45,381 bases of DNA. It comes from Planctomycetia bacterium (GTDB lineage Bacteria; Planctomycetota; UBA8108; SXIK01). Below are positions 1-45,381 of the stretch, piece by piece; the stretch's first letter is position 1, and each line of letters starts with the position of its first letter. Below the pieces are notes generated by a model. The model was not told the origin of the DNA. It did not search any database and worked only from the letters and a program-made list of their open reading frames with translations. Both the position numbers and the translations under genes were made by a program. The stretch is taken from contig SXIK01000045.1 of the NCBI GenBank assembly GCA_005772855.1, forward strand, positions 1-45,381, written 5' to 3'.

Positions 1-1
1 C

Positions 2-427
2 GGCGATCTCGCGGTAGGGGCAAAAGAAGCCGGCCGTCAAGGGCGACGGCGCACGGGCATTCGGCCGGACGAAGCCTTGGCCCACGGCGGCTACGCGCAG
101 CACGAGGCGATCGACGAGGCCGCCGAGCAAGAAGTGACGATCTACGCCGCGGTGCCCAAGCCCCGCAAGGATGACGCGCGTGACCTGCACCTGCCTCTGG
201 GGGGGGACAGCGAGGCGGTGGCCGCCTGGCGCCAGCGCATGGGGACCGACCAAGCCAAGGAGATCTACCGGCAGCGCGCGGCGACAGCCGAGACCGTCAA
301 TGCCGACGCCAAGGCGCACCGGGGGCTCGACTCTTTGAGGGTGCGCGGCCTGGTGAAAGCGGCTGGCAGCGCGGGGCTGTTCGCCCTCACCTACAACGTC
401 CTGGGGTTCATAACGATCAGCGGTTGA
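2..427 (+). CDS. IS1182-type transposase, C-terminal part, open at the left edge
   Basis: The reading frame is already open at base 2 and ends with a TGA at 425-427, so only about the last 140 codons are inside the window. The segment MGTDQAKEIYRQRAATAE and the end RVRGLVKAAG...LFALTYNVL match the conserved C-terminal part of IS1182-family DDE transposases (cut-and-paste transposition of the element's own ends). Whether the gene is intact cannot be judged because its N-terminal part lies outside. I could not recognise a terminal inverted repeat downstream of the stop. A TTG at 77 would be an internal start and is probably not used. The following 116 bases hold nothing recognisable, then repeat copy A begins. 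Confidence 0.75.
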   Translation, partial: GDLAVGAKEAGRQGRRRTGIRPDEALAHGGYAQHEAIDEAAEQEVTIYAAVPKPRKDDARDLHLPLGGDSEAVAAWRQRMGTDQAKEIYRQRAATAETVNADAKAHRGLDSLRVRGLVKAAGSAGLFALTYNVLGFITISG

Positions 428-543
428 GCGGTCGCTCCGGCGCAGGACGAGATCCGCCGGCAAGGCGGGCAGCCGATCCTCGCGGAACACCAGCGAGTCA
501 CCGCTCGGCCCACGAACGGCCCGACGACCACCGCACTGCCGTG

Positions 544-834
544 TTATACCGCACGCGGGCATTGATGAGATCTTTTGCAGCCTGCGAAAGGTTGCGGCTG
601 CTCTCGCCGGAGGCGCCCGGCGCCCATCAGGCGCCGAGGAGGGGGTTTGCGGCGAGCTGGCAGCTCCCGAGAGCCTGGCCCGGAGGCGCACGCGCAGCGT
701 GCGACCGGAGGGCCAGCGTGTCGTTGTTGCCTCCGCCCCGCTCCGCTCGGACGGCGAGCCGTCGTGGGGGAGGGTCCGCCTCCCCCACCAGCAAGGAGCC
801 TCAGAGCCTGAGCAATTCTTGCTCAGGCTCTGAG
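544..834 (+). repeat. Modular hairpin repeat, copy A (full length, subtype 1 tail)
   Basis: This non-coding element starts with the head TTATACCGCACGCGGGC and is a string of perfect stem-loops: CGGCGCC/GGCGCCG at 618-636, GTGGGGGAGG/CCTCCCCCAC at 764-788 and a 16-bp hairpin at 800-834. Near-identical heads occur at 8178 (inverted), 15868 (inverted) and 22119 (direct). Copies A and B share the CTCAGAG-type tail, while C and D carry a different tail. The element fills most of the 395-base gap between the transposase fragment and the convergent pseudouridine synthase gene and overlaps the last codons of the latter. No transposase-like ORF lies within it. Confidence 0.85.
800..834. terminator. 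16-bp perfect hairpin at the 3' end of the pseudouridine synthase gene
   Basis: The left arm CTCAGAGCCTGAGCAA (800-815) and the right arm (819-834) are exact inverted copies separated by a TTC loop. The same hairpin recurs in inverted form at 8070-8104. It overlaps the stop of the minus-strand gene ending at 823, so it would form in that mRNA's 3' end. There is no T-tract on either side, so it is either an atypical terminator, an mRNA-stabilising hairpin or simply part of the repeat. Confidence 0.5.
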
Positions 835-1809
835 TGAGGCCAGGGCCCGCTCGAAGTCCGACGCGAGGGGGCACTCGAAGGTGCGTACTTTCGGCCAGGA
901 CTCGGGCAGCTCATACCTGAGCGCATGCAGTGTGAGCCGGTTTATTCCTGGCACGGGCAAGAAGGCGCTCTCTTTCGGCCCGTAGAGTGGATCGATCGCC
1001 AACGGATATCCCGCGGCCCAGGCGTGCACACGAATTTGGTGCGTGCGTCCTGTCCATGGGCGGACCCGCACCAGCGTGTGCTCCGGGAATCGTTCGAGGA
1101 CCTGAAACTCGCTGAGCGCAGAGCCAGGGCCGTCCATGCCGTCTTGCTCGATCAGCTTTGCGCGCATCTTGCCCTTACGGCCGGGCACGATGGGACAGTT
1201 CACCGCAAAACAGGCCGGCTTGACAACCCCTCGAAGGATCGCCCAGTACTCCTTTCGAACCCTTCGGTGCTCCAACGCCTCCCCGATCTCACGCTCGGCC
1301 TCCGGGGTCTTTGCGACAATGACAAGGCCACTCGTCAAGCGATCGATCCGATGGACGATCCGGTAGCGCAAGTACTGTCCGGGAGGCTTCAACGCGCGCT
1401 GCTCGATCTCACGGCGGATCAACCATCCCAGCACACTCGGGAGCCTCTTTTCCCTGTCCGGGACGATGGGCAGCCCGCTGGGCTTCGAGAGCGCGATGAG
1501 AAGGTCGTCCTCGTAAAGGATTCCCGGCTCCTCCATGGATTCCTGATCTCCAAGGTAAATCGCGGGCATTGCGCCCAGGTCCCCCACAACCTCAACCTCG
1601 CTCAAATCCCCCACCCGGCGCGAGAGACCGACCGGCCTTCCTCCCGAGCGGATTCGTCCCTTCGTGAAGAGCTCATGGATTGCCCGAGCAGAGCGATCGG
1701 GCCACAGGAGAGACAGATAGTCTTCCAGCTTCCAGGCAGCGTATTCGGCATGAAGAGGGATCAGCATTCGAGGGCGGTTCAAAAGCTTGAGAATTCCCCA
1801 CGCACTCAT
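823..1809 (-). CDS. RluA-family pseudouridine synthase (rRNA/tRNA)
   Basis: This 328-residue protein isomerises uridine to pseudouridine in structured RNA. An S4-like RNA-binding segment lies at about residues 28-75. The catalytic motif HRIDRLTSG places the nucleophilic Asp at residue 156, followed by GRTHQIRVH typical of the RluA/C/D family. The frame stays open upstream to 2037, but that would overlap the next gene; the ATG at 1809 has a strong GGAAGGA ribosome site about eight bases ahead, so I chose it. It lies 77 bases downstream of the COG2521 methyltransferase on the same strand. The last codons run into the hairpin of repeat copy A. The exact RNA target cannot be read from the sequence. 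Confidence 0.85.
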   Translation of the reverse strand: MSAWGILKLLNRPRMLIPLHAEYAAWKLEDYLSLLWPDRSARAIHELFTKGRIRSGGRPVGLSRRVGDLSEVEVVGDLGAMPAIYLGDQESMEEPGILYEDDLLIALSKPSGLPIVPDREKRLPSVLGWLIRREIEQRALKPPGQYLRYRIVHRIDRLTSGLVIVAKTPEAEREIGEALEHRRVRKEYWAILRGVVKPACFAVNCPIVPGRKGKMRAKLIEQDGMDGPGSALSEFQVLERFPEHTLVRVRPWTGRTHQIRVHAWAAGYPLAIDPLYGPKESAFLPVPGINRLTLHALRYELPESWPKVRTFECPLASDFERALASLRA

Positions 1810-1886
1810 CGCCCGATTCCTTCCGAATACTTCTGGGCATGGCCGTGACAGGATCAGGGCCGATTCTACGAAAGCCTTGAAGCCAG

Positions 1887-2738
1887 TCAACGCCCGTGCC
1901 GTTTCACCGCAACTAGCCCCTGGAGCTCGGGCCTCATCGTCACGCGGAAGCCAGCACCCCCCAGCCTCGAGACCACGCCACCGAGAAAGTCGCGGCCGCG
2001 ACCCCTCGAGTAGGGCGCCCCGGTATAGTGGAAGCACCGACCACCTGGCTTCAAGGCATCGTGGAGCCGGACATAAAAGGCCCCCGAGTAGAGCTCGGGC
2101 GCCAGCGAGTAGCGTGGTGGGTCGTGGATCGCGCTATCCAGACTCCCCGATGGAAGTCGCGCCAGGAGCGCGAAGATGTCGCCGTGCTGAAGCTCCAGTG
2201 CGAGCCCTCGCTCCAGTCGAGACCACGGGTTGAGCTCGCGAAGGCGAATTACTGATTCGCTCAGTTCTGTGGACAGAACACGGGACGCGCCGAGGCGAGC
2301 CGCGTGGATCGCCGTGTACCCGAGGCCGCCGCAGGTGTCGAGCACGAAGTCGCCGGGCCTGACGACAGCCCGTGCCCAGTCAAGGGCGCCCTGAAACGGC
2401 TCGATTTCGGCGGTGCGATGCATCTGGACGCCATCGATCTCAAGCGAGGGCGCGCGCGAAGTGGCGACAAGCTGGTGGAACTTGCCGTCGAACACCTCGA
2501 GAGGAGCCCACGGCTCGTCGTCCACCTTCCGAAAACACTTGCGACCACCTGTCGCGATGGCCTCGAGTGGCTCAAAAGCGAAGCTCTGATCTCCGTGCTG
2601 GAAGGTCTCATTCGAGGCCTCGAGCTGTGTTTGGGCCAGATTCAGATCGAGACTAACTTCGATCGCGCGGCGTCCAACCCCGTTGGGTCGAGCCTTCAGG
2701 ATCTGTCGCGCGTTTGAGGCGTCGAGGAAAATCTCCAT
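1887..2738 (-). CDS. COG2521-type SAM-dependent methyltransferase
   Basis: The 283-residue protein carries a Rossmann-fold methyltransferase core. DTCGGLGYTAIHAARLGAS (about residues 134-152) is the glycine-rich SAM-binding motif, followed by an acidic strand end (TELSESV) and then HDPPRYSLAPELYSGAFY, the pattern I associate with COG2521, a family first described as predicted archaeal methyltransferases. The FHYTG motif near the end fits the same family. The N-terminal 100 residues are less conserved. The substrate is unknown; I do not assign one. It shares a short divergent region (2739-2822) with the DUF1028 lipoprotein gene and probably forms a transcription unit with the pseudouridine synthase. 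Confidence 0.75.
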   Translation of the reverse strand: MEIFLDASNARQILKARPNGVGRRAIEVSLDLNLAQTQLEASNETFQHGDQSFAFEPLEAIATGGRKCFRKVDDEPWAPLEVFDGKFHQLVATSRAPSLEIDGVQMHRTAEIEPFQGALDWARAVVRPGDFVLDTCGGLGYTAIHAARLGASRVLSTELSESVIRLRELNPWSRLERGLALELQHGDIFALLARLPSGSLDSAIHDPPRYSLAPELYSGAFYVRLHDALKPGGRCFHYTGAPYSRGRGRDFLGGVVSRLGGAGFRVTMRPELQGLVAVKRHGR

Positions 2739-2822
2739 GAGGGGAATTTCTTTGCCTTTCCATTCAGAAGAAGCGCAACCTACTGCACACTCACGTCCAA
2801 TTCCAGTTTAGCGAGACTTGCC

Positions 2823-3932
2823 ATGCGTGCGGCCGTTCAAATCAGATGCCTTGCCCTTTTGTTTGCAGGCTGCTCTTCGCAGCCTCCAAGCGTGGTCCCA
2901 ACTTCTCCGGCGCCTCCTGACTTCCCCTCAACCTTCTCGATCGTTGCCCTGGATTCCGAGACGGGTGACCTTGGGGTCGCGGTGCAGTCAAAGTTCTTCG
3001 GGGTGGGCGCCGTGGTCCCCTGGGCCGAGGCAGGAGTCGGAGCGATCGCGACACAATCTTACGCCAACACAACCTATGGCCCCCGGGGCCTGGCGCTCCT
3101 GAGGGAGGGCCTTGGGCCCGAGGAGGTGCTCAAGAAGCTTACCGAGGGCGATTCGGAGCGTGAATACCGCCAGGTGGGCGTTGTGGACGCCAGGGGACGT
3201 TCGGCAAGCTTCACGGGCCGGCAGTGCCTCGCCTGGGCCGGGTCTCGATCGACCGAAGGCTACAGCGTGCAGGGTAACTTCCTCGTGAGCCAGGCCACTG
3301 TCGAAGTCATGGCAAGGGCTTTCATGGAATCGAAAGGCAGCCTCGCAGAACGTCTGGTCCTTGCGCTCGAAGAGGGTCAAAAAGTCGGGGGCGATGCTCG
3401 AGGGCGACAGTCAGCGGCCCTGCTCGTCGTCCGCAGAAAGGCGGGCTACGGGGGTTTCAACGACCGCTATGTCGACTTGCGAGTCGATGATGACCCCGCC
3501 CCAATCAAGGAACTCAAGCGCCTTGTTGCGCTCCACCACGGGAACGATCCCGTCAGCCTGGCGAAGCGGCTCGACCACCAGGGGCAGGCGGACGACGCGC
3601 TCCGCGTATTGCGAGAGGCCATCGATCGGACCCCGGGTGCGGACGCCCCGCGCTTCGAGCTTGCACGCCGCCTCCTTGCCGCTGGCAAGACCGACACGGG
3701 CCGCCATGAGCTTGCGCAAGCCGTCGCGCTCGATCCGCAATTCGACCACTTCCACTTCCGCTCGGCGCAAATCCTCGCCGAGGCTGGTTTGGAGTCCGAC
3801 TGTTTGAACGAAGTCAAGAAGACCCTCCTCCTGAACCCCGAGTACGCTCATCTCTTTCGCCGGGAGCTAGAGAGCGCTGTAAGCCCATTCAAGCCATTGA
3901 AGACGCAAATTGAAAGCTTGTTGCGTTCGTAG
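2823..3932 (+). CDS. DUF1028 (Ntn-hydrolase-like) lipoprotein with C-terminal TPR repeats
   Basis: The 369-residue product begins with a short hydrophobic segment ending in the lipobox LFAGC, so it is probably a lipoprotein anchored in the envelope. Residues about 37-235 (starting FSIVALDSETGDLGVAVQS and containing ATQSYANTTYGPRGL) match DUF1028, a family with an Ntn-hydrolase-like fold and no settled reaction. The remaining residues form two to three TPR-like helical repeats (DALRVLREAIDRTPGADAP, then HELAQAVALDPQFDHFHF). The gene is followed after a short gap by a cupredoxin-like exported protein on the same strand. No specific substrate is claimed. Confidence 0.75.
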   Translation: MRAAVQIRCLALLFAGCSSQPPSVVPTSPAPPDFPSTFSIVALDSETGDLGVAVQSKFFGVGAVVPWAEAGVGAIATQSYANTTYGPRGLALLREGLGPEEVLKKLTEGDSEREYRQVGVVDARGRSASFTGRQCLAWAGSRSTEGYSVQGNFLVSQATVEVMARAFMESKGSLAERLVLALEEGQKVGGDARGRQSAALLVVRRKAGYGGFNDRYVDLRVDDDPAPIKELKRLVALHHGNDPVSLAKRLDHQGQADDALRVLREAIDRTPGADAPRFELARRLLAAGKTDTGRHELAQAVALDPQFDHFHFRSAQILAEAGLESDCLNEVKKTLLLNPEYAHLFRRELESAVSPFKPLKTQIESLLRS

Positions 3933-3989
3933 TTGGGCCCGCAGAAAATCACAAGGCTTGAATTTCCACCCCCACCTGGGAGTCTACCC

Positions 3990-4811
3990 ATGACCATGTC
4001 CAAGCTCACTCTCCTTGCCTTGCTAATTGCCCCGGTGTTTCTGGGGATCTTCTTGTTGGCTGAGGATGGCCCTGCCAGCACTCCCAAGTCACCCGCGAGC
4101 GGTGAGGCCAGGTCCGACGCCACGAAGCAGTCCTCACGATCGTCAGTGGAGAAGAAGTACCCGGACCAGGACCCCGCGAAGGGCTCTCTGGAGGGGCGGG
4201 TGACGATCGAGGGTGACGCGCCAAGTCTCCCGCCAAAGCTGGTCGCGCCCAACCACAAGGACCAAGCCGCGTGCGCGAACCACCTGAAGGAGGAGCGCTG
4301 GATCCTTTCCGAGAGGAAGGAAGTCAAGGACGCAGTCGTTAGCATTCGCAATTACAAGCCGGTCGAGAAGGTAAGGCCCCGGGAAATCTCGATTGACAAC
4401 TTGAACTGCACCTTCATCCCCCATGTCTCGGCCACCACCGTGGGCTCGACGCTCAAGGTCACAAACTCGGACGCCTTCATCCACAACTTCCACGCAAATC
4501 TTGCCCTCCAGGCCAACTTCGCTCTCGGCCCGGGGCAGTCCGAGACCAAGAAGCTTCCCCGGGATGGCTGGGTCGCGATCAATTGCGACTTTCACACGTG
4601 GATGGCGGCGCATATCAAGGTCTTCGCGCACGACCTTTTCGATGTCACAGGGTGTGACGGCTCCTTCAGGATCCAGAACATCCCTCCGGGCCGGCACGAG
4701 ATCGAAATCTGGCACGAGTATCCCCTGCTTTCGACCCGCCATGAGGTCACGATCGAGGCTGGCACGGCGACGAAGCTGGACGTGGCCTTGAAAGTAGCAC
4801 CCAAGAATTAG
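3990..4811 (+). CDS. Exported cupredoxin-like protein with carboxypeptidase-regulatory-like tail
   Basis: This 273-residue protein starts with a hydrophobic signal segment (LTLLALLIAPVFLGIFLLA). I chose the ATG at 3990 because GGGAG lies at 3978-3982; an upstream TTG at 3933 is unlikely. The central domain has the layout of small blue-copper proteins: NSDAFIHNFHANL supplies a His and CDFHTWM supplies Cys, His and Met ligands, as in the plastocyanin type I site. The C-terminal 60 residues (VTGCDGSFRIQNIPPGRHEI) look like a carboxypeptidase-regulatory or transthyretin-like beta-sandwich. A periplasmic electron-transfer or copper-binding role is inferred from family; the redox partner is unknown. 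Confidence 0.7.
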   Translation: MTMSKLTLLALLIAPVFLGIFLLAEDGPASTPKSPASGEARSDATKQSSRSSVEKKYPDQDPAKGSLEGRVTIEGDAPSLPPKLVAPNHKDQAACANHLKEERWILSERKEVKDAVVSIRNYKPVEKVRPREISIDNLNCTFIPHVSATTVGSTLKVTNSDAFIHNFHANLALQANFALGPGQSETKKLPRDGWVAINCDFHTWMAAHIKVFAHDLFDVTGCDGSFRIQNIPPGRHEIEIWHEYPLLSTRHEVTIEAGTATKLDVALKVAPKN

Positions 4812-4972
4812 AGCGCCTGTTCCGGGGCAAGCCGATCACTTCCTGCTCTGGTCCCGGATTTGCCAGGGCTCTTCTTGGCTTGACGATGGACGGTCCGCTG
4901 AAGTGGCCAACCCAGAGGAGGTTGGTTCATGTCGGCAGAAAGATTGCCCTTGCGAAAGATGTCCTCCGACCA

Positions 4973-6136
4973 TCATCGGGTACTCCACAGAAAGTCGCGG
5001 ATTTCATCGGAGCGTGCCCTGGCGTCCGCATAGCCCAGCTCGAGGAGCTCTCGACAGTACCCCTGCTCGAAGAGCAGGTAGCTCAGGAATTCGCCGCCGC
5101 TGGCCGTGTTGGCTCCAAGGCCCTGCAACATGTACCTGATGCTCCTGGGGATCTCAGAACGATGCCTCCAGGCAATATCGGCGAAGTTTTTCGAGGGACC
5201 CAGGTAAAGAAAGTCAATCGTCTGCATGCGGACGCCGTGCTCATCGGAGACAGCCTCCGGGAGGTGCTCCAGTAGCCGATTGATGCGCATCATTTGCTCT
5301 CGGTCAATTTCGAGAGCATCGAGGAAGATGGAGTCGAGAAGGACTCCGGAAATGCGAGCCGGCGAGGGGTAAGCAGTTGCAGAGGCCTCTGGCTCGGTGG
5401 ATCTCGTCAAGAGCTCCCGCACTCCAATCGCCAGGATCTTTCGCGCCCCGAGATGGACCGCGGGGCTCAAGGGCGCCATGTTCCGGATACTTCCATCGCC
5501 GAAGTAGGAGTCTCCAATCCGCACAGACGGAAAGAGGATCGGTATGGCGCAGGAGGCAAGGATGTGCTCGGGCTTGATCTTGTCGTACCGTGCGATCCGG
5601 CTGTAACGCTTCCAGATCGTCCGCTGCCCCTGAGACTGGACAAATACGGTATGCGTGCCCGTCCGATAATCCGTCGCCGATACGGCCAGGGCCTCGATGA
5701 GTCCGCTTGAAACGTTCTTCTCGATCGCCTCGACATTCAGGAGTCCACGAATGAGCTCCCGCAGTGGCGCAGTGTCCACCAGGGCTTTTGCCCGGGGCTC
5801 CTGTGTCTGGACGGCTCCGCCGAGCGCGAGGTCCAGAAACCAACGAAACGCATTGGCACCAATACTGCTTGCCCGGGCGTCGAAAACGTGGCGCGTGGCG
5901 ATGTTCTCCCACTTCTCGCGCATGATCCGGACTGCAGCCACGAAATCCTGGGCACTGGAGGCAAGGGCAGCGAGGTTGATGGCGCCGGCGGAAACACCGA
6001 CCAGGATCTCAAAAGGAATGCGGCCATCCCCCTCACGAGAGATTTCGCAGATGTGGCGAAGCGCACCGACCTGGTAAGAAGCTCGGGCGCCTCCGCCGCT
6101 GAGGAGGAGAGCACGGGTAGGCTTACGCTGGGACAT
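4973..6136 (-). CDS. Patatin-like phospholipase
   Basis: The 387-residue protein has the patatin serine-aspartate dyad. The oxyanion loop GGGARASYQVGAL sits near the N-terminus, the nucleophile elbow GVSAG places the serine at residue 49, and the DGS motif (FGDGSIRNMAPL) supplies the aspartate. Patatins hydrolyse acyl esters of phospholipids and related lipids. There is no signal peptide, so a cytoplasmic or inner-membrane-associated role is likely. The C-terminal 150 residues, containing a predicted DALEIDREQMMRINRLLEHL helix, match the extended patatin forms common in proteobacteria and planctomycetes. The 161 bases between its stop and the cupredoxin gene hold nothing I recognise, and the 167 bases upstream probably contain its promoter. 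Confidence 0.85.
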   Translation of the reverse strand: MSQRKPTRALLLSGGGARASYQVGALRHICEISREGDGRIPFEILVGVSAGAINLAALASSAQDFVAAVRIMREKWENIATRHVFDARASSIGANAFRWFLDLALGGAVQTQEPRAKALVDTAPLRELIRGLLNVEAIEKNVSSGLIEALAVSATDYRTGTHTVFVQSQGQRTIWKRYSRIARYDKIKPEHILASCAIPILFPSVRIGDSYFGDGSIRNMAPLSPAVHLGARKILAIGVRELLTRSTEPEASATAYPSPARISGVLLDSIFLDALEIDREQMMRINRLLEHLPEAVSDEHGVRMQTIDFLYLGPSKNFADIAWRHRSEIPRSIRYMLQGLGANTASGGEFLSYLLFEQGYCRELLELGYADARARSDEIRDFLWSTR

Positions 6137-6303
6137 TCAAAACAACCTGCTCGAGCTTACCGCGGAAGCCTGGAAGTGAAAAGCTGGATGGGGAGCGAGC
6201 GGGACTTCCACAGGCCACAGGAAGCGGCAGTCCCGTTCCTGAGGCGCTGATAATCCCCAAGACCCCCCACTTCCTCAAGTGATCCCGGTAACTTGCTTGG
6301 CGT

Positions 6304-7674
6304 CTAGCGCCTCGCGCCGAACTTGGGACCACGGCGCTTTCCCTGCCACTTGCGCCCCCCACCCAGGGTGCTCGCGGCACCTGCGCGCTGGCGCTCCGCT
6401 GCATGTGCCGGCCCGTCCGGACGACGGGCCGCGACGCCGTGATGCGCCGCCCCGTGATGCGCCGCAGCGCGGTGTTGCCGCTGCTGCGCCCCCTGCGGTC
6501 GTCGTCCATGAGAGTGCGCTGGCTCTCGACGCTCAGAGAACGCTCCAGGCGATGGCACGAAACCATCCAGGGTCATCTTCTCAAGGACCACACCCGTGAG
6601 CCGCTCGATTCGTTTCACGTAGGATTCCTCCTCGCGGGATACGAGCGAGATGGCGTCCCCCGTCGCCTCGGCCCGAGCGGTGCGGCCAATGCGGTGAACG
6701 TAGTCCTCAGGCACATTGGAGACATCGAAGTTGATCACGTGTGAGATCCCGTCGACGTCGATCCCCCGGGCGGCTATGTCCGTCGCCACGAGCACGTCGA
6801 CCTCGCCCTTACGGAACTTGTCAAGAGCCCGGGTCCGGGCGTTTTGCGATTTGTTTCCGTGGAGCGCCTCCACCTGGCGGCCAGTTCGGCTCAAGAACTT
6901 CGCCAGTCGATCCGCTCGAGCCTTGGTGCGCGTGAAGACAAGGACATGGCGCATGTTGCCCCTGGAAAGCAGGTGCGCCACGACTTCTTTCTTGAGGTCT
7001 TCGGGAACCGCGTAGGCGACCTGGCGAACCGTGTCGACCGTGCGGGCCCGGGGCCCCGCCTCGACCAGAACCGGGGAGCGCAGCATCTCGCGACTCAATT
7101 TTTCGATCTCGGCGGGCATTGTCGCCGAGAAGAAAAGCGTCTGGCGCACGGAGGGGAGAGCCTTCAAGATCCGCCGGACATCAGGCAAGAATCCCATGTC
7201 ACACATGCGATCTGCCTCGTCGAGGACAAGGACCTCGAGGCTTGAGAAGCTGATGGTGCCCTGTCCCATGTGGTCGAGCAGGCGCCCTGGTGTCGCGATC
7301 ACAATATCGACACCTTGCTTGATCTGTAGCTTTTGCGGCCCGAACGCCACGCCTCCAAACACAACTGCGTGGCGCAGTGGCAAGTGCTTGCCGTAAGTAC
7401 GCACGCTCTCGCCAATTTGCGCTGCGAGCTCCCGGGTGGGAGTGATCACCAGGGCGCGCAGGCGCCCGCGTCCGCGAGCCGCCAGGCGCTGGAGGGTGGG
7501 GAGAAGGAAGCCGGCTGTCTTGCCCGTGCCGGTTTGAGCAATCCCGAGAAGGTCGGCTCCACTGAGTGCCACGGGGATGGCCTTCGCCTGGATGGGCGTC
7601 GGGATTTCGTAGCCGGAGTCCTTGATGGCGCGAAGGATTTCGGGTCGGAGTTCGAGATCAGAAAACGTCTTCAA
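6304..7674 (-). CDS. rhlE: DEAD-box RNA helicase, RhlE type
   Basis: The 456-residue ATP-dependent RNA helicase shows all core motifs in order: the Q motif region (YEIPTPIQAKAIP), Walker A AQTGTGKT, PTRELAAQI, DEAD, SAT, and HRIGRTAR in the second RecA domain. The opening MKTFSDLELRPEILRAI and the domain spacing fit RhlE. After about residue 380 there is a low-complexity basic tail rich in His, Arg, Ala and Gly, commonly used for RNA contact. The gene is monocistronic by position. The role (ribosome assembly, RNA decay or cold adaptation) is inference from the family. Confidence 0.9.
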   Translation of the reverse strand: MKTFSDLELRPEILRAIKDSGYEIPTPIQAKAIPVALSGADLLGIAQTGTGKTAGFLLPTLQRLAARGRGRLRALVITPTRELAAQIGESVRTYGKHLPLRHAVVFGGVAFGPQKLQIKQGVDIVIATPGRLLDHMGQGTISFSSLEVLVLDEADRMCDMGFLPDVRRILKALPSVRQTLFFSATMPAEIEKLSREMLRSPVLVEAGPRARTVDTVRQVAYAVPEDLKKEVVAHLLSRGNMRHVLVFTRTKARADRLAKFLSRTGRQVEALHGNKSQNARTRALDKFRKGEVDVLVATDIAARGIDVDGISHVINFDVSNVPEDYVHRIGRTARAEATGDAISLVSREEESYVKRIERLTGVVLEKMTLDGFVPSPGAFSERREPAHSHGRRPQGAQQRQHRAAAHHGAAHHGVAARRPDGPAHAAERQRAGAASTLGGGRKWQGKRRGPKFGARR

Positions 7675-8069
7675 ATTGGGTCCAAATCTCCCATGCGCCC
7701 CCTTGGCACGGGGTCAAATGACATATTGGCGGACTGACGGTCGCCGCCATGATTGGAATGAACCTCTGAAAAGTGAGCTCGGCCCGGCTCCTGCGCGCCT
7801 CCAGGGGCCGCAAGGATCGAGGACCCGCTTTTGAGCCGAGCTTCTTCAGGGGAAAGACGCCTGCTCGCGGTTCTAAAACGAAGACACGCATGATACCGTG
7901 GGCACGCGGGAAAGCCAGGGACAGTTTTCAACGCCACGGGTCCCCCCCCCGGACTGGCACCGCGCGATGGGTGGCCCAAGCTTCGCTCCGAACAGGATTT
8001 TCAGCCCCTACGGCCAACGATGGCAAGAGAATCTTCAAGCAGGTCCTTGAAGGCCGCACTCGATATCCC
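7675..8069. other. 395-base stretch without a recognisable gene
   Basis: The region upstream of the helicase start contains several short overlapping frames in both directions, none with a plausible ribosome site or recognisable product, and a run of nine cytosines near 7945. It probably holds the helicase promoter and 5' untranslated region. I see no tRNA, terminator or clear promoter in it. Repeat copy B begins immediately after. Confidence 0.5.
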
Positions 8070-8178
8070 CTCAGAGCCTGAGCAAGAATTGCTCAGGCTC
8101 TGAGGCTCCTTGCTGGTGGGGGAGGCTGACCCTCTCGCAGGCTGCAAAAGGTCTCATCACTGCCCGCGTGCGGTATAA
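8070..8178 (-). repeat. Modular hairpin repeat, copy B (inverted, internally deleted)
   Basis: Read on the minus strand this copy has the same head (TTATACCGCACGCGGGC, ending at 8178) and the same tail hairpin as copy A, but the roughly 200-base middle is missing: the head stops after the first stem (CTGCGAG) and the sequence resumes in the CCTCCCCCACC stem. The tail hairpin is at 8070-8104 with a GAA loop, the exact complement of the TTC loop in copy A. A short piece resembling the missing middle (GCGCCGAGGAGG) occurs separately around 8213-8240. It lies downstream of the minus-strand FabZ operon. Confidence 0.85.
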
Positions 8179-8269
8179 ATCGTCCCGCAAGGGCAGATAG
8201 GCGGCGACGCTGCGCGCCGAGGAGGAGCTTGCGGCGAGCTCGCGCGATGGCTTGAGCCCCCACGCTCCC

Positions 8270-8695
8270 CTACTTTCTCACCAGCACAAGCTCCCCCTCC
8301 GCCGCGAGCTCACCGACGACGGTGACACGGCCCCGGAACTTCGCAAAGGGGCCGAAAGCCTGAAGCACCTCGGCGTGGAGCGTGATCTCTTCTTCGGGAA
8401 GGATCAACCGGTGAAACCGCATGCGAGTGACCTCGCCAAGGTAACCACGCAGAGGCTTCCCCTCGGCGCCGACCAGAGCGATCCCGGAGAGCTGCGCCAG
8501 AGCCTCGATGAGAATCACGCCCGGCACGAGGGGCTCGCCCGGAAGGTGGCTCTCGAAGATACGATGGCCCCGGGGAAAGAGAAGCGAGCCCCGCACCCGC
8601 CGCAGCGGTTCCAGCTCAAGCACGTGGTCGACGAAGAGAAACGGCGGCTTCTGCGGAAGGAACTGGATCCAGTGGTCCAGCGGCAAGACAGCCAC
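8270..8695 (-). CDS. FabZ-like 3-hydroxyacyl-ACP dehydratase
   Basis: This 141-residue hotdog-fold protein should remove water from a 3-hydroxyacyl-ACP to give the trans-2-enoyl chain. The catalytic pair of FabZ is present: His50 in FESHLPGEPLVPGV and Glu64 in LIEALAQLSG, with the substrate-tunnel opening KPPFLFVDHV near the N-terminus. The start is a GTG at 8695, one base after the TAG of the methyltransferase gene, so it is the last gene of a five-gene minus-strand operon. In context it would serve the neighbouring ketosynthase system rather than housekeeping fatty-acid synthesis; a housekeeping role cannot be excluded from sequence alone. Confidence 0.85.
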   Translation of the reverse strand: MAVLPLDHWIQFLPQKPPFLFVDHVLELEPLRRVRGSLLFPRGHRIFESHLPGEPLVPGVILIEALAQLSGIALVGAEGKPLRGYLGEVTRMRFHRLILPEEEITLHAEVLQAFGPFAKFRGRVTVVGELAAEGELVLVRK

Positions 8696-8696
8696 G

Positions 8697-9812
8697 CTAG
8701 TCTCTCCGGGCCGTGATGGCCCCCAGAGAATGAGCCGGGTAAGCCGCCACGGCCTTCACGAAGTCGGGGACGAAGCGAATACCGTGGAATCCTGCCTGCT
8801 CCAGGGAAGCGCGCCAGCTTGCCGCGTCGAGGAAGCCCGGCTCGGGTCTTGTGAGTGGATCGAGCGTGACATTCCGGAACTCGTCGAGCAACTGGAAAAC
8901 GAACTCGGGGTGGACGGGCTGGCCCCTCGCAGGCCGGATACACTCGCCGAGTACAAGAAGCCCCCCGGGCGCGAGCAGCTCTCCGAGCCCGCCAAGCGTC
9001 GCGACGACATCACGCACCGAGTGGAGCACGTTCACGGCGTGGATGAGATCCACCTCGAGCGCCGGGAGGCGCCACGTCGAGCTCGGACGATTCAAGTCCA
9101 GGAGCTGGTACGTGCGCGCGATCGGTCCGGCCGCTTCCAGGACGTCAAGGCGCTCCCGCGCCTTCCTGAGAAAGCCTGGTGAAATGTCGGTCAGTCGATA
9201 GCTCTCGATGCGACCCGCGAGCCTGGCGATCAGCGCCTCGGCCGCGCTTCCGCACCCGGCTCCCACCTCCAAAATTCGCAGAGAGCTCTTCACCCCACCC
9301 TGATCGTCCAGCGCAAGGGCCGCCGCATGCGCGGCGAGGATGTTGCCCGCGGCGTAGAGAGGATTCGCGTTCGAAAAGTAACTGTTCCAGAGCTCAGGCG
9401 CGCCCGGGTCAAAGAGAATCGAGCTCCCCGTGCGCTCCCCGCGCAGGAAGCCGGGGTAGCCCTCAAAAGCTGCGTCGATGAGGTCAAGGGCGGGCCCGAG
9501 AGAGGGCAGCTCCTCGAGGATGAGCCTACGAAGCTCGACGGCGCCCGGCGTGAGTTTGCCAGCGCAAGCGAGCTTCCGCTGGAGCCATTGCCAGACGTTG
9601 GATCGGTCCGCCGCCACCGGAGCGGACACGCCCATTTGAGCCACCACGTCGCGAGTCCGCGCGTCCACATAGGCGTTTGTGAGCTCGTTCACCCGGAAGA
9701 AACGTTCAGTTCGAAGCTCGGGCGGCATCTCCGAGAAGGGCTCGAGCGGGATTCTTGCAAAGTCGATCGTGAAGAGCCCGTCGGTGCGCAACGATGGAGC
9801 GGCGCCAGTCAA
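8697..9812 (-). CDS. SAM-dependent methyltransferase of the polyketide-associated type
   Basis: The 371-residue product has an N-terminal helical half (about 1-170) and a C-terminal class I methyltransferase domain. ILEVGAGCGSAAEALIARL is motif I, followed by YRLTDISPGFLRKARERL (acidic strand 2) and VDLIHAVNVLHSVRDVVATL (motif post-I to II). This arrangement resembles the C-methyltransferase domains of polyketide synthases and their stand-alone relatives. It starts at a TTG that overlaps the ACP stop codon (TTGA), so translation is probably coupled. I infer that it methylates an ACP-bound chain or a released product; the position cannot be read. Confidence 0.7.
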   Translation of the reverse strand: MTGAAPSLRTDGLFTIDFARIPLEPFSEMPPELRTERFFRVNELTNAYVDARTRDVVAQMGVSAPVAADRSNVWQWLQRKLACAGKLTPGAVELRRLILEELPSLGPALDLIDAAFEGYPGFLRGERTGSSILFDPGAPELWNSYFSNANPLYAAGNILAAHAAALALDDQGGVKSSLRILEVGAGCGSAAEALIARLAGRIESYRLTDISPGFLRKARERLDVLEAAGPIARTYQLLDLNRPSSTWRLPALEVDLIHAVNVLHSVRDVVATLGGLGELLAPGGLLVLGECIRPARGQPVHPEFVFQLLDEFRNVTLDPLTRPEPGFLDAASWRASLEQAGFHGIRFVPDFVKAVAAYPAHSLGAITARRD

Positions 9813-10069
9813 CCCTTGAATCCCTTCTCGATGAGGTACTGGGCGATGCCATTGACGCTCGTGAGGACGCGTTCGCCTTCCTCCTGGCTTCGGATCCCGA
9901 TGCCAAACTCTTTTTCGATCGAGGCCACGACTTCGAGGACGTCGATCGAATCGAGCCCGAGCCCCTCGCCAAAGAGAGGTGAGTCGTCCTCGATCTCCTC
10001 GGGCCTCACTTGCAGCTTGAGTTGCCGAACGAGCATTTCCTTGATCTTGGCTTTGAGCGTTTCGCTCAC
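9809..10069 (-). CDS. Acyl carrier protein
   Basis: The 86-residue carrier has the phosphopantetheine attachment motif GLDSIDVLEV with the modified serine at residue 41, preceded by the usual DDSPLFGEGLGLDS loop and followed by EKEFGIGI. The frame is open upstream to 10189, but a GTG at 10069 with an AGGAAA ribosome site gives the normal ACP length, so I chose it. It lies between the short KS-like gene and the methyltransferase in the same operon and overlaps the latter by four bases. It is the only ACP in the cluster, so it presumably carries the growing chain for both ketosynthase pairs. Confidence 0.9.
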   Translation of the reverse strand: MSETLKAKIKEMLVRQLKLQVRPEEIEDDSPLFGEGLGLDSIDVLEVVASIEKEFGIGIRSQEEGERVLTSVNGIAQYLIEKGFKG

Positions 10070-10073
10070 CGGT

Positions 10074-10781
10074 TCAGTTTCCTTTCCATTCGAGGCGGAT
10101 CCACGCGTGCGCATCACTTGCTTCAAAAGTAACCAGGGAACTCCCCCGCTGCGAAAGAAGCCAGGTCGACGCGTCCCTGAGCAATCCATTCGCGGCGGGC
10201 AAAGAGGCGCTGATTGTAGTGGGAAGCCTGTCGGCCGGGAAGCCAGACTCGATTCGAACCGGGTAACGGCCCCCGGGCACCAGCGGATCGAGGCACCAGG
10301 CGACTGCGCTGCGCTCCCCGGGCGTCACGCTCAGCGCGACGAGAAGCATGCGGGGCACACGCCCGAGCGCGATCAGATCGGTCGCGTGGCGGAGGGCTCT
10401 GACGGCGGAGTCACGGCTTCCCACCAGCGTCGACTGGTAGTCCGTGAGGCCGAAGAGGAGACCCAGCGTCGCCGCCACAGACGACGGAAGGGAAAAGAGG
10501 AAATCCGAGGGTCCCTTCGCCCCCTCGGGCCTGTCGCGAAGCTCCCGTGCGAAGCGAAGCGCTGGTGCGAGGCTCGCCCCATCGCACGCGACGACAAGAC
10601 CGCCTGCAACCTCCTTGCCGGTACCCGGCTGCCACCAACCCGCTTCCATGAGCGCCGTCGCCGCCGCCGTGGCTGCGGGCTCAATGTCGAGGGGAATCGA
10701 GCGACGCGGACTCCAACGTCCGGGGAACACGCCGGGCTGCATCCTGCCCTCGCCGTTGATTACTGCGACGCCACTGATCAC
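10074..10781 (-). CDS. Short ketosynthase-N-terminal-like protein (no active-site Cys)
   Basis: The 235-residue product resembles the beta-ketoacyl synthase N-terminal family (Pfam Ketoacyl-synt_2) found in aryl polyene and flexirubin clusters. The segment SDFLFSLPSSVAATLGLLFG is the signature part, and the position where a ketosynthase would have its Cys reads YQSTLVGSRDSA, without cysteine. There is no C-terminal His-bearing half. It starts with GTG overlapping the upstream KS stop (GTGA), so the pair is translationally coupled. By analogy it could be a chain-length-factor or scaffold partner of the preceding KS; that role is inferred. Confidence 0.65.
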   Translation of the reverse strand: MISGVAVINGEGRMQPGVFPGRWSPRRSIPLDIEPAATAAATALMEAGWWQPGTGKEVAGGLVVACDGASLAPALRFARELRDRPEGAKGPSDFLFSLPSSVAATLGLLFGLTDYQSTLVGSRDSAVRALRHATDLIALGRVPRMLLVALSVTPGERSAVAWCLDPLVPGGRYPVRIESGFPADRLPTTISASLPAANGLLRDASTWLLSQRGSSLVTFEASDAHAWIRLEWKGN

Positions 10782-12088
10782 GATGACCCTCCCTCGCCGA
10801 GGGATCGTGATCGCTTCCGGGCCATCAGGTCCGCAGCAAGGGACTCACTCGTGATCACGGCAGCGCCGTTCTGGCCACCGAAGCCCACCGTGAGCGCGAG
10901 CACACTCGGAGCTGCCAGGGGCTCGGGCCGGTCGATGACATAGCGCAATCGACACTCCGGGTCGCGTTCCTGGAATCCCCAGAGGGGATCCAGGAATCCC
11001 CGGCAAAGTGCCATGACGCCATGGACATAACCCAGCGCTCCGGTAGCGGCCAGCAAGTGGCCCGTCGCGGACTCCCAGGAGCTCACCGGGAGGCGCTCGG
11101 CCGTGTTCTTCCCCAGGGCCTCGATGAGCGCTCGAGAAAGCATTCGATCGTAAACGGCGGAGCCCACGGCCGTGAAGGTGACACCGCCCAACTCGCCGTG
11201 GTTGAGTCCGGCATCACTCATGGCCCCTGAGATCGCACGGGCCATACCACGGCCCTCGGGATCCGGCGAGGTCAGGTGGCAGGCGTCGCTCACCAGTCGT
11301 TGACTCACGATACAGCCCAGCACGTTCCTGTCGCGAGCCCTGGCTCGCCTCACTGGCTCGAGCACAAGGAAGGCGGCGGCCTCACCGATCAGGATCCCGT
11401 CATGATGGACATCAAAAGGCCTGATCCTGCCACTCGGGGAGAGAGCGCCGAGGGCCTTGAAGCCCGAGTGCATGAACCGCGAGAGAACATCCACCCCCCC
11501 CACCACTGCGTGATCGGAGCGATCGAAGGCCAGGTCAGCCGCGGCCTGCTCGAGCGCACAGAGCCCGGAAACGCAAGTCACGCTGAAGACTCCTGGACTC
11601 AACCAGGTGGCTCCGGGAACGGTCGACTGAAGCTTTCCCCGGATCTCCCCGACGAAGGCGTCCACCGATGAGTCGCAGGACACCAGCGACACGGCAGGGT
11701 CCTTGAGCGGCCCCAACTCCGCCTCCACCTCACGCTCGAGGGCCCCGGACTCCCCCAGGGCCGTGCCCACCGAAAGGGAGATGCGCCCCGCGCGAACCTT
11801 GGCTTGTTCCAGGGCCTCACTCGCCGCCGCGATGGCGAGCGAAGAAGCTCGATGAAAGCCAGAGCAAGCGGCCAGCGCGACCCGCCCACCGATATCCGCA
11901 GGCTCTGAGCGGTCGATGGCCCCAGGACGAACTGCGCTCGGAAGGACGGAGAGACAGCACCGCCTCTCCAGAAGGGCTTGTAGCAACGCCTCCACCCCAA
12001 ATCCGGACGGGCTCACGAGACCCACCCCCACGATCGCGAGGGGCGCGACCGGACCACCCAGGAGATTACCTTTGCTTGGCGCTGACAC
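10778..12088 (-). CDS. Beta-ketoacyl synthase (KAS II/KS type) lacking the first catalytic His
   Basis: This 436-residue thiolase-fold protein opens with LAIVGVGLVSPSGFG and has the nucleophile in FSVTCVSGLCALEQA (Cys172). The second catalytic His is seen in ATGHLLAATGALG, but the segment that normally reads HGTGT is FTAVGSAVYD, so the first His is replaced by Ala, and the usual Lys before GH is Glu. It therefore keeps the acyl-accepting Cys but may not decarboxylate normally. It is the first gene of the minus-strand operon, starting at a GTG 60 bases from the divergent GT4 gene. Possible roles include starter-unit loading or chain transfer. Confidence 0.8.
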   Translation of the reverse strand: MSAPSKGNLLGGPVAPLAIVGVGLVSPSGFGVEALLQALLERRCCLSVLPSAVRPGAIDRSEPADIGGRVALAACSGFHRASSLAIAAASEALEQAKVRAGRISLSVGTALGESGALEREVEAELGPLKDPAVSLVSCDSSVDAFVGEIRGKLQSTVPGATWLSPGVFSVTCVSGLCALEQAAADLAFDRSDHAVVGGVDVLSRFMHSGFKALGALSPSGRIRPFDVHHDGILIGEAAAFLVLEPVRRARARDRNVLGCIVSQRLVSDACHLTSPDPEGRGMARAISGAMSDAGLNHGELGGVTFTAVGSAVYDRMLSRALIEALGKNTAERLPVSSWESATGHLLAATGALGYVHGVMALCRGFLDPLWGFQERDPECRLRYVIDRPEPLAAPSVLALTVGFGGQNGAAVITSESLAADLMARKRSRSLGEGGSS

Positions 12089-12101
12089 GTCTACCTATAA
12101 T
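12072..12101 (+). promoter_or_regulatory. Candidate sigma-70 promoter for the GT4-to-FabG operon
   Basis: TTGCTT at 12072-12077 and a perfect TATAAT at 12096-12101 are separated by 18 bases, about 45 bases ahead of the GT4 start. The -35 box lies within the first codons of the divergent KS gene, so the two operons would have overlapping control regions. Confidence 0.45.
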
Positions 12102-12148
12102 TTTCGACCAATCATAGAGCCCGAAACCTCGGCCGCAAGCGAAGAGAA

Positions 12149-13411
12149 ATGCGAGTCCTCGACCTCAACACCTTATGGATCGATGGCGGCGAGGGGGGAG
12201 TCAACACCTACCTGCTCGAAAAAGCCAGATGGCTCGCGGACTCAAGCGTGCTGAAGGGCAGGAAAATCCAGCATGTCATCGTGGTGCCCGGCTCAAGGAG
12301 CGAGAGATCACGCATCGGAGATTCCACTGTCCACACGATCGAAAGCCCGAGCTTGCCTGGCAATCCGCAACATCGAGTCATCATCGACTACAGCCGCGTC
12401 CGCGCGATTCTTCAGGCCGAGAGACCCGATGTCGTCGAGGTGGACTCGAGCTACCTTCTCGGGCACATGGCCGCCCGCGCGCTCAGGGACCGCCCATTCG
12501 CCCTGATCAGCTTTTATCACGTTCACCTTCCTCGGCTCTACACCCGCGCCGGCCGCAGCTGGCTTCGCACGAGTCTTGCGCGGCAAACCGAGGAATTCTC
12601 CTGGCGCTATGCCCGCTACTGTGTTCGCCCCTGCGACTGCGTCGTCGTCGCCACCCACGACCTCCACGATCGATTGCTGCCGAGGTCTTTTCCGCCCATC
12701 GAAATCGTGCCCCTCGGTGTCAACCTCCAGCTCTTTCGGCCACGCGCGAATGGTGTCCGCCCTCACCTCCCTGGCATCGACCCCTCTCGACCTGTCGTGC
12801 TCTACGTGGGAAGACTTGGCCGCGAGAAGGACTTACAGGTCCTCTTTGACGCCCACGCGAAAATTGAGTCAGAGCTGGGAGCCCAGCTCCTGCTTGCCGG
12901 CGACGGGCCCCTGAGGCACCGGGCCGAGCGATTGGCGAAATCACGAAGGGGAGTTGTTTGCACCGGGATTTGCCCCTACGGCGAGCGACTGGCCGAACTC
13001 TACAGGGCCGCGGATGTGCTCGCTGTACCGGGCAGGAATGAGACGTTCAGCTTGATTGTGCTCGAGGCCTGGGCATCAGGCCTGCCGGTGGTTGCGGCCA
13101 ACGAGGGAGGCCCCTCGGAGCTCTTGCGGGGAGTGGAGGGAGCCCTGGCCCAGGCCGGCGACTCGAAGGACTTCGCTGCCAAGCTACGGCTCGCGCTGGA
13201 ACGTTCACGGAAGGGCAGCCCTCCTGCCTGTCACCGTGCTCTGACGGGGTACTCGTGGGAGAGCACGTTCACGCGGCTACTGGAGGTTTACGAGTCCGTG
13301 CTCCACCGAAAGCACCGGGCTGCCGAAGCCCTGAAGCAGGAGCCCCTCGATCACAAGCCCACGGCGCAGCTATCCAACCTCAGAATGGAAGGACCGAGAT
13401 GCTTCGATTAA
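12149..13411 (+). CDS. Glycosyltransferase family 4 (GT-B fold)
   Basis: The 420-residue enzyme has the GT-B two-domain layout. The N-terminal acceptor domain begins MRVLDLNTLWIDGGEGGVNT; the C-terminal donor domain contains VVLYVGRLGREKDLQVLFDA and LLLAGDGPL, and the E-X7-E motif ETFSLIVLE that binds the nucleotide sugar. The last 35 residues are polar and unrelated to the family. Family GT4 enzymes transfer hexoses or related sugars with retention; the sugar and the acceptor cannot be told. It begins a plus-strand operon (GT4, lipoprotein, GT2, FabG) and its 3' end overlaps the lipoprotein start by 13 bases. Confidence 0.85.
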   Translation: MRVLDLNTLWIDGGEGGVNTYLLEKARWLADSSVLKGRKIQHVIVVPGSRSERSRIGDSTVHTIESPSLPGNPQHRVIIDYSRVRAILQAERPDVVEVDSSYLLGHMAARALRDRPFALISFYHVHLPRLYTRAGRSWLRTSLARQTEEFSWRYARYCVRPCDCVVVATHDLHDRLLPRSFPPIEIVPLGVNLQLFRPRANGVRPHLPGIDPSRPVVLYVGRLGREKDLQVLFDAHAKIESELGAQLLLAGDGPLRHRAERLAKSRRGVVCTGICPYGERLAELYRAADVLAVPGRNETFSLIVLEAWASGLPVVAANEGGPSELLRGVEGALAQAGDSKDFAAKLRLALERSRKGSPPACHRALTGYSWESTFTRLLEVYESVLHRKHRAAEALKQEPLDHKPTAQLSNLRMEGPRCFD

Positions 13412-14028
13412 CGACAAAAAGTTTTCGCACCTGGACAATCCCCTGGCTCGCCGTGATAGCTTCTGGGTGCGTCGAGCCGGCCGAGGTTTTCTTCCTGCCC
13501 GGTATCGACAAGGAGCGCTTCTTGCGCGTCAACCTGAGACCCGACGTTGGAGACCTGCTGCGCGACTCCAACTTTTTCATCTGCCCAAACACAGTTCGAG
13601 TTGGGAGCAAGGCAAGGATCACCCAGTACGCAGGACGCGAGATCGCGCTTCTCGTCGAGGGCAAACAATATCGAATGATCCCCCACAGCGAGCCTGTATT
13701 CCCCAGGGATCCCGCAGGCATCGATGGCTTTCTCGCCAAGTACTTCCTCGACTCCTCCGAGTTCCTCCAGGTCGAGGCGTTGGGCCCGCCGGAGCTGGCG
13801 CAAGCTGTTCTGGAGGGCACTCCCAGGGTTGGCATGACCAAGGAGCAACTCTACGCATGCCTCGGCCCCCCCTTGAAAATAGGGGGTGGCAGGACGGGAC
13901 TCTCTCTGACGCGCAATGAGATCCTGGCAAGCGATCAGTGGATCTACGGTCACCAGATCATCGTCCTCACGCCGATCGTGACGACCTACTACTTCGGCGA
14001 CGGCAGGCTTCAGAGAATCGGCGGCTAG
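13399..14028 (+). CDS. Small lipoprotein with a SmpA/BamE-like end
   Basis: The 209-residue product starts at ATG 13399 (the frame is open further upstream, but that part lies inside the GT4 gene). A basic N-terminus and hydrophobic stretch lead to a possible lipobox VIASGC, which is imperfect at -3. The body is not recognised. Near the C-terminus, RVGMTKEQLYACLGPPLKI resembles the GMTKxQVxxxLGxP turn of SmpA/BamE-type outer-membrane lipoproteins. The position between two glycosyltransferase genes, with a GT overlap before and a seven-base gap after, suggests that it works with the glycosylated or lipid product in the envelope. Confidence 0.65.
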   Translation: MLRLTTKSFRTWTIPWLAVIASGCVEPAEVFFLPGIDKERFLRVNLRPDVGDLLRDSNFFICPNTVRVGSKARITQYAGREIALLVEGKQYRMIPHSEPVFPRDPAGIDGFLAKYFLDSSEFLQVEALGPPELAQAVLEGTPRVGMTKEQLYACLGPPLKIGGGRTGLSLTRNEILASDQWIYGHQIIVLTPIVTTYYFGDGRLQRIGG

Positions 14029-14035
14029 GCTCACC

Positions 14036-14779
14036 ATGGAAGTCTGCGCAGTCATCCCGGCACACAACGAGGCCCGTTCCATTGAACGGGTCGTGAAGGG
14101 CACGTTGGAGCACGTGCAGCTTGCGATCGTGCTTGACGACGGCTCAAACGATGGAACAGGGAAGCTCGCGCAAAGAGCCGGGGCCAGGGTCATCTCCCAT
14201 GAGGTTCGGCAAGGCAAGGGCGTCGCCCTTCGCGCGGGCCTCCTCGAAGCCTTCGCGCAGGGCCACGATGCCGTCGTGATGCTCGATGGCGACGGCCAGC
14301 ATGTTCCCGGGGAGATCCCACGCCTCATCGAGGCGGCCACGAGGGGGGCCGACCTCGTCCTGGGTGACCGCTCCGGGGAACTCTCCAGGATGCCGCTGCT
14401 TCGTCGAATCACCAATCAGCTCTTGACCCGGATCCTCGGGCCATTTGTCGGCCGGGGTGTCAGGGACACCCAGTGCGGCTTCCGCCTGATCACGGCTCAC
14501 CTGTGGGCGGCCCTGAGACTTCGCTCGCGTCACTTCGAGATCGAAAGCGAGATGCTTCTTGAGGCTTCTCGCCTGGGGGCTCGGATCGTGCAAGTTCCAG
14601 TTTCTGTCGTCTATGCCTGCGAACGATCCAAGATCCGTGCAATCCCAGACACCGCGCGATTCACCATCTTCTTGTTCCGTTCAGCGCTCCCGGGGTCGTT
14701 GCGGTCGAGACGAGTGCGTCACCAACGCCAGCTCCCCCTCTCCACGGTCCCGACACGTCGAGGGGTGGCAATCCGATGA
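14036..14779 (+). CDS. Glycosyltransferase family 2 (polyprenyl-phosphate sugar transferase-like)
   Basis: The 247-residue protein has a single GT-A domain. The N-terminus [17 protein letters not shown] and the DDGSNDGT and DGDGQH motifs bind nucleotide-sugar and metal. [16 protein letters not shown] and the absence of long membrane segments fit the dolichol/undecaprenyl-phosphate mannosyltransferase-like branch. The acceptor could be a polyprenyl phosphate or the product of the neighbouring PKS-like genes. Its TGA overlaps the ATG of the FabG-type gene (ATGA), so the two are translationally coupled. Similar GT2 enzymes occur in aryl polyene clusters, sometimes fused to an acyltransferase. 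Confidence 0.8.
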
Positions 14780-15528
14780 TACCCCTGGCGAAGAAGAAAC
14801 GACGGGTTCTGCTGACGGGAGCCACCGGCGTGCTCGGGCAAGCCATGGCTCAAGCGTTCGCGGCCGAGGGCGACTTCCTTGGGATCCATTTTCGAAGCTC
14901 GCGCTGCGCTGCAGAGGACCTTCTCGCCGAGGTCCGGAAGGCCGGAGGCGACGGAGTGCTGGTAGCCGGGGACCTCGCCGTGACCGCGGATGCAGAACGT
15001 GTCATGAGCGAATTCCTCGCTGCCGCCGGAGGGCTTGACATCCTCGTCAACAACGCCGGGCTCTCGCATGACGAGCTCCTTTTCTACTTGAGCCGCGCGA
15101 AGTGGGATGAGGTCCTCTCGAGCAACCTTGACAGCGTCTTCGAGGTCTCACGCCTTGCCGTGAAGACCATGATTCCAGAGCGCTCGGGCCGAATCATCAG
15201 TATCTCCTCCGCAAGCGGTATCCTGGGGCTCGCGGGGCAAGCGCACTATGCCGCCGCAAAAGCCGGCGTGAACGGGTTCACGCGTGCCCTTGCCCGGGAG
15301 GTGGGCCGTTTTGGCATCCTCGTCAACTCCATTGCTCCCGGGGCCATCGAGTCGCCGAGCCTCACCCGCCTGCCGGAAAAGCAGCGGGAGTGGCTCAAGG
15401 AAGCCTCGTGCTTGCGCCGCGCCGGCACCCCCGAGGAGGTGGCCAGAGTGGTTCGGTTTCTTGCGTCGCCCGATGCAAGCTTCATCACGGGGCAGGTGAT
15501 CTCGGTCGACGGCGGGATCACCGCCTGA
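14776..15528 (+). CDS. FabG-like 3-oxoacyl-ACP reductase (SDR family)
   Basis: The 250-residue classical short-chain dehydrogenase has the cofactor motif TGATGVLG at 14-21 (TGxxxGxG), NNAG at 92-95, and the catalytic Ser145, Tyr158 and Lys162 (HYAAAKAG). The C-terminus [12 protein letters not shown] is the usual SDR end. It would reduce 3-oxoacyl-ACP to 3-hydroxyacyl-ACP with NADPH, supplying the ketoreduction step between the KS pairs and the FabZ-like dehydratase of this cluster. It is the last gene of the plus-strand operon and is followed by repeat copy C. Confidence 0.85.
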
Positions 15529-15541
15529 ATAGCTCGGCGCG

Positions 15542-15868
15542 CTGATATACCTCGCGCGCCCACACGTGAGACATTCCGAATGGGCAGAGGAGGACCATCT
15601 CAAGTCTGCTGCTCGTTTCTGCTGGTGGGGGAGGCGGCCCCCCCCCACGACGGCTCGCCTCCGAGCGGAGCGAGGGTGGCGGCAACAACGACACGCGGCC
15701 CCTCCGGTCGCACGCTGCGCGTGCGCCTCCGGGCCAGGCTCTCGGGAGCCGCCAGCTCGCCGCAAACCCCCTCCTCGGCGCCTGATGGGCGCCGGGCGCC
15801 TCTGGCGCGAGCAGCTGCAGCCTTTCGCAGGCTGCAAAACGTCTCATCACTGCCCGCGTGCGGTAGAA
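15542..15868 (-). repeat. Modular hairpin repeat, copy C (inverted, subtype 2 tail)
   Basis: Read on the minus strand from 15868 this has the family head (with one change, TTCTACC) and the same stem modules as copy A, including the GCAGCC/GGCTGC stem that is better preserved here. After the CCTCCCCCACCAGCA stem it continues into a different tail (GAAACGAGCAGCAG and onwards to GCGCGAGGTATATCAG) that is shared with copy D and absent from A and B. It fills the 369-base gap between the convergent FabG-type and acyltransferase genes. Confidence 0.85.
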
Positions 15869-15897
15869 TTACCGGGTTCGTGTACATGCACAAGGAG

Positions 15898-16812
15898 CTA
15901 CTCGATCCAGTAAGGCCGAATCATGAGCCACTGGGAGGCATGGTCGCGAACGTAGCGTTCGAAAACCCTCACGACCTCGGCCATGAGATCGTTGGGTTGC
16001 TGACCCTCCTTCGGAAATATGGGGGGTTCCAGGTGGAGCCGATAACGCCCGTCCGCGGCGCGCACATTGAACGCTGGAACGATCGGTGCGCCGCTCGCCA
16101 GCGCCAGCCTCGCCGGCCAGGACGAGAACGGCGCGGTGCCGTGAAGAAAAGCAAAGTGTTCACCGTCTCGGGCGGCCACCTGGTCCCCCGCAAGCAGGAT
16201 CACCCCGCCGTCTCGCAGGCGGCGAAGCAACTCGATCCCAAAAAAGCGGGAGTCGTCAATCACGATCTCGTCGAGGCGCTTTTCCTGCCGTCGACGGGAG
16301 CGCAGGCGCTCGAGGAACGCGATACGCTCCCGGTTATAGACGATCGTGACGTTGGGTCGCAGCCAGGCAAGCTCCATGCTCGAAAGCTCGTAGTTTCCCA
16401 TGTGAAGGGTCACGCTGATCACGCCCTTCCTGGCAGCGGCGGCCTCCTCGAAGTGGTCGCGGCCGACGGTGTCCTGGTGAAGGTCCTGCTGCGGACCCTG
16501 CCCCGGACCGGCCACGAGCTCGGTCAGGAATCGGGCAAAGCTCGCGAGCACGCTCAACGCCAGGGCTTTCCGGTCAGCCCTCGACGCGCCTGGCCCGAGA
16601 ATCTTTCCCGCATTGGAAAGCAGGCCGGCCCGCACGCCGGGAAAGAGCGTGAAGACGGCTCTCGACGCTCGCGTCGCCAGCTTCTCGGTCAGCGTCCGCG
16701 GCAGGAGACGCGTCAGAAGGGCCAGGGTGGCGAAGAAGGGCCTGGCGACGGCGCGAGCGGCGTGTTCTCGCCAGGGTTGCCTGTCGCTCTTGTGGTTGGT
16801 TGGAAGGGGCAT
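15898..16812 (-). CDS. LpxL/HtrB-family lipid A-type acyltransferase
   Basis: The 304-residue protein belongs to the bacterial lipid A acyltransferase family (Pfam Lip_A_acyltrans). An N-terminal hydrophobic/amphipathic segment (PFFATLALLTRLLP) would anchor it to the inner membrane. The H-X4-E catalytic motif is HMGNYE (His137, Glu142), followed by VILLAGDQ and FNVRAADGRYRLHLEPPI, typical of the family. These enzymes move an acyl chain from ACP to a sugar or lipid acceptor. In this position it could attach the chain made by the neighbouring ketosynthase system to a glycolipid, as proposed for acyltransferases in aryl polyene clusters; a role in true lipid A synthesis is the alternative. Confidence 0.8.
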   Translation of the reverse strand: MPLPTNHKSDRQPWREHAARAVARPFFATLALLTRLLPRTLTEKLATRASRAVFTLFPGVRAGLLSNAGKILGPGASRADRKALALSVLASFARFLTELVAGPGQGPQQDLHQDTVGRDHFEEAAAARKGVISVTLHMGNYELSSMELAWLRPNVTIVYNRERIAFLERLRSRRRQEKRLDEIVIDDSRFFGIELLRRLRDGGVILLAGDQVAARDGEHFAFLHGTAPFSSWPARLALASGAPIVPAFNVRAADGRYRLHLEPPIFPKEGQQPNDLMAEVVRVFERYVRDHASQWLMIRPYWIE

Positions 16813-16900
16813 GTCGTCCGGATCTTGGGGGCGCTATTGTCCGGTCGGGGAGCGTCGACGACAATGGGCATCGACCTGGGAGTCAGAAACGGAGACATCT

Positions 16901-18121
16901 TTGGAGATTCAGATCGCGGTCACCGGCAGGGGGTTGACCACCTGCCTGGCTGAGGGCTGTGAGGAGAGCTGGCGAAGGATCCACTCGGGTCTTTCGAGCC
17001 TTGGGCAAATCACGCGGTTCGAGACGGGGGACTACCCGGTGTCGCTGGGAGGCGAGGCTCCTCCGCTCGAGGTGTCTCCACTCGACGGTTGCGAGGAGAT
17101 GCATCGGCTCGAACGTGCGTGCCAGGAAGCGTTTCAGGAGGCCTCCAGGCGCTTTGGGCTCCGGAGTCTCGAGGGACGCTCAGCGCTGGTCGTGGGGAGC
17201 AGCCTCGCTGGATCCTCCACAGGCGAGAGCTTTTTTCGTTCCTATCTCGAAGATGGACCGACTGGAGCCGACTACAGCCGGCTGGAAGACTACTACAGGG
17301 AGTCGCACCTCGAGTGCCTGGCCCGGCGCTTTGGGATCTGCGGGCCATCTTTCCTTGTTTCCAACGCGTGCGCTGCGGGCGGGAGCAGCCTCGCCCGGGG
17401 GGCGAGCCTTCTTCGTTCCGGCCGTGCTGATCGAGTGCTCTGTGCCGGCTATGATCCGCTCAGCATCTTCACCTTTGCGGGCTTCGGAAGCCTCATGGCC
17501 CTCACTCACACGACGGTGAGACCCTTCTCGAAGACGCGAGAAGGTATGCTTCTTGGCGATGGCTATGCGTGTGTCGTCCTCGAGCGAGCAGCGGACGTTC
17601 GCCGGCGCGGATTCGTCCCCGGGGCCTATCTCCTGGGTTACGGCGAGTCGACGGATGCCCATCACCTCACGCATCCGCACCCGGAGGGCAGTGGGGCCGT
17701 GTTGGCCATGCGTCGCGCGCTCGGTCTTGCTGGTCTTTCGCCGGCGGAGATCGGCTACGTTAACTGCCATGGCACGGCGACTCGGCCAAACGATTCCGCC
17801 GAGGGAAAAGCGCTGCGATCTGTCTTTGGCGACCGCCTCGCGACCCTTCCCGTGAGCTCCTCGAAGCCGTTTTTCGGTCACACGCTCGGCGGCGCGGGCA
17901 CCGTGGAAGCGGTGGTGACACTTCTCGCGCTCGAGCACCAATTCCTGCCGGCAACGCTGAATCTGGACGAGGTTGCTCCCGAGCTGGGTGACATGGACCT
18001 GGTGCCCGTGGGCCGTGACGCGTCCTTCGATACTGCGATGTCAAACAACTTTGGTTTCGGTGGGTCGAACGTGAGCCTCGTTTTCGGCCGATGCGCAGTG
18101 GAAGGAGGCGAGGAGGCTTGA
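16901..18121 (+). CDS. Beta-ketoacyl-ACP synthase (KS subunit, complete Cys-His-His triad)
   Basis: I place the start at a TTG (16901) preceded by GGAG at 16892-16895, giving 406 residues beginning with EIQIAVTGRGLTTC. The thiolase-fold condensing enzyme has the full triad: Cys157 in SNACAAGG, His290 in NCHGTATRPND and His327 in KPFFGHTLGGAG, plus NNFGFGGSN near the end. It should condense an acyl chain with malonyl-ACP. It shares a four-base TTGA overlap with the next gene, a catalytically dead KS homologue, which is the classic arrangement of KS and chain-length factor in type II polyketide systems. It diverges from the acyltransferase gene across an 88-base region. Confidence 0.85.
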   Translation: MEIQIAVTGRGLTTCLAEGCEESWRRIHSGLSSLGQITRFETGDYPVSLGGEAPPLEVSPLDGCEEMHRLERACQEAFQEASRRFGLRSLEGRSALVVGSSLAGSSTGESFFRSYLEDGPTGADYSRLEDYYRESHLECLARRFGICGPSFLVSNACAAGGSSLARGASLLRSGRADRVLCAGYDPLSIFTFAGFGSLMALTHTTVRPFSKTREGMLLGDGYACVVLERAADVRRRGFVPGAYLLGYGESTDAHHLTHPHPEGSGAVLAMRRALGLAGLSPAEIGYVNCHGTATRPNDSAEGKALRSVFGDRLATLPVSSSKPFFGHTLGGAGTVEAVVTLLALEHQFLPATLNLDEVAPELGDMDLVPVGRDASFDTAMSNNFGFGGSNVSLVFGRCAVEGGEEA

Positions 18122-19329
18122 GCCCGAAAGTCGTGGTCACGGGTCTCGGCATTGTGTCGCCCCTGGGCGTTGGCTCCGAGACGGTCCACTCGGCGCTGAT
18201 GTCGAGGGTGAGCGCCTCCCGGTCGAGCCCTGTCTCCGCCCGCGGAATCCCCGTGCCAGGGCTTGCTGCCACCGTGGGCGCTCTGGGGGAAAAAGTTGAG
18301 GAAATTGTCAGCCCGAAATACTTGAGAAGATTGCCGAGCGTATCGCGCTGGAGCCTCGGAGCCGCGGTGGACGCCTCCTCTCGCGCAGTCGTGCCCGCAG
18401 AGGCCGAGCCGTCAGGGCGAGACGAGACCGCCGTCATCCTGGGCACGAGCTTCGGCGCCTCGAGCTACCACTTCGAGTATTACGAAAAGCTCTTTCGCAA
18501 CGGGCTCAAGGATGCGAGCCCGCTCCTCTTTTCAGAGAGCGTCATGAACGCTCCCAGTGGGCACGTGGCGATTTACCTCAAGCTGCGTGGAGCAAGCCTC
18601 GCCCTTGTGGGCGGAGAGGAGGTCGGTCTGGGGGCCATCCTCGATGCCCACGATCGCCTCGCGCTTGGCGAATGCTCCACGGCCTACGCGGGAGGAGCCG
18701 AGGAGTACTGTGACTTCGTTCACGCCGCGTTGGCCGCAAGGGGTCGGATTTTTGCCGAGCCAGGCGAGGCCTACTGCGAGAGGTCGAAGGGCACAATTCT
18801 GTGCGAGGGGGCGGCGTTTCTCAGGCTCGAAATCGAGCGCCCGGGGAGGAGAACACTGGCTCGCCTCGTTGGCACAGCCATGGCGCGAAGCCTTCAGGGC
18901 ATTCGTGGCGCCAGAGAGTCGGTGGCGGACGCCGTTCGCGAGGCTCTCGAGCGCGCAAGCGTTGATCCAGGGTCGGTCGGGCTCGTCGTCACCTCGGCCT
19001 CGGGCGGCCTTCTCGATGGATGCGAGGCGAGAGGTATTGCCGCGGGGCTAAGTCTGAATCATCGTGCCGGGCCAGCGGTGCCGATTTGTGCGCCGATGAC
19101 AATTCTTGGTGAAGGTTTCGCCTTCACGTCGGCGGCGCAGGCGGTTATCGCGGTGCAACTGATTGCAGCCGGCTCCATTCCACCCTCTCGTGCCACTCCC
19201 GGTGCTGCCGAGCTGCCTCGGGGTTTACGCCTCGTGACCGAGCCCGAGAGGTTTGTCGGCACACACGTGTTGGTCGTTTCCACAAGCTGGCGCGGTAACG
19301 CGGTCGCGGCCCTTCTGGAACGTACTTGA
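18118..19329 (+). CDS. Chain-length-factor-like KS homologue (all three catalytic residues missing)
   Basis: The 403-residue protein is a KS by fold: VVVTGLGIVSPLGVGSE at the N-terminus and AVILGTSFGASS further on. By alignment to the Cys region, ALVGGEEVGLGAI puts Glu where Cys would be. The HGTGT segment reads TSASGGLLDGCEA and the final GH motif reads LGEGFAFTSAAQA, so neither His is present. It cannot be an ordinary condensing enzyme and fits the role of a chain-length factor that dimerises with the preceding KS. In actinomycete chain-length factors the Cys is usually Gln, so Glu is unusual. Its TTG start overlaps the KS stop. Confidence 0.75.
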   Translation: MSPKVVVTGLGIVSPLGVGSETVHSALMSRVSASRSSPVSARGIPVPGLAATVGALGEKVEEIVSPKYLRRLPSVSRWSLGAAVDASSRAVVPAEAEPSGRDETAVILGTSFGASSYHFEYYEKLFRNGLKDASPLLFSESVMNAPSGHVAIYLKLRGASLALVGGEEVGLGAILDAHDRLALGECSTAYAGGAEEYCDFVHAALAARGRIFAEPGEAYCERSKGTILCEGAAFLRLEIERPGRRTLARLVGTAMARSLQGIRGARESVADAVREALERASVDPGSVGLVVTSASGGLLDGCEARGIAAGLSLNHRAGPAVPICAPMTILGEGFAFTSAAQAVIAVQLIAAGSIPPSRATPGAAELPRGLRLVTEPERFVGTHVLVVSTSWRGNAVAALLERT

Positions 19330-19420
19330 GACAGATAGCTCGGCACGATTCTGAGAGTCGGCTGACCGGTCTTTTTGGGCGCTGGCCTTGTCACTCCCTC
19401 CGGTCGCGCGCTTCGTGCGA

Positions 19421-19489
19421 GCCTCCGGGCCCGGCTCTCGGGGCCGACCGCTTCGCGGTACCCGGCCCCTCCGAGCTCTGCACCGCTCC
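19421..19489. repeat. 69-base hairpin repeat, copy E
   Basis: This segment differs from 21952-22020 by one base in 69. It folds as a nested hairpin: outer arms GGGGCCG/CGGCCCC around an inner ACCGC/GCGGT stem with a TTC loop. Its left side (GCCTCCGGGCCCGGCTCTCG) resembles the middle of the long repeats A, C and D, so it is probably a module of the same family. It lies just downstream of the KS/CLF pair and abuts the broken DNA methylase fragment. Confidence 0.85.
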
Positions 19490-19673
19490 ATCCGTTGTGG
19501 CCAAGGTTGACCGTGCCGCCGCCGAAAACATCCAGCAGCATGCCGCCGGCGAAGGCTGCGTCCCACATCTCGATCACGGGATAGGGGGGCGAGGTCACGA
19601 CGCACGGGACCGATGCGACCGGGAATGCGTGCATATCCGCGGCGCCGTCGGCGATCACGCGGTGCATGGTCAT
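19490..19673 (-). pseudogene. Remnant of a DNA N6/N4-methyltransferase (N-terminal fragment)
   Basis: From an ATG at 19673 the minus frame reads HRVIADGAADMHAFP and then VVTSPPYPVIEMWD, which is the start and motif IV (TSPPY) of site-specific DNA methylases. After about 40 residues the similarity fades (GGMLLDVFGGG), and the frame then runs straight into the 69-base repeat. The rest of the enzyme, including the SAM-binding motif, is absent. This is a decayed fragment of a modification enzyme, not a working gene. Confidence 0.65.
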
Positions 19674-19779
19674 GCATGCGGAAGATGATGGATCAGTCAG
19701 GGCCCGCCATTATTGCACGAGCGCCGCTCTTGACGTCGAGCGGATCCTGGGTGAGTTTGATTGGAAGTTGGAGTGAGAT

Positions 19780-21355
19780 ATGCAGAGTCCAGCCTTCGCA
19801 ACAGCACTTTATTTTTCTCTCGCGTCCCTCGGCGTCTCCTGTGCCTTGCAAGTCAGCCCGGAGCTTGCACGCCACCACATCGTTTCGGTGGACGACGAAG
19901 GCAACGCCGTCGATCCTCTCACGCGGGAAAAGCTTCCCAGTAGAGGGAAGGACTACTTTGAGAAGATGCTCGACGAGGCGGACAGGGAGAACGATGCGCG
20001 GCAGCCGGCTCCGTCGGAGTGCGACGTCTGCCCACGGAGGGCCGCGGAGCACCCGAACGCGTCCCTGCTCCAAGATCCGCAGGATACTTGTCCATATCCA
20101 CGGAGGCTTGAACTCATCGATGGCTTCCCTGGAGGCCTCCGCACAGATGGCCGAACGAATGCTCGCGGAGCCCGACGCGTCGGACTGGTACTACCCGATC
20201 TTCATTACGTGGCCTTCAGACGGACTCTCGGCCTACTCCGAAAGGCTGTTCAAGCTTCGACAGGCCAAACACTCCCCGGCGATTGCGATTCCGACTTCTC
20301 CGTTTTTCCTTTTGCGCGATTTGCTCGTCGGCATCGTCGACATCCCGAGGAACTGGTCGAATCAGGGAGCAACCGACACGCAACTTGGGCTCAGGGTCGC
20401 GTTCGGCATCGATGTATTCCACCACTGGACCTACGTGGATCAAATTTACCAGGCATTCCCGCACAGCCTCGACGAAGTCAACGCGAAGAGCGTGACACTC
20501 GCGAAGGGGGACTACAACCGAGGCGTCCTCGCGCAGGCGAGCCGATTCCTGGCCTACTGGAGCCTCCTTCCTCTGAAGCTCGTGACCTCCTCCCTGGTCC
20601 TCGACGGCCTGGGAACAGGTGCGTGGGAAGTAATGCTCCACCGGGCGCAGAATTTGTTCCGGCCAGCCAAGGACTTCGAGCGCGCTGGACGTCAGGAGGA
20701 TCCGTTCAAGATCCGTGAAAAGCTCGAGGAGGGTGCGACAGGAGCCTTCGCCGAGCTCCTGCGAGCCTTGAACAGACGCAACCATCCGGATCCGCGCAAG
20801 GACAGGGCCGGCGCTCCCCCCGACGTGTGCTACCACATCGTCCTCGTCGGCCACAGCATGGGGGCAATCGTCATCAACGAAGCGCTTCGCAACTTTCAAA
20901 ACCTGCCCGTCACACGAATCGTCTACATGGCGCCCGCGTGCTCCATTCACGACGCCGAGCAGTGCGTTCTCCCTTTCATGGACCGAAACGCGGCCGTCCG
21001 GTTCCATCTCCTTACGCTGCACCCGGAGGCAGAGTCGGACGAATGGAACGCCTTCGACACGGTGCCTCGGGGCAGCCTACTGGAGTGGGTCGACAACTTT
21101 TTCACGTCACCCACCTCCCACTCCGAGCAGCGGCTTGGCAAGTGGATCAACATCCTTCAAGCGCTGCAGATTTTTGCGAAGAAGACGATTCGGGGGCGCG
21201 TGACGATCAAGGCCTTCGGCGTCGAAGGAAACTCCTTGCCTCAAACACACGGACAGTTCAATGAGTGCCCCTTCTGGGAGAAAGACTTCTGGAATCCGGA
21301 AGGACCGTTCCTCTATGTGTACAACGGCACGGGAAGGATCGTCCCGAAGCCGTGA
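19780..21355 (+). pseudogene. Frameshifted alpha/beta-hydrolase
   Basis: The gene starts at ATG 19780 with GGAG at 19770-19773 and a signal-like segment (FATALYFSLASLGVSCALQ). About 100 codons later, near 20060-20085, the coding frame shifts by one base; the second frame continues RILVHIHGGLNSS and on to the stop at 21353. The second part carries an HGG oxyanion-type motif and the nucleophile elbow GHSMG (in IVLVGHSMGAIVI) of a serine hydrolase. A further coding-like frame (FQYRHRLLRPQQMEAALREE) runs from about 21360 to a stop at 21546-21548, so a second frameshift may have removed the natural C-terminus. Either the gene is broken or the assembly has indel errors. Substrate unknown. Confidence 0.65.
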
Positions 21356-21598
21356 GGCGCTCGGAGGGATCCACAACATTGATGTCTTCCAGTACCGACA
21401 CCGCCTCCTTCGCCCCCAACAGATGGAAGCCGCACTTCGGGAGGAAATGATCTCATTCTTGAAGGCGCTTCTTGCCCGCAGAACGGAGGAAGAGAATGTC
21501 TTGCAAGCTGCTGCGGAGACTCTGTCCAAGATCGAGCAGGAGTCCTGAAAAAGTTGCCGCACTACGGCAAGGCTTCGACCGCATGGGCGCTGGCGGGA

Positions 21599-21950
21599 GC
21601 CCCTTTACACAGCCAAAGATTCTTTGGCCGGCGCCGAAGACCACCTCGAGCGTTTTCTCCTCCTCACTCCCGAGATTCACGGTGCGCGTCTTCATCGCCA
21701 TCTATCCTTTTTTCATCGCGCTCCTGTCGATGATGTTGAGTAGGTACTCGCCGGGCTTGAGCCCCTTGAATCGAAACTGGCCTTCATTGTCAGTTGCGGG
21801 GTGTTGGACCGGGTTATTGCCCAGCATCTGCACGATGACTCCGCTCTTGGCCTTGTCGCCTTCCAAGATCCTCCCGCCCACTGTTCCGCCCACTGCGCCG
21901 CCCCTGGAGAGCACGAGCGCCGGGACTTTCCAGACTTGGTCCTCTTGCAA
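21599..21950 (-). pseudogene. Carboxypeptidase-regulatory-like domain remnant with in-frame TAG
   Basis: The minus frame reads GGTVGGRILEGDKAKSGVIV, then GQFRFKGLKPGEYLLNI, the pattern of carboxypeptidase-regulatory-like beta-sandwich domains in large surface proteins. A TAG at 21702-21704 interrupts it, after which the same frame continues MAMKTRTVNLGSEEEKTLEV until about 21599. The 5' side is cut exactly where the 69-base repeat begins (21952) and no larger protein surrounds it. It is a fragment of a former exported or surface protein. Confidence 0.65.
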
Positions 21951-21951
21951 G

Positions 21952-22020
21952 GCCTCCGGGCCCGGCTCTCGGGGCCGACCGCTTCGCGGTACTCGGCCCC
22001 TCCGAGCTCTGCACCGCTCC
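21952..22020. repeat. 69-base hairpin repeat, second copy
   Basis: This is the same module as 19421-19489 in the same orientation, with a single C/T difference. It abuts the truncated regulatory-domain remnant on its left. On its right, 22021-22118 holds another stem-loop (GCGACCC/GGGTCGC) and then long repeat D begins, so 21952-22458 forms one composite block of hairpins. Confidence 0.85.
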
Positions 22021-22118
22021 CTGCTCGGTCGAACTCAGCCTCGGCGACCCCTCCAGGGTCGCGCTGTCGGGCTTCGCTTCGCGCCATCGCCTCGAAGATC
22101 CCCGGCCATCCTGTCCAC

Positions 22119-22458
22119 TTATACCGCACGCGGGCAGTGATGAGACGTTTTGCCGCCTGCGAAAGGCTGCAGCGGCTCGCGCCAGAGGCGCCCGGCGCCC
22201 ATCAGGCGCCGAGGAGGGGGTTTGCGGCGAGCTGACGGAGCCGCAAACGGCTCGGAGGGAGCCGGCGCCAGCGAGAGCTGGCGGCTCCCGAGAGCCTGGC
22301 CCGGAAGCGCACGCGCAGCGTGCGACCGGAGGGGCCGCGTGTCGCGGCCGACGTGGGGGAGGGTCCGCCTCCCCCACCAGCAGAAACGAGCAGCAGGCTT
22401 GAGATGGTCTTCCTCTGCCCATTCGGAATGTCTCATGTGTGGGCGCGCGAGGTATCAG
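22119..22458 (+). repeat. Modular hairpin repeat, copy D (with extra stem-loop, subtype 2 tail)
   Basis: The head TTATACCGCACGCGGGC and successive stems match A and C. After GGCGAGCTG an extra segment of about 45 bases is inserted (starting ACGGAGCCGCAAACGGCTC, itself an inverted repeat), showing that modules can be added. The tail (GAAACGAGCAGCAGG onward to GCGCGAGGTATCAG) is that of copy C. It lies upstream of the TPR/alpha-CTD gene, beyond a 250-base spacer. Confidence 0.85.
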
Positions 22459-22623
22459 ACCTGCCAGGGCGGAATTCCCTGCGATTGCGGGGGCAGGAAG
22501 TGGACCAAGCTCCCGAGTACATCGAGCAAGAATGCAAGGCAGCCGGATTTTTTCCCTCCTCTTTTGACCCCTCCAGGGGTGAGGGTGTTCTCACTGCCCG
22601 ACCACAAAACCAAGGGCTCGGTA

Positions 22624-22652
22624 TTGACATGCGCTCGCCGGAGACTTAGCTT
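22624..22652 (+). promoter_or_regulatory. Candidate sigma-70 promoter for the TPR/alpha-CTD gene
   Basis: A perfect TTGACA at 22624-22629 is followed after 17 bases by TAGCTT at 22647-22652, a weak -10 box. A TATAC-like sequence at 22665-22669 is an alternative. The start codon lies 57 bases downstream. The rest of 22459-22708 contains nothing else I recognise. Confidence 0.4.
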
Positions 22653-22708
22653 TACGCGCTTCTTTATACGCTAACGTCAGCTGTTCATCTCTGCTCTGGA
22701 GGCAATGC

Positions 22709-24064
22709 TTGGAAGTTACTAACACCCTCGATCTGACCGGCGTAAGGGACGTGCTTACGGAAGCGGGCTCCCTTGATCTCGACTTCGATATTCTTGGCAA
22801 GGTCGCGACCATCGCCGCATCTACCGAGAAGTCCCTCACCGAGGTGAGGGCGGTTCTGGCAGAGTGGGATTCTTTTTCAAAATCTTTGGAGAAGAACTCG
22901 GGAGTCCTGCAGGGGCTGTTATGGCTTCTTCTCGGAGACCTGGATACAGCGGAGGGGATTCTCAGGGCTGAGAAGCGTACCGAGTGGGGAGCTTACTATC
23001 TGGTGCGAATTCTTCTGTCAAAAAACCGGTTTGACGAAGCTTTCAAGGCTGCCGAGGACGCGCACGAGAAGTTCCCCGAAAACACTGCCTTGACGTGTCT
23101 GCTAATCGAGGCTGAGCTACGCCTTGGCAAGACGGAAGTGGCGGAAAAGGCCTTCCAGAAGCTCAAGAAGTCGCCGGAGGGGAGCGACAAGTACCATTAT
23201 TACTACCGCCTGTACCAGGAGAAGATGGGCGAGTACCCCGAGGCGATCGAGGAGTGCCGCCGTGCTGTGGCCAAGAACCCGCATTACGCGGAGGCGCACT
23301 TCCGTTTGGGTTATCTGCTGGATCTCTACGGCACCGAGGCTGATGAAGCGAATGAGGACGCTGTCTCTGCTTACGAGGCCTGCGTCAAGGTCACCCCGAT
23401 CCACACGAACGCCGTAATGAATCTGGGGCTCCTCTACGAGGACCGTGAGCGCTATCATGATGCCGTCAAGTGCTACGAGACGGTGCTTCGGCTCTACCCG
23501 AATCATGCACGGGCGAGGCTGTACTTGGAGGACGCACTCGCTTGCACTCGCATGTTCTACGACAAGGACATGGAGAAGAAGGCGGACCGGCAAAGCCAGG
23601 TGCTCAGGGTCCCCGTGTCAGATTTTGAGCTTTCGGTCAGGAGCCGCAACTGTCTTCAGAAGATGAACATCGATACGCTCGGCGATTTGATCATGAAGAC
23701 CGAGCAGGAACTCCTGAGCTACAAGAACTTCGGCGAGACCTCTCTCCTCGAGATCAAGGAGATGTTGACCCAGAAGGGGCTTCGGCTGGGCCAAGGCCTT
23801 GAGGACAAGGGGGGGGGAGACGTCCCCGCTGGTCGAAACCCTCTGGAGGCCACTACCAACCCGGAAACCCTGAGCAAGCCCATCGAGGATATGGAGTTTT
23901 CGGTTCGCAGTCGTCGGTGTATGGAGCGCCTGGGTGTCCGTACGGTGCGGGATCTGATCAACAAGACGGAAGTTGAACTCATGTCAGCGAAGAATTTCGG
24001 TATGACCTCGCTGAATGAAATCAAGCGTAAGCTCTCGGACGTGGGTCTGAGCCTTCGGTCGTAG
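22709..24064 (+). CDS. TPR protein with two RNA-polymerase alpha-CTD-like domains
   Basis: The 451-residue protein starts at TTG 22709, supported by GGAGG at 22698-22702; the nearby ATG at 22705 runs into a stop after five codons. Residues about 60-280 form TPR-type helical repeats ([20 protein letters not shown] and [20 protein letters not shown] are the clearest). Two copies of the helix-hairpin-helix fold of the RNA polymerase alpha C-terminal domain follow at about 300-360 and 390-451, each with an (F/L)SVRSRxC core and an NFGxTSLxEIK turn. True alpha subunits have one such domain and an unrelated N-terminal domain. The design suggests a protein that touches DNA or a transcription factor through the CTDs and another protein through the TPRs. 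It is followed 18 bases later by ruvA. Confidence 0.85.
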
Positions 24065-24082
24065 CTGCTCGAGGCCTGCCCA

Positions 24083-24724
24083 GTGTACCACCACGTCCGG
24101 GGAGATTTGCGGGAGCTGACTCCCGCGAGCGCGGTGGTAGAGGCCGGGGGGATAGGTTTTGACGTGCGAATCCCCCTGTCAACCTTTGAGCGGCTAAGGG
24201 GGCAGACGCAAGCTTGTCTTTTCACGCATTATCATGTTCGGGAAGATGAGCATCGCATTTATGGGTTCGCGACCAAGGCGGAGCGAGACCTCTTTCGTTT
24301 GCTTATTTCGGTGACGGGCGTGGGGCCGACGATTGCAGTCCAGGCACTGAGTGCTCTCAGCCCTGCTGATGTTGCGGGTGCGATTTGCCAGGGGGACCTC
24401 AAGGTGTTGCAGAAGGTGAAGGGAGTGGGGAAGAAATTGGCGGAGCGGCTCGTGATCGAACTACGGGATCGCGTGGGTGGGCTGCTCGTAGTCCTTGGCG
24501 CCAGCCAGACCTTGATCGATGCGTCGCTTCTCGCAACGCCTCTTCGAGACCCTCTTCTGGGGCAACCCGCGGCCTCCGATGCGGTGCTTGCGCTGGTTAG
24601 CCTTGGATTTGACCGCAAACAGGCGGAAGATCGGGTCACTGCGAGGTTGAGGAGTTTGAATGCGGCCGGTGAGTCTCGGCTGGACGCCGAGACGCTGATC
24701 AAGGATTGTCTGCGCAGCGAATGA
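24083..24724 (+). CDS. ruvA: Holliday junction branch migration protein RuvA
   Basis: The 213-residue protein starts at a GTG (MYHHVRGDLRELTPASAVVE) and has the RuvA domain order: an OB-fold N-terminus, two helix-hairpin-helix motifs (LISVTGVGPTIAVQALSAL and LQKVKGVGKKLAERLVIELR) and a C-terminal domain III (SDAVLALVSLGFDRKQAEDRV) that contacts RuvB. It binds four-way junctions and loads RuvB during recombination and repair. No ruvB or ruvC is seen in the window. The 18-base distance from the TPR/alpha-CTD gene suggests co-transcription. Confidence 0.93.
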   Translation: MYHHVRGDLRELTPASAVVEAGGIGFDVRIPLSTFERLRGQTQACLFTHYHVREDEHRIYGFATKAERDLFRLLISVTGVGPTIAVQALSALSPADVAGAICQGDLKVLQKVKGVGKKLAERLVIELRDRVGGLLVVLGASQTLIDASLLATPLRDPLLGQPAASDAVLALVSLGFDRKQAEDRVTARLRSLNAAGESRLDAETLIKDCLRSE

Positions 24725-25279
24725 GCGCGCAAAGATCCCGAGATGCGCGACAGCGGTTGTTCAAAACGGGGATAGGTCGCGCTTTTCATCTTCAAAGTTG
24801 ACGGCTTCTTGCAACACCCGTAAGATAGCGTGCCTGGTTAGAAGTGATAGAGAAGCGCAGGCGAGTTGAAGTTGGCATTTTCGACGAGCTTCCCGATAAC
24901 TGCGGTCAGACCCCTCAACGTTTTGTCAGGAAACGTGGGTAGGACCACTCAGTATCCCGAGAGTTAGTTTCTGACTTCAGGCCAGTTCTGTGATCGTTTG
25001 CGTTAGCTTCCAGACTGATTGCCAGAATCAGTTGCTCACTGGATTGTTTGTCACCTGAGCCGCTTCTCCACGAGCCTCCGTTTTCCAATATGGGGTTTCC
25101 TGGGGCAACCGAGGCTTTTCGGACGACCAAGGCCGTTGACGACAGGTTAGCCGGCCGGGTTTGCGTTTCGCCGGCCTCTCTGGATACAGAATAGGAGCGA
25201 AGGGCCCAGGATTTGCCTTCATAATTGTCAAAGAGTCCTTGTTGACCTTGAAGAGTTTCAGTGATTCGAGTTTTCAACC
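24725..25279. other. 555-base intergenic region with a promoter and a short inverted repeat
   Basis: This relatively AT-richer gap follows ruvA. It contains a good promoter candidate at 24798-24826 and an inverted repeat GCCGGC/GCCGGC around 25151-25177 without a T-tract. A 120-codon frame on the minus strand (24915-25277) has no recognisable product or ribosome site and I do not call it. The region could encode a small RNA or a long leader of the next gene. Confidence 0.4.
24798..24826 (+). promoter_or_regulatory. Candidate sigma-70 promoter (long leader or small RNA)
   Basis: TTGACG at 24798-24803 and TAAGAT at 24821-24826 are spaced by exactly 17 bases. The next coding start on this strand is about 450 bases away, so transcription from here would give a long leader or a separate small RNA. 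Confidence 0.45.
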
Positions 25280-26401
25280 ATGTTTTTCCGCCTTCGTAAC
25301 ACGCTGTTCTTGAGCCTCACGGCATGGCTTTTCGGGAACCTTGGCGGCCGGGTGGTTTTTCCCCAGGCTGCGCCTGCTTCTCCCCAGGCTCAAAATGTTG
25401 TGAATACGGGTGGGGCCATGGCTCTGGCCTACGCGACGGCTGGCACTAGCCTTCGGGGCGTGAACGATCTGTATCCTTCCGGAGTCAGCGGCACCCTGTC
25501 AGCGCCGCAGGTGAACTCGACAGACGCCTCCATCCTGTCCGCAGTGCCGATTCGGCCTCGTCTGGGTCGATCCACCTACGCTTTGCCCTGGGTCGGAACT
25601 GTCGAGTGGGATGTCCCCGACGATTACGGTGCCAGCGCCATTGAAAGCCATGGCACCATTTCGCGGCCCTGGGCCCATTTCGAGGAAGAGCTGATTCTGA
25701 CCCGTGTCGCAAGCGTCCCCCCCAAGTTCGCCGGTGTCACCCCATTGCCACTTTTCCCCGTCCTCGCTCCCTGGGAGAGCGACTTCTCTTCCAAGCTCAA
25801 GCGGCTGGCGAGGGCCAAGCTGTACCGTGAGGTCCGTCTACGGGTCAGGAGAGAGTGGAAGTCGGTCTTCCTGAATCACCCCTCCCTGACATACTCGGAC
25901 TATGAGCAGCGGCTGTTTCAGATCAACAACATTGGAAAAAATGTCGAGGATCGAGACGATTTTGCCGCCATTTCAAGTGCCACTGAGGTCAAGCAGAGCT
26001 TCTTTGGAAATCGTCGTGTCGACGGCGAGGCCGACATTCCCTTTCTGGCATGGGGGCCCTTTATCTTGAAGGACTCCGGTTCCCTGAAGTTCGATCTTGG
26101 CCGTGCTGTCACGGCAGAAGCCGATGAGGAGAGCCTTGAGGTTGGCGACGAAAAAAGAGCTCCATTGGTTGCGACAAGGGACTACGAAATCCAGACGGCC
26201 CTGAACTTCGACGTGGATCCATTTCGCGGAGCCGTTGGCACTGATTATCGCGAATCGGTTCGGCAAGCGGGAGTGAGCATCGAGGTTAGCTGGCTCTCCG
26301 CCGTCCTGGGTCGTGAGCTTTTCTCGACCGAGTTGGACCTTGAAAGCGACCTCTATGGAGACTTCAAAGGCTTCTTTAGTATCGTAATCAAGAGCCGCTG
26401 A
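25280..26401 (+). CDS. Exported protein of unknown function
   Basis: The 373-residue product starts with a basic residue pair and a hydrophobic stretch (RLRNTLFLSLTAWLFGNLGG), followed by an Ala/Pro/Gln-rich segment, which looks like a signal peptide with cleavage near residues 35-40. The rest shows no motif I recognise: many acidic and aromatic residues, no repeats, one Arg/Lys-rich helix near the middle (LKRLARAKLYREVRLRVRRE). It is followed 47 bases later by an ABC ATPase gene on the same strand, so both may be co-transcribed. It could be a periplasmic or outer-membrane component; I assign no function. Confidence 0.7.
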   Translation: MFFRLRNTLFLSLTAWLFGNLGGRVVFPQAAPASPQAQNVVNTGGAMALAYATAGTSLRGVNDLYPSGVSGTLSAPQVNSTDASILSAVPIRPRLGRSTYALPWVGTVEWDVPDDYGASAIESHGTISRPWAHFEEELILTRVASVPPKFAGVTPLPLFPVLAPWESDFSSKLKRLARAKLYREVRLRVRREWKSVFLNHPSLTYSDYEQRLFQINNIGKNVEDRDDFAAISSATEVKQSFFGNRRVDGEADIPFLAWGPFILKDSGSLKFDLGRAVTAEADEESLEVGDEKRAPLVATRDYEIQTALNFDVDPFRGAVGTDYRESVRQAGVSIEVSWLSAVLGRELFSTELDLESDLYGDFKGFFSIVIKSR

Positions 26402-26448
26402 GCCCACCTGGGTTCCAGGCGAGGCAACCTTGTCCCAGGGGTATTTTC

Positions 26449-27123
26449 TTGCCCTTCCTTGAGTGCCGAGAAGTCACGAGGTCTTTTGGCGGCGCCTTGG
26501 CGTTGCGTCCGACGAGCTTTTCACTCGAGGAAGGGGAGCATCTTGCGATCACTGGGCCGTCCGGGGCCGGAAAGTCAACGCTTCTGAACCTTGTTGCCGG
26601 CCTACTTGAGGCCAGCGCGGGTATGGTTCTTGAGGATGGCCGGTGTGTAAATACGCCAGGTAGGGTCACCCCGCCAGATCGGCGAAGACTTGGGGTTCTT
26701 CTGCAAGGACTGGGTCTTTGGCCTCATCTGAGCCTCCTTATGAACGTGGAGTTCTCGATTGGGGCGACTTCCGTCAGGGGTTTTCGGGCTCGACGGCGGG
26801 AGCGTAGGCGGCTGGCCGAGGAGGCTCTGTCGCAAGTCGGCCTGCTCCCCCTGGCACGCCGAAAGCCCCACGAGGTTTCCGGGGGAGAAAAACAGCGGGT
26901 CGCCTGGGCCCGCGCTGTTGGCGGCTCTCCCAGGATTCTCATTCTTGATGAACCACTCACGAGCCTTGATCCTTGCCTCCAGGAAGATCTCGTTAGACTT
27001 GTGGTGGACTATGGCAGCCACCCGGGTCGTACGGTGATCCTCGCCACCCATCAGCCTCAGGTTGCTATCAGGGTTGGGCGGAGGCAACTCGCTCTCCTGC
27101 CATCCCAAGACAGCATGCAGTGA
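26449..27123 (+). CDS. ABC transporter ATP-binding protein (no permease seen nearby)
   Basis: The 224-residue ATPase has Walker A GPSGAGKST, the Q-loop in VLLQGLGLWPHLSLLMNVEF, the signature SGGEKQR, Walker B ILILDEPLTSLDP and the H-loop ATHQ. It resembles importers and LolD/MacB-type ATPases of about this length. The start is a TTG at 26449 with AGGGG about nine bases ahead; an ATG start is not available without losing conserved sequence. No permease or binding protein is in the window, so its partner must be elsewhere or the neighbours replace it. The neighbours are an exported unknown upstream and a coiled-coil protein downstream. Confidence 0.85.
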   Translation: MPFLECREVTRSFGGALALRPTSFSLEEGEHLAITGPSGAGKSTLLNLVAGLLEASAGMVLEDGRCVNTPGRVTPPDRRRLGVLLQGLGLWPHLSLLMNVEFSIGATSVRGFRARRRERRRLAEEALSQVGLLPLARRKPHEVSGGEKQRVAWARAVGGSPRILILDEPLTSLDPCLQEDLVRLVVDYGSHPGRTVILATHQPQVAIRVGRRQLALLPSQDSMQ

Positions 27124-27178
27124 CAATTGCCGCGCCCAGTTGTTGAAAAAATTGCAATCCTTGGAAGGCACCGATAGC

Positions 27179-27286
27179 ATGTGGACCGCGCCGGGACCCA
27201 AACGAGTGGTCTCACGGGCCGAGCTTCCCATGGTGCGGGTAATATTGGCTCGATTGCAGAGCATCTATCCAACGGTGGTGCCATGA
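27179..27286 (+). CDS. Possible 35-residue protein overlapping the coiled-coil gene
   Basis: ATG 27179 has GGAAGG at 27163-27168 and encodes a 35-residue basic peptide ending RVILARLQSIYPTVVP. Its TGA (27284-27286) overlaps the ATG of the coiled-coil gene in an ATGA arrangement, the usual sign of coupled translation. No relative is recognised and the ORF is short, so it could be chance or the displaced 5' end of the next gene. Confidence 0.35.
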   Translation: MWTAPGPKRVVSRAELPMVRVILARLQSIYPTVVP

Positions 27287-29385
27287 TTCAGAAGATTGGC
27301 GAGGAGTGGGCCAGAGTGAACGAGACCCTGCAAAGGTTGGACCAGGGGCCCATGGGCAGCGACTTGAAGGAGCTGGTTGCTGGTGTCAACAAGGTCCGAG
27401 AAGCTATCCGATCGCTTTGCGACGTCAACATAACCCGCGCCAACTTCAAGGCGGCGGTCAGGGAGGCGCTCCTTCCGCTCTTGAAGGAGCATGAGGAGGA
27501 CCAGCTGCTCCCATCGATAACCCGGCTCGTGACTTCGGAAGTTGCCGGGCAGCTTGCTTCGCGGCTCCAGGGCCTCGAAGCTCGTTTTCGGAGCGCCGAA
27601 GACTCGTCTCCCTTGCGGTCAGCGCCTGTAGCGCCTGAGGTCCTGGCCAAGCTCCAGGGCTTTGAAGATCGCTTGTCTCGCCTGGCCAGCCTCCAGGATG
27701 ACCTCGGCTTCGGCCTGGGGGAAACGAGTTCTCGAGTTGGGCGGACCGAGTCGCGCCTGGACGGCCTGGATTCCGGCCTCGACGGCGTTATGGCTCAACT
27801 GGGCAACCTCGAGACTCGCCTTACGGAGGTGCAATTTTCCGGAGGTGAGGTGAATTTCCGTGTTGCCGAGCTTGAAGGCCTACAGGGGCAGACCAGCGCT
27901 GATTTCATGGAAGCGCAAAAGGCCACGACCACTGAGCTCGGTCGTCTCGAGGGCGCGATGGCCGAGGGGTTTGCCGAGGCGGCAAGGCAAGGAGCCGCAT
28001 GGCTGGAAACCGAGGCTGCCCGGCGAGAGGAGCTGCGAGCTCAGCTCCAGGCAGAGTTTCATGAACGGCATGCAACGATTGAGGATCGCATTCTGCGGAT
28101 CGAAGCGGCGGTGAGGTCGGAGACTGCAGCGGGGCTTGATCACTTGCGCCGCGAAATGCCCGAGGTTGCGATGCAGAAGGCGACGGAGATATCGTTCAGG
28201 GTGGAAGCGGTGCTGCGAAGCGAAATCGATCAGGTCTCCCTGGCGTGGGAAACGCTCTTCAAGGATCTCAAGTCGGCGACTTCCACACTCATCGAGGGCA
28301 AGGCTCGAGATTTGACCCAGAGCTTTCGAGCAGAGGTCGAGGCGTCGTCCGGACGTCTTGTCGGCTTGATCTCAGCCCTCGAGCGCTCCGTGCCGGAGTC
28401 GATCGGCCGCCAGGCTCAAAAGACCGAGGCCGGACTGCGTGCCGAGTCGCGCCTGGCGATCCAGTCAGGCATCGCGGGTCTCGAGACGCAGCTTGTCGAA
28501 TTGCTTCGCGGACTCGAGGGCACGGTGTCGGAGGTTGACCGGCGCCAGGGGCAGGAGCTCTCCACTCTTCGTTCCGCGGCAAGCTCCCAGCTCACGACAG
28601 GCCTGGCAGCCCAGGAGGCAAGGACGGACAGGCTACGAGACGAATTCAGTAAGCTCTTGAGCGCTCTTGAGGCTTCCGTTCCGAGGATCCTCGCCGCTCG
28701 AGCGGAGGAGCTTGAGGCCAAGTTTGGCAAGGAGATGGACCAAATGCTCGATCGCTTGTCGACCCGAATCGCAGAGTTGAGGGAGCACCTCATAAATCTC
28801 GAGAATACCGTTCCACGTCGGGAAACTGTCGGATCGATCGACGATCGATTGGGCCGGCTCGAGGATCGACTGGCGTGTGTCGCATCTCACGTGGAGAACA
28901 TCGATGCGCTGACACCCGATTTGCAAGCGATGGCGCAGAAGCTTCTGGACTTGAAGGGGCAGCTGGTTTCGATCGCAAGCGGCTTGGAGGCCACCTCGGA
29001 CAGCGTCACGGACGTCGGGCGAGGCGTTGAAGGCATCGGTCGCAGCGTCCACGGGGTGGGCCAAGTAGTGGAGGAGTTCAGGCAGGGCGTCTCGCAGAGT
29101 CTGAAGGAACTTGAGGCGATTCTTGGCGCGGGCATTCAACGCTGGGAGTCAGACCAGTCGCACATGCTTGAGCGAGTCAGTGCGATCCGCGATACGCTTC
29201 GAGAGCAGCTTCGGGCTGTTGCGGAGCGGATCGATGCGGGCGGTGGGCTCTGGAACAAGCTCACCGGCAAGGGGGAGGGGGAAGTCCGACTCTCCAGGGA
29301 CGACTGGAGCCATGTCTCGAACAAACTCGAGGGGATCATCTCCGGGCTCGAGTCGATCCTCTCAAAGAAGCACCCCAGTCGTTGA
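27283..29385 (+). CDS. Long coiled-coil protein (700 residues) without membrane segments
   Basis: I start at ATG 27283 (QKIGEEWARVNETLQRLDQG); the frame is open upstream to 27181. Almost the whole length is predicted amphipathic helix rich in Glu, Ala, Leu, Arg and Ser, with repeating units such as SRVGRTESRLDGLDSGLDGV and TRIAELREHLINLENTVPRR. I see no signal peptide, membrane segment, Walker motif or cysteine cluster. The pattern resembles apolipoprotein-like, chemoreceptor-cytoplasmic-domain-like or SMC-hinge-free coiled-coils, but no specific family is claimed. It may form a filament or scaffold. It follows the ABC ATPase and the possible small ORF, probably in one transcript. Confidence 0.8.
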   Translation: MIQKIGEEWARVNETLQRLDQGPMGSDLKELVAGVNKVREAIRSLCDVNITRANFKAAVREALLPLLKEHEEDQLLPSITRLVTSEVAGQLASRLQGLEARFRSAEDSSPLRSAPVAPEVLAKLQGFEDRLSRLASLQDDLGFGLGETSSRVGRTESRLDGLDSGLDGVMAQLGNLETRLTEVQFSGGEVNFRVAELEGLQGQTSADFMEAQKATTTELGRLEGAMAEGFAEAARQGAAWLETEAARREELRAQLQAEFHERHATIEDRILRIEAAVRSETAAGLDHLRREMPEVAMQKATEISFRVEAVLRSEIDQVSLAWETLFKDLKSATSTLIEGKARDLTQSFRAEVEASSGRLVGLISALERSVPESIGRQAQKTEAGLRAESRLAIQSGIAGLETQLVELLRGLEGTVSEVDRRQGQELSTLRSAASSQLTTGLAAQEARTDRLRDEFSKLLSALEASVPRILAARAEELEAKFGKEMDQMLDRLSTRIAELREHLINLENTVPRRETVGSIDDRLGRLEDRLACVASHVENIDALTPDLQAMAQKLLDLKGQLVSIASGLEATSDSVTDVGRGVEGIGRSVHGVGQVVEEFRQGVSQSLKELEAILGAGIQRWESDQSHMLERVSAIRDTLREQLRAVAERIDAGGGLWNKLTGKGEGEVRLSRDDWSHVSNKLEGIISGLESILSKKHPSR

Positions 29386-29563
29386 TCGGGCCATGCGGGT
29401 TCTTCTGGTCATCGCCGCAATCCTTCCACGCTCCGAGTGAGGTTTCATGATTGCAATCTCGGCTTGCTTCCTTAGACTGTGTGCTCATTGCAGAGCCGTT
29501 CCTGCCAGGATCCACCCCGGTTTTCTGCCCTCTGGATGGCATTGACTTCAACGAAGAATCTAC

Positions 29564-29641
29564 GGTGGATGTAGCTCAGTTGGTTAGAGCGCTAGACTGT
29601 GGCTCTGGAGGTCGCGGGTTCGAGCCCCGTCATCCACCCCA
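29564..29641 (+). tRNA. tRNA-His (GTG)
   Basis: The cloverleaf folds fully: acceptor GTGGATG/CATCCAC, D-arm GCTC/GAGC, anticodon stem CTAGA/TCTGG with loop CTGTGGC (anticodon GTG), and T-arm GCGGG/CCCGT. The mature body is 29565-29638. The G at 29564 pairs with the C discriminator as the extra G-1 of histidine tRNAs, and CCA is encoded at 29639-29641. Confidence 0.95.
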
Positions 29642-29650
29642 ATATTGGAC

Positions 29651-29685
29651 ACCCGCCGAGCTCCGACGCTCGGCGGGTTCTTCTT
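29651..29685 (+). terminator. Rho-independent terminator after tRNA-His
   Basis: An 11-bp perfect stem (ACCCGCCGAGC at 29651-29661, its complement at 29668-29678) with a six-base loop is followed by TTCTTCTT. It begins ten bases after the tRNA CCA end and just upstream of the CDGSH gene. Confidence 0.85.
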
Positions 29686-29702
29686 GAGAGGGAAATTTCT
29701 GA

Positions 29703-29939
29703 ATGGCTGAGCCAATTTGTACTCAAAAGGGGCCCTATGTGAAGCGTGAGGATCCCGGAGAGCTCTGGTGGTGTGCGTGTGGGCGGTCCAGGACCCAGCC
29801 CTACTGCGACGGCTCTCATTCTGGAACTGGGCTGTTGCCGGTGGCTGTAACTGTTGATAAGTCAAAGACTTGTGCCTGGTGCGGGTGCCGGCAAACGAAA
29901 AAGCCGCCATTCTGCGACGGATCGCACGCCCGGCTCTAA
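29703..29939 (+). CDS. Tandem CDGSH iron-sulfur protein
   Basis: This 78-residue protein has two CDGSH-type [2Fe-2S] motifs: CACGRSRTQPYCDGSH and CGCRQTKKPPFCDGSH, each with three Cys and one His ligand. Small tandem CDGSH proteins of this size are soluble redox or cluster-transfer proteins in many bacteria. There is no membrane anchor (unlike mitoNEET). It stands alone between the tRNA terminator and an unknown gene. A C/G-rich stem-loop (CCCGGGGG at 29958-29965, CCCCCGGG at 29990-29997) after the stop may help end transcription, although no T-tract follows. Confidence 0.85.
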   Translation: MAEPICTQKGPYVKREDPGELWWCACGRSRTQPYCDGSHSGTGLLPVAVTVDKSKTCAWCGCRQTKKPPFCDGSHARL

Positions 29940-30236
29940 CAGCCTGCTGGACGGGTTCCCGGGGGTTGCTTTGCGGCAGTATTTTCAGCCCCCCGGGCTT
30001 GGAGAGAGGGCAGCGACGATGTCTTGCTTATGGGAACCAGACGCTCGTCAACTTCCCTCCGGTTGGCGCCTCCACGAATCGTCGCCTATTCTTGGGGGGG
30101 ACTTGTCTAAGGACTCCAGCCGGAGTCTTGAGTCGGAAAATATGCCAATCTTCTGGCATGCGTCACGTGGTTCCTCCTCTATCAGGGATCCCAGCCGACT
30201 GCCTCGGCGGTCGAGCCACCGCCGTCGACGAGTCCG
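29940..30236. other. 297-base gap after the CDGSH gene
   Basis: Apart from the stem-loop at 29958-29997, this gap contains only an open frame (from about 30132) that is continuous with the next gene and includes a hydrophobic stretch NLLACVTWFLLY. No start codon of the ATG/GTG/TTG type occurs in that frame before 30237. The rest holds nothing I recognise. Confidence 0.4.
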
Positions 30237-30689
30237 TTGACGAAGCCATCGACGGATCCATCAACGACTTCCGTCCCTGCGCCGGCCCCCGACAAGCTCG
30301 CTCCGGAAGCGGCGAAGGCGCTCCTTGCGCGTTTTGAGGAGTTCAAGAAGGCGGTGGGGGAAGGCAAGCTGGCCAACCTGAAAGCCCTGCTCGACCCGGC
30401 GATCAACGATCGCGGCGCAAGGTCTTTCAGGAACAGAACCGCCTTGGTCGTCCAGCGTATTGTGGCCGAGCTGGGCAAAGGCGACTGGTCCCACGCAAAG
30501 GTGCTCGACGTGTGGTGGCAGGACGCCAGCGAGGGACTTGCGGCGCTCATGGTACAAGTTCCCAATGACTCCCAGATACGACGTCAGACCTGGATCTTGA
30601 AACAGGGTCAGTGGTATCTGATTCCTCCGTCTCTCCGGTCCGCGGGCGTGGGGTCATCAGGGCCCAGCACCGGAGAGCGCGAGCAATAG
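30237..30689 (+). CDS. Unknown protein with Pro/Ser/Thr-rich N-terminus; start uncertain
   Basis: From the TTG at 30237 the product is 150 residues: a Pro/Ser/Thr-rich opening (KPSTDPSTTSVPAPAPD), a helical region (KALLARFEEFKKAVGEGK), and a conserved-looking end (ARSFRNRTALVVQRIVAEL, then WILKQGQWYLIPPSLR). The frame is open upstream to 30132 and adds a hydrophobic stretch that looks like a signal or anchor followed by a Pro/Ser linker. The true start could therefore be a rare codon such as CTG at 30153, or a small indel may hide an upstream ATG. I do not recognise the family; an envelope protein is likely. Confidence 0.5.
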   Translation: MTKPSTDPSTTSVPAPAPDKLAPEAAKALLARFEEFKKAVGEGKLANLKALLDPAINDRGARSFRNRTALVVQRIVAELGKGDWSHAKVLDVWWQDASEGLAALMVQVPNDSQIRRQTWILKQGQWYLIPPSLRSAGVGSSGPSTGEREQ

Positions 30690-30834
30690 TCGCCTCGCCG
30701 CTTGAAAGGGCACAGTGCGGGAAGTGCCCGGAGCAAGTGCGTGGTCGCCAGGCGGTGGAGCCGCGTGTAGCGTTACCAGAGGCGTCCCTTTTTTCAGGAT
30801 CGGGCCAGCGCTGGGTGGCACAGCGTCGTGAATT

Positions 30835-32013
30835 TCAGATGCAGGTGGGCTCGGCGCATTCAACCATGCTTGAGTTGGAGGCTGGATGAGGGCCGCATGC
30901 CGGAAAGGGCGGCGGCGGAGGCGAGCCTCCAAAGAAGAGATATTGCAGCAGGTAGAGTGCATCGACGACCTGTCCTCCGACCTTGCCATCGCCGTCAGCG
31001 TCACATGCCGCAAGGCAAGGCGGCTTGAACCCGCCCAGGAAACTGAAGTTCAGGAGTGTGATGGCATCGGTAAGAGTTGCGGAGACTACACCATCGCCAT
31101 TGCAGTCGCCCCGCAGGAAGGCCGTGCGCTGGGGGACAGCGGTCACGAGAAGCTCGACGTCGTTTGAGCCCACCCCTGGCAGAATTCTCGATTCGCTCCC
31201 GATTCCCGAGTAGTTCACCTGCATCTGCCCGAATACTCCGTTGGGCAGGCCGGCATTGCGGGCACCGTTGTGATCGGGACGAATCCAGGCTCGCACTTCG
31301 TCCTCGATCTTCACGGGGGAGATTTCGGCGGAGCTGAACTCGCTGTAGAGCGTGAACCCGTCGTTCTCCACGACCTGACCGCGAAACCAGCCGGGGAACA
31401 GGCGGTAATCAACGTCGCTCAGGAGCACGCCCGAGCCCGTGCCCTGGCGGTACTGTCGGCTGATCGGAGGATTCGACTCGTTGGCCCCCCAATCGAGAAG
31501 ATAGTCCGGATTGCAGGGGAATAGCCGCAATTCACAGGTGTCGCCAACCTTGCTTGACTTTCCAGCGTAGAGGCTTCCCTCGAGAGCCATCTCGATCGAG
31601 GAACCAACCCGGTAGCGATCGGGAGCGGAAAAATAGAAAGCGCCAGCGAGTTTGATCGCCATTACTTTCTCAAAGATCGTGGTCGGGACCCCTGCGACTC
31701 CCGCCAACCCCTTTCCCATCACGGAGCACGAGTCCTGCGCCGGCTGAGAGCAAGATGTGGCTTCGACCGAGACGACACTCGAGGTGAAAAAAACCTCGAT
31801 CGGAACAGGAGGTCCGCTCTTTTCTTCCGGGAATCGACTGGAGCGTTCGAGAAGGAGGAAAAACCGACCCAGAGTGGCTCCAATGCCGTTCGGAAGTCCA
31901 TTACCGGCCAGTACGGGTCCCCGCGCAGTGGCCCCCCCGCTACCCTCGGCCGAAAGCCCGGCCCCCGCCAGCCCGATACATAAGAACATCGTACCTATAG
32001 CGGTAGCGTTCAT
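30835..32013 (-). CDS. Exported protein ending in two dockerin-like EF-hand loops
   Basis: The 392-residue protein starts at ATG 32013 with a GGAGAAG ribosome site and a signal peptide (MNATAIGTMFLCIGLAGAGL, cleavage after LSA). The frame is open much further upstream, but that part is unlike coding sequence. Most of the body is an unassigned beta-rich domain. Near the C-terminus two calcium-binding loops, CNGDGVVSATLTDA and DADGDGKVGGQVVDA, each followed by a leucine-rich helix, form a dockerin type I-like pair, then a Pro-rich tail. Such tails are common in exported planctomycete proteins, where the partner is mostly unknown. It diverges from the propeller lipoprotein gene. Confidence 0.75.
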   Translation of the reverse strand: MNATAIGTMFLCIGLAGAGLSAEGSGGATARGPVLAGNGLPNGIGATLGRFFLLLERSSRFPEEKSGPPVPIEVFFTSSVVSVEATSCSQPAQDSCSVMGKGLAGVAGVPTTIFEKVMAIKLAGAFYFSAPDRYRVGSSIEMALEGSLYAGKSSKVGDTCELRLFPCNPDYLLDWGANESNPPISRQYRQGTGSGVLLSDVDYRLFPGWFRGQVVENDGFTLYSEFSSAEISPVKIEDEVRAWIRPDHNGARNAGLPNGVFGQMQVNYSGIGSESRILPGVGSNDVELLVTAVPQRTAFLRGDCNGDGVVSATLTDAITLLNFSFLGGFKPPCLAACDADGDGKVGGQVVDALYLLQYLFFGGSPPPPPFPACGPHPASNSSMVECAEPTCI

Positions 32014-32257
32014 TTTCTTCTCCACGCGACCTCGAAGTAAGAAACCCTTGAACTCATCCACACGACCTACCAATTCCTCCCAGGGCTGGATTATATCCCG
32101 CACTGGGGTTCGCGCTATAATGCTTGCGCTGGAAAACTTCCCCCACACCGGCCGCCCGGCCGCGGCCCACCGGTTCCGGGCGTCAGTGTTTCCGCCTCGG
32201 TCGCCCTGCCCCCCCTTCTCGGCGCTCGACAAGCACCGGGGGCTTCCTGCGCCGAGG

Positions 32258-33682
32258 GTGCGTGAGCCCTGGTCAAGATTTCCCAAGCATGGCCGCGAGG
32301 AGTTTACCCAAAAAGTCCCGTGTTTCCTTGGCCTTGTTGTCCTGGCAGGCCTCCTCCTGGGCTGCGGCAGTGACTCCTGGTTCGGGAGTGGTCCGGGTGC
32401 TGAGGCCTCGGTCAACACACCCTCAGGTGTGCAGTCAGGTCTCGTCCGGCTCGCCTACACCCTCAAGAGCGAGGATGTCTCGACGACCGACATCCAGGTG
32501 AGCTACAGCGAGGGTGGTGGACCGTTTCGTCGGGCGACGGAGGGGGCCGGCGGCTCCGGTACGAAGAACCTTACAGTTAGCACAGCGGGCGACTCGCACA
32601 CCTTCGTCTGGGATTCAGGCGCCGACATCGAGGGCTCGAGGTCGTCCCTCGTGGTTCTCCGGGTGCAGCCGGAGAATGGAGCGGGCTCCTTCACTGGGGC
32701 GCTGAGCGTGCACAACTCCCGATTCGTTGTGGCGGCTGAGGATCGCGCCATAGGGCGTGTCCGTCTCTATCTTGCCGATGTCGTGGATGGTAGCCTGACT
32801 TTCAAGGGCTCATTCAGCACCGGCGGGACCCAGCCCCACGACGTGCTCCACGAGAGCGGGTTCTTCTTCGTCGCCCACACGAGCAGTAACAACGTCGCGG
32901 CTTTCCAGGTGGACGAAGGGACTGAATCGCTCCTCGCCGTGGAAGATTCTCCCTTCAGCGCCGATGGTGCAGGATCCAAGTACCTGGCTTCCGACGGCGA
33001 GCATGTGTTCGTCGCAAACACCGCGGGCGGTACGGTCACGGTCTTCAATCTTGCCAGTTCGGGCAAACTCACGCTGAACGTGCATTCGGGTCTCAGCGCT
33101 GCCGGATGCGGTGCCATGGTTGCGCGCTCGGGGCGGCTCTACGTGGCGAGCGAGACAACGGGGGGCATTCTGATTTTTGATATCGATACGGACGGCGAGC
33201 TGGTCGAGAATGGGTTTTCGCCGGTGATGACAGGCGGGCTTTCAAGCCCTCGGGCGCTCGTGTCGGTCGGGAGCCGTATCTACGCTGCGAACGCGTCCGC
33301 GGGCTCGATCTGTGGATTCAACTACCTCGGCGGCGGCGACCTCTCTCCTCTCGGCGGCTCACCCTTCGCGGTCAGCTCCTCGGGCATCGAGGCGCTGGCT
33401 CGCAACGGAACGAAGCTCTTCGCGGTCACGGGTGTGGGAGAGGAATTGCTTGCGCTAACGGTTGACTCCTTCGGCGCTCTCACCGAGGACTCCGCTTCCC
33501 CGTTTGTGCTCGGGGGACCTGCCTTCACGGTTGTCACAGCGGGAAGCATCGCATTTGCGGCCACGACGACCTCCAAGGAAATAGAGTCGTTGACGATCAA
33601 CGAGCTGGGAGTGGTGGAGGTCTCCGGCTCAAGCCCCGAGGGCGTCGGCGTGGAGATCGTGCGCATGGCCCTCTCGGACTGA
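32258..33682 (+). CDS. Beta-propeller lipoprotein (YVTN/lactonase-like repeats)
   Basis: The product (474 residues from the GTG at 32258) has a lipoprotein signal with the lipobox LLLGC. After an Ig-like N-terminal stretch, repeated units with the pattern ...G.R.YVAS..(G)..FD...DGEL follow, for example GRLYVASETTGGILIFDID and SRIYAANASAGSICGFNYL, spaced by about 45-50 residues, which fits a seven-bladed YVTN/lactonase-like beta-propeller. The start is not certain: another frame from ATG 32289 (MAARSLPKKSRVSLALL) gives a more typical n-region and would join the lipobox after a one-base shift near 32335. A surface-exposed or periplasmic binding role is likely; enzyme activity is not claimed. 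Confidence 0.7.
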   Translation: MREPWSRFPKHGREEFTQKVPCFLGLVVLAGLLLGCGSDSWFGSGPGAEASVNTPSGVQSGLVRLAYTLKSEDVSTTDIQVSYSEGGGPFRRATEGAGGSGTKNLTVSTAGDSHTFVWDSGADIEGSRSSLVVLRVQPENGAGSFTGALSVHNSRFVVAAEDRAIGRVRLYLADVVDGSLTFKGSFSTGGTQPHDVLHESGFFFVAHTSSNNVAAFQVDEGTESLLAVEDSPFSADGAGSKYLASDGEHVFVANTAGGTVTVFNLASSGKLTLNVHSGLSAAGCGAMVARSGRLYVASETTGGILIFDIDTDGELVENGFSPVMTGGLSSPRALVSVGSRIYAANASAGSICGFNYLGGGDLSPLGGSPFAVSSSGIEALARNGTKLFAVTGVGEELLALTVDSFGALTEDSASPFVLGGPAFTVVTAGSIAFAATTTSKEIESLTINELGVVEVSGSSPEGVGVEIVRMALSD

Positions 33683-33732
33683 AGAGGGAAAACTTGAGCT
33701 TCGACACTTGAGCCGTACATTGGCCTGTCTCC

Positions 33733-34443
33733 ATGAAGCCAATTGCCGGGAGATCCGTCACGTTCGTTACCTGCGTCGCTGATTTGGCAAGGTATCAACG
33801 ACTGCGATTGAGCCTTGAATTGCTGCGGAATGGAGCTCTCGCTGTCGAGAGCGATCCGGTCGAAAACCTGTCCAACCGCTACACGGCAGCGCAAGCCCTG
33901 AATATCGGCTGGAACAGAGCCCGATCGGACATCGTCGTATTCTGCCACGATGATGTGATTTTCCCACCGGCCTGGCTGGAGCATCTGCAGTCAATGATCG
34001 CTGTGGTCGAAGAAGCTCCGGGTGAAGCTCCCTGGGCGGTACTTGGGCCCATGGGCCGTCGGGGTAAACAGTTCTTCGGTCGGGCCTCCGGGCAAAACGG
34101 TGCCGAGTCCTTTTTTGGTCCGCTTCCAGCCCGGGTGGAGACTCTCGACGAGCTTTGCCTCATCGTCCCCCGGAACCTTCCGCTTCGATTCGATGAGGGA
34201 CTCGGCGGCTTCCACCTCTACGGAGTAGATCTCTGTATTCAGGCTGCCGAGGCAGGCTTTTCATGCTTTGCGATCGATGCGCGCTGCCAGCATGATTCCG
34301 AGACCCGCCATCGCCCCCCCGAATATCACGCCGTCAAGCGCAGGCTCCAGCGGAAGTGGATGTTCCGACGCCGCAACATTGGACGGTCCGTCGGGACAAC
34401 TTGCGGCCGAATTCGCTTCGGGCTATTCGAGGGTTGGATCTAG
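33733..34443 (+). CDS. Glycosyltransferase-like protein (GT-A fold, Glyco_tranf_2_5 type)
   Basis: The 236-residue protein begins SVTFVTCVADLARYQRL and has DIVVFCHDDVIFPPAWLEHL, with HDD in the place of the DXD metal site, followed by FDEGLGGFHLYGVDLCIQA. This is the pattern of the small glycosyltransferase-like family that includes Pfam Glyco_tranf_2_5. The substrate is unknown. Its TAG stop and the TAG stop of convergent fabI share the palindrome CTAG (34440-34443), so the two genes overlap by four bases. Confidence 0.7.
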   Translation: MKPIAGRSVTFVTCVADLARYQRLRLSLELLRNGALAVESDPVENLSNRYTAAQALNIGWNRARSDIVVFCHDDVIFPPAWLEHLQSMIAVVEEAPGEAPWAVLGPMGRRGKQFFGRASGQNGAESFFGPLPARVETLDELCLIVPRNLPLRFDEGLGGFHLYGVDLCIQAAEAGFSCFAIDARCQHDSETRHRPPEYHAVKRRLQRKWMFRRRNIGRSVGTTCGRIRFGLFEGWI

Positions 34444-35216
34444 ATGCCCACAATGTTGTATCCGCAATCCACGTAAATCACCTCGCCGGTAATGCCGCTG
34501 GAAAGTGGGCTCAAGAGGAAAACGGAAGCGTTGGCGACTTCTTCAATCTCGACGTTGCGCTGGAGCGGCGCCTTGTGGGCAACATGGTCCAGGATTTCCG
34601 TGAAACCCGAGATTCCACGGGCTGCGAGGGTGTTGACGGGTCCAGCGCTCACGGCGTTCACGCGGATCTGGCGTGCGCCCAAGTCGACTGCGAGATAGCG
34701 CACGGAGGCCTCGAGAGCCGCCTTGGCGACGCCCATTACGTTGTAGTTCTTCACAGCCCGCTCACTTCCCAGGTAGGTGAGGGTGATAATGCTGCCGCCC
34801 TGGCTCATGAGAGGCGCAACCATGCGGGAGAGGGCCGTCAGCGAGTAGCTGCTAACATCCTGAGCCAGGAGGTAGCCCTTGCGGGAAGTGTCGAGGAATA
34901 TGCCCTCGAGGTCTTTACGGTCGGCAAAAGCGATCGAGTGGACGAGGAAGTCGACGCTGCCCAGGTCTTGCCTCAGATTTTCCTGCAGCCGGGCGAGGTC
35001 GTCGTCGGAGGTCACGTCGCAGGGGTAAACCGGAGATGTGCCTGGCAGCGTCTTTACGAGCTCCTCAACCTTCTCCTTGATCTTTTCGCCCTGATAAGTG
35101 AAGGCCAGGGTCGCTCCGGCATCGCTCGAAGCTTTTGCTATCGCCCAGGCGATGCTTCGCTTGTTGGCAACCCCCAAAATGATGCCCTTCTTTCCCTCCA
35201 GCATGCGCATGGTCAT
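34440..35216 (-). CDS. fabI: Enoyl-ACP reductase FabI
   Basis: The 258-residue SDR-type reductase completes each round of fatty-acid elongation by reducing enoyl-ACP with NAD(P)H. GKKGIILGVANKRSIAWAIA is the FabI cofactor-binding start; Tyr148, Tyr158 and Lys165 (in YNVMGVAKAALE) are the catalytic set, and VNAVSAGPVNTLAARGI is the family's substrate-loop segment. I use ATG 35216 with GGAGAG upstream; other ATGs at 35210 and 35204 are possible. The gene is not part of the PKS-like cluster 15 kb away, so a housekeeping role is likely. It diverges from argB. Confidence 0.92.
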   Translation of the reverse strand: MTMRMLEGKKGIILGVANKRSIAWAIAKASSDAGATLAFTYQGEKIKEKVEELVKTLPGTSPVYPCDVTSDDDLARLQENLRQDLGSVDFLVHSIAFADRKDLEGIFLDTSRKGYLLAQDVSSYSLTALSRMVAPLMSQGGSIITLTYLGSERAVKNYNVMGVAKAALEASVRYLAVDLGARQIRVNAVSAGPVNTLAARGISGFTEILDHVAHKAPLQRNVEIEEVANASVFLLSPLSSGITGEVIYVDCGYNIVGI

Positions 35217-35342
35217 CGTCGTGGTGCTCTCCGGGTCTTGGGTCGGTTGTTGCAGTGCGCCGGAATTGTAGTCGAACGGCGTGGGAGAGCAAGCAAAGGC
35301 GATGCCCGGGTGGAGCGCGGCATTTTTCCATTGCCCCGGCCG

Positions 35343-35369
35343 CGAGAACCCTATAGGTTCTCGGTTTTT
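35343..35369 (+). terminator. Terminator-like hairpin in the argB leader region
   Basis: CGAGAACC at 35343-35350 pairs with its exact complement at 35356-35363 around a CTATA loop and is followed by G and five T. No plus-strand gene ends here, so it would act inside a leader upstream of argB or end a short RNA. It is the first of several stem-loops in 35343-35513. Confidence 0.55.
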
Positions 35370-35482
35370 CAGGAGCTCAGTTGATTCCGCTCGTCGAACA
35401 GCGCAAGTGCCCGCGCCGGTTTCTTGCGTGGGAGGACTTCGTGGCGCTGGTGCCACACACAACGCTGTGCAACGAAACGCCA

Positions 35483-35525
35483 CCCACGCGCGGGCTCGGC
35501 CATGCGCCGTGGGTTTCTTGTTTTG
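35483..35525 (+). terminator. Second terminator-like hairpin, 35 bases before argB
   Basis: CCCACGCGC (35483-35491) pairs with GCGC and GTGGG (35504-35513, one bulged C), followed by TTTCTTGTTTTG. Between the two hairpins lie further inverted repeats (CGCAAG/CTTGCG and TGGCGC/GTGCCA around 35402-35456). Together they look like an attenuator-type leader of the arginine operon; no leader peptide rich in Arg codons is obvious. Confidence 0.45.
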
Positions 35526-35559
35526 CGCAACATTCAGGGTCCCGATTCAAGAATTCGTA

Positions 35560-36477
35560 GTGGAAGATCTCAGCCTTCTCAAACAAGCCCTTCCGTACAT
35601 CAAACGATACCGAAACAAGATTTTCGTGATCAAGTTTGGCGGCGAGGTCGTGTGCGACACGAAACGCATGGACAACCTGGCGGCTGACATTTCCCTTCTT
35701 TACGAGTTGAATGTGCGGATGGTCATCATTCACGGAGGCGGGCCGCAGGCGACGGAGCTGGCGGGAAGGCTCGGGATCGAGACGGAGAAGGTGGAGGGAC
35801 GGCGAATCACGGACGACCGCATGCTCGAGGTCGCGAAGATGGTCTTTGCTGGAAAGATCTCAACCGACATCCTCTCGGCCCTGAGGCGTAATGACACCCC
35901 AGGGATCGGCCTCTCGGGCGTCGATGGCAACCTCATTGATGCCGTGCGCCGGCCGCCGCAGACGTATGTGGACGAGGCCACAGGGGAGTCGAAGCAGGTC
36001 GACTTCCAAAACGTGGGTGACATCCGAAATGTCAATACCGACGTGCTCCGTGTGCTGCTCGAGAACCGCTTCGTTCCAGTCGTTGCCTCGCTCGGTGCCG
36101 ACCAGAACGGCCGAGTTCTCAACATCAACGCCGACACCATAGCCGCAGAGATCGCAGGCGCCCTTCCCGCCGAGAAGCTCTGCCTGTTTTCGAATGTGAA
36201 CGGAATCTTGAGGGACGTGAATGACCCGACAAGCCGCTATTCGTATATCACTGTCGATGCGGTCGAGGATCTGATCCGCAAGAAGGCCATCTCTGGAGGC
36301 ATGATCCCGAAGGTCAAGGCGGCGATGCGGGCTGTGCGAAAGGGCGTGAAACGCGTCCACATCATGAGCGGACTGGAAGAGAATGCGCTCCTCTACGAGG
36401 TCTTCACAGTGAAGGGCCTCGGGACCATGGTGCTCGACCAACAGGAAGAGGCCGAGTACCTCGAGGAGCAAGGCTGA
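35560..36477 (+). CDS. argB: N-acetyl(or N-succinyl)glutamate kinase ArgB
   Basis: The 305-residue amino-acid kinase phosphorylates the acylated glutamate, step two of arginine synthesis. FVIKFGGEVV, IIHGGGPQATEL and ALGADQNG-like ASLGADQNGRVLNINADTIA are the nucleotide and substrate motifs, and GGMIPKVKAAMRAV is the kinase signature near the end. I use the GTG at 35560 (EDLSLLKQALPYIKRY); no better start or strong ribosome site is seen. The N-terminal helix preceding KIFVIKFGG is of the kind found in arginine-sensitive enzymes. It is the first gene of a seven-gene operon. Because the last gene appears specific for succinyl-ornithine, this kinase may act on N-succinylglutamate. Confidence 0.9.
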   Translation: MEDLSLLKQALPYIKRYRNKIFVIKFGGEVVCDTKRMDNLAADISLLYELNVRMVIIHGGGPQATELAGRLGIETEKVEGRRITDDRMLEVAKMVFAGKISTDILSALRRNDTPGIGLSGVDGNLIDAVRRPPQTYVDEATGESKQVDFQNVGDIRNVNTDVLRVLLENRFVPVVASLGADQNGRVLNINADTIAAEIAGALPAEKLCLFSNVNGILRDVNDPTSRYSYITVDAVEDLIRKKAISGGMIPKVKAAMRAVRKGVKRVHIMSGLEENALLYEVFTVKGLGTMVLDQQEEAEYLEEQG

Positions 36478-36489
36478 GGAGCTCCCGGC

Positions 36490-37866
36490 ATGCGAAGCGG
36501 CCGATTCAAAAAAGACTTGAGCGACGCGATGCGCGCGTTGAACGCGTCGATCGACTTCGATCGGAGGCTCTACGCCGAGGACATCGATGGAAGCCTCGCC
36601 TGGGCCGAGGCCTTGCGAGCCCGTGGGATCATCTCCCTGGAAGAGGAGCAGAGAATCCGGGACGGGCTCGAGAAGATTCGCGAGGAGATCGACTCCGGCC
36701 GATTCCATTTCTCGCAAGAGCTCGAGGACGTTCACATGAACGTGGAGTCGCGGCTCACCGCGCTCACGGGTGCCGCAGGCGAGAGGCTTCATACAGGCCG
36801 CAGCCGGAACGACCAGGTCGCAACGGATTTTCGTCTGCACCTGAAGCGAGCCGCCCATGCTGCTTTCGACAGCGTGACGGAGCTCATCAGCGCGATGACC
36901 GGCGCTGCCGAGCGCTTTGTTGACATCGTGATCCCGGCGTATACTCACCTCCAGCGGGCGCAGCCAGTGCTCCTGGCGCATCACCTGTTGGCCTACGCGG
37001 AGATGCTTCTGCGCGATCGCGATCGGTTCCTGTGGGCTGCGGATCAGGCAGATGCGTGCCCGTTGGGTTCGGGTGCTTGCGCCGGCAACCAGTTTGGCGT
37101 TGATCGTGAGCTGTTGCGGCGGAAGCTCGGGTTCTCGCGACTCACGCACAACTCCATGGATGCCGTGAGCGACCGCGACTTCGCGTGTGACTTTCTTCAT
37201 GCCGCGACGCTATTGCTCGTCCACCTCTCGCGGCTAAGCGAGGACCTCATTCTTTGGACCTCCACGGAGTTTGGCCTTGTCGTCCTCGACGATTCCGTGA
37301 CAACCGGAAGCTCCATGCTGCCGCAGAAGAAGAACCCGGATGCCTGCGAGCTTGGCCGTGGCAAGGTGGGCCGCGTAGTTGGCAACTATGTCTCACTCGT
37401 GACCACGCTCAAGGGGCTTCCGCTTACCTACAACAAGGACTTGCAAGAGGACAAGGAGGCAGTCTTCGACTCCATCGACACGCTCAATAGCCTTCTCCCA
37501 GTCTTCAAGCTGATGGTGGAGACACTGCAAGTTCGGCAGGATCGCGCCGAGGCGCTCCTTCAGGGCGGTTTCCTCGAGGCGATCAGCGTCGCTGACTACC
37601 TCACGCGCAAGGGAGTCCCTTTTCGGGAGGCTCATCGAATTGCCGGCAAGGCCGTGCGTCGGGCGGAGGCACTCCAGGTTTCTCTCCCGGAGCTCGGCCT
37701 CGAGGAGTACATGGCTCTCGATGCTCGGTTCGGGTCTGATTTGTTCGAGGCGATCTCGATAAAGGGCGCCCTGGCGGACAAGGATGTCGTGGGGGGCACC
37801 GCGCCCCGGCGAGTGCATGAGGAAATCGATCGACTCAAGAAGCTGCTCGCGGCTGAGCGGGAGTAA
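36490..37866 (+). CDS. argH: Argininosuccinate lyase
   Basis: The 458-residue enzyme splits argininosuccinate into arginine and fumarate. It belongs to the fumarase/aspartase superfamily; the signature GSSMLPQKKNPDACELGRGK is intact, as are HTGRSRNDQVATDFRLHLK and TPAYTHLQRAQPV-like IVIPAYTHLQRAQPVLLAHH. A GGAG site lies eight bases ahead of the ATG. It is 12 bases downstream of argB and 15 bases upstream of argG, so these are co-transcribed. Confidence 0.95.
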   Translation: MRSGRFKKDLSDAMRALNASIDFDRRLYAEDIDGSLAWAEALRARGIISLEEEQRIRDGLEKIREEIDSGRFHFSQELEDVHMNVESRLTALTGAAGERLHTGRSRNDQVATDFRLHLKRAAHAAFDSVTELISAMTGAAERFVDIVIPAYTHLQRAQPVLLAHHLLAYAEMLLRDRDRFLWAADQADACPLGSGACAGNQFGVDRELLRRKLGFSRLTHNSMDAVSDRDFACDFLHAATLLLVHLSRLSEDLILWTSTEFGLVVLDDSVTTGSSMLPQKKNPDACELGRGKVGRVVGNYVSLVTTLKGLPLTYNKDLQEDKEAVFDSIDTLNSLLPVFKLMVETLQVRQDRAEALLQGGFLEAISVADYLTRKGVPFREAHRIAGKAVRRAEALQVSLPELGLEEYMALDARFGSDLFEAISIKGALADKDVVGGTAPRRVHEEIDRLKKLLAAERE

Positions 37867-37881
37867 GGAAAAGATAACGCC

Positions 37882-39102
37882 GTGACCAACCAACCCAAAG
37901 TAGTTCTCGCCTTCTCCGGAGGGCTCGACACTTCCTACTGCGTCCCTTACCTCAAGGAGAGGAAGGGATATGACGTCATTACTGTCACCGTGGACACAGG
38001 CGGGTTTACTCCCGGTGAGGTGAAGGCGATCGAGGAACGAGCGCGATCCCTCGGTGTCCTTCAACACTACACGGTGGACGCAAGGGCACGGGTCTTCGAT
38101 CGGTACGCTTCCTATCTCATCAAGGGCAACGTGCTCAGGGGAGATGTCTATCCCCTCTCTGTCGCTGCAGAGCGGGTCGCGCAGGCCGAGTCCGTGGCGG
38201 AGGTCGCCCTGAGGGATCGCGCCCAGGCTGTCGCGCACGGATCGACAGGCGCTGGCAACGACCAGGTGCGCTTTGACATCGCCTTTGGTGTGCTCTTGCC
38301 CGGCGTACCGGTCCTGACGCCGATTCGAGACGAAAAACTCACCCGTGAGGAGGAGTACGCGTTCCTCGAGAGCCGGGGCATCAAGATGGATCGCAAGGTG
38401 CGGGAGTTTTCCATCAACGCGGGGCTTTGGGGCGCCACCATCGGGGGAGGCATCACTCACGACAGCTGGAAAGAGATCCCACAGGAAGTTTACGACCAGG
38501 CCGCTGGCGGCGAGAGAGTCTCCACGAGCGAGCACGTCACGATCGGCTACGAACGAGGCATCCCGACTTCACTGAACGGAAAGAGGCTGCACGGCGTCGA
38601 GATCGTTCGAGACCTGGGCGTAGCTTGTCGGAGGCACCGAGTCGGCTTCGGTGTCCACATCGGAGACACCGTTCTTGGCATCAAGGGCCGAATCGCCTTC
38701 GAGGCCGGCGCCGCCCTTGTTCTCATCCAGGCTCACCGTGAGCTCGAGAAGATCGTTACCACCTCCTGGCAAAGGTTCTGGAAGGACCACTTGGGCGAGT
38801 TCTACGGCAAGATGCTGCACGAGGGGCACTTTTTTGACCCGGCCCTGCGAGACATTGAGGCCATGATCGACAGCTCTCAGGATCACGTGACGGGCGAAGC
38901 CAAGGTGCGGCTCGATTCGGGATCCGCCTCCGTGGTGGGGGTCCGTAGCCCTTTCACGATGGCGGGTTCAGCATCTGGCGTCTATGGCGAGATGCCGAAA
39001 CTCTGGAGTGGTTCCGATGTGCGGGGCTTCAGCACGATCGCAGCTATTCCCTCGAGGCTCTACCGGCAGGCGGGCGATGGCGAATCGCAGAGATCCCAAT
39101 GA
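37882..39102 (+). CDS. argG: Argininosuccinate synthase
   Basis: The 406-residue enzyme joins citrulline and aspartate with ATP. The PP-loop AFSGGLDTSY at the N-terminus, GSTGAGNDQVRF and SINAGLWG in the middle are characteristic. It uses a GTG start. Its TGA overlaps the ATG of the unknown P-loop gene (ATGA), which suggests translational coupling of that gene to arginine synthesis. Confidence 0.95.
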   Translation: MTNQPKVVLAFSGGLDTSYCVPYLKERKGYDVITVTVDTGGFTPGEVKAIEERARSLGVLQHYTVDARARVFDRYASYLIKGNVLRGDVYPLSVAAERVAQAESVAEVALRDRAQAVAHGSTGAGNDQVRFDIAFGVLLPGVPVLTPIRDEKLTREEEYAFLESRGIKMDRKVREFSINAGLWGATIGGGITHDSWKEIPQEVYDQAAGGERVSTSEHVTIGYERGIPTSLNGKRLHGVEIVRDLGVACRRHRVGFGVHIGDTVLGIKGRIAFEAGAALVLIQAHRELEKIVTTSWQRFWKDHLGEFYGKMLHEGHFFDPALRDIEAMIDSSQDHVTGEAKVRLDSGSASVVGVRSPFTMAGSASGVYGEMPKLWSGSDVRGFSTIAAIPSRLYRQAGDGESQRSQ

Positions 39103-40148
39103 AGGCCAGAGTCCACAAGATTGCCTCGGTTGTTTACCGCCTGGGCTTCGAGAAAGAGGTCGAGATCACGCGGAAGATGGAGGCCCGGTCCGGAAACACG
39201 ATCGTCGTGCGTGCGCTCACGGAGAAGCGAATTTACAGTGAGCTCGAGCTCGAGAGCGGGCGCATGTCGAAGATCTTCACGGGAGATGTGATTCTTGGCG
39301 CTCTGGGAAGGCGGCGGGCGCTGCGAGGTTTTTCGGGCGATGTGCCCTCGAGGGTTCGGCCTGGAGACATCGTCCAGCTGCTCAACAAGGGTGGGGTAAT
39401 TGGAGCGAGCACTTCCGACCACAAGGACTTCGGCCAGCCCTTGAGCTGCGAAGTGCTTGGAATGCCAGTGCGGAACGGAGCGATCGTACGCATCGCCGAC
39501 GCAAGTATCCCGGAAGTGAAATCTCTCTCCGGCCTCACTTTGCCGCCGGTGGCAATCGTGTCGGCCACCTGCATGGATTCTGGCAAGACGCTGTTTCTGA
39601 GTGAGGTCGTTCAAGAGCTGTCGAAGGACGGCCTCCGCATTGCGGGAGGAAAGCTCACAGGAATCGCTTGCCGGCGAGACCTGATCGACATGGAGGATCA
39701 CGGGGCGATCGCGACCTCGTCGTTTCTTGACGCTGGCTACACCTCGACGGCCGGGCTCAACGCCGAGACGCTCGTCACTGTCGCAAAAAGCGTCATTGCC
39801 CATCTCGCATCTGCCAGGGCGGACGTGATCTTCCTTGAGCTGGGTGACGGCGTGATTGGTGAATATGGAGTCCTCGAGATCTTGAAGGACCCCGAGATCC
39901 GCGCCAGCATCCGTTTGCACGCTTTCTGTGCCGGGGACATGGTTGGCGCCTGGGGCGGACAGCGATTTCTTTCGGAACATGGCGTCGAGATCGACCTCTT
40001 TTCCGGCCCCGTGACGGACAATGATGTTGGTGTCGAGTACCTGGAGAAACAATTCAAGAGGCGAGCGATTAACGCCCACCGAAATCCGGAGGCGCTGGCG
40101 GAGGCCGTGTTGGATCACATGGGGATCAAGGCCCCCAAGCCAGTGTGA
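39099..40148 (+). CDS. Unknown P-loop protein embedded in the arginine operon
   Basis: The 349-residue product has two parts. Residues about 1-145 look like beta-rich folds (GDVILGALGRRRALRGFSGD and RPGDIVQLLNKGGVIGAS). Residues about 150-345 hold an NTPase-like core with a Walker A variant SATCMDSGKT at 155-164 and a hydrophobic strand ending in acidic residues (ADVIFLELGDGVIGEYG) like a Walker B. It somewhat recalls MobB/CobB-type and DUF1611-type P-loop proteins, but I do not recognise it as an arginine enzyme. It starts inside the argG stop codon and ends seven bases before argC. A missing step in the pathway (acyl transfer, deacylation, ligation or regulation) is possible. Confidence 0.8.
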   Translation: MKARVHKIASVVYRLGFEKEVEITRKMEARSGNTIVVRALTEKRIYSELELESGRMSKIFTGDVILGALGRRRALRGFSGDVPSRVRPGDIVQLLNKGGVIGASTSDHKDFGQPLSCEVLGMPVRNGAIVRIADASIPEVKSLSGLTLPPVAIVSATCMDSGKTLFLSEVVQELSKDGLRIAGGKLTGIACRRDLIDMEDHGAIATSSFLDAGYTSTAGLNAETLVTVAKSVIAHLASARADVIFLELGDGVIGEYGVLEILKDPEIRASIRLHAFCAGDMVGAWGGQRFLSEHGVEIDLFSGPVTDNDVGVEYLEKQFKRRAINAHRNPEALAEAVLDHMGIKAPKPV

Positions 40149-40154
40149 GGTCCA

Positions 40155-41201
40155 GTGAGCATGAGCACTGTAAAGACAGCGGGTGTTGGGGTGATCGGCG
40201 GATCGGGTTACATCGGTGCCGAATTGCTTCGCTACTTGGCGATTCATCCGCAGGTAGATGTGCGTTGGGTGACGGCCAACACCAAGGTCGGCGAGGAGAT
40301 CGCGAATATGCTGCCGAATCTCCGCGGATTCGTTCAGGGCGTGTTTGTCTCGAACGACGAGGCTGTGCATCGACTCGACGAGACCGCCGCCGTGTTCGTG
40401 GCTTTGCCTCACAACGAGTCGCAGACGGTTATCCCGCGCCTTGCCGAGAAGGCGCCGGGCACCGTGTTCATTGACCTGGGCGGCGACTTCCGCACGAATG
40501 ATCCTGTGGGTTACAAGAAATATTACGGTGCCGATCATGCGGCTACCCCGTGGCTGCCGCGCTTCGTCTATGGATTCACCGAGTACCGCCGGGATGTGCT
40601 CCGCGGGGCGCGTTTCATCGCGACCCCAGGCTGCTTCGCGACGACAATAAACCTTGCGCTTGCGCCCCTCGCCGCGGTCGGGAAGTTGCGGGGCAAGGTC
40701 TTCGTCACCGGCATTACGGGCTCGTCGGGCTCGGGCATCAAGCCGGTGCAGACGACGCACCATCCCGAACGTGCCATGAACGTGCGCTCGTACAAGCCTC
40801 TCCAGCATCAGCATCTTCTCGAAGTCGAGGCCTTCTTGCGCACACTTACAAGGGAGGCCATCAGCATCCAGTTCGTTCCGCAGTCCGGGCCATTCGTGCG
40901 AGGCATCTTCGTCACGGCCTTCGTACCCGGGACGGGCGTTGACGAGCTGGAGCAGATTTTTGGGGAGGCGTATGGTGGAAATGATCTCGTGTCGGTGATG
41001 CGAGGCTCGCCCGAGTTGCGCTGGGTACAGGGCACGCCGCGTGCCGTGATCGGCGTGGACGGGACTTCTCGAGACGGGGTCGTATTCAGCGTCACCGATA
41101 ACCTTGGAAAAGGCGGGCCGGGTCAGGCGATCCAGAACATGAATCTCGCGCTCGGATTCCCCGAGACCGAAGGCCTGAGGTTGCCAGGAGGGTTTGTATG
41201 A
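40155..41201 (+). CDS. argC: N-acyl-gamma-glutamyl-phosphate reductase
   Basis: The 348-residue NADPH-dependent dehydrogenase makes the glutamate semialdehyde. GVGVIGGSGYIGAELLRYL is the dinucleotide-binding start, PGCFATTINLAL holds the catalytic Cys, and HHPERAMNVRSYKPLQHQH contains the general-base His region. The start is GTG 40155 (or ATG 40161); GAGG at 40146-40149 fits either. The gene follows the P-loop gene and overlaps argD by four bases (ATGA). The relative LysY of the AAA lysine pathway is a less likely alternative given the operon. Confidence 0.9.
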   Translation: MSMSTVKTAGVGVIGGSGYIGAELLRYLAIHPQVDVRWVTANTKVGEEIANMLPNLRGFVQGVFVSNDEAVHRLDETAAVFVALPHNESQTVIPRLAEKAPGTVFIDLGGDFRTNDPVGYKKYYGADHAATPWLPRFVYGFTEYRRDVLRGARFIATPGCFATTINLALAPLAAVGKLRGKVFVTGITGSSGSGIKPVQTTHHPERAMNVRSYKPLQHQHLLEVEAFLRTLTREAISIQFVPQSGPFVRGIFVTAFVPGTGVDELEQIFGEAYGGNDLVSVMRGSPELRWVQGTPRAVIGVDGTSRDGVVFSVTDNLGKGGPGQAIQNMNLALGFPETEGLRLPGGFV

Positions 41202-42373
41202 ATACCCGTGAGATCGAGGACAGGTACACGCTCGCCACCTATCCAAAATTTCCCTTCGCACTGGTGCGAGGGGTGGGTTCGTATGTCTTTGACGACTCCG
41301 AGAAGCGCTACCTCGACCTCTACGGCGGCCATGCGGTCTCGAGCCTCGGCCACTCGCACCCCAGGTGGGTCGAGGCCATTGCGAAACAAGCATCGACACT
41401 CGATTTCTACTCGAACATTTGCTACTCCCCTGTTCGGGCCGAGGCGGCCGAGAGGGTCGTGCGCAACAGCTACTCTTCGATGACCGGCGTGTACTTCTGC
41501 AACTCCGGCGCCGAGGCGAACGAGACGGCGCTGAAGATCGCCCGCAAACTCACGAAGCGGCCGCACGTCGTTGCGATGTTGGATGGCTTCCATGGGCGGA
41601 CAATTGCGGCCCTGAGTGTGACGGGTGTGCAGAAGATGCGCGACGCCTTTCCGGAAAGCCTCGATCGGCTCACGCGATGGGTCCCGATGGCGTCACTTGG
41701 CGCGATCGAAGCTGTTGAGCCGTCGCAAATAGCGGCAGTCATCCTCGAGCCGATTTTGAGCCTGGGCGGTGTCCGCATGGGAAATCCGGAGTATTACCAG
41801 GGCCTCAGACGATGGTGCACGCGCAACGGAGTGGCCTTGATCTTCGATGAGGTCCAGACCGGAAACGGAAGGACCGGTAAGTGGTTCGTGGGACAGCACT
41901 GGGGGGTGGAGCCCGATATCGTCACGACAGCGAAGGCGATTGGGGGCGGCTTCCCTGTTGGCGCCGTCATCGCGAACGCGTGGGTGGCGGCGGACGTCAA
42001 GTCCGGTGACCAGGGCAGCACGTTCGGGGGCGCTCCGATGGCAGCCGCTGCCGTGGCGGCAACGTATCGTGTGATAGAGGAAGAGGGGCTCGTCGATCAT
42101 GTTGCTCGCAGGTCCACCCGAGTCATCGCCCGGCTCCGGGAGCTGATGGGGCCCGGGCGTATTCGGGATGTTCGCGGGCTTGGCTATCTGCTCGGCATCG
42201 AGTGTGATCTGCCAGGCAAGGAGATACAGTCCCGCCTCTTGAAGGAAGGTGTGCTCGTTGGCATATCCAACCACGCCAACACGATCCGCCTTCTCCCGCC
42301 GCTGACGGTCAGCGATGCCGAGTGGGACTCCTTCCTCGCCACGTTCGAGAAGGTCTTGACTTCAAGCAACTGA
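41198..42373 (+). CDS. argD: Acetylornithine/succinylornithine-type aminotransferase
   Basis: The 391-residue class III, PLP-dependent aminotransferase carries NSGAEANETALKIAR (phosphate-binding) and FDEVQTGNGRTG (Asp of the PLP ring). The Schiff-base lysine is in VTTAKAIGGGFPVGA. It converts N-acyl-glutamate semialdehyde to N-acyl-ornithine with glutamate. Position between argC and the transcarbamylase supports arginine synthesis. Whether it prefers acetyl or succinyl forms cannot be told, as this enzyme class often accepts both. Confidence 0.92.
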   Translation: MNTREIEDRYTLATYPKFPFALVRGVGSYVFDDSEKRYLDLYGGHAVSSLGHSHPRWVEAIAKQASTLDFYSNICYSPVRAEAAERVVRNSYSSMTGVYFCNSGAEANETALKIARKLTKRPHVVAMLDGFHGRTIAALSVTGVQKMRDAFPESLDRLTRWVPMASLGAIEAVEPSQIAAVILEPILSLGGVRMGNPEYYQGLRRWCTRNGVALIFDEVQTGNGRTGKWFVGQHWGVEPDIVTTAKAIGGGFPVGAVIANAWVAADVKSGDQGSTFGGAPMAAAAVAATYRVIEEEGLVDHVARRSTRVIARLRELMGPGRIRDVRGLGYLLGIECDLPGKEIQSRLLKEGVLVGISNHANTIRLLPPLTVSDAEWDSFLATFEKVLTSSN

Positions 42374-42394
42374 GACAACTGGAGCATCCGTTCA

Positions 42395-43387
42395 ATGCGT
42401 CACTTCTATAGCCTCAATGAATTTTCACCGGAGCAGATCGAGCAGTTTCTTTCCCGAGCCTTATTCCACAAGGGGAATCCCTACTTCCCGACGTTGGCGA
42501 AGAAACAATTCGCGCTTCTGTTTCTGGACCCGTCGCTCCGTACCCGTTGCTCCTTCGAGGTGGCCATCCGGCAGCTTTCAGGGGGCGTGACGACTCTCGA
42601 GGGGCAGAGCCTCTGGAAAATAGAGACCGAGTTGGGCGTGAAGATGGACCAGGACAAGAGCGAGCACGTCCGCGAGGCGATGGGCGTCCTCTCGAGGTAC
42701 TTCGACGGTCTGGGCCTTCGATCCTTCGCCCGGGGTGTCCGTCGAGAGGAGGACCTTCTCGACCAGACGTTCAGCGCGTTCGTCGAGAGTGCCAAGATTC
42801 CCGTCTTCAACATGGAGTCGGCTGTTTATCACCCCTGCCAGACGCTGGCAGATCTCCTGACGATCAAGGAGCTATTCGGCGGCTTCTTGGGCAAGAAGAT
42901 CTCGATCGTCTGGGCCAGCCACCCGAGAGCGTTGCCCATGGCCGTGCCGAATTCGATCCTCCTTGGAACGACGCTGATGGGCATGGACGTGACGTTGGCT
43001 CACCCGAAGGGATTTGAGCTGCAGGATGGGATCATGGCCATGGCGAACGACTTCTCCAGGAGGTCCGGCGGGAACCTTCGAGTCGTGCACGATCGGGCAG
43101 AGGCCGCACGCGACACGGAGATCGTATATGCCAAGGCCTGGGGCGGCCTTGCTCGTTATTCGGACCCCGAGTCCGAGGCGAAGCAGCGGCTCCAGCACTC
43201 GAACTGGATTGTTGACACTCCCTTCATGGACATGACGCGCCGGGCGGCTTTCATGCACTGCCTGCCTGTTCGGCGCAATGTGGTTGTCCGCGATGAGGTG
43301 ATCGACTCGAAGCAGTCGGTGATCTTTCGCCAGGCGGAGAACCGCCTGCACGCCCAGAAGGCGATTCTCGAGTGGGTCTACTCGTGA
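42395..43387 (+). CDS. N-acyl-L-ornithine carbamoyltransferase, probably N-succinyl type
   Basis: The 330-residue protein is a transcarbamylase of the acetyl/succinyl-ornithine branch, not the ordinary OTCase. DPSLRTRCSFE replaces the STRTR carbamoyl-phosphate loop, HPCQTLADL and ASHPRALPMAVPNS are present, and FMHCLPVRRNV is the end motif of that branch. The stretch MDQDKSEHV places Ser89 at the position equivalent to Glu92 of Xanthomonas N-acetylornithine and Pro90 of Bacteroides N-succinylornithine transcarbamylase. From published mutagenesis as I recall it, changing that Glu to Pro, Ser, Ala or Val gives succinyl-ornithine activity, so Ser89 predicts the succinyl substrate. The 3' end overlaps the convergent HMG-CoA lyase by ten bases. 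Confidence 0.85.
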   Translation: MRHFYSLNEFSPEQIEQFLSRALFHKGNPYFPTLAKKQFALLFLDPSLRTRCSFEVAIRQLSGGVTTLEGQSLWKIETELGVKMDQDKSEHVREAMGVLSRYFDGLGLRSFARGVRREEDLLDQTFSAFVESAKIPVFNMESAVYHPCQTLADLLTIKELFGGFLGKKISIVWASHPRALPMAVPNSILLGTTLMGMDVTLAHPKGFELQDGIMAMANDFSRRSGGNLRVVHDRAEAARDTEIVYAKAWGGLARYSDPESEAKQRLQHSNWIVDTPFMDMTRRAAFMHCLPVRRNVVVRDEVIDSKQSVIFRQAENRLHAQKAILEWVYS

Positions 43388-44283
43388 GGGTTACCGCCGG
43401 GTGTCTTGCGGACGAGGTCTGTGGCTGCTCGCTGCAGGGCAAGGTCGATCCCGGTCGAGATACCCATGCCTTCGAGAAAGTCCACCAGATCCTCCGTGGC
43501 CAAATTGCCCTTCGCGCCGGGAGCGAAGGGGCAGCCTCCGAGGCCTCCGGCGCTTGAGTCGAGCTCCTCCACGCCATGGAGGAGGCCCGTGAGCGCGTTC
43601 GCGAGGGCTCGACGGTGGGTGTCGTGCAGGTGGAGCGCGATGCCATCGAGCCCAAGCCTGGCCTCGATGAGGTCGAGTAGTCGACTAATGTCGACAGGGT
43701 AAGCCGCGCCGATGGTGTCGCTGATCGCGATTGATTTTACGCCAGCGTTTCTGAGGCGTGTGACGACTTCGAGTGTCCGATGTGGGGCGATGCGCCCCTC
43801 GTACGGGCACACAAACGCGGTCGAGACGTAACCTCGAATGCCCAGGCCTTCTCGCTGTGCCGCGATTATGAGCGGCTGGAATCGTTCGAAGGACCCGTCG
43901 ACCGAGCAACCGATGTTCTTCTGGTTGAAGGTCTCGCTTGCAGCGGTGAAAAGAGCAATTGAACGCACTCCGGAATCGAGTGCCCGCTGAAGGCCCTCCG
44001 CGTTCGGAACGAGTGCGGTGTAGGTGACGCCGGGCCGTCTGATGATCCCGGCAAGCACCTGGGCCGCATCGGCAAGCTGCGGCACTCGCCTTGGGCTCAC
44101 GAACGAAGAGACCTCGATGTGCGTGTGTCCCGCGAGGGTGAGGGCGTTGATGAAGGCAATCTTGACAGCAGTGGGAACTTGCAACTTCTCGTTCTGAAGC
44201 CCGTCGCGAGGTCCAACCTCGACCACGCGTACCCGCCTGGGTACCCGGGTAAAAAGCACACTCGTCGCTGAGGCCGCGCTCAT
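43378..44283 (-). CDS. Hydroxymethylglutaryl-CoA lyase
   Basis: The 301-residue TIM-barrel enzyme cleaves HMG-CoA to acetoacetate and acetyl-CoA, the last step of leucine degradation. VRVVEVGPRDGLQNE is the N-terminal metal/substrate motif, HLHDTHRRALAN supplies metal ligands, and GGCPFAPGAKGNLATEDLV holds the active-site Cys. The ATG at 44283 overlaps the stop of the upstream hydratase gene (ATGA); a longer frame starting at 44346 is less likely. It is the last visible gene of a minus-strand operon with the hydratase and a methylcrotonyl-CoA carboxylase subunit. Confidence 0.9.
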   Translation of the reverse strand: MSAASATSVLFTRVPRRVRVVEVGPRDGLQNEKLQVPTAVKIAFINALTLAGHTHIEVSSFVSPRRVPQLADAAQVLAGIIRRPGVTYTALVPNAEGLQRALDSGVRSIALFTAASETFNQKNIGCSVDGSFERFQPLIIAAQREGLGIRGYVSTAFVCPYEGRIAPHRTLEVVTRLRNAGVKSIAISDTIGAAYPVDISRLLDLIEARLGLDGIALHLHDTHRRALANALTGLLHGVEELDSSAGGLGGCPFAPGAKGNLATEDLVDFLEGMGISTGIDLALQRAATDLVRKTPGGNPHE

Positions 44284-45074
44284 CACTCGCCCTTGCCGGA
44301 CCATGGCGGAGGTTTCTTCGCAAGAAAGGCGCTGGTGCCGGAGCACCCTTCCTTGCTGGCACGTGCCTCGGCGATTTCATGGGCCGTGAAACTTGACAGG
44401 GCATCTCTCGGCCCGTTGAGCCGGGCGTCGACTTCCCGGAGGAGCCGTTTCGCTCGTGCGATCGCCTCGGGGCCGCCGGCCTTGAGCTCTCGCACGACGT
44501 CATCGACGGTAGTTGCGAGCTGGCCTGTTTCGGCAATCCGGTGAACCAGCCCGATCCTGAGTGCCTCCCCGGCCAGGATCTTCCGGCCGGTGAGTACGAG
44601 GTCCCGGGCGTGGCCAAGTCCGATTCGACGCAGCAAGTACGGGCTGATCACGGCAGGCACGAGCCCGAGCCGCACTTCGGCGAGCGAGAAGGTGGCGCTG
44701 GCCTCGGCCACGGCGATGTCGCAAGCCGCCACAAGCCCGACACCGCCGCCCACGGCGGCACCTTGAACGCGTGCCACGACGGGCAGCGGGCAGGTGTCGA
44801 TCTTCTCGAAAAGTGCGCCGAGACGTAGCGCGGCCCTCTCGTTTTCGGCAAGGCTTGCCTGGCCTTGCCGTCGCATGGTCTCCAGGTCGGCACCCGAGCA
44901 AAACGACTTGCCCTCTCCCGAGAGGAGCACCACGCGCGCCGTGGAGGCTCGCACGGAGTCGAACGCGTCGCAAAGCTCCTCAACCAGGGCCTCGTCGAGC
45001 GCGTTGTGCGTGCCGGGGCGATGGAGCCTCATGCTCAGCACGTTATCGTTCAGTTCCTGGACCAACGAGCTCAT
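44283..45074 (-). CDS. Enoyl-CoA hydratase family, methylglutaconyl-CoA hydratase type
   Basis: The 263-residue crotonase-fold protein has the oxyanion-hole segments (FCSGADLETM and GAAVGGGVGLVAACDIAVA) and ASATFSLAEVRLGLVPAVI, the second Glu and pattern typical of LiuC/AUH-type hydratases. It would hydrate 3-methylglutaconyl-CoA to HMG-CoA. I use ATG 45074 (GTGAGG site ahead); ATG 45086 is also in frame and overlaps the carboxylase stop. The neighbours on both sides, the carboxylase that makes its substrate and the lyase that uses its product, support this role over a general enoyl-CoA hydratase. Confidence 0.85.
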   Translation of the reverse strand: MSSLVQELNDNVLSMRLHRPGTHNALDEALVEELCDAFDSVRASTARVVLLSGEGKSFCSGADLETMRRQGQASLAENERAALRLGALFEKIDTCPLPVVARVQGAAVGGGVGLVAACDIAVAEASATFSLAEVRLGLVPAVISPYLLRRIGLGHARDLVLTGRKILAGEALRIGLVHRIAETGQLATTVDDVVRELKAGGPEAIARAKRLLREVDARLNGPRDALSSFTAHEIAEARASKEGCSGTSAFLAKKPPPWSGKGE

Positions 45075-45082
45075 GTTTGGCC

Positions 45083-45381
45083 TCACATCCGAAAGACGCC
45101 GAACTTTCCGGGCGAGCGTGGCGCCGCAAGCACGACGGACAGCGCGAGACCGAGAGTGTCGCGGGTCTCGGCGGGTTCCAGGATGCCGTCGTCCCAGAGG
45201 CGAGCGGTCGAGTGGTAAGCGCTACCCTCACGCTCGTACTTCTCGAGGATGGGCGCACGGATGCCTTGACGTTCCTCCTCGCTCAGCTTCTTTCCAGCCT
45301 TCAGGAGCTGCTCCTCCTTCACGGTGACGAGCACTTGGGCAGCCTGCTCGGCACCCATCACGCTGATGCGGGCATTCGGCC
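45083..45381 (-). CDS. Methylcrotonyl-CoA carboxylase carboxyltransferase (beta) subunit, C-terminus, runs off the right edge
   Basis: Only about the last 99 residues are in the window: the frame enters at the right edge with [17 protein letters not shown] and ends KFGVFRM. This is the C-terminal end of acyl-CoA carboxylase beta subunits of the biotin-dependent family. The retained part ([20 protein letters not shown], then [16 protein letters not shown]) matches the methylcrotonyl-CoA type. It would carboxylate 3-methylcrotonyl-CoA in leucine degradation. The stop is close to the hydratase start, so the three genes form an operon continuing to the right of the window. Confidence 0.85.

Follow-up and report, generated by a model that had tools for sequence, protein, structure and literature searches.

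An uncharacterized gene between argG and argC in a planctomycete arginine operon, here called gene X, likely encodes a non-orthologous N-acyl-L-glutamate synthase, probably succinylating, that would carry out the first committed step of arginine biosynthesis. Sequence shows that the gene exists, where it lies in the operon, that it co-occurs with the transcarbamylase gene argF' and that it and ArgJ or the ArgA acetyltransferase domain exclude one another; the reaction is inferred, and there is no biochemical evidence for it. The window, by which we mean the whole stretch of DNA analyzed, is 45,381 nucleotides of a Planctomycetia bacterium (contig SXIK01000045.1), and its operon runs argB-argH-argG-X-argC-argD-argF', with the following features:

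35560..36477, + strand: argB, acylglutamate kinase (start codon inferred from homologues)
36490..37866, + strand: argH, argininosuccinate lyase
37882..39102, + strand: argG, argininosuccinate synthase, with an ATGA overlap with the start of X
39099..40148, + strand: gene X, P-loop protein of no named family, 349 aa, ATG start, proposed N-acyl-L-glutamate synthase
39099..39539, + strand: N-terminal all-beta domain of X, residues 1-147
39540..40145, + strand: C-terminal SIMIBI-class P-loop domain of X
39561..39590, + strand: Walker A stretch of X, coding for SATCMDSGKT
40155..41201, + strand: argC, N-acyl-gamma-glutamyl-phosphate reductase
41198..42373, + strand: argD, acylornithine aminotransferase
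42395..43387, + strand: argF', N-acylornithine transcarbamylase (NF003384 over cut-off)

The ATG of X (39099-39101) overlaps the TGA of argG (39100-39102) as ATGA, and about 6 nt separate its stop codon from the start of argC. Homologues were found in 19 of 59 related genomes, counting its own, at identities of 75, 65, 55 and so on down to 38%, and the differences from the 75% homologue are richest at the third codon position (0.21/0.12/0.49 for the three positions). Because the homologues are conserved and the differences pile up at third positions, we take X to be a real gene, under purifying selection and conserved in planctomycetes. An antisense ORF spanning X and argC (39060-41399, - strand, 779 aa) was treated as a high-GC artefact. 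Elsewhere in the window, a fabI-like enoyl-ACP reductase gene (34440-35483) is divergent from the arg operon and is the same neighbour in two related genomes (G002, G004), and a gene at 30835-32418 (- strand) encodes a protein with dockerin-like repeats at its C-terminus.

A preliminary description of the locus had reported a 349-residue protein with the sequence SATCMDSGKT and a beta-rich N-terminal half, lying between argG and argC and starting within the argG stop codon, all of which held. It had also reported an operon without argA or argJ, a deacylase or a carbamoyl-phosphate synthase. This held for the operon, inside which none of the four was found, but CarA and M20 hydrolases are encoded elsewhere in the genome; ArgJ and the ArgA acetyltransferase domain were not found anywhere in it. 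Of the roles suggested there for X (filling a missing arginine step, regulation, or action as a ligase), the missing-role part is supported and points to the N-acylglutamate synthase step, which is favored because of gene order, co-occurrence with argF' and the exclusion of ArgJ and ArgA.

The usual order around X homologues is argG-X-argC, with arg genes adjoining X in nearly all cases; across 29 loci of a wider sample, argG lies directly 5' of X in most and argC comes next in most. Seven genomes from six families (G054, G041, G031, G043, G052, G057 and G076) carry argG-X-argC-argD-argF'-argB-M20-argH on one strand, so that eight genes stand against eight acyl-pathway steps and seven of them are recognized, the identity of the M20 protein resting on Pfam for three proteins and on likeness for the remainder. 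We matched X to the N-acylglutamate synthase step because it is the sole unassigned gene, and this the sole unfilled step, in that operon. The acyl group would be retained through carbamoylation, with the pathway proceeding through X, argB, argC, argD, argF', the deacylase, argG and argH. In the window's order the deacylase is not part of the operon, and none of the six M20 hydrolases encoded in the genome proved to be closely orthologous to the operon-type M20, which counts against the synthase reading.

One could instead suppose that X is the source of carbamoyl phosphate or the deacylase, as both functions are missing from the window's operon. We regard this as very unlikely and have set both roles aside: CarA was found in 14 of the 15 genomes tested, the window's own included, which makes X unnecessary as a source of carbamoyl phosphate, and the related operons have an M20 deacylase alongside X.

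We searched 156 planctomycete genomes, each at least 90% complete, for X, ArgJ, acylornithine transcarbamylase and ArgA. Full-length X was present in 43 of them, representing 23 families. ArgJ was found in none of these 43, as against 74 of the 113 genomes without X (Fisher p 8e-16, uncorrected for phylogeny), whereas 42 of the 43 had a match over cut-off to NF003384, as against 15 of the 113 others (p 4e-24, shared descent ignored); the lone X genome without one (G117) had only a low-scoring match. ArgJ also occurs in 23 families, two of which hold both X-type and ArgJ-type genomes, yet no genome has both. The ArgA acetyltransferase domain (TIGR01890, E<=1e-10) was absent from all 43 X genomes, where matches to this model covered only the kinase part, in argB or a kinase-like paralogue; ArgJ genomes commonly have a second TIGR01890 match, and many of those listed cover the acetyltransferase part (about 280-411). 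Relaxing the threshold to E<=1 brought in weak GNAT matches in some X genomes but none in the window's genome. X itself matched neither a GNAT acetyltransferase domain (TIGR01890/PF00583) nor PF01960 (ArgJ). The exclusion covers ArgJ and the ArgA domain; the Bacteroidetes-type ArgA2 GNAT was not searched for specifically. In one genome (G033), X is found apart from the arg operon.

A further alternative is that X makes another N-modified glutamate or an arginine-linked product, with N-acylglutamate coming from an unrecognized GNAT elsewhere. The window's genome does encode four PF00583 GNATs, whose unassigned roles also tell against the synthase reading, and relatives of X occur in different contexts, namely a Priestia plasmid cluster and Rhodobacterales units composed of an alpha/beta hydrolase, an X-like protein and an ABC transporter. 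Against this, none of the arg loci read showed a GNAT, and X tightly excludes ArgJ and the ArgA domain, so that we consider this alternative unlikely.

The main evidence against the synthase reading is the inferred loss of X from one genus, here g3, with the operon kept. X is absent from all five g3 genomes (G002, G004, G006, G008 and G009), the chance of its having been missed in all five through incompleteness being 3e-4, and two of them (G002 and G004) keep argB-H-G-C-D-F' intact, with X cleanly missing between argG and argC (L074 8865-8884; L075 9099-9118). No ArgJ, ArgA domain or obvious substitute for X was found in g3, and the source of N-acylglutamate there has not been identified; a search for a replacement returned only two PF00583 GNATs, one of RimJ/RimL-type appearance and one a general GNAT of 158 aa. 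In several planctomycetes, g3 included, a DUF1611 (dgcN-like) gene adjoins an enolase-superfamily (dgcA-like) gene (L086 1096-3152, L087 1081-3152, L088, L089, L091). Such a pair could in principle supply N-acetyl-L-glutamate, which we mention only as a possibility, but X-bearing relatives of g3 share the pair.

The persistence of the g3 operon without X also supports a reading of X as an ATPase that regulates or assists the arg operon (a sensor, assembly or channelling factor) and is not a pathway enzyme, as does the occurrence of maturation and targeting factors among SIMIBI proteins, HypB and FtsY being two that were matched structurally (see below). This reading seems to us improbable: under it, 43 genomes from 23 families would have nothing to carry out the first step and the ArgJ exclusion would go unexplained, and X shows neither a recognizable DNA-binding domain nor a set of invariant Cys/His residues that could transfer metal. 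A HypB-like metallochaperone role in particular was disfavored, as X lacks conserved metal ligands.

Returning to X as a synthase, the likely acyl group can be read from the specificity site of argF'. The window's argF' has Ser where the Xanthomonas AOTCase has Glu92, and all X-linked argF' proteins examined have S, A or T at the equivalent site, never E. Ser, Pro, Ala or Val at the Glu92 site goes with a preference for N-succinyl substrates (PMC7311316, citing Shi et al. 2007); Thr is absent from that list. Because argF' carries S, A or T here, we predict that the X-type pathway likely uses succinylated intermediates, as in Bacteroidetes, an inference from sequence alone. Five other genomes (G110, G138, G103, G146 and G177; L077-L081) have acylornithine-type transcarbamylase genes that stand away from the rest of the arg genes and code for Q, P or A at the specificity site.

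The AlphaFold model of X (pLDDT 94.5, pTM 0.92) divides into an N-terminal half rich in beta structure and a P-loop half of alpha/beta type. Conserved in the N-terminal domain are K43, Y46, E50, G54-R55, R72 and an LN-GG(V)-G motif. The landmarks of the C-terminal domain are the Walker A motif at about residues 156-164 (K163, T164), K185, D194, D200, E247-x-G-D-G and D280, and the family consensus for Walker A is GTCMNSGKT, followed by the invariant Lys185. A match to a known unrelated family, which the preliminary description had considered, was not found over cut-off in Pfam, NCBIfam or, by sequence, the PDB. MobB (PF03205) reached 14.9 bits against a gathering score of 26.6, over the P-loop portion only, and so did not meet the test. 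The N-terminal beta domain modelled alone had no PDB fold match at E<=0.001, and Foldseek returned no full-length match to X among the structures listed; the C-terminal half matched BioD (TMt 0.59), HypB (TMt 0.58) and FtsY.

Profile alignment of the C-terminal half with BioD (hhalign) gave a probability of 78 and an E of 1.8e-5. K163, K185 and E247, invariant in the 19 members, align with the Walker Lys, the second Lys and the Glu of the EGxGG motif (EGAGG) of BioD, so that our residue test was met. The resemblance is only moderate, which counts against the synthase reading, and the BioD model TIGR00347 matched 4 of the 19 members (best E 0.015) without meeting its cut-off. BioD and its relatives CobB/CobQ use ATP to activate a carboxylate or carbamate, after which an amide-type bond is made. 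By analogy, X would activate succinate with ATP to an acyl phosphate, which the alpha-amino group of glutamate would attack to form the amide, making X an ATP-dependent amide ligase; BioD-type chemistry on succinate and glutamate would yield N-succinylglutamate. If X is the synthase, we lean modestly toward such ligase chemistry, an inference drawn because the P-loop half is most BioD-like and keeps the key BioD residues, and lean slightly away from the use of succinyl-CoA. The bolder proposal, of an N-succinyl-L-glutamate ligase that depends on ATP and not on CoA, in which BioD-like chemistry was recruited together with a beta domain of unmatched fold to open the arginine pathway across many planctomycete families, remains tentative, and we would not at present wager on it.

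Within the synthase reading, X could also be an acyl-CoA:L-glutamate N-acyltransferase that works like the DUF1611 protein DgcN, the P-loop serving to bind the nucleotide part of CoA. In its favor, DUF1611 (PF07755) matched 9 of the 19 members weakly, with a best E of 0.0018 and without reaching the gathering score, and DgcN is a D-glutamate N-acetyltransferase, its chemistry being the N-acylation of glutamate. Against it, the N-terminal domain and motifs differ, BioD fits better, and profile comparison with DUF1611 gave a non-significant probability of 1.7-2.5%, over the P-loop only. Membership of X in the DUF1611/DgcN family, our first idea from the weak Pfam matches, was rejected on that comparison; acyltransferase chemistry as such remains a less likely possibility.

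More distant relatives of X, about 25-30% identical to it, are carried by plasmids of Priestia, Paracoccus and Tritonibacter, and one planctomycete genome has such a relative as its second copy (G031; hhalign 99.9). They can be aligned over nearly their full length, have neighbours other than arginine operons and are without the residues specific to the arginine-linked group. In the tree, a supported branch (97/96) sets the 19 arginine-linked sequences, among which the branching of near relatives follows the kinship of the organisms, apart from the X-like relatives; the exact position of the Priestia protein is unsure because of long branches. Scattering of homologues outside arg operons, a prospect also raised in the preliminary description, is therefore partly observed, in relatives that fall outside the arginine-linked group. 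A single-sequence scan of genome contigs with X found one near relative only, and outside Planctomycetota just plasmids were covered. The Priestia megaterium plasmid (L111 4730-13418) combines an OTCase, two ATP-grasp ligases, TPP enzymes, the X-like protein, an M20 peptidase and a PEP mutase family protein, and may be a natural product cluster, perhaps for a phosphonate. Other distant X-like proteins adjoin an ABC transporter (L040 7741-10635; L112 7063-10468; L113 7027-10534), and in Rhodobacterales plasmids an alpha/beta hydrolase as well; these ABC-transporter-linked proteins carry the annotation dethiobiotin synthase or DUF1611.

The committed step that makes N-acylglutamate is textbook biochemistry, and non-homologous enzymes for it are known (ArgA/NAGS, ArgJ); non-orthologous replacements of ArgA (ArgA2, ArgA3) have been proposed before (PMC9026213). 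In the literature searched, no paper linked an X-type protein to arginine. If our reading is correct, X would be a further unrelated enzyme for this step, one without a family model, and would account for the seeming gaps in arginine synthesis in a sizeable fraction of Planctomycetota (43/156 sampled genomes). The succinyl-type pathway would then extend beyond Bacteroidetes, with a first step possibly driven by ATP instead of CoA, and the wider unnamed P-loop family would gain its first function.

Among known systems, BioD (AAA_26/CbiA group) shares with X a SIMIBI P-loop domain, a GTxxxxGKT-type Walker A, an E-x-G-x-G type motif and the second Lys (K185 in X, Lys37/38 in BioD). Unlike BioD, X carries about 147 additional N-terminal residues that form a beta domain, and its gene belongs to arg operons and not to bio operons; X also scores far short of any BioD model. 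DUF1611/DgcN-like proteins (PF07755; PDB 2obn, 7xrj, 2g0t) are also P-loop proteins of similar length but differ from X in N-terminal domain and motifs, and some genomes carry both kinds. ArgJ (ornithine acetyltransferase) likewise makes N-acetylglutamate and is non-homologous to X. ArgA (NAGS) and the ArgA2 GNAT proteins proposed for the first arginine step in Bacteroidetes (PMC9026213) share the step proposed for X but have the GNAT fold and are non-homologous to it, and ArgA2, like X, goes with an acyl-type transcarbamylase.
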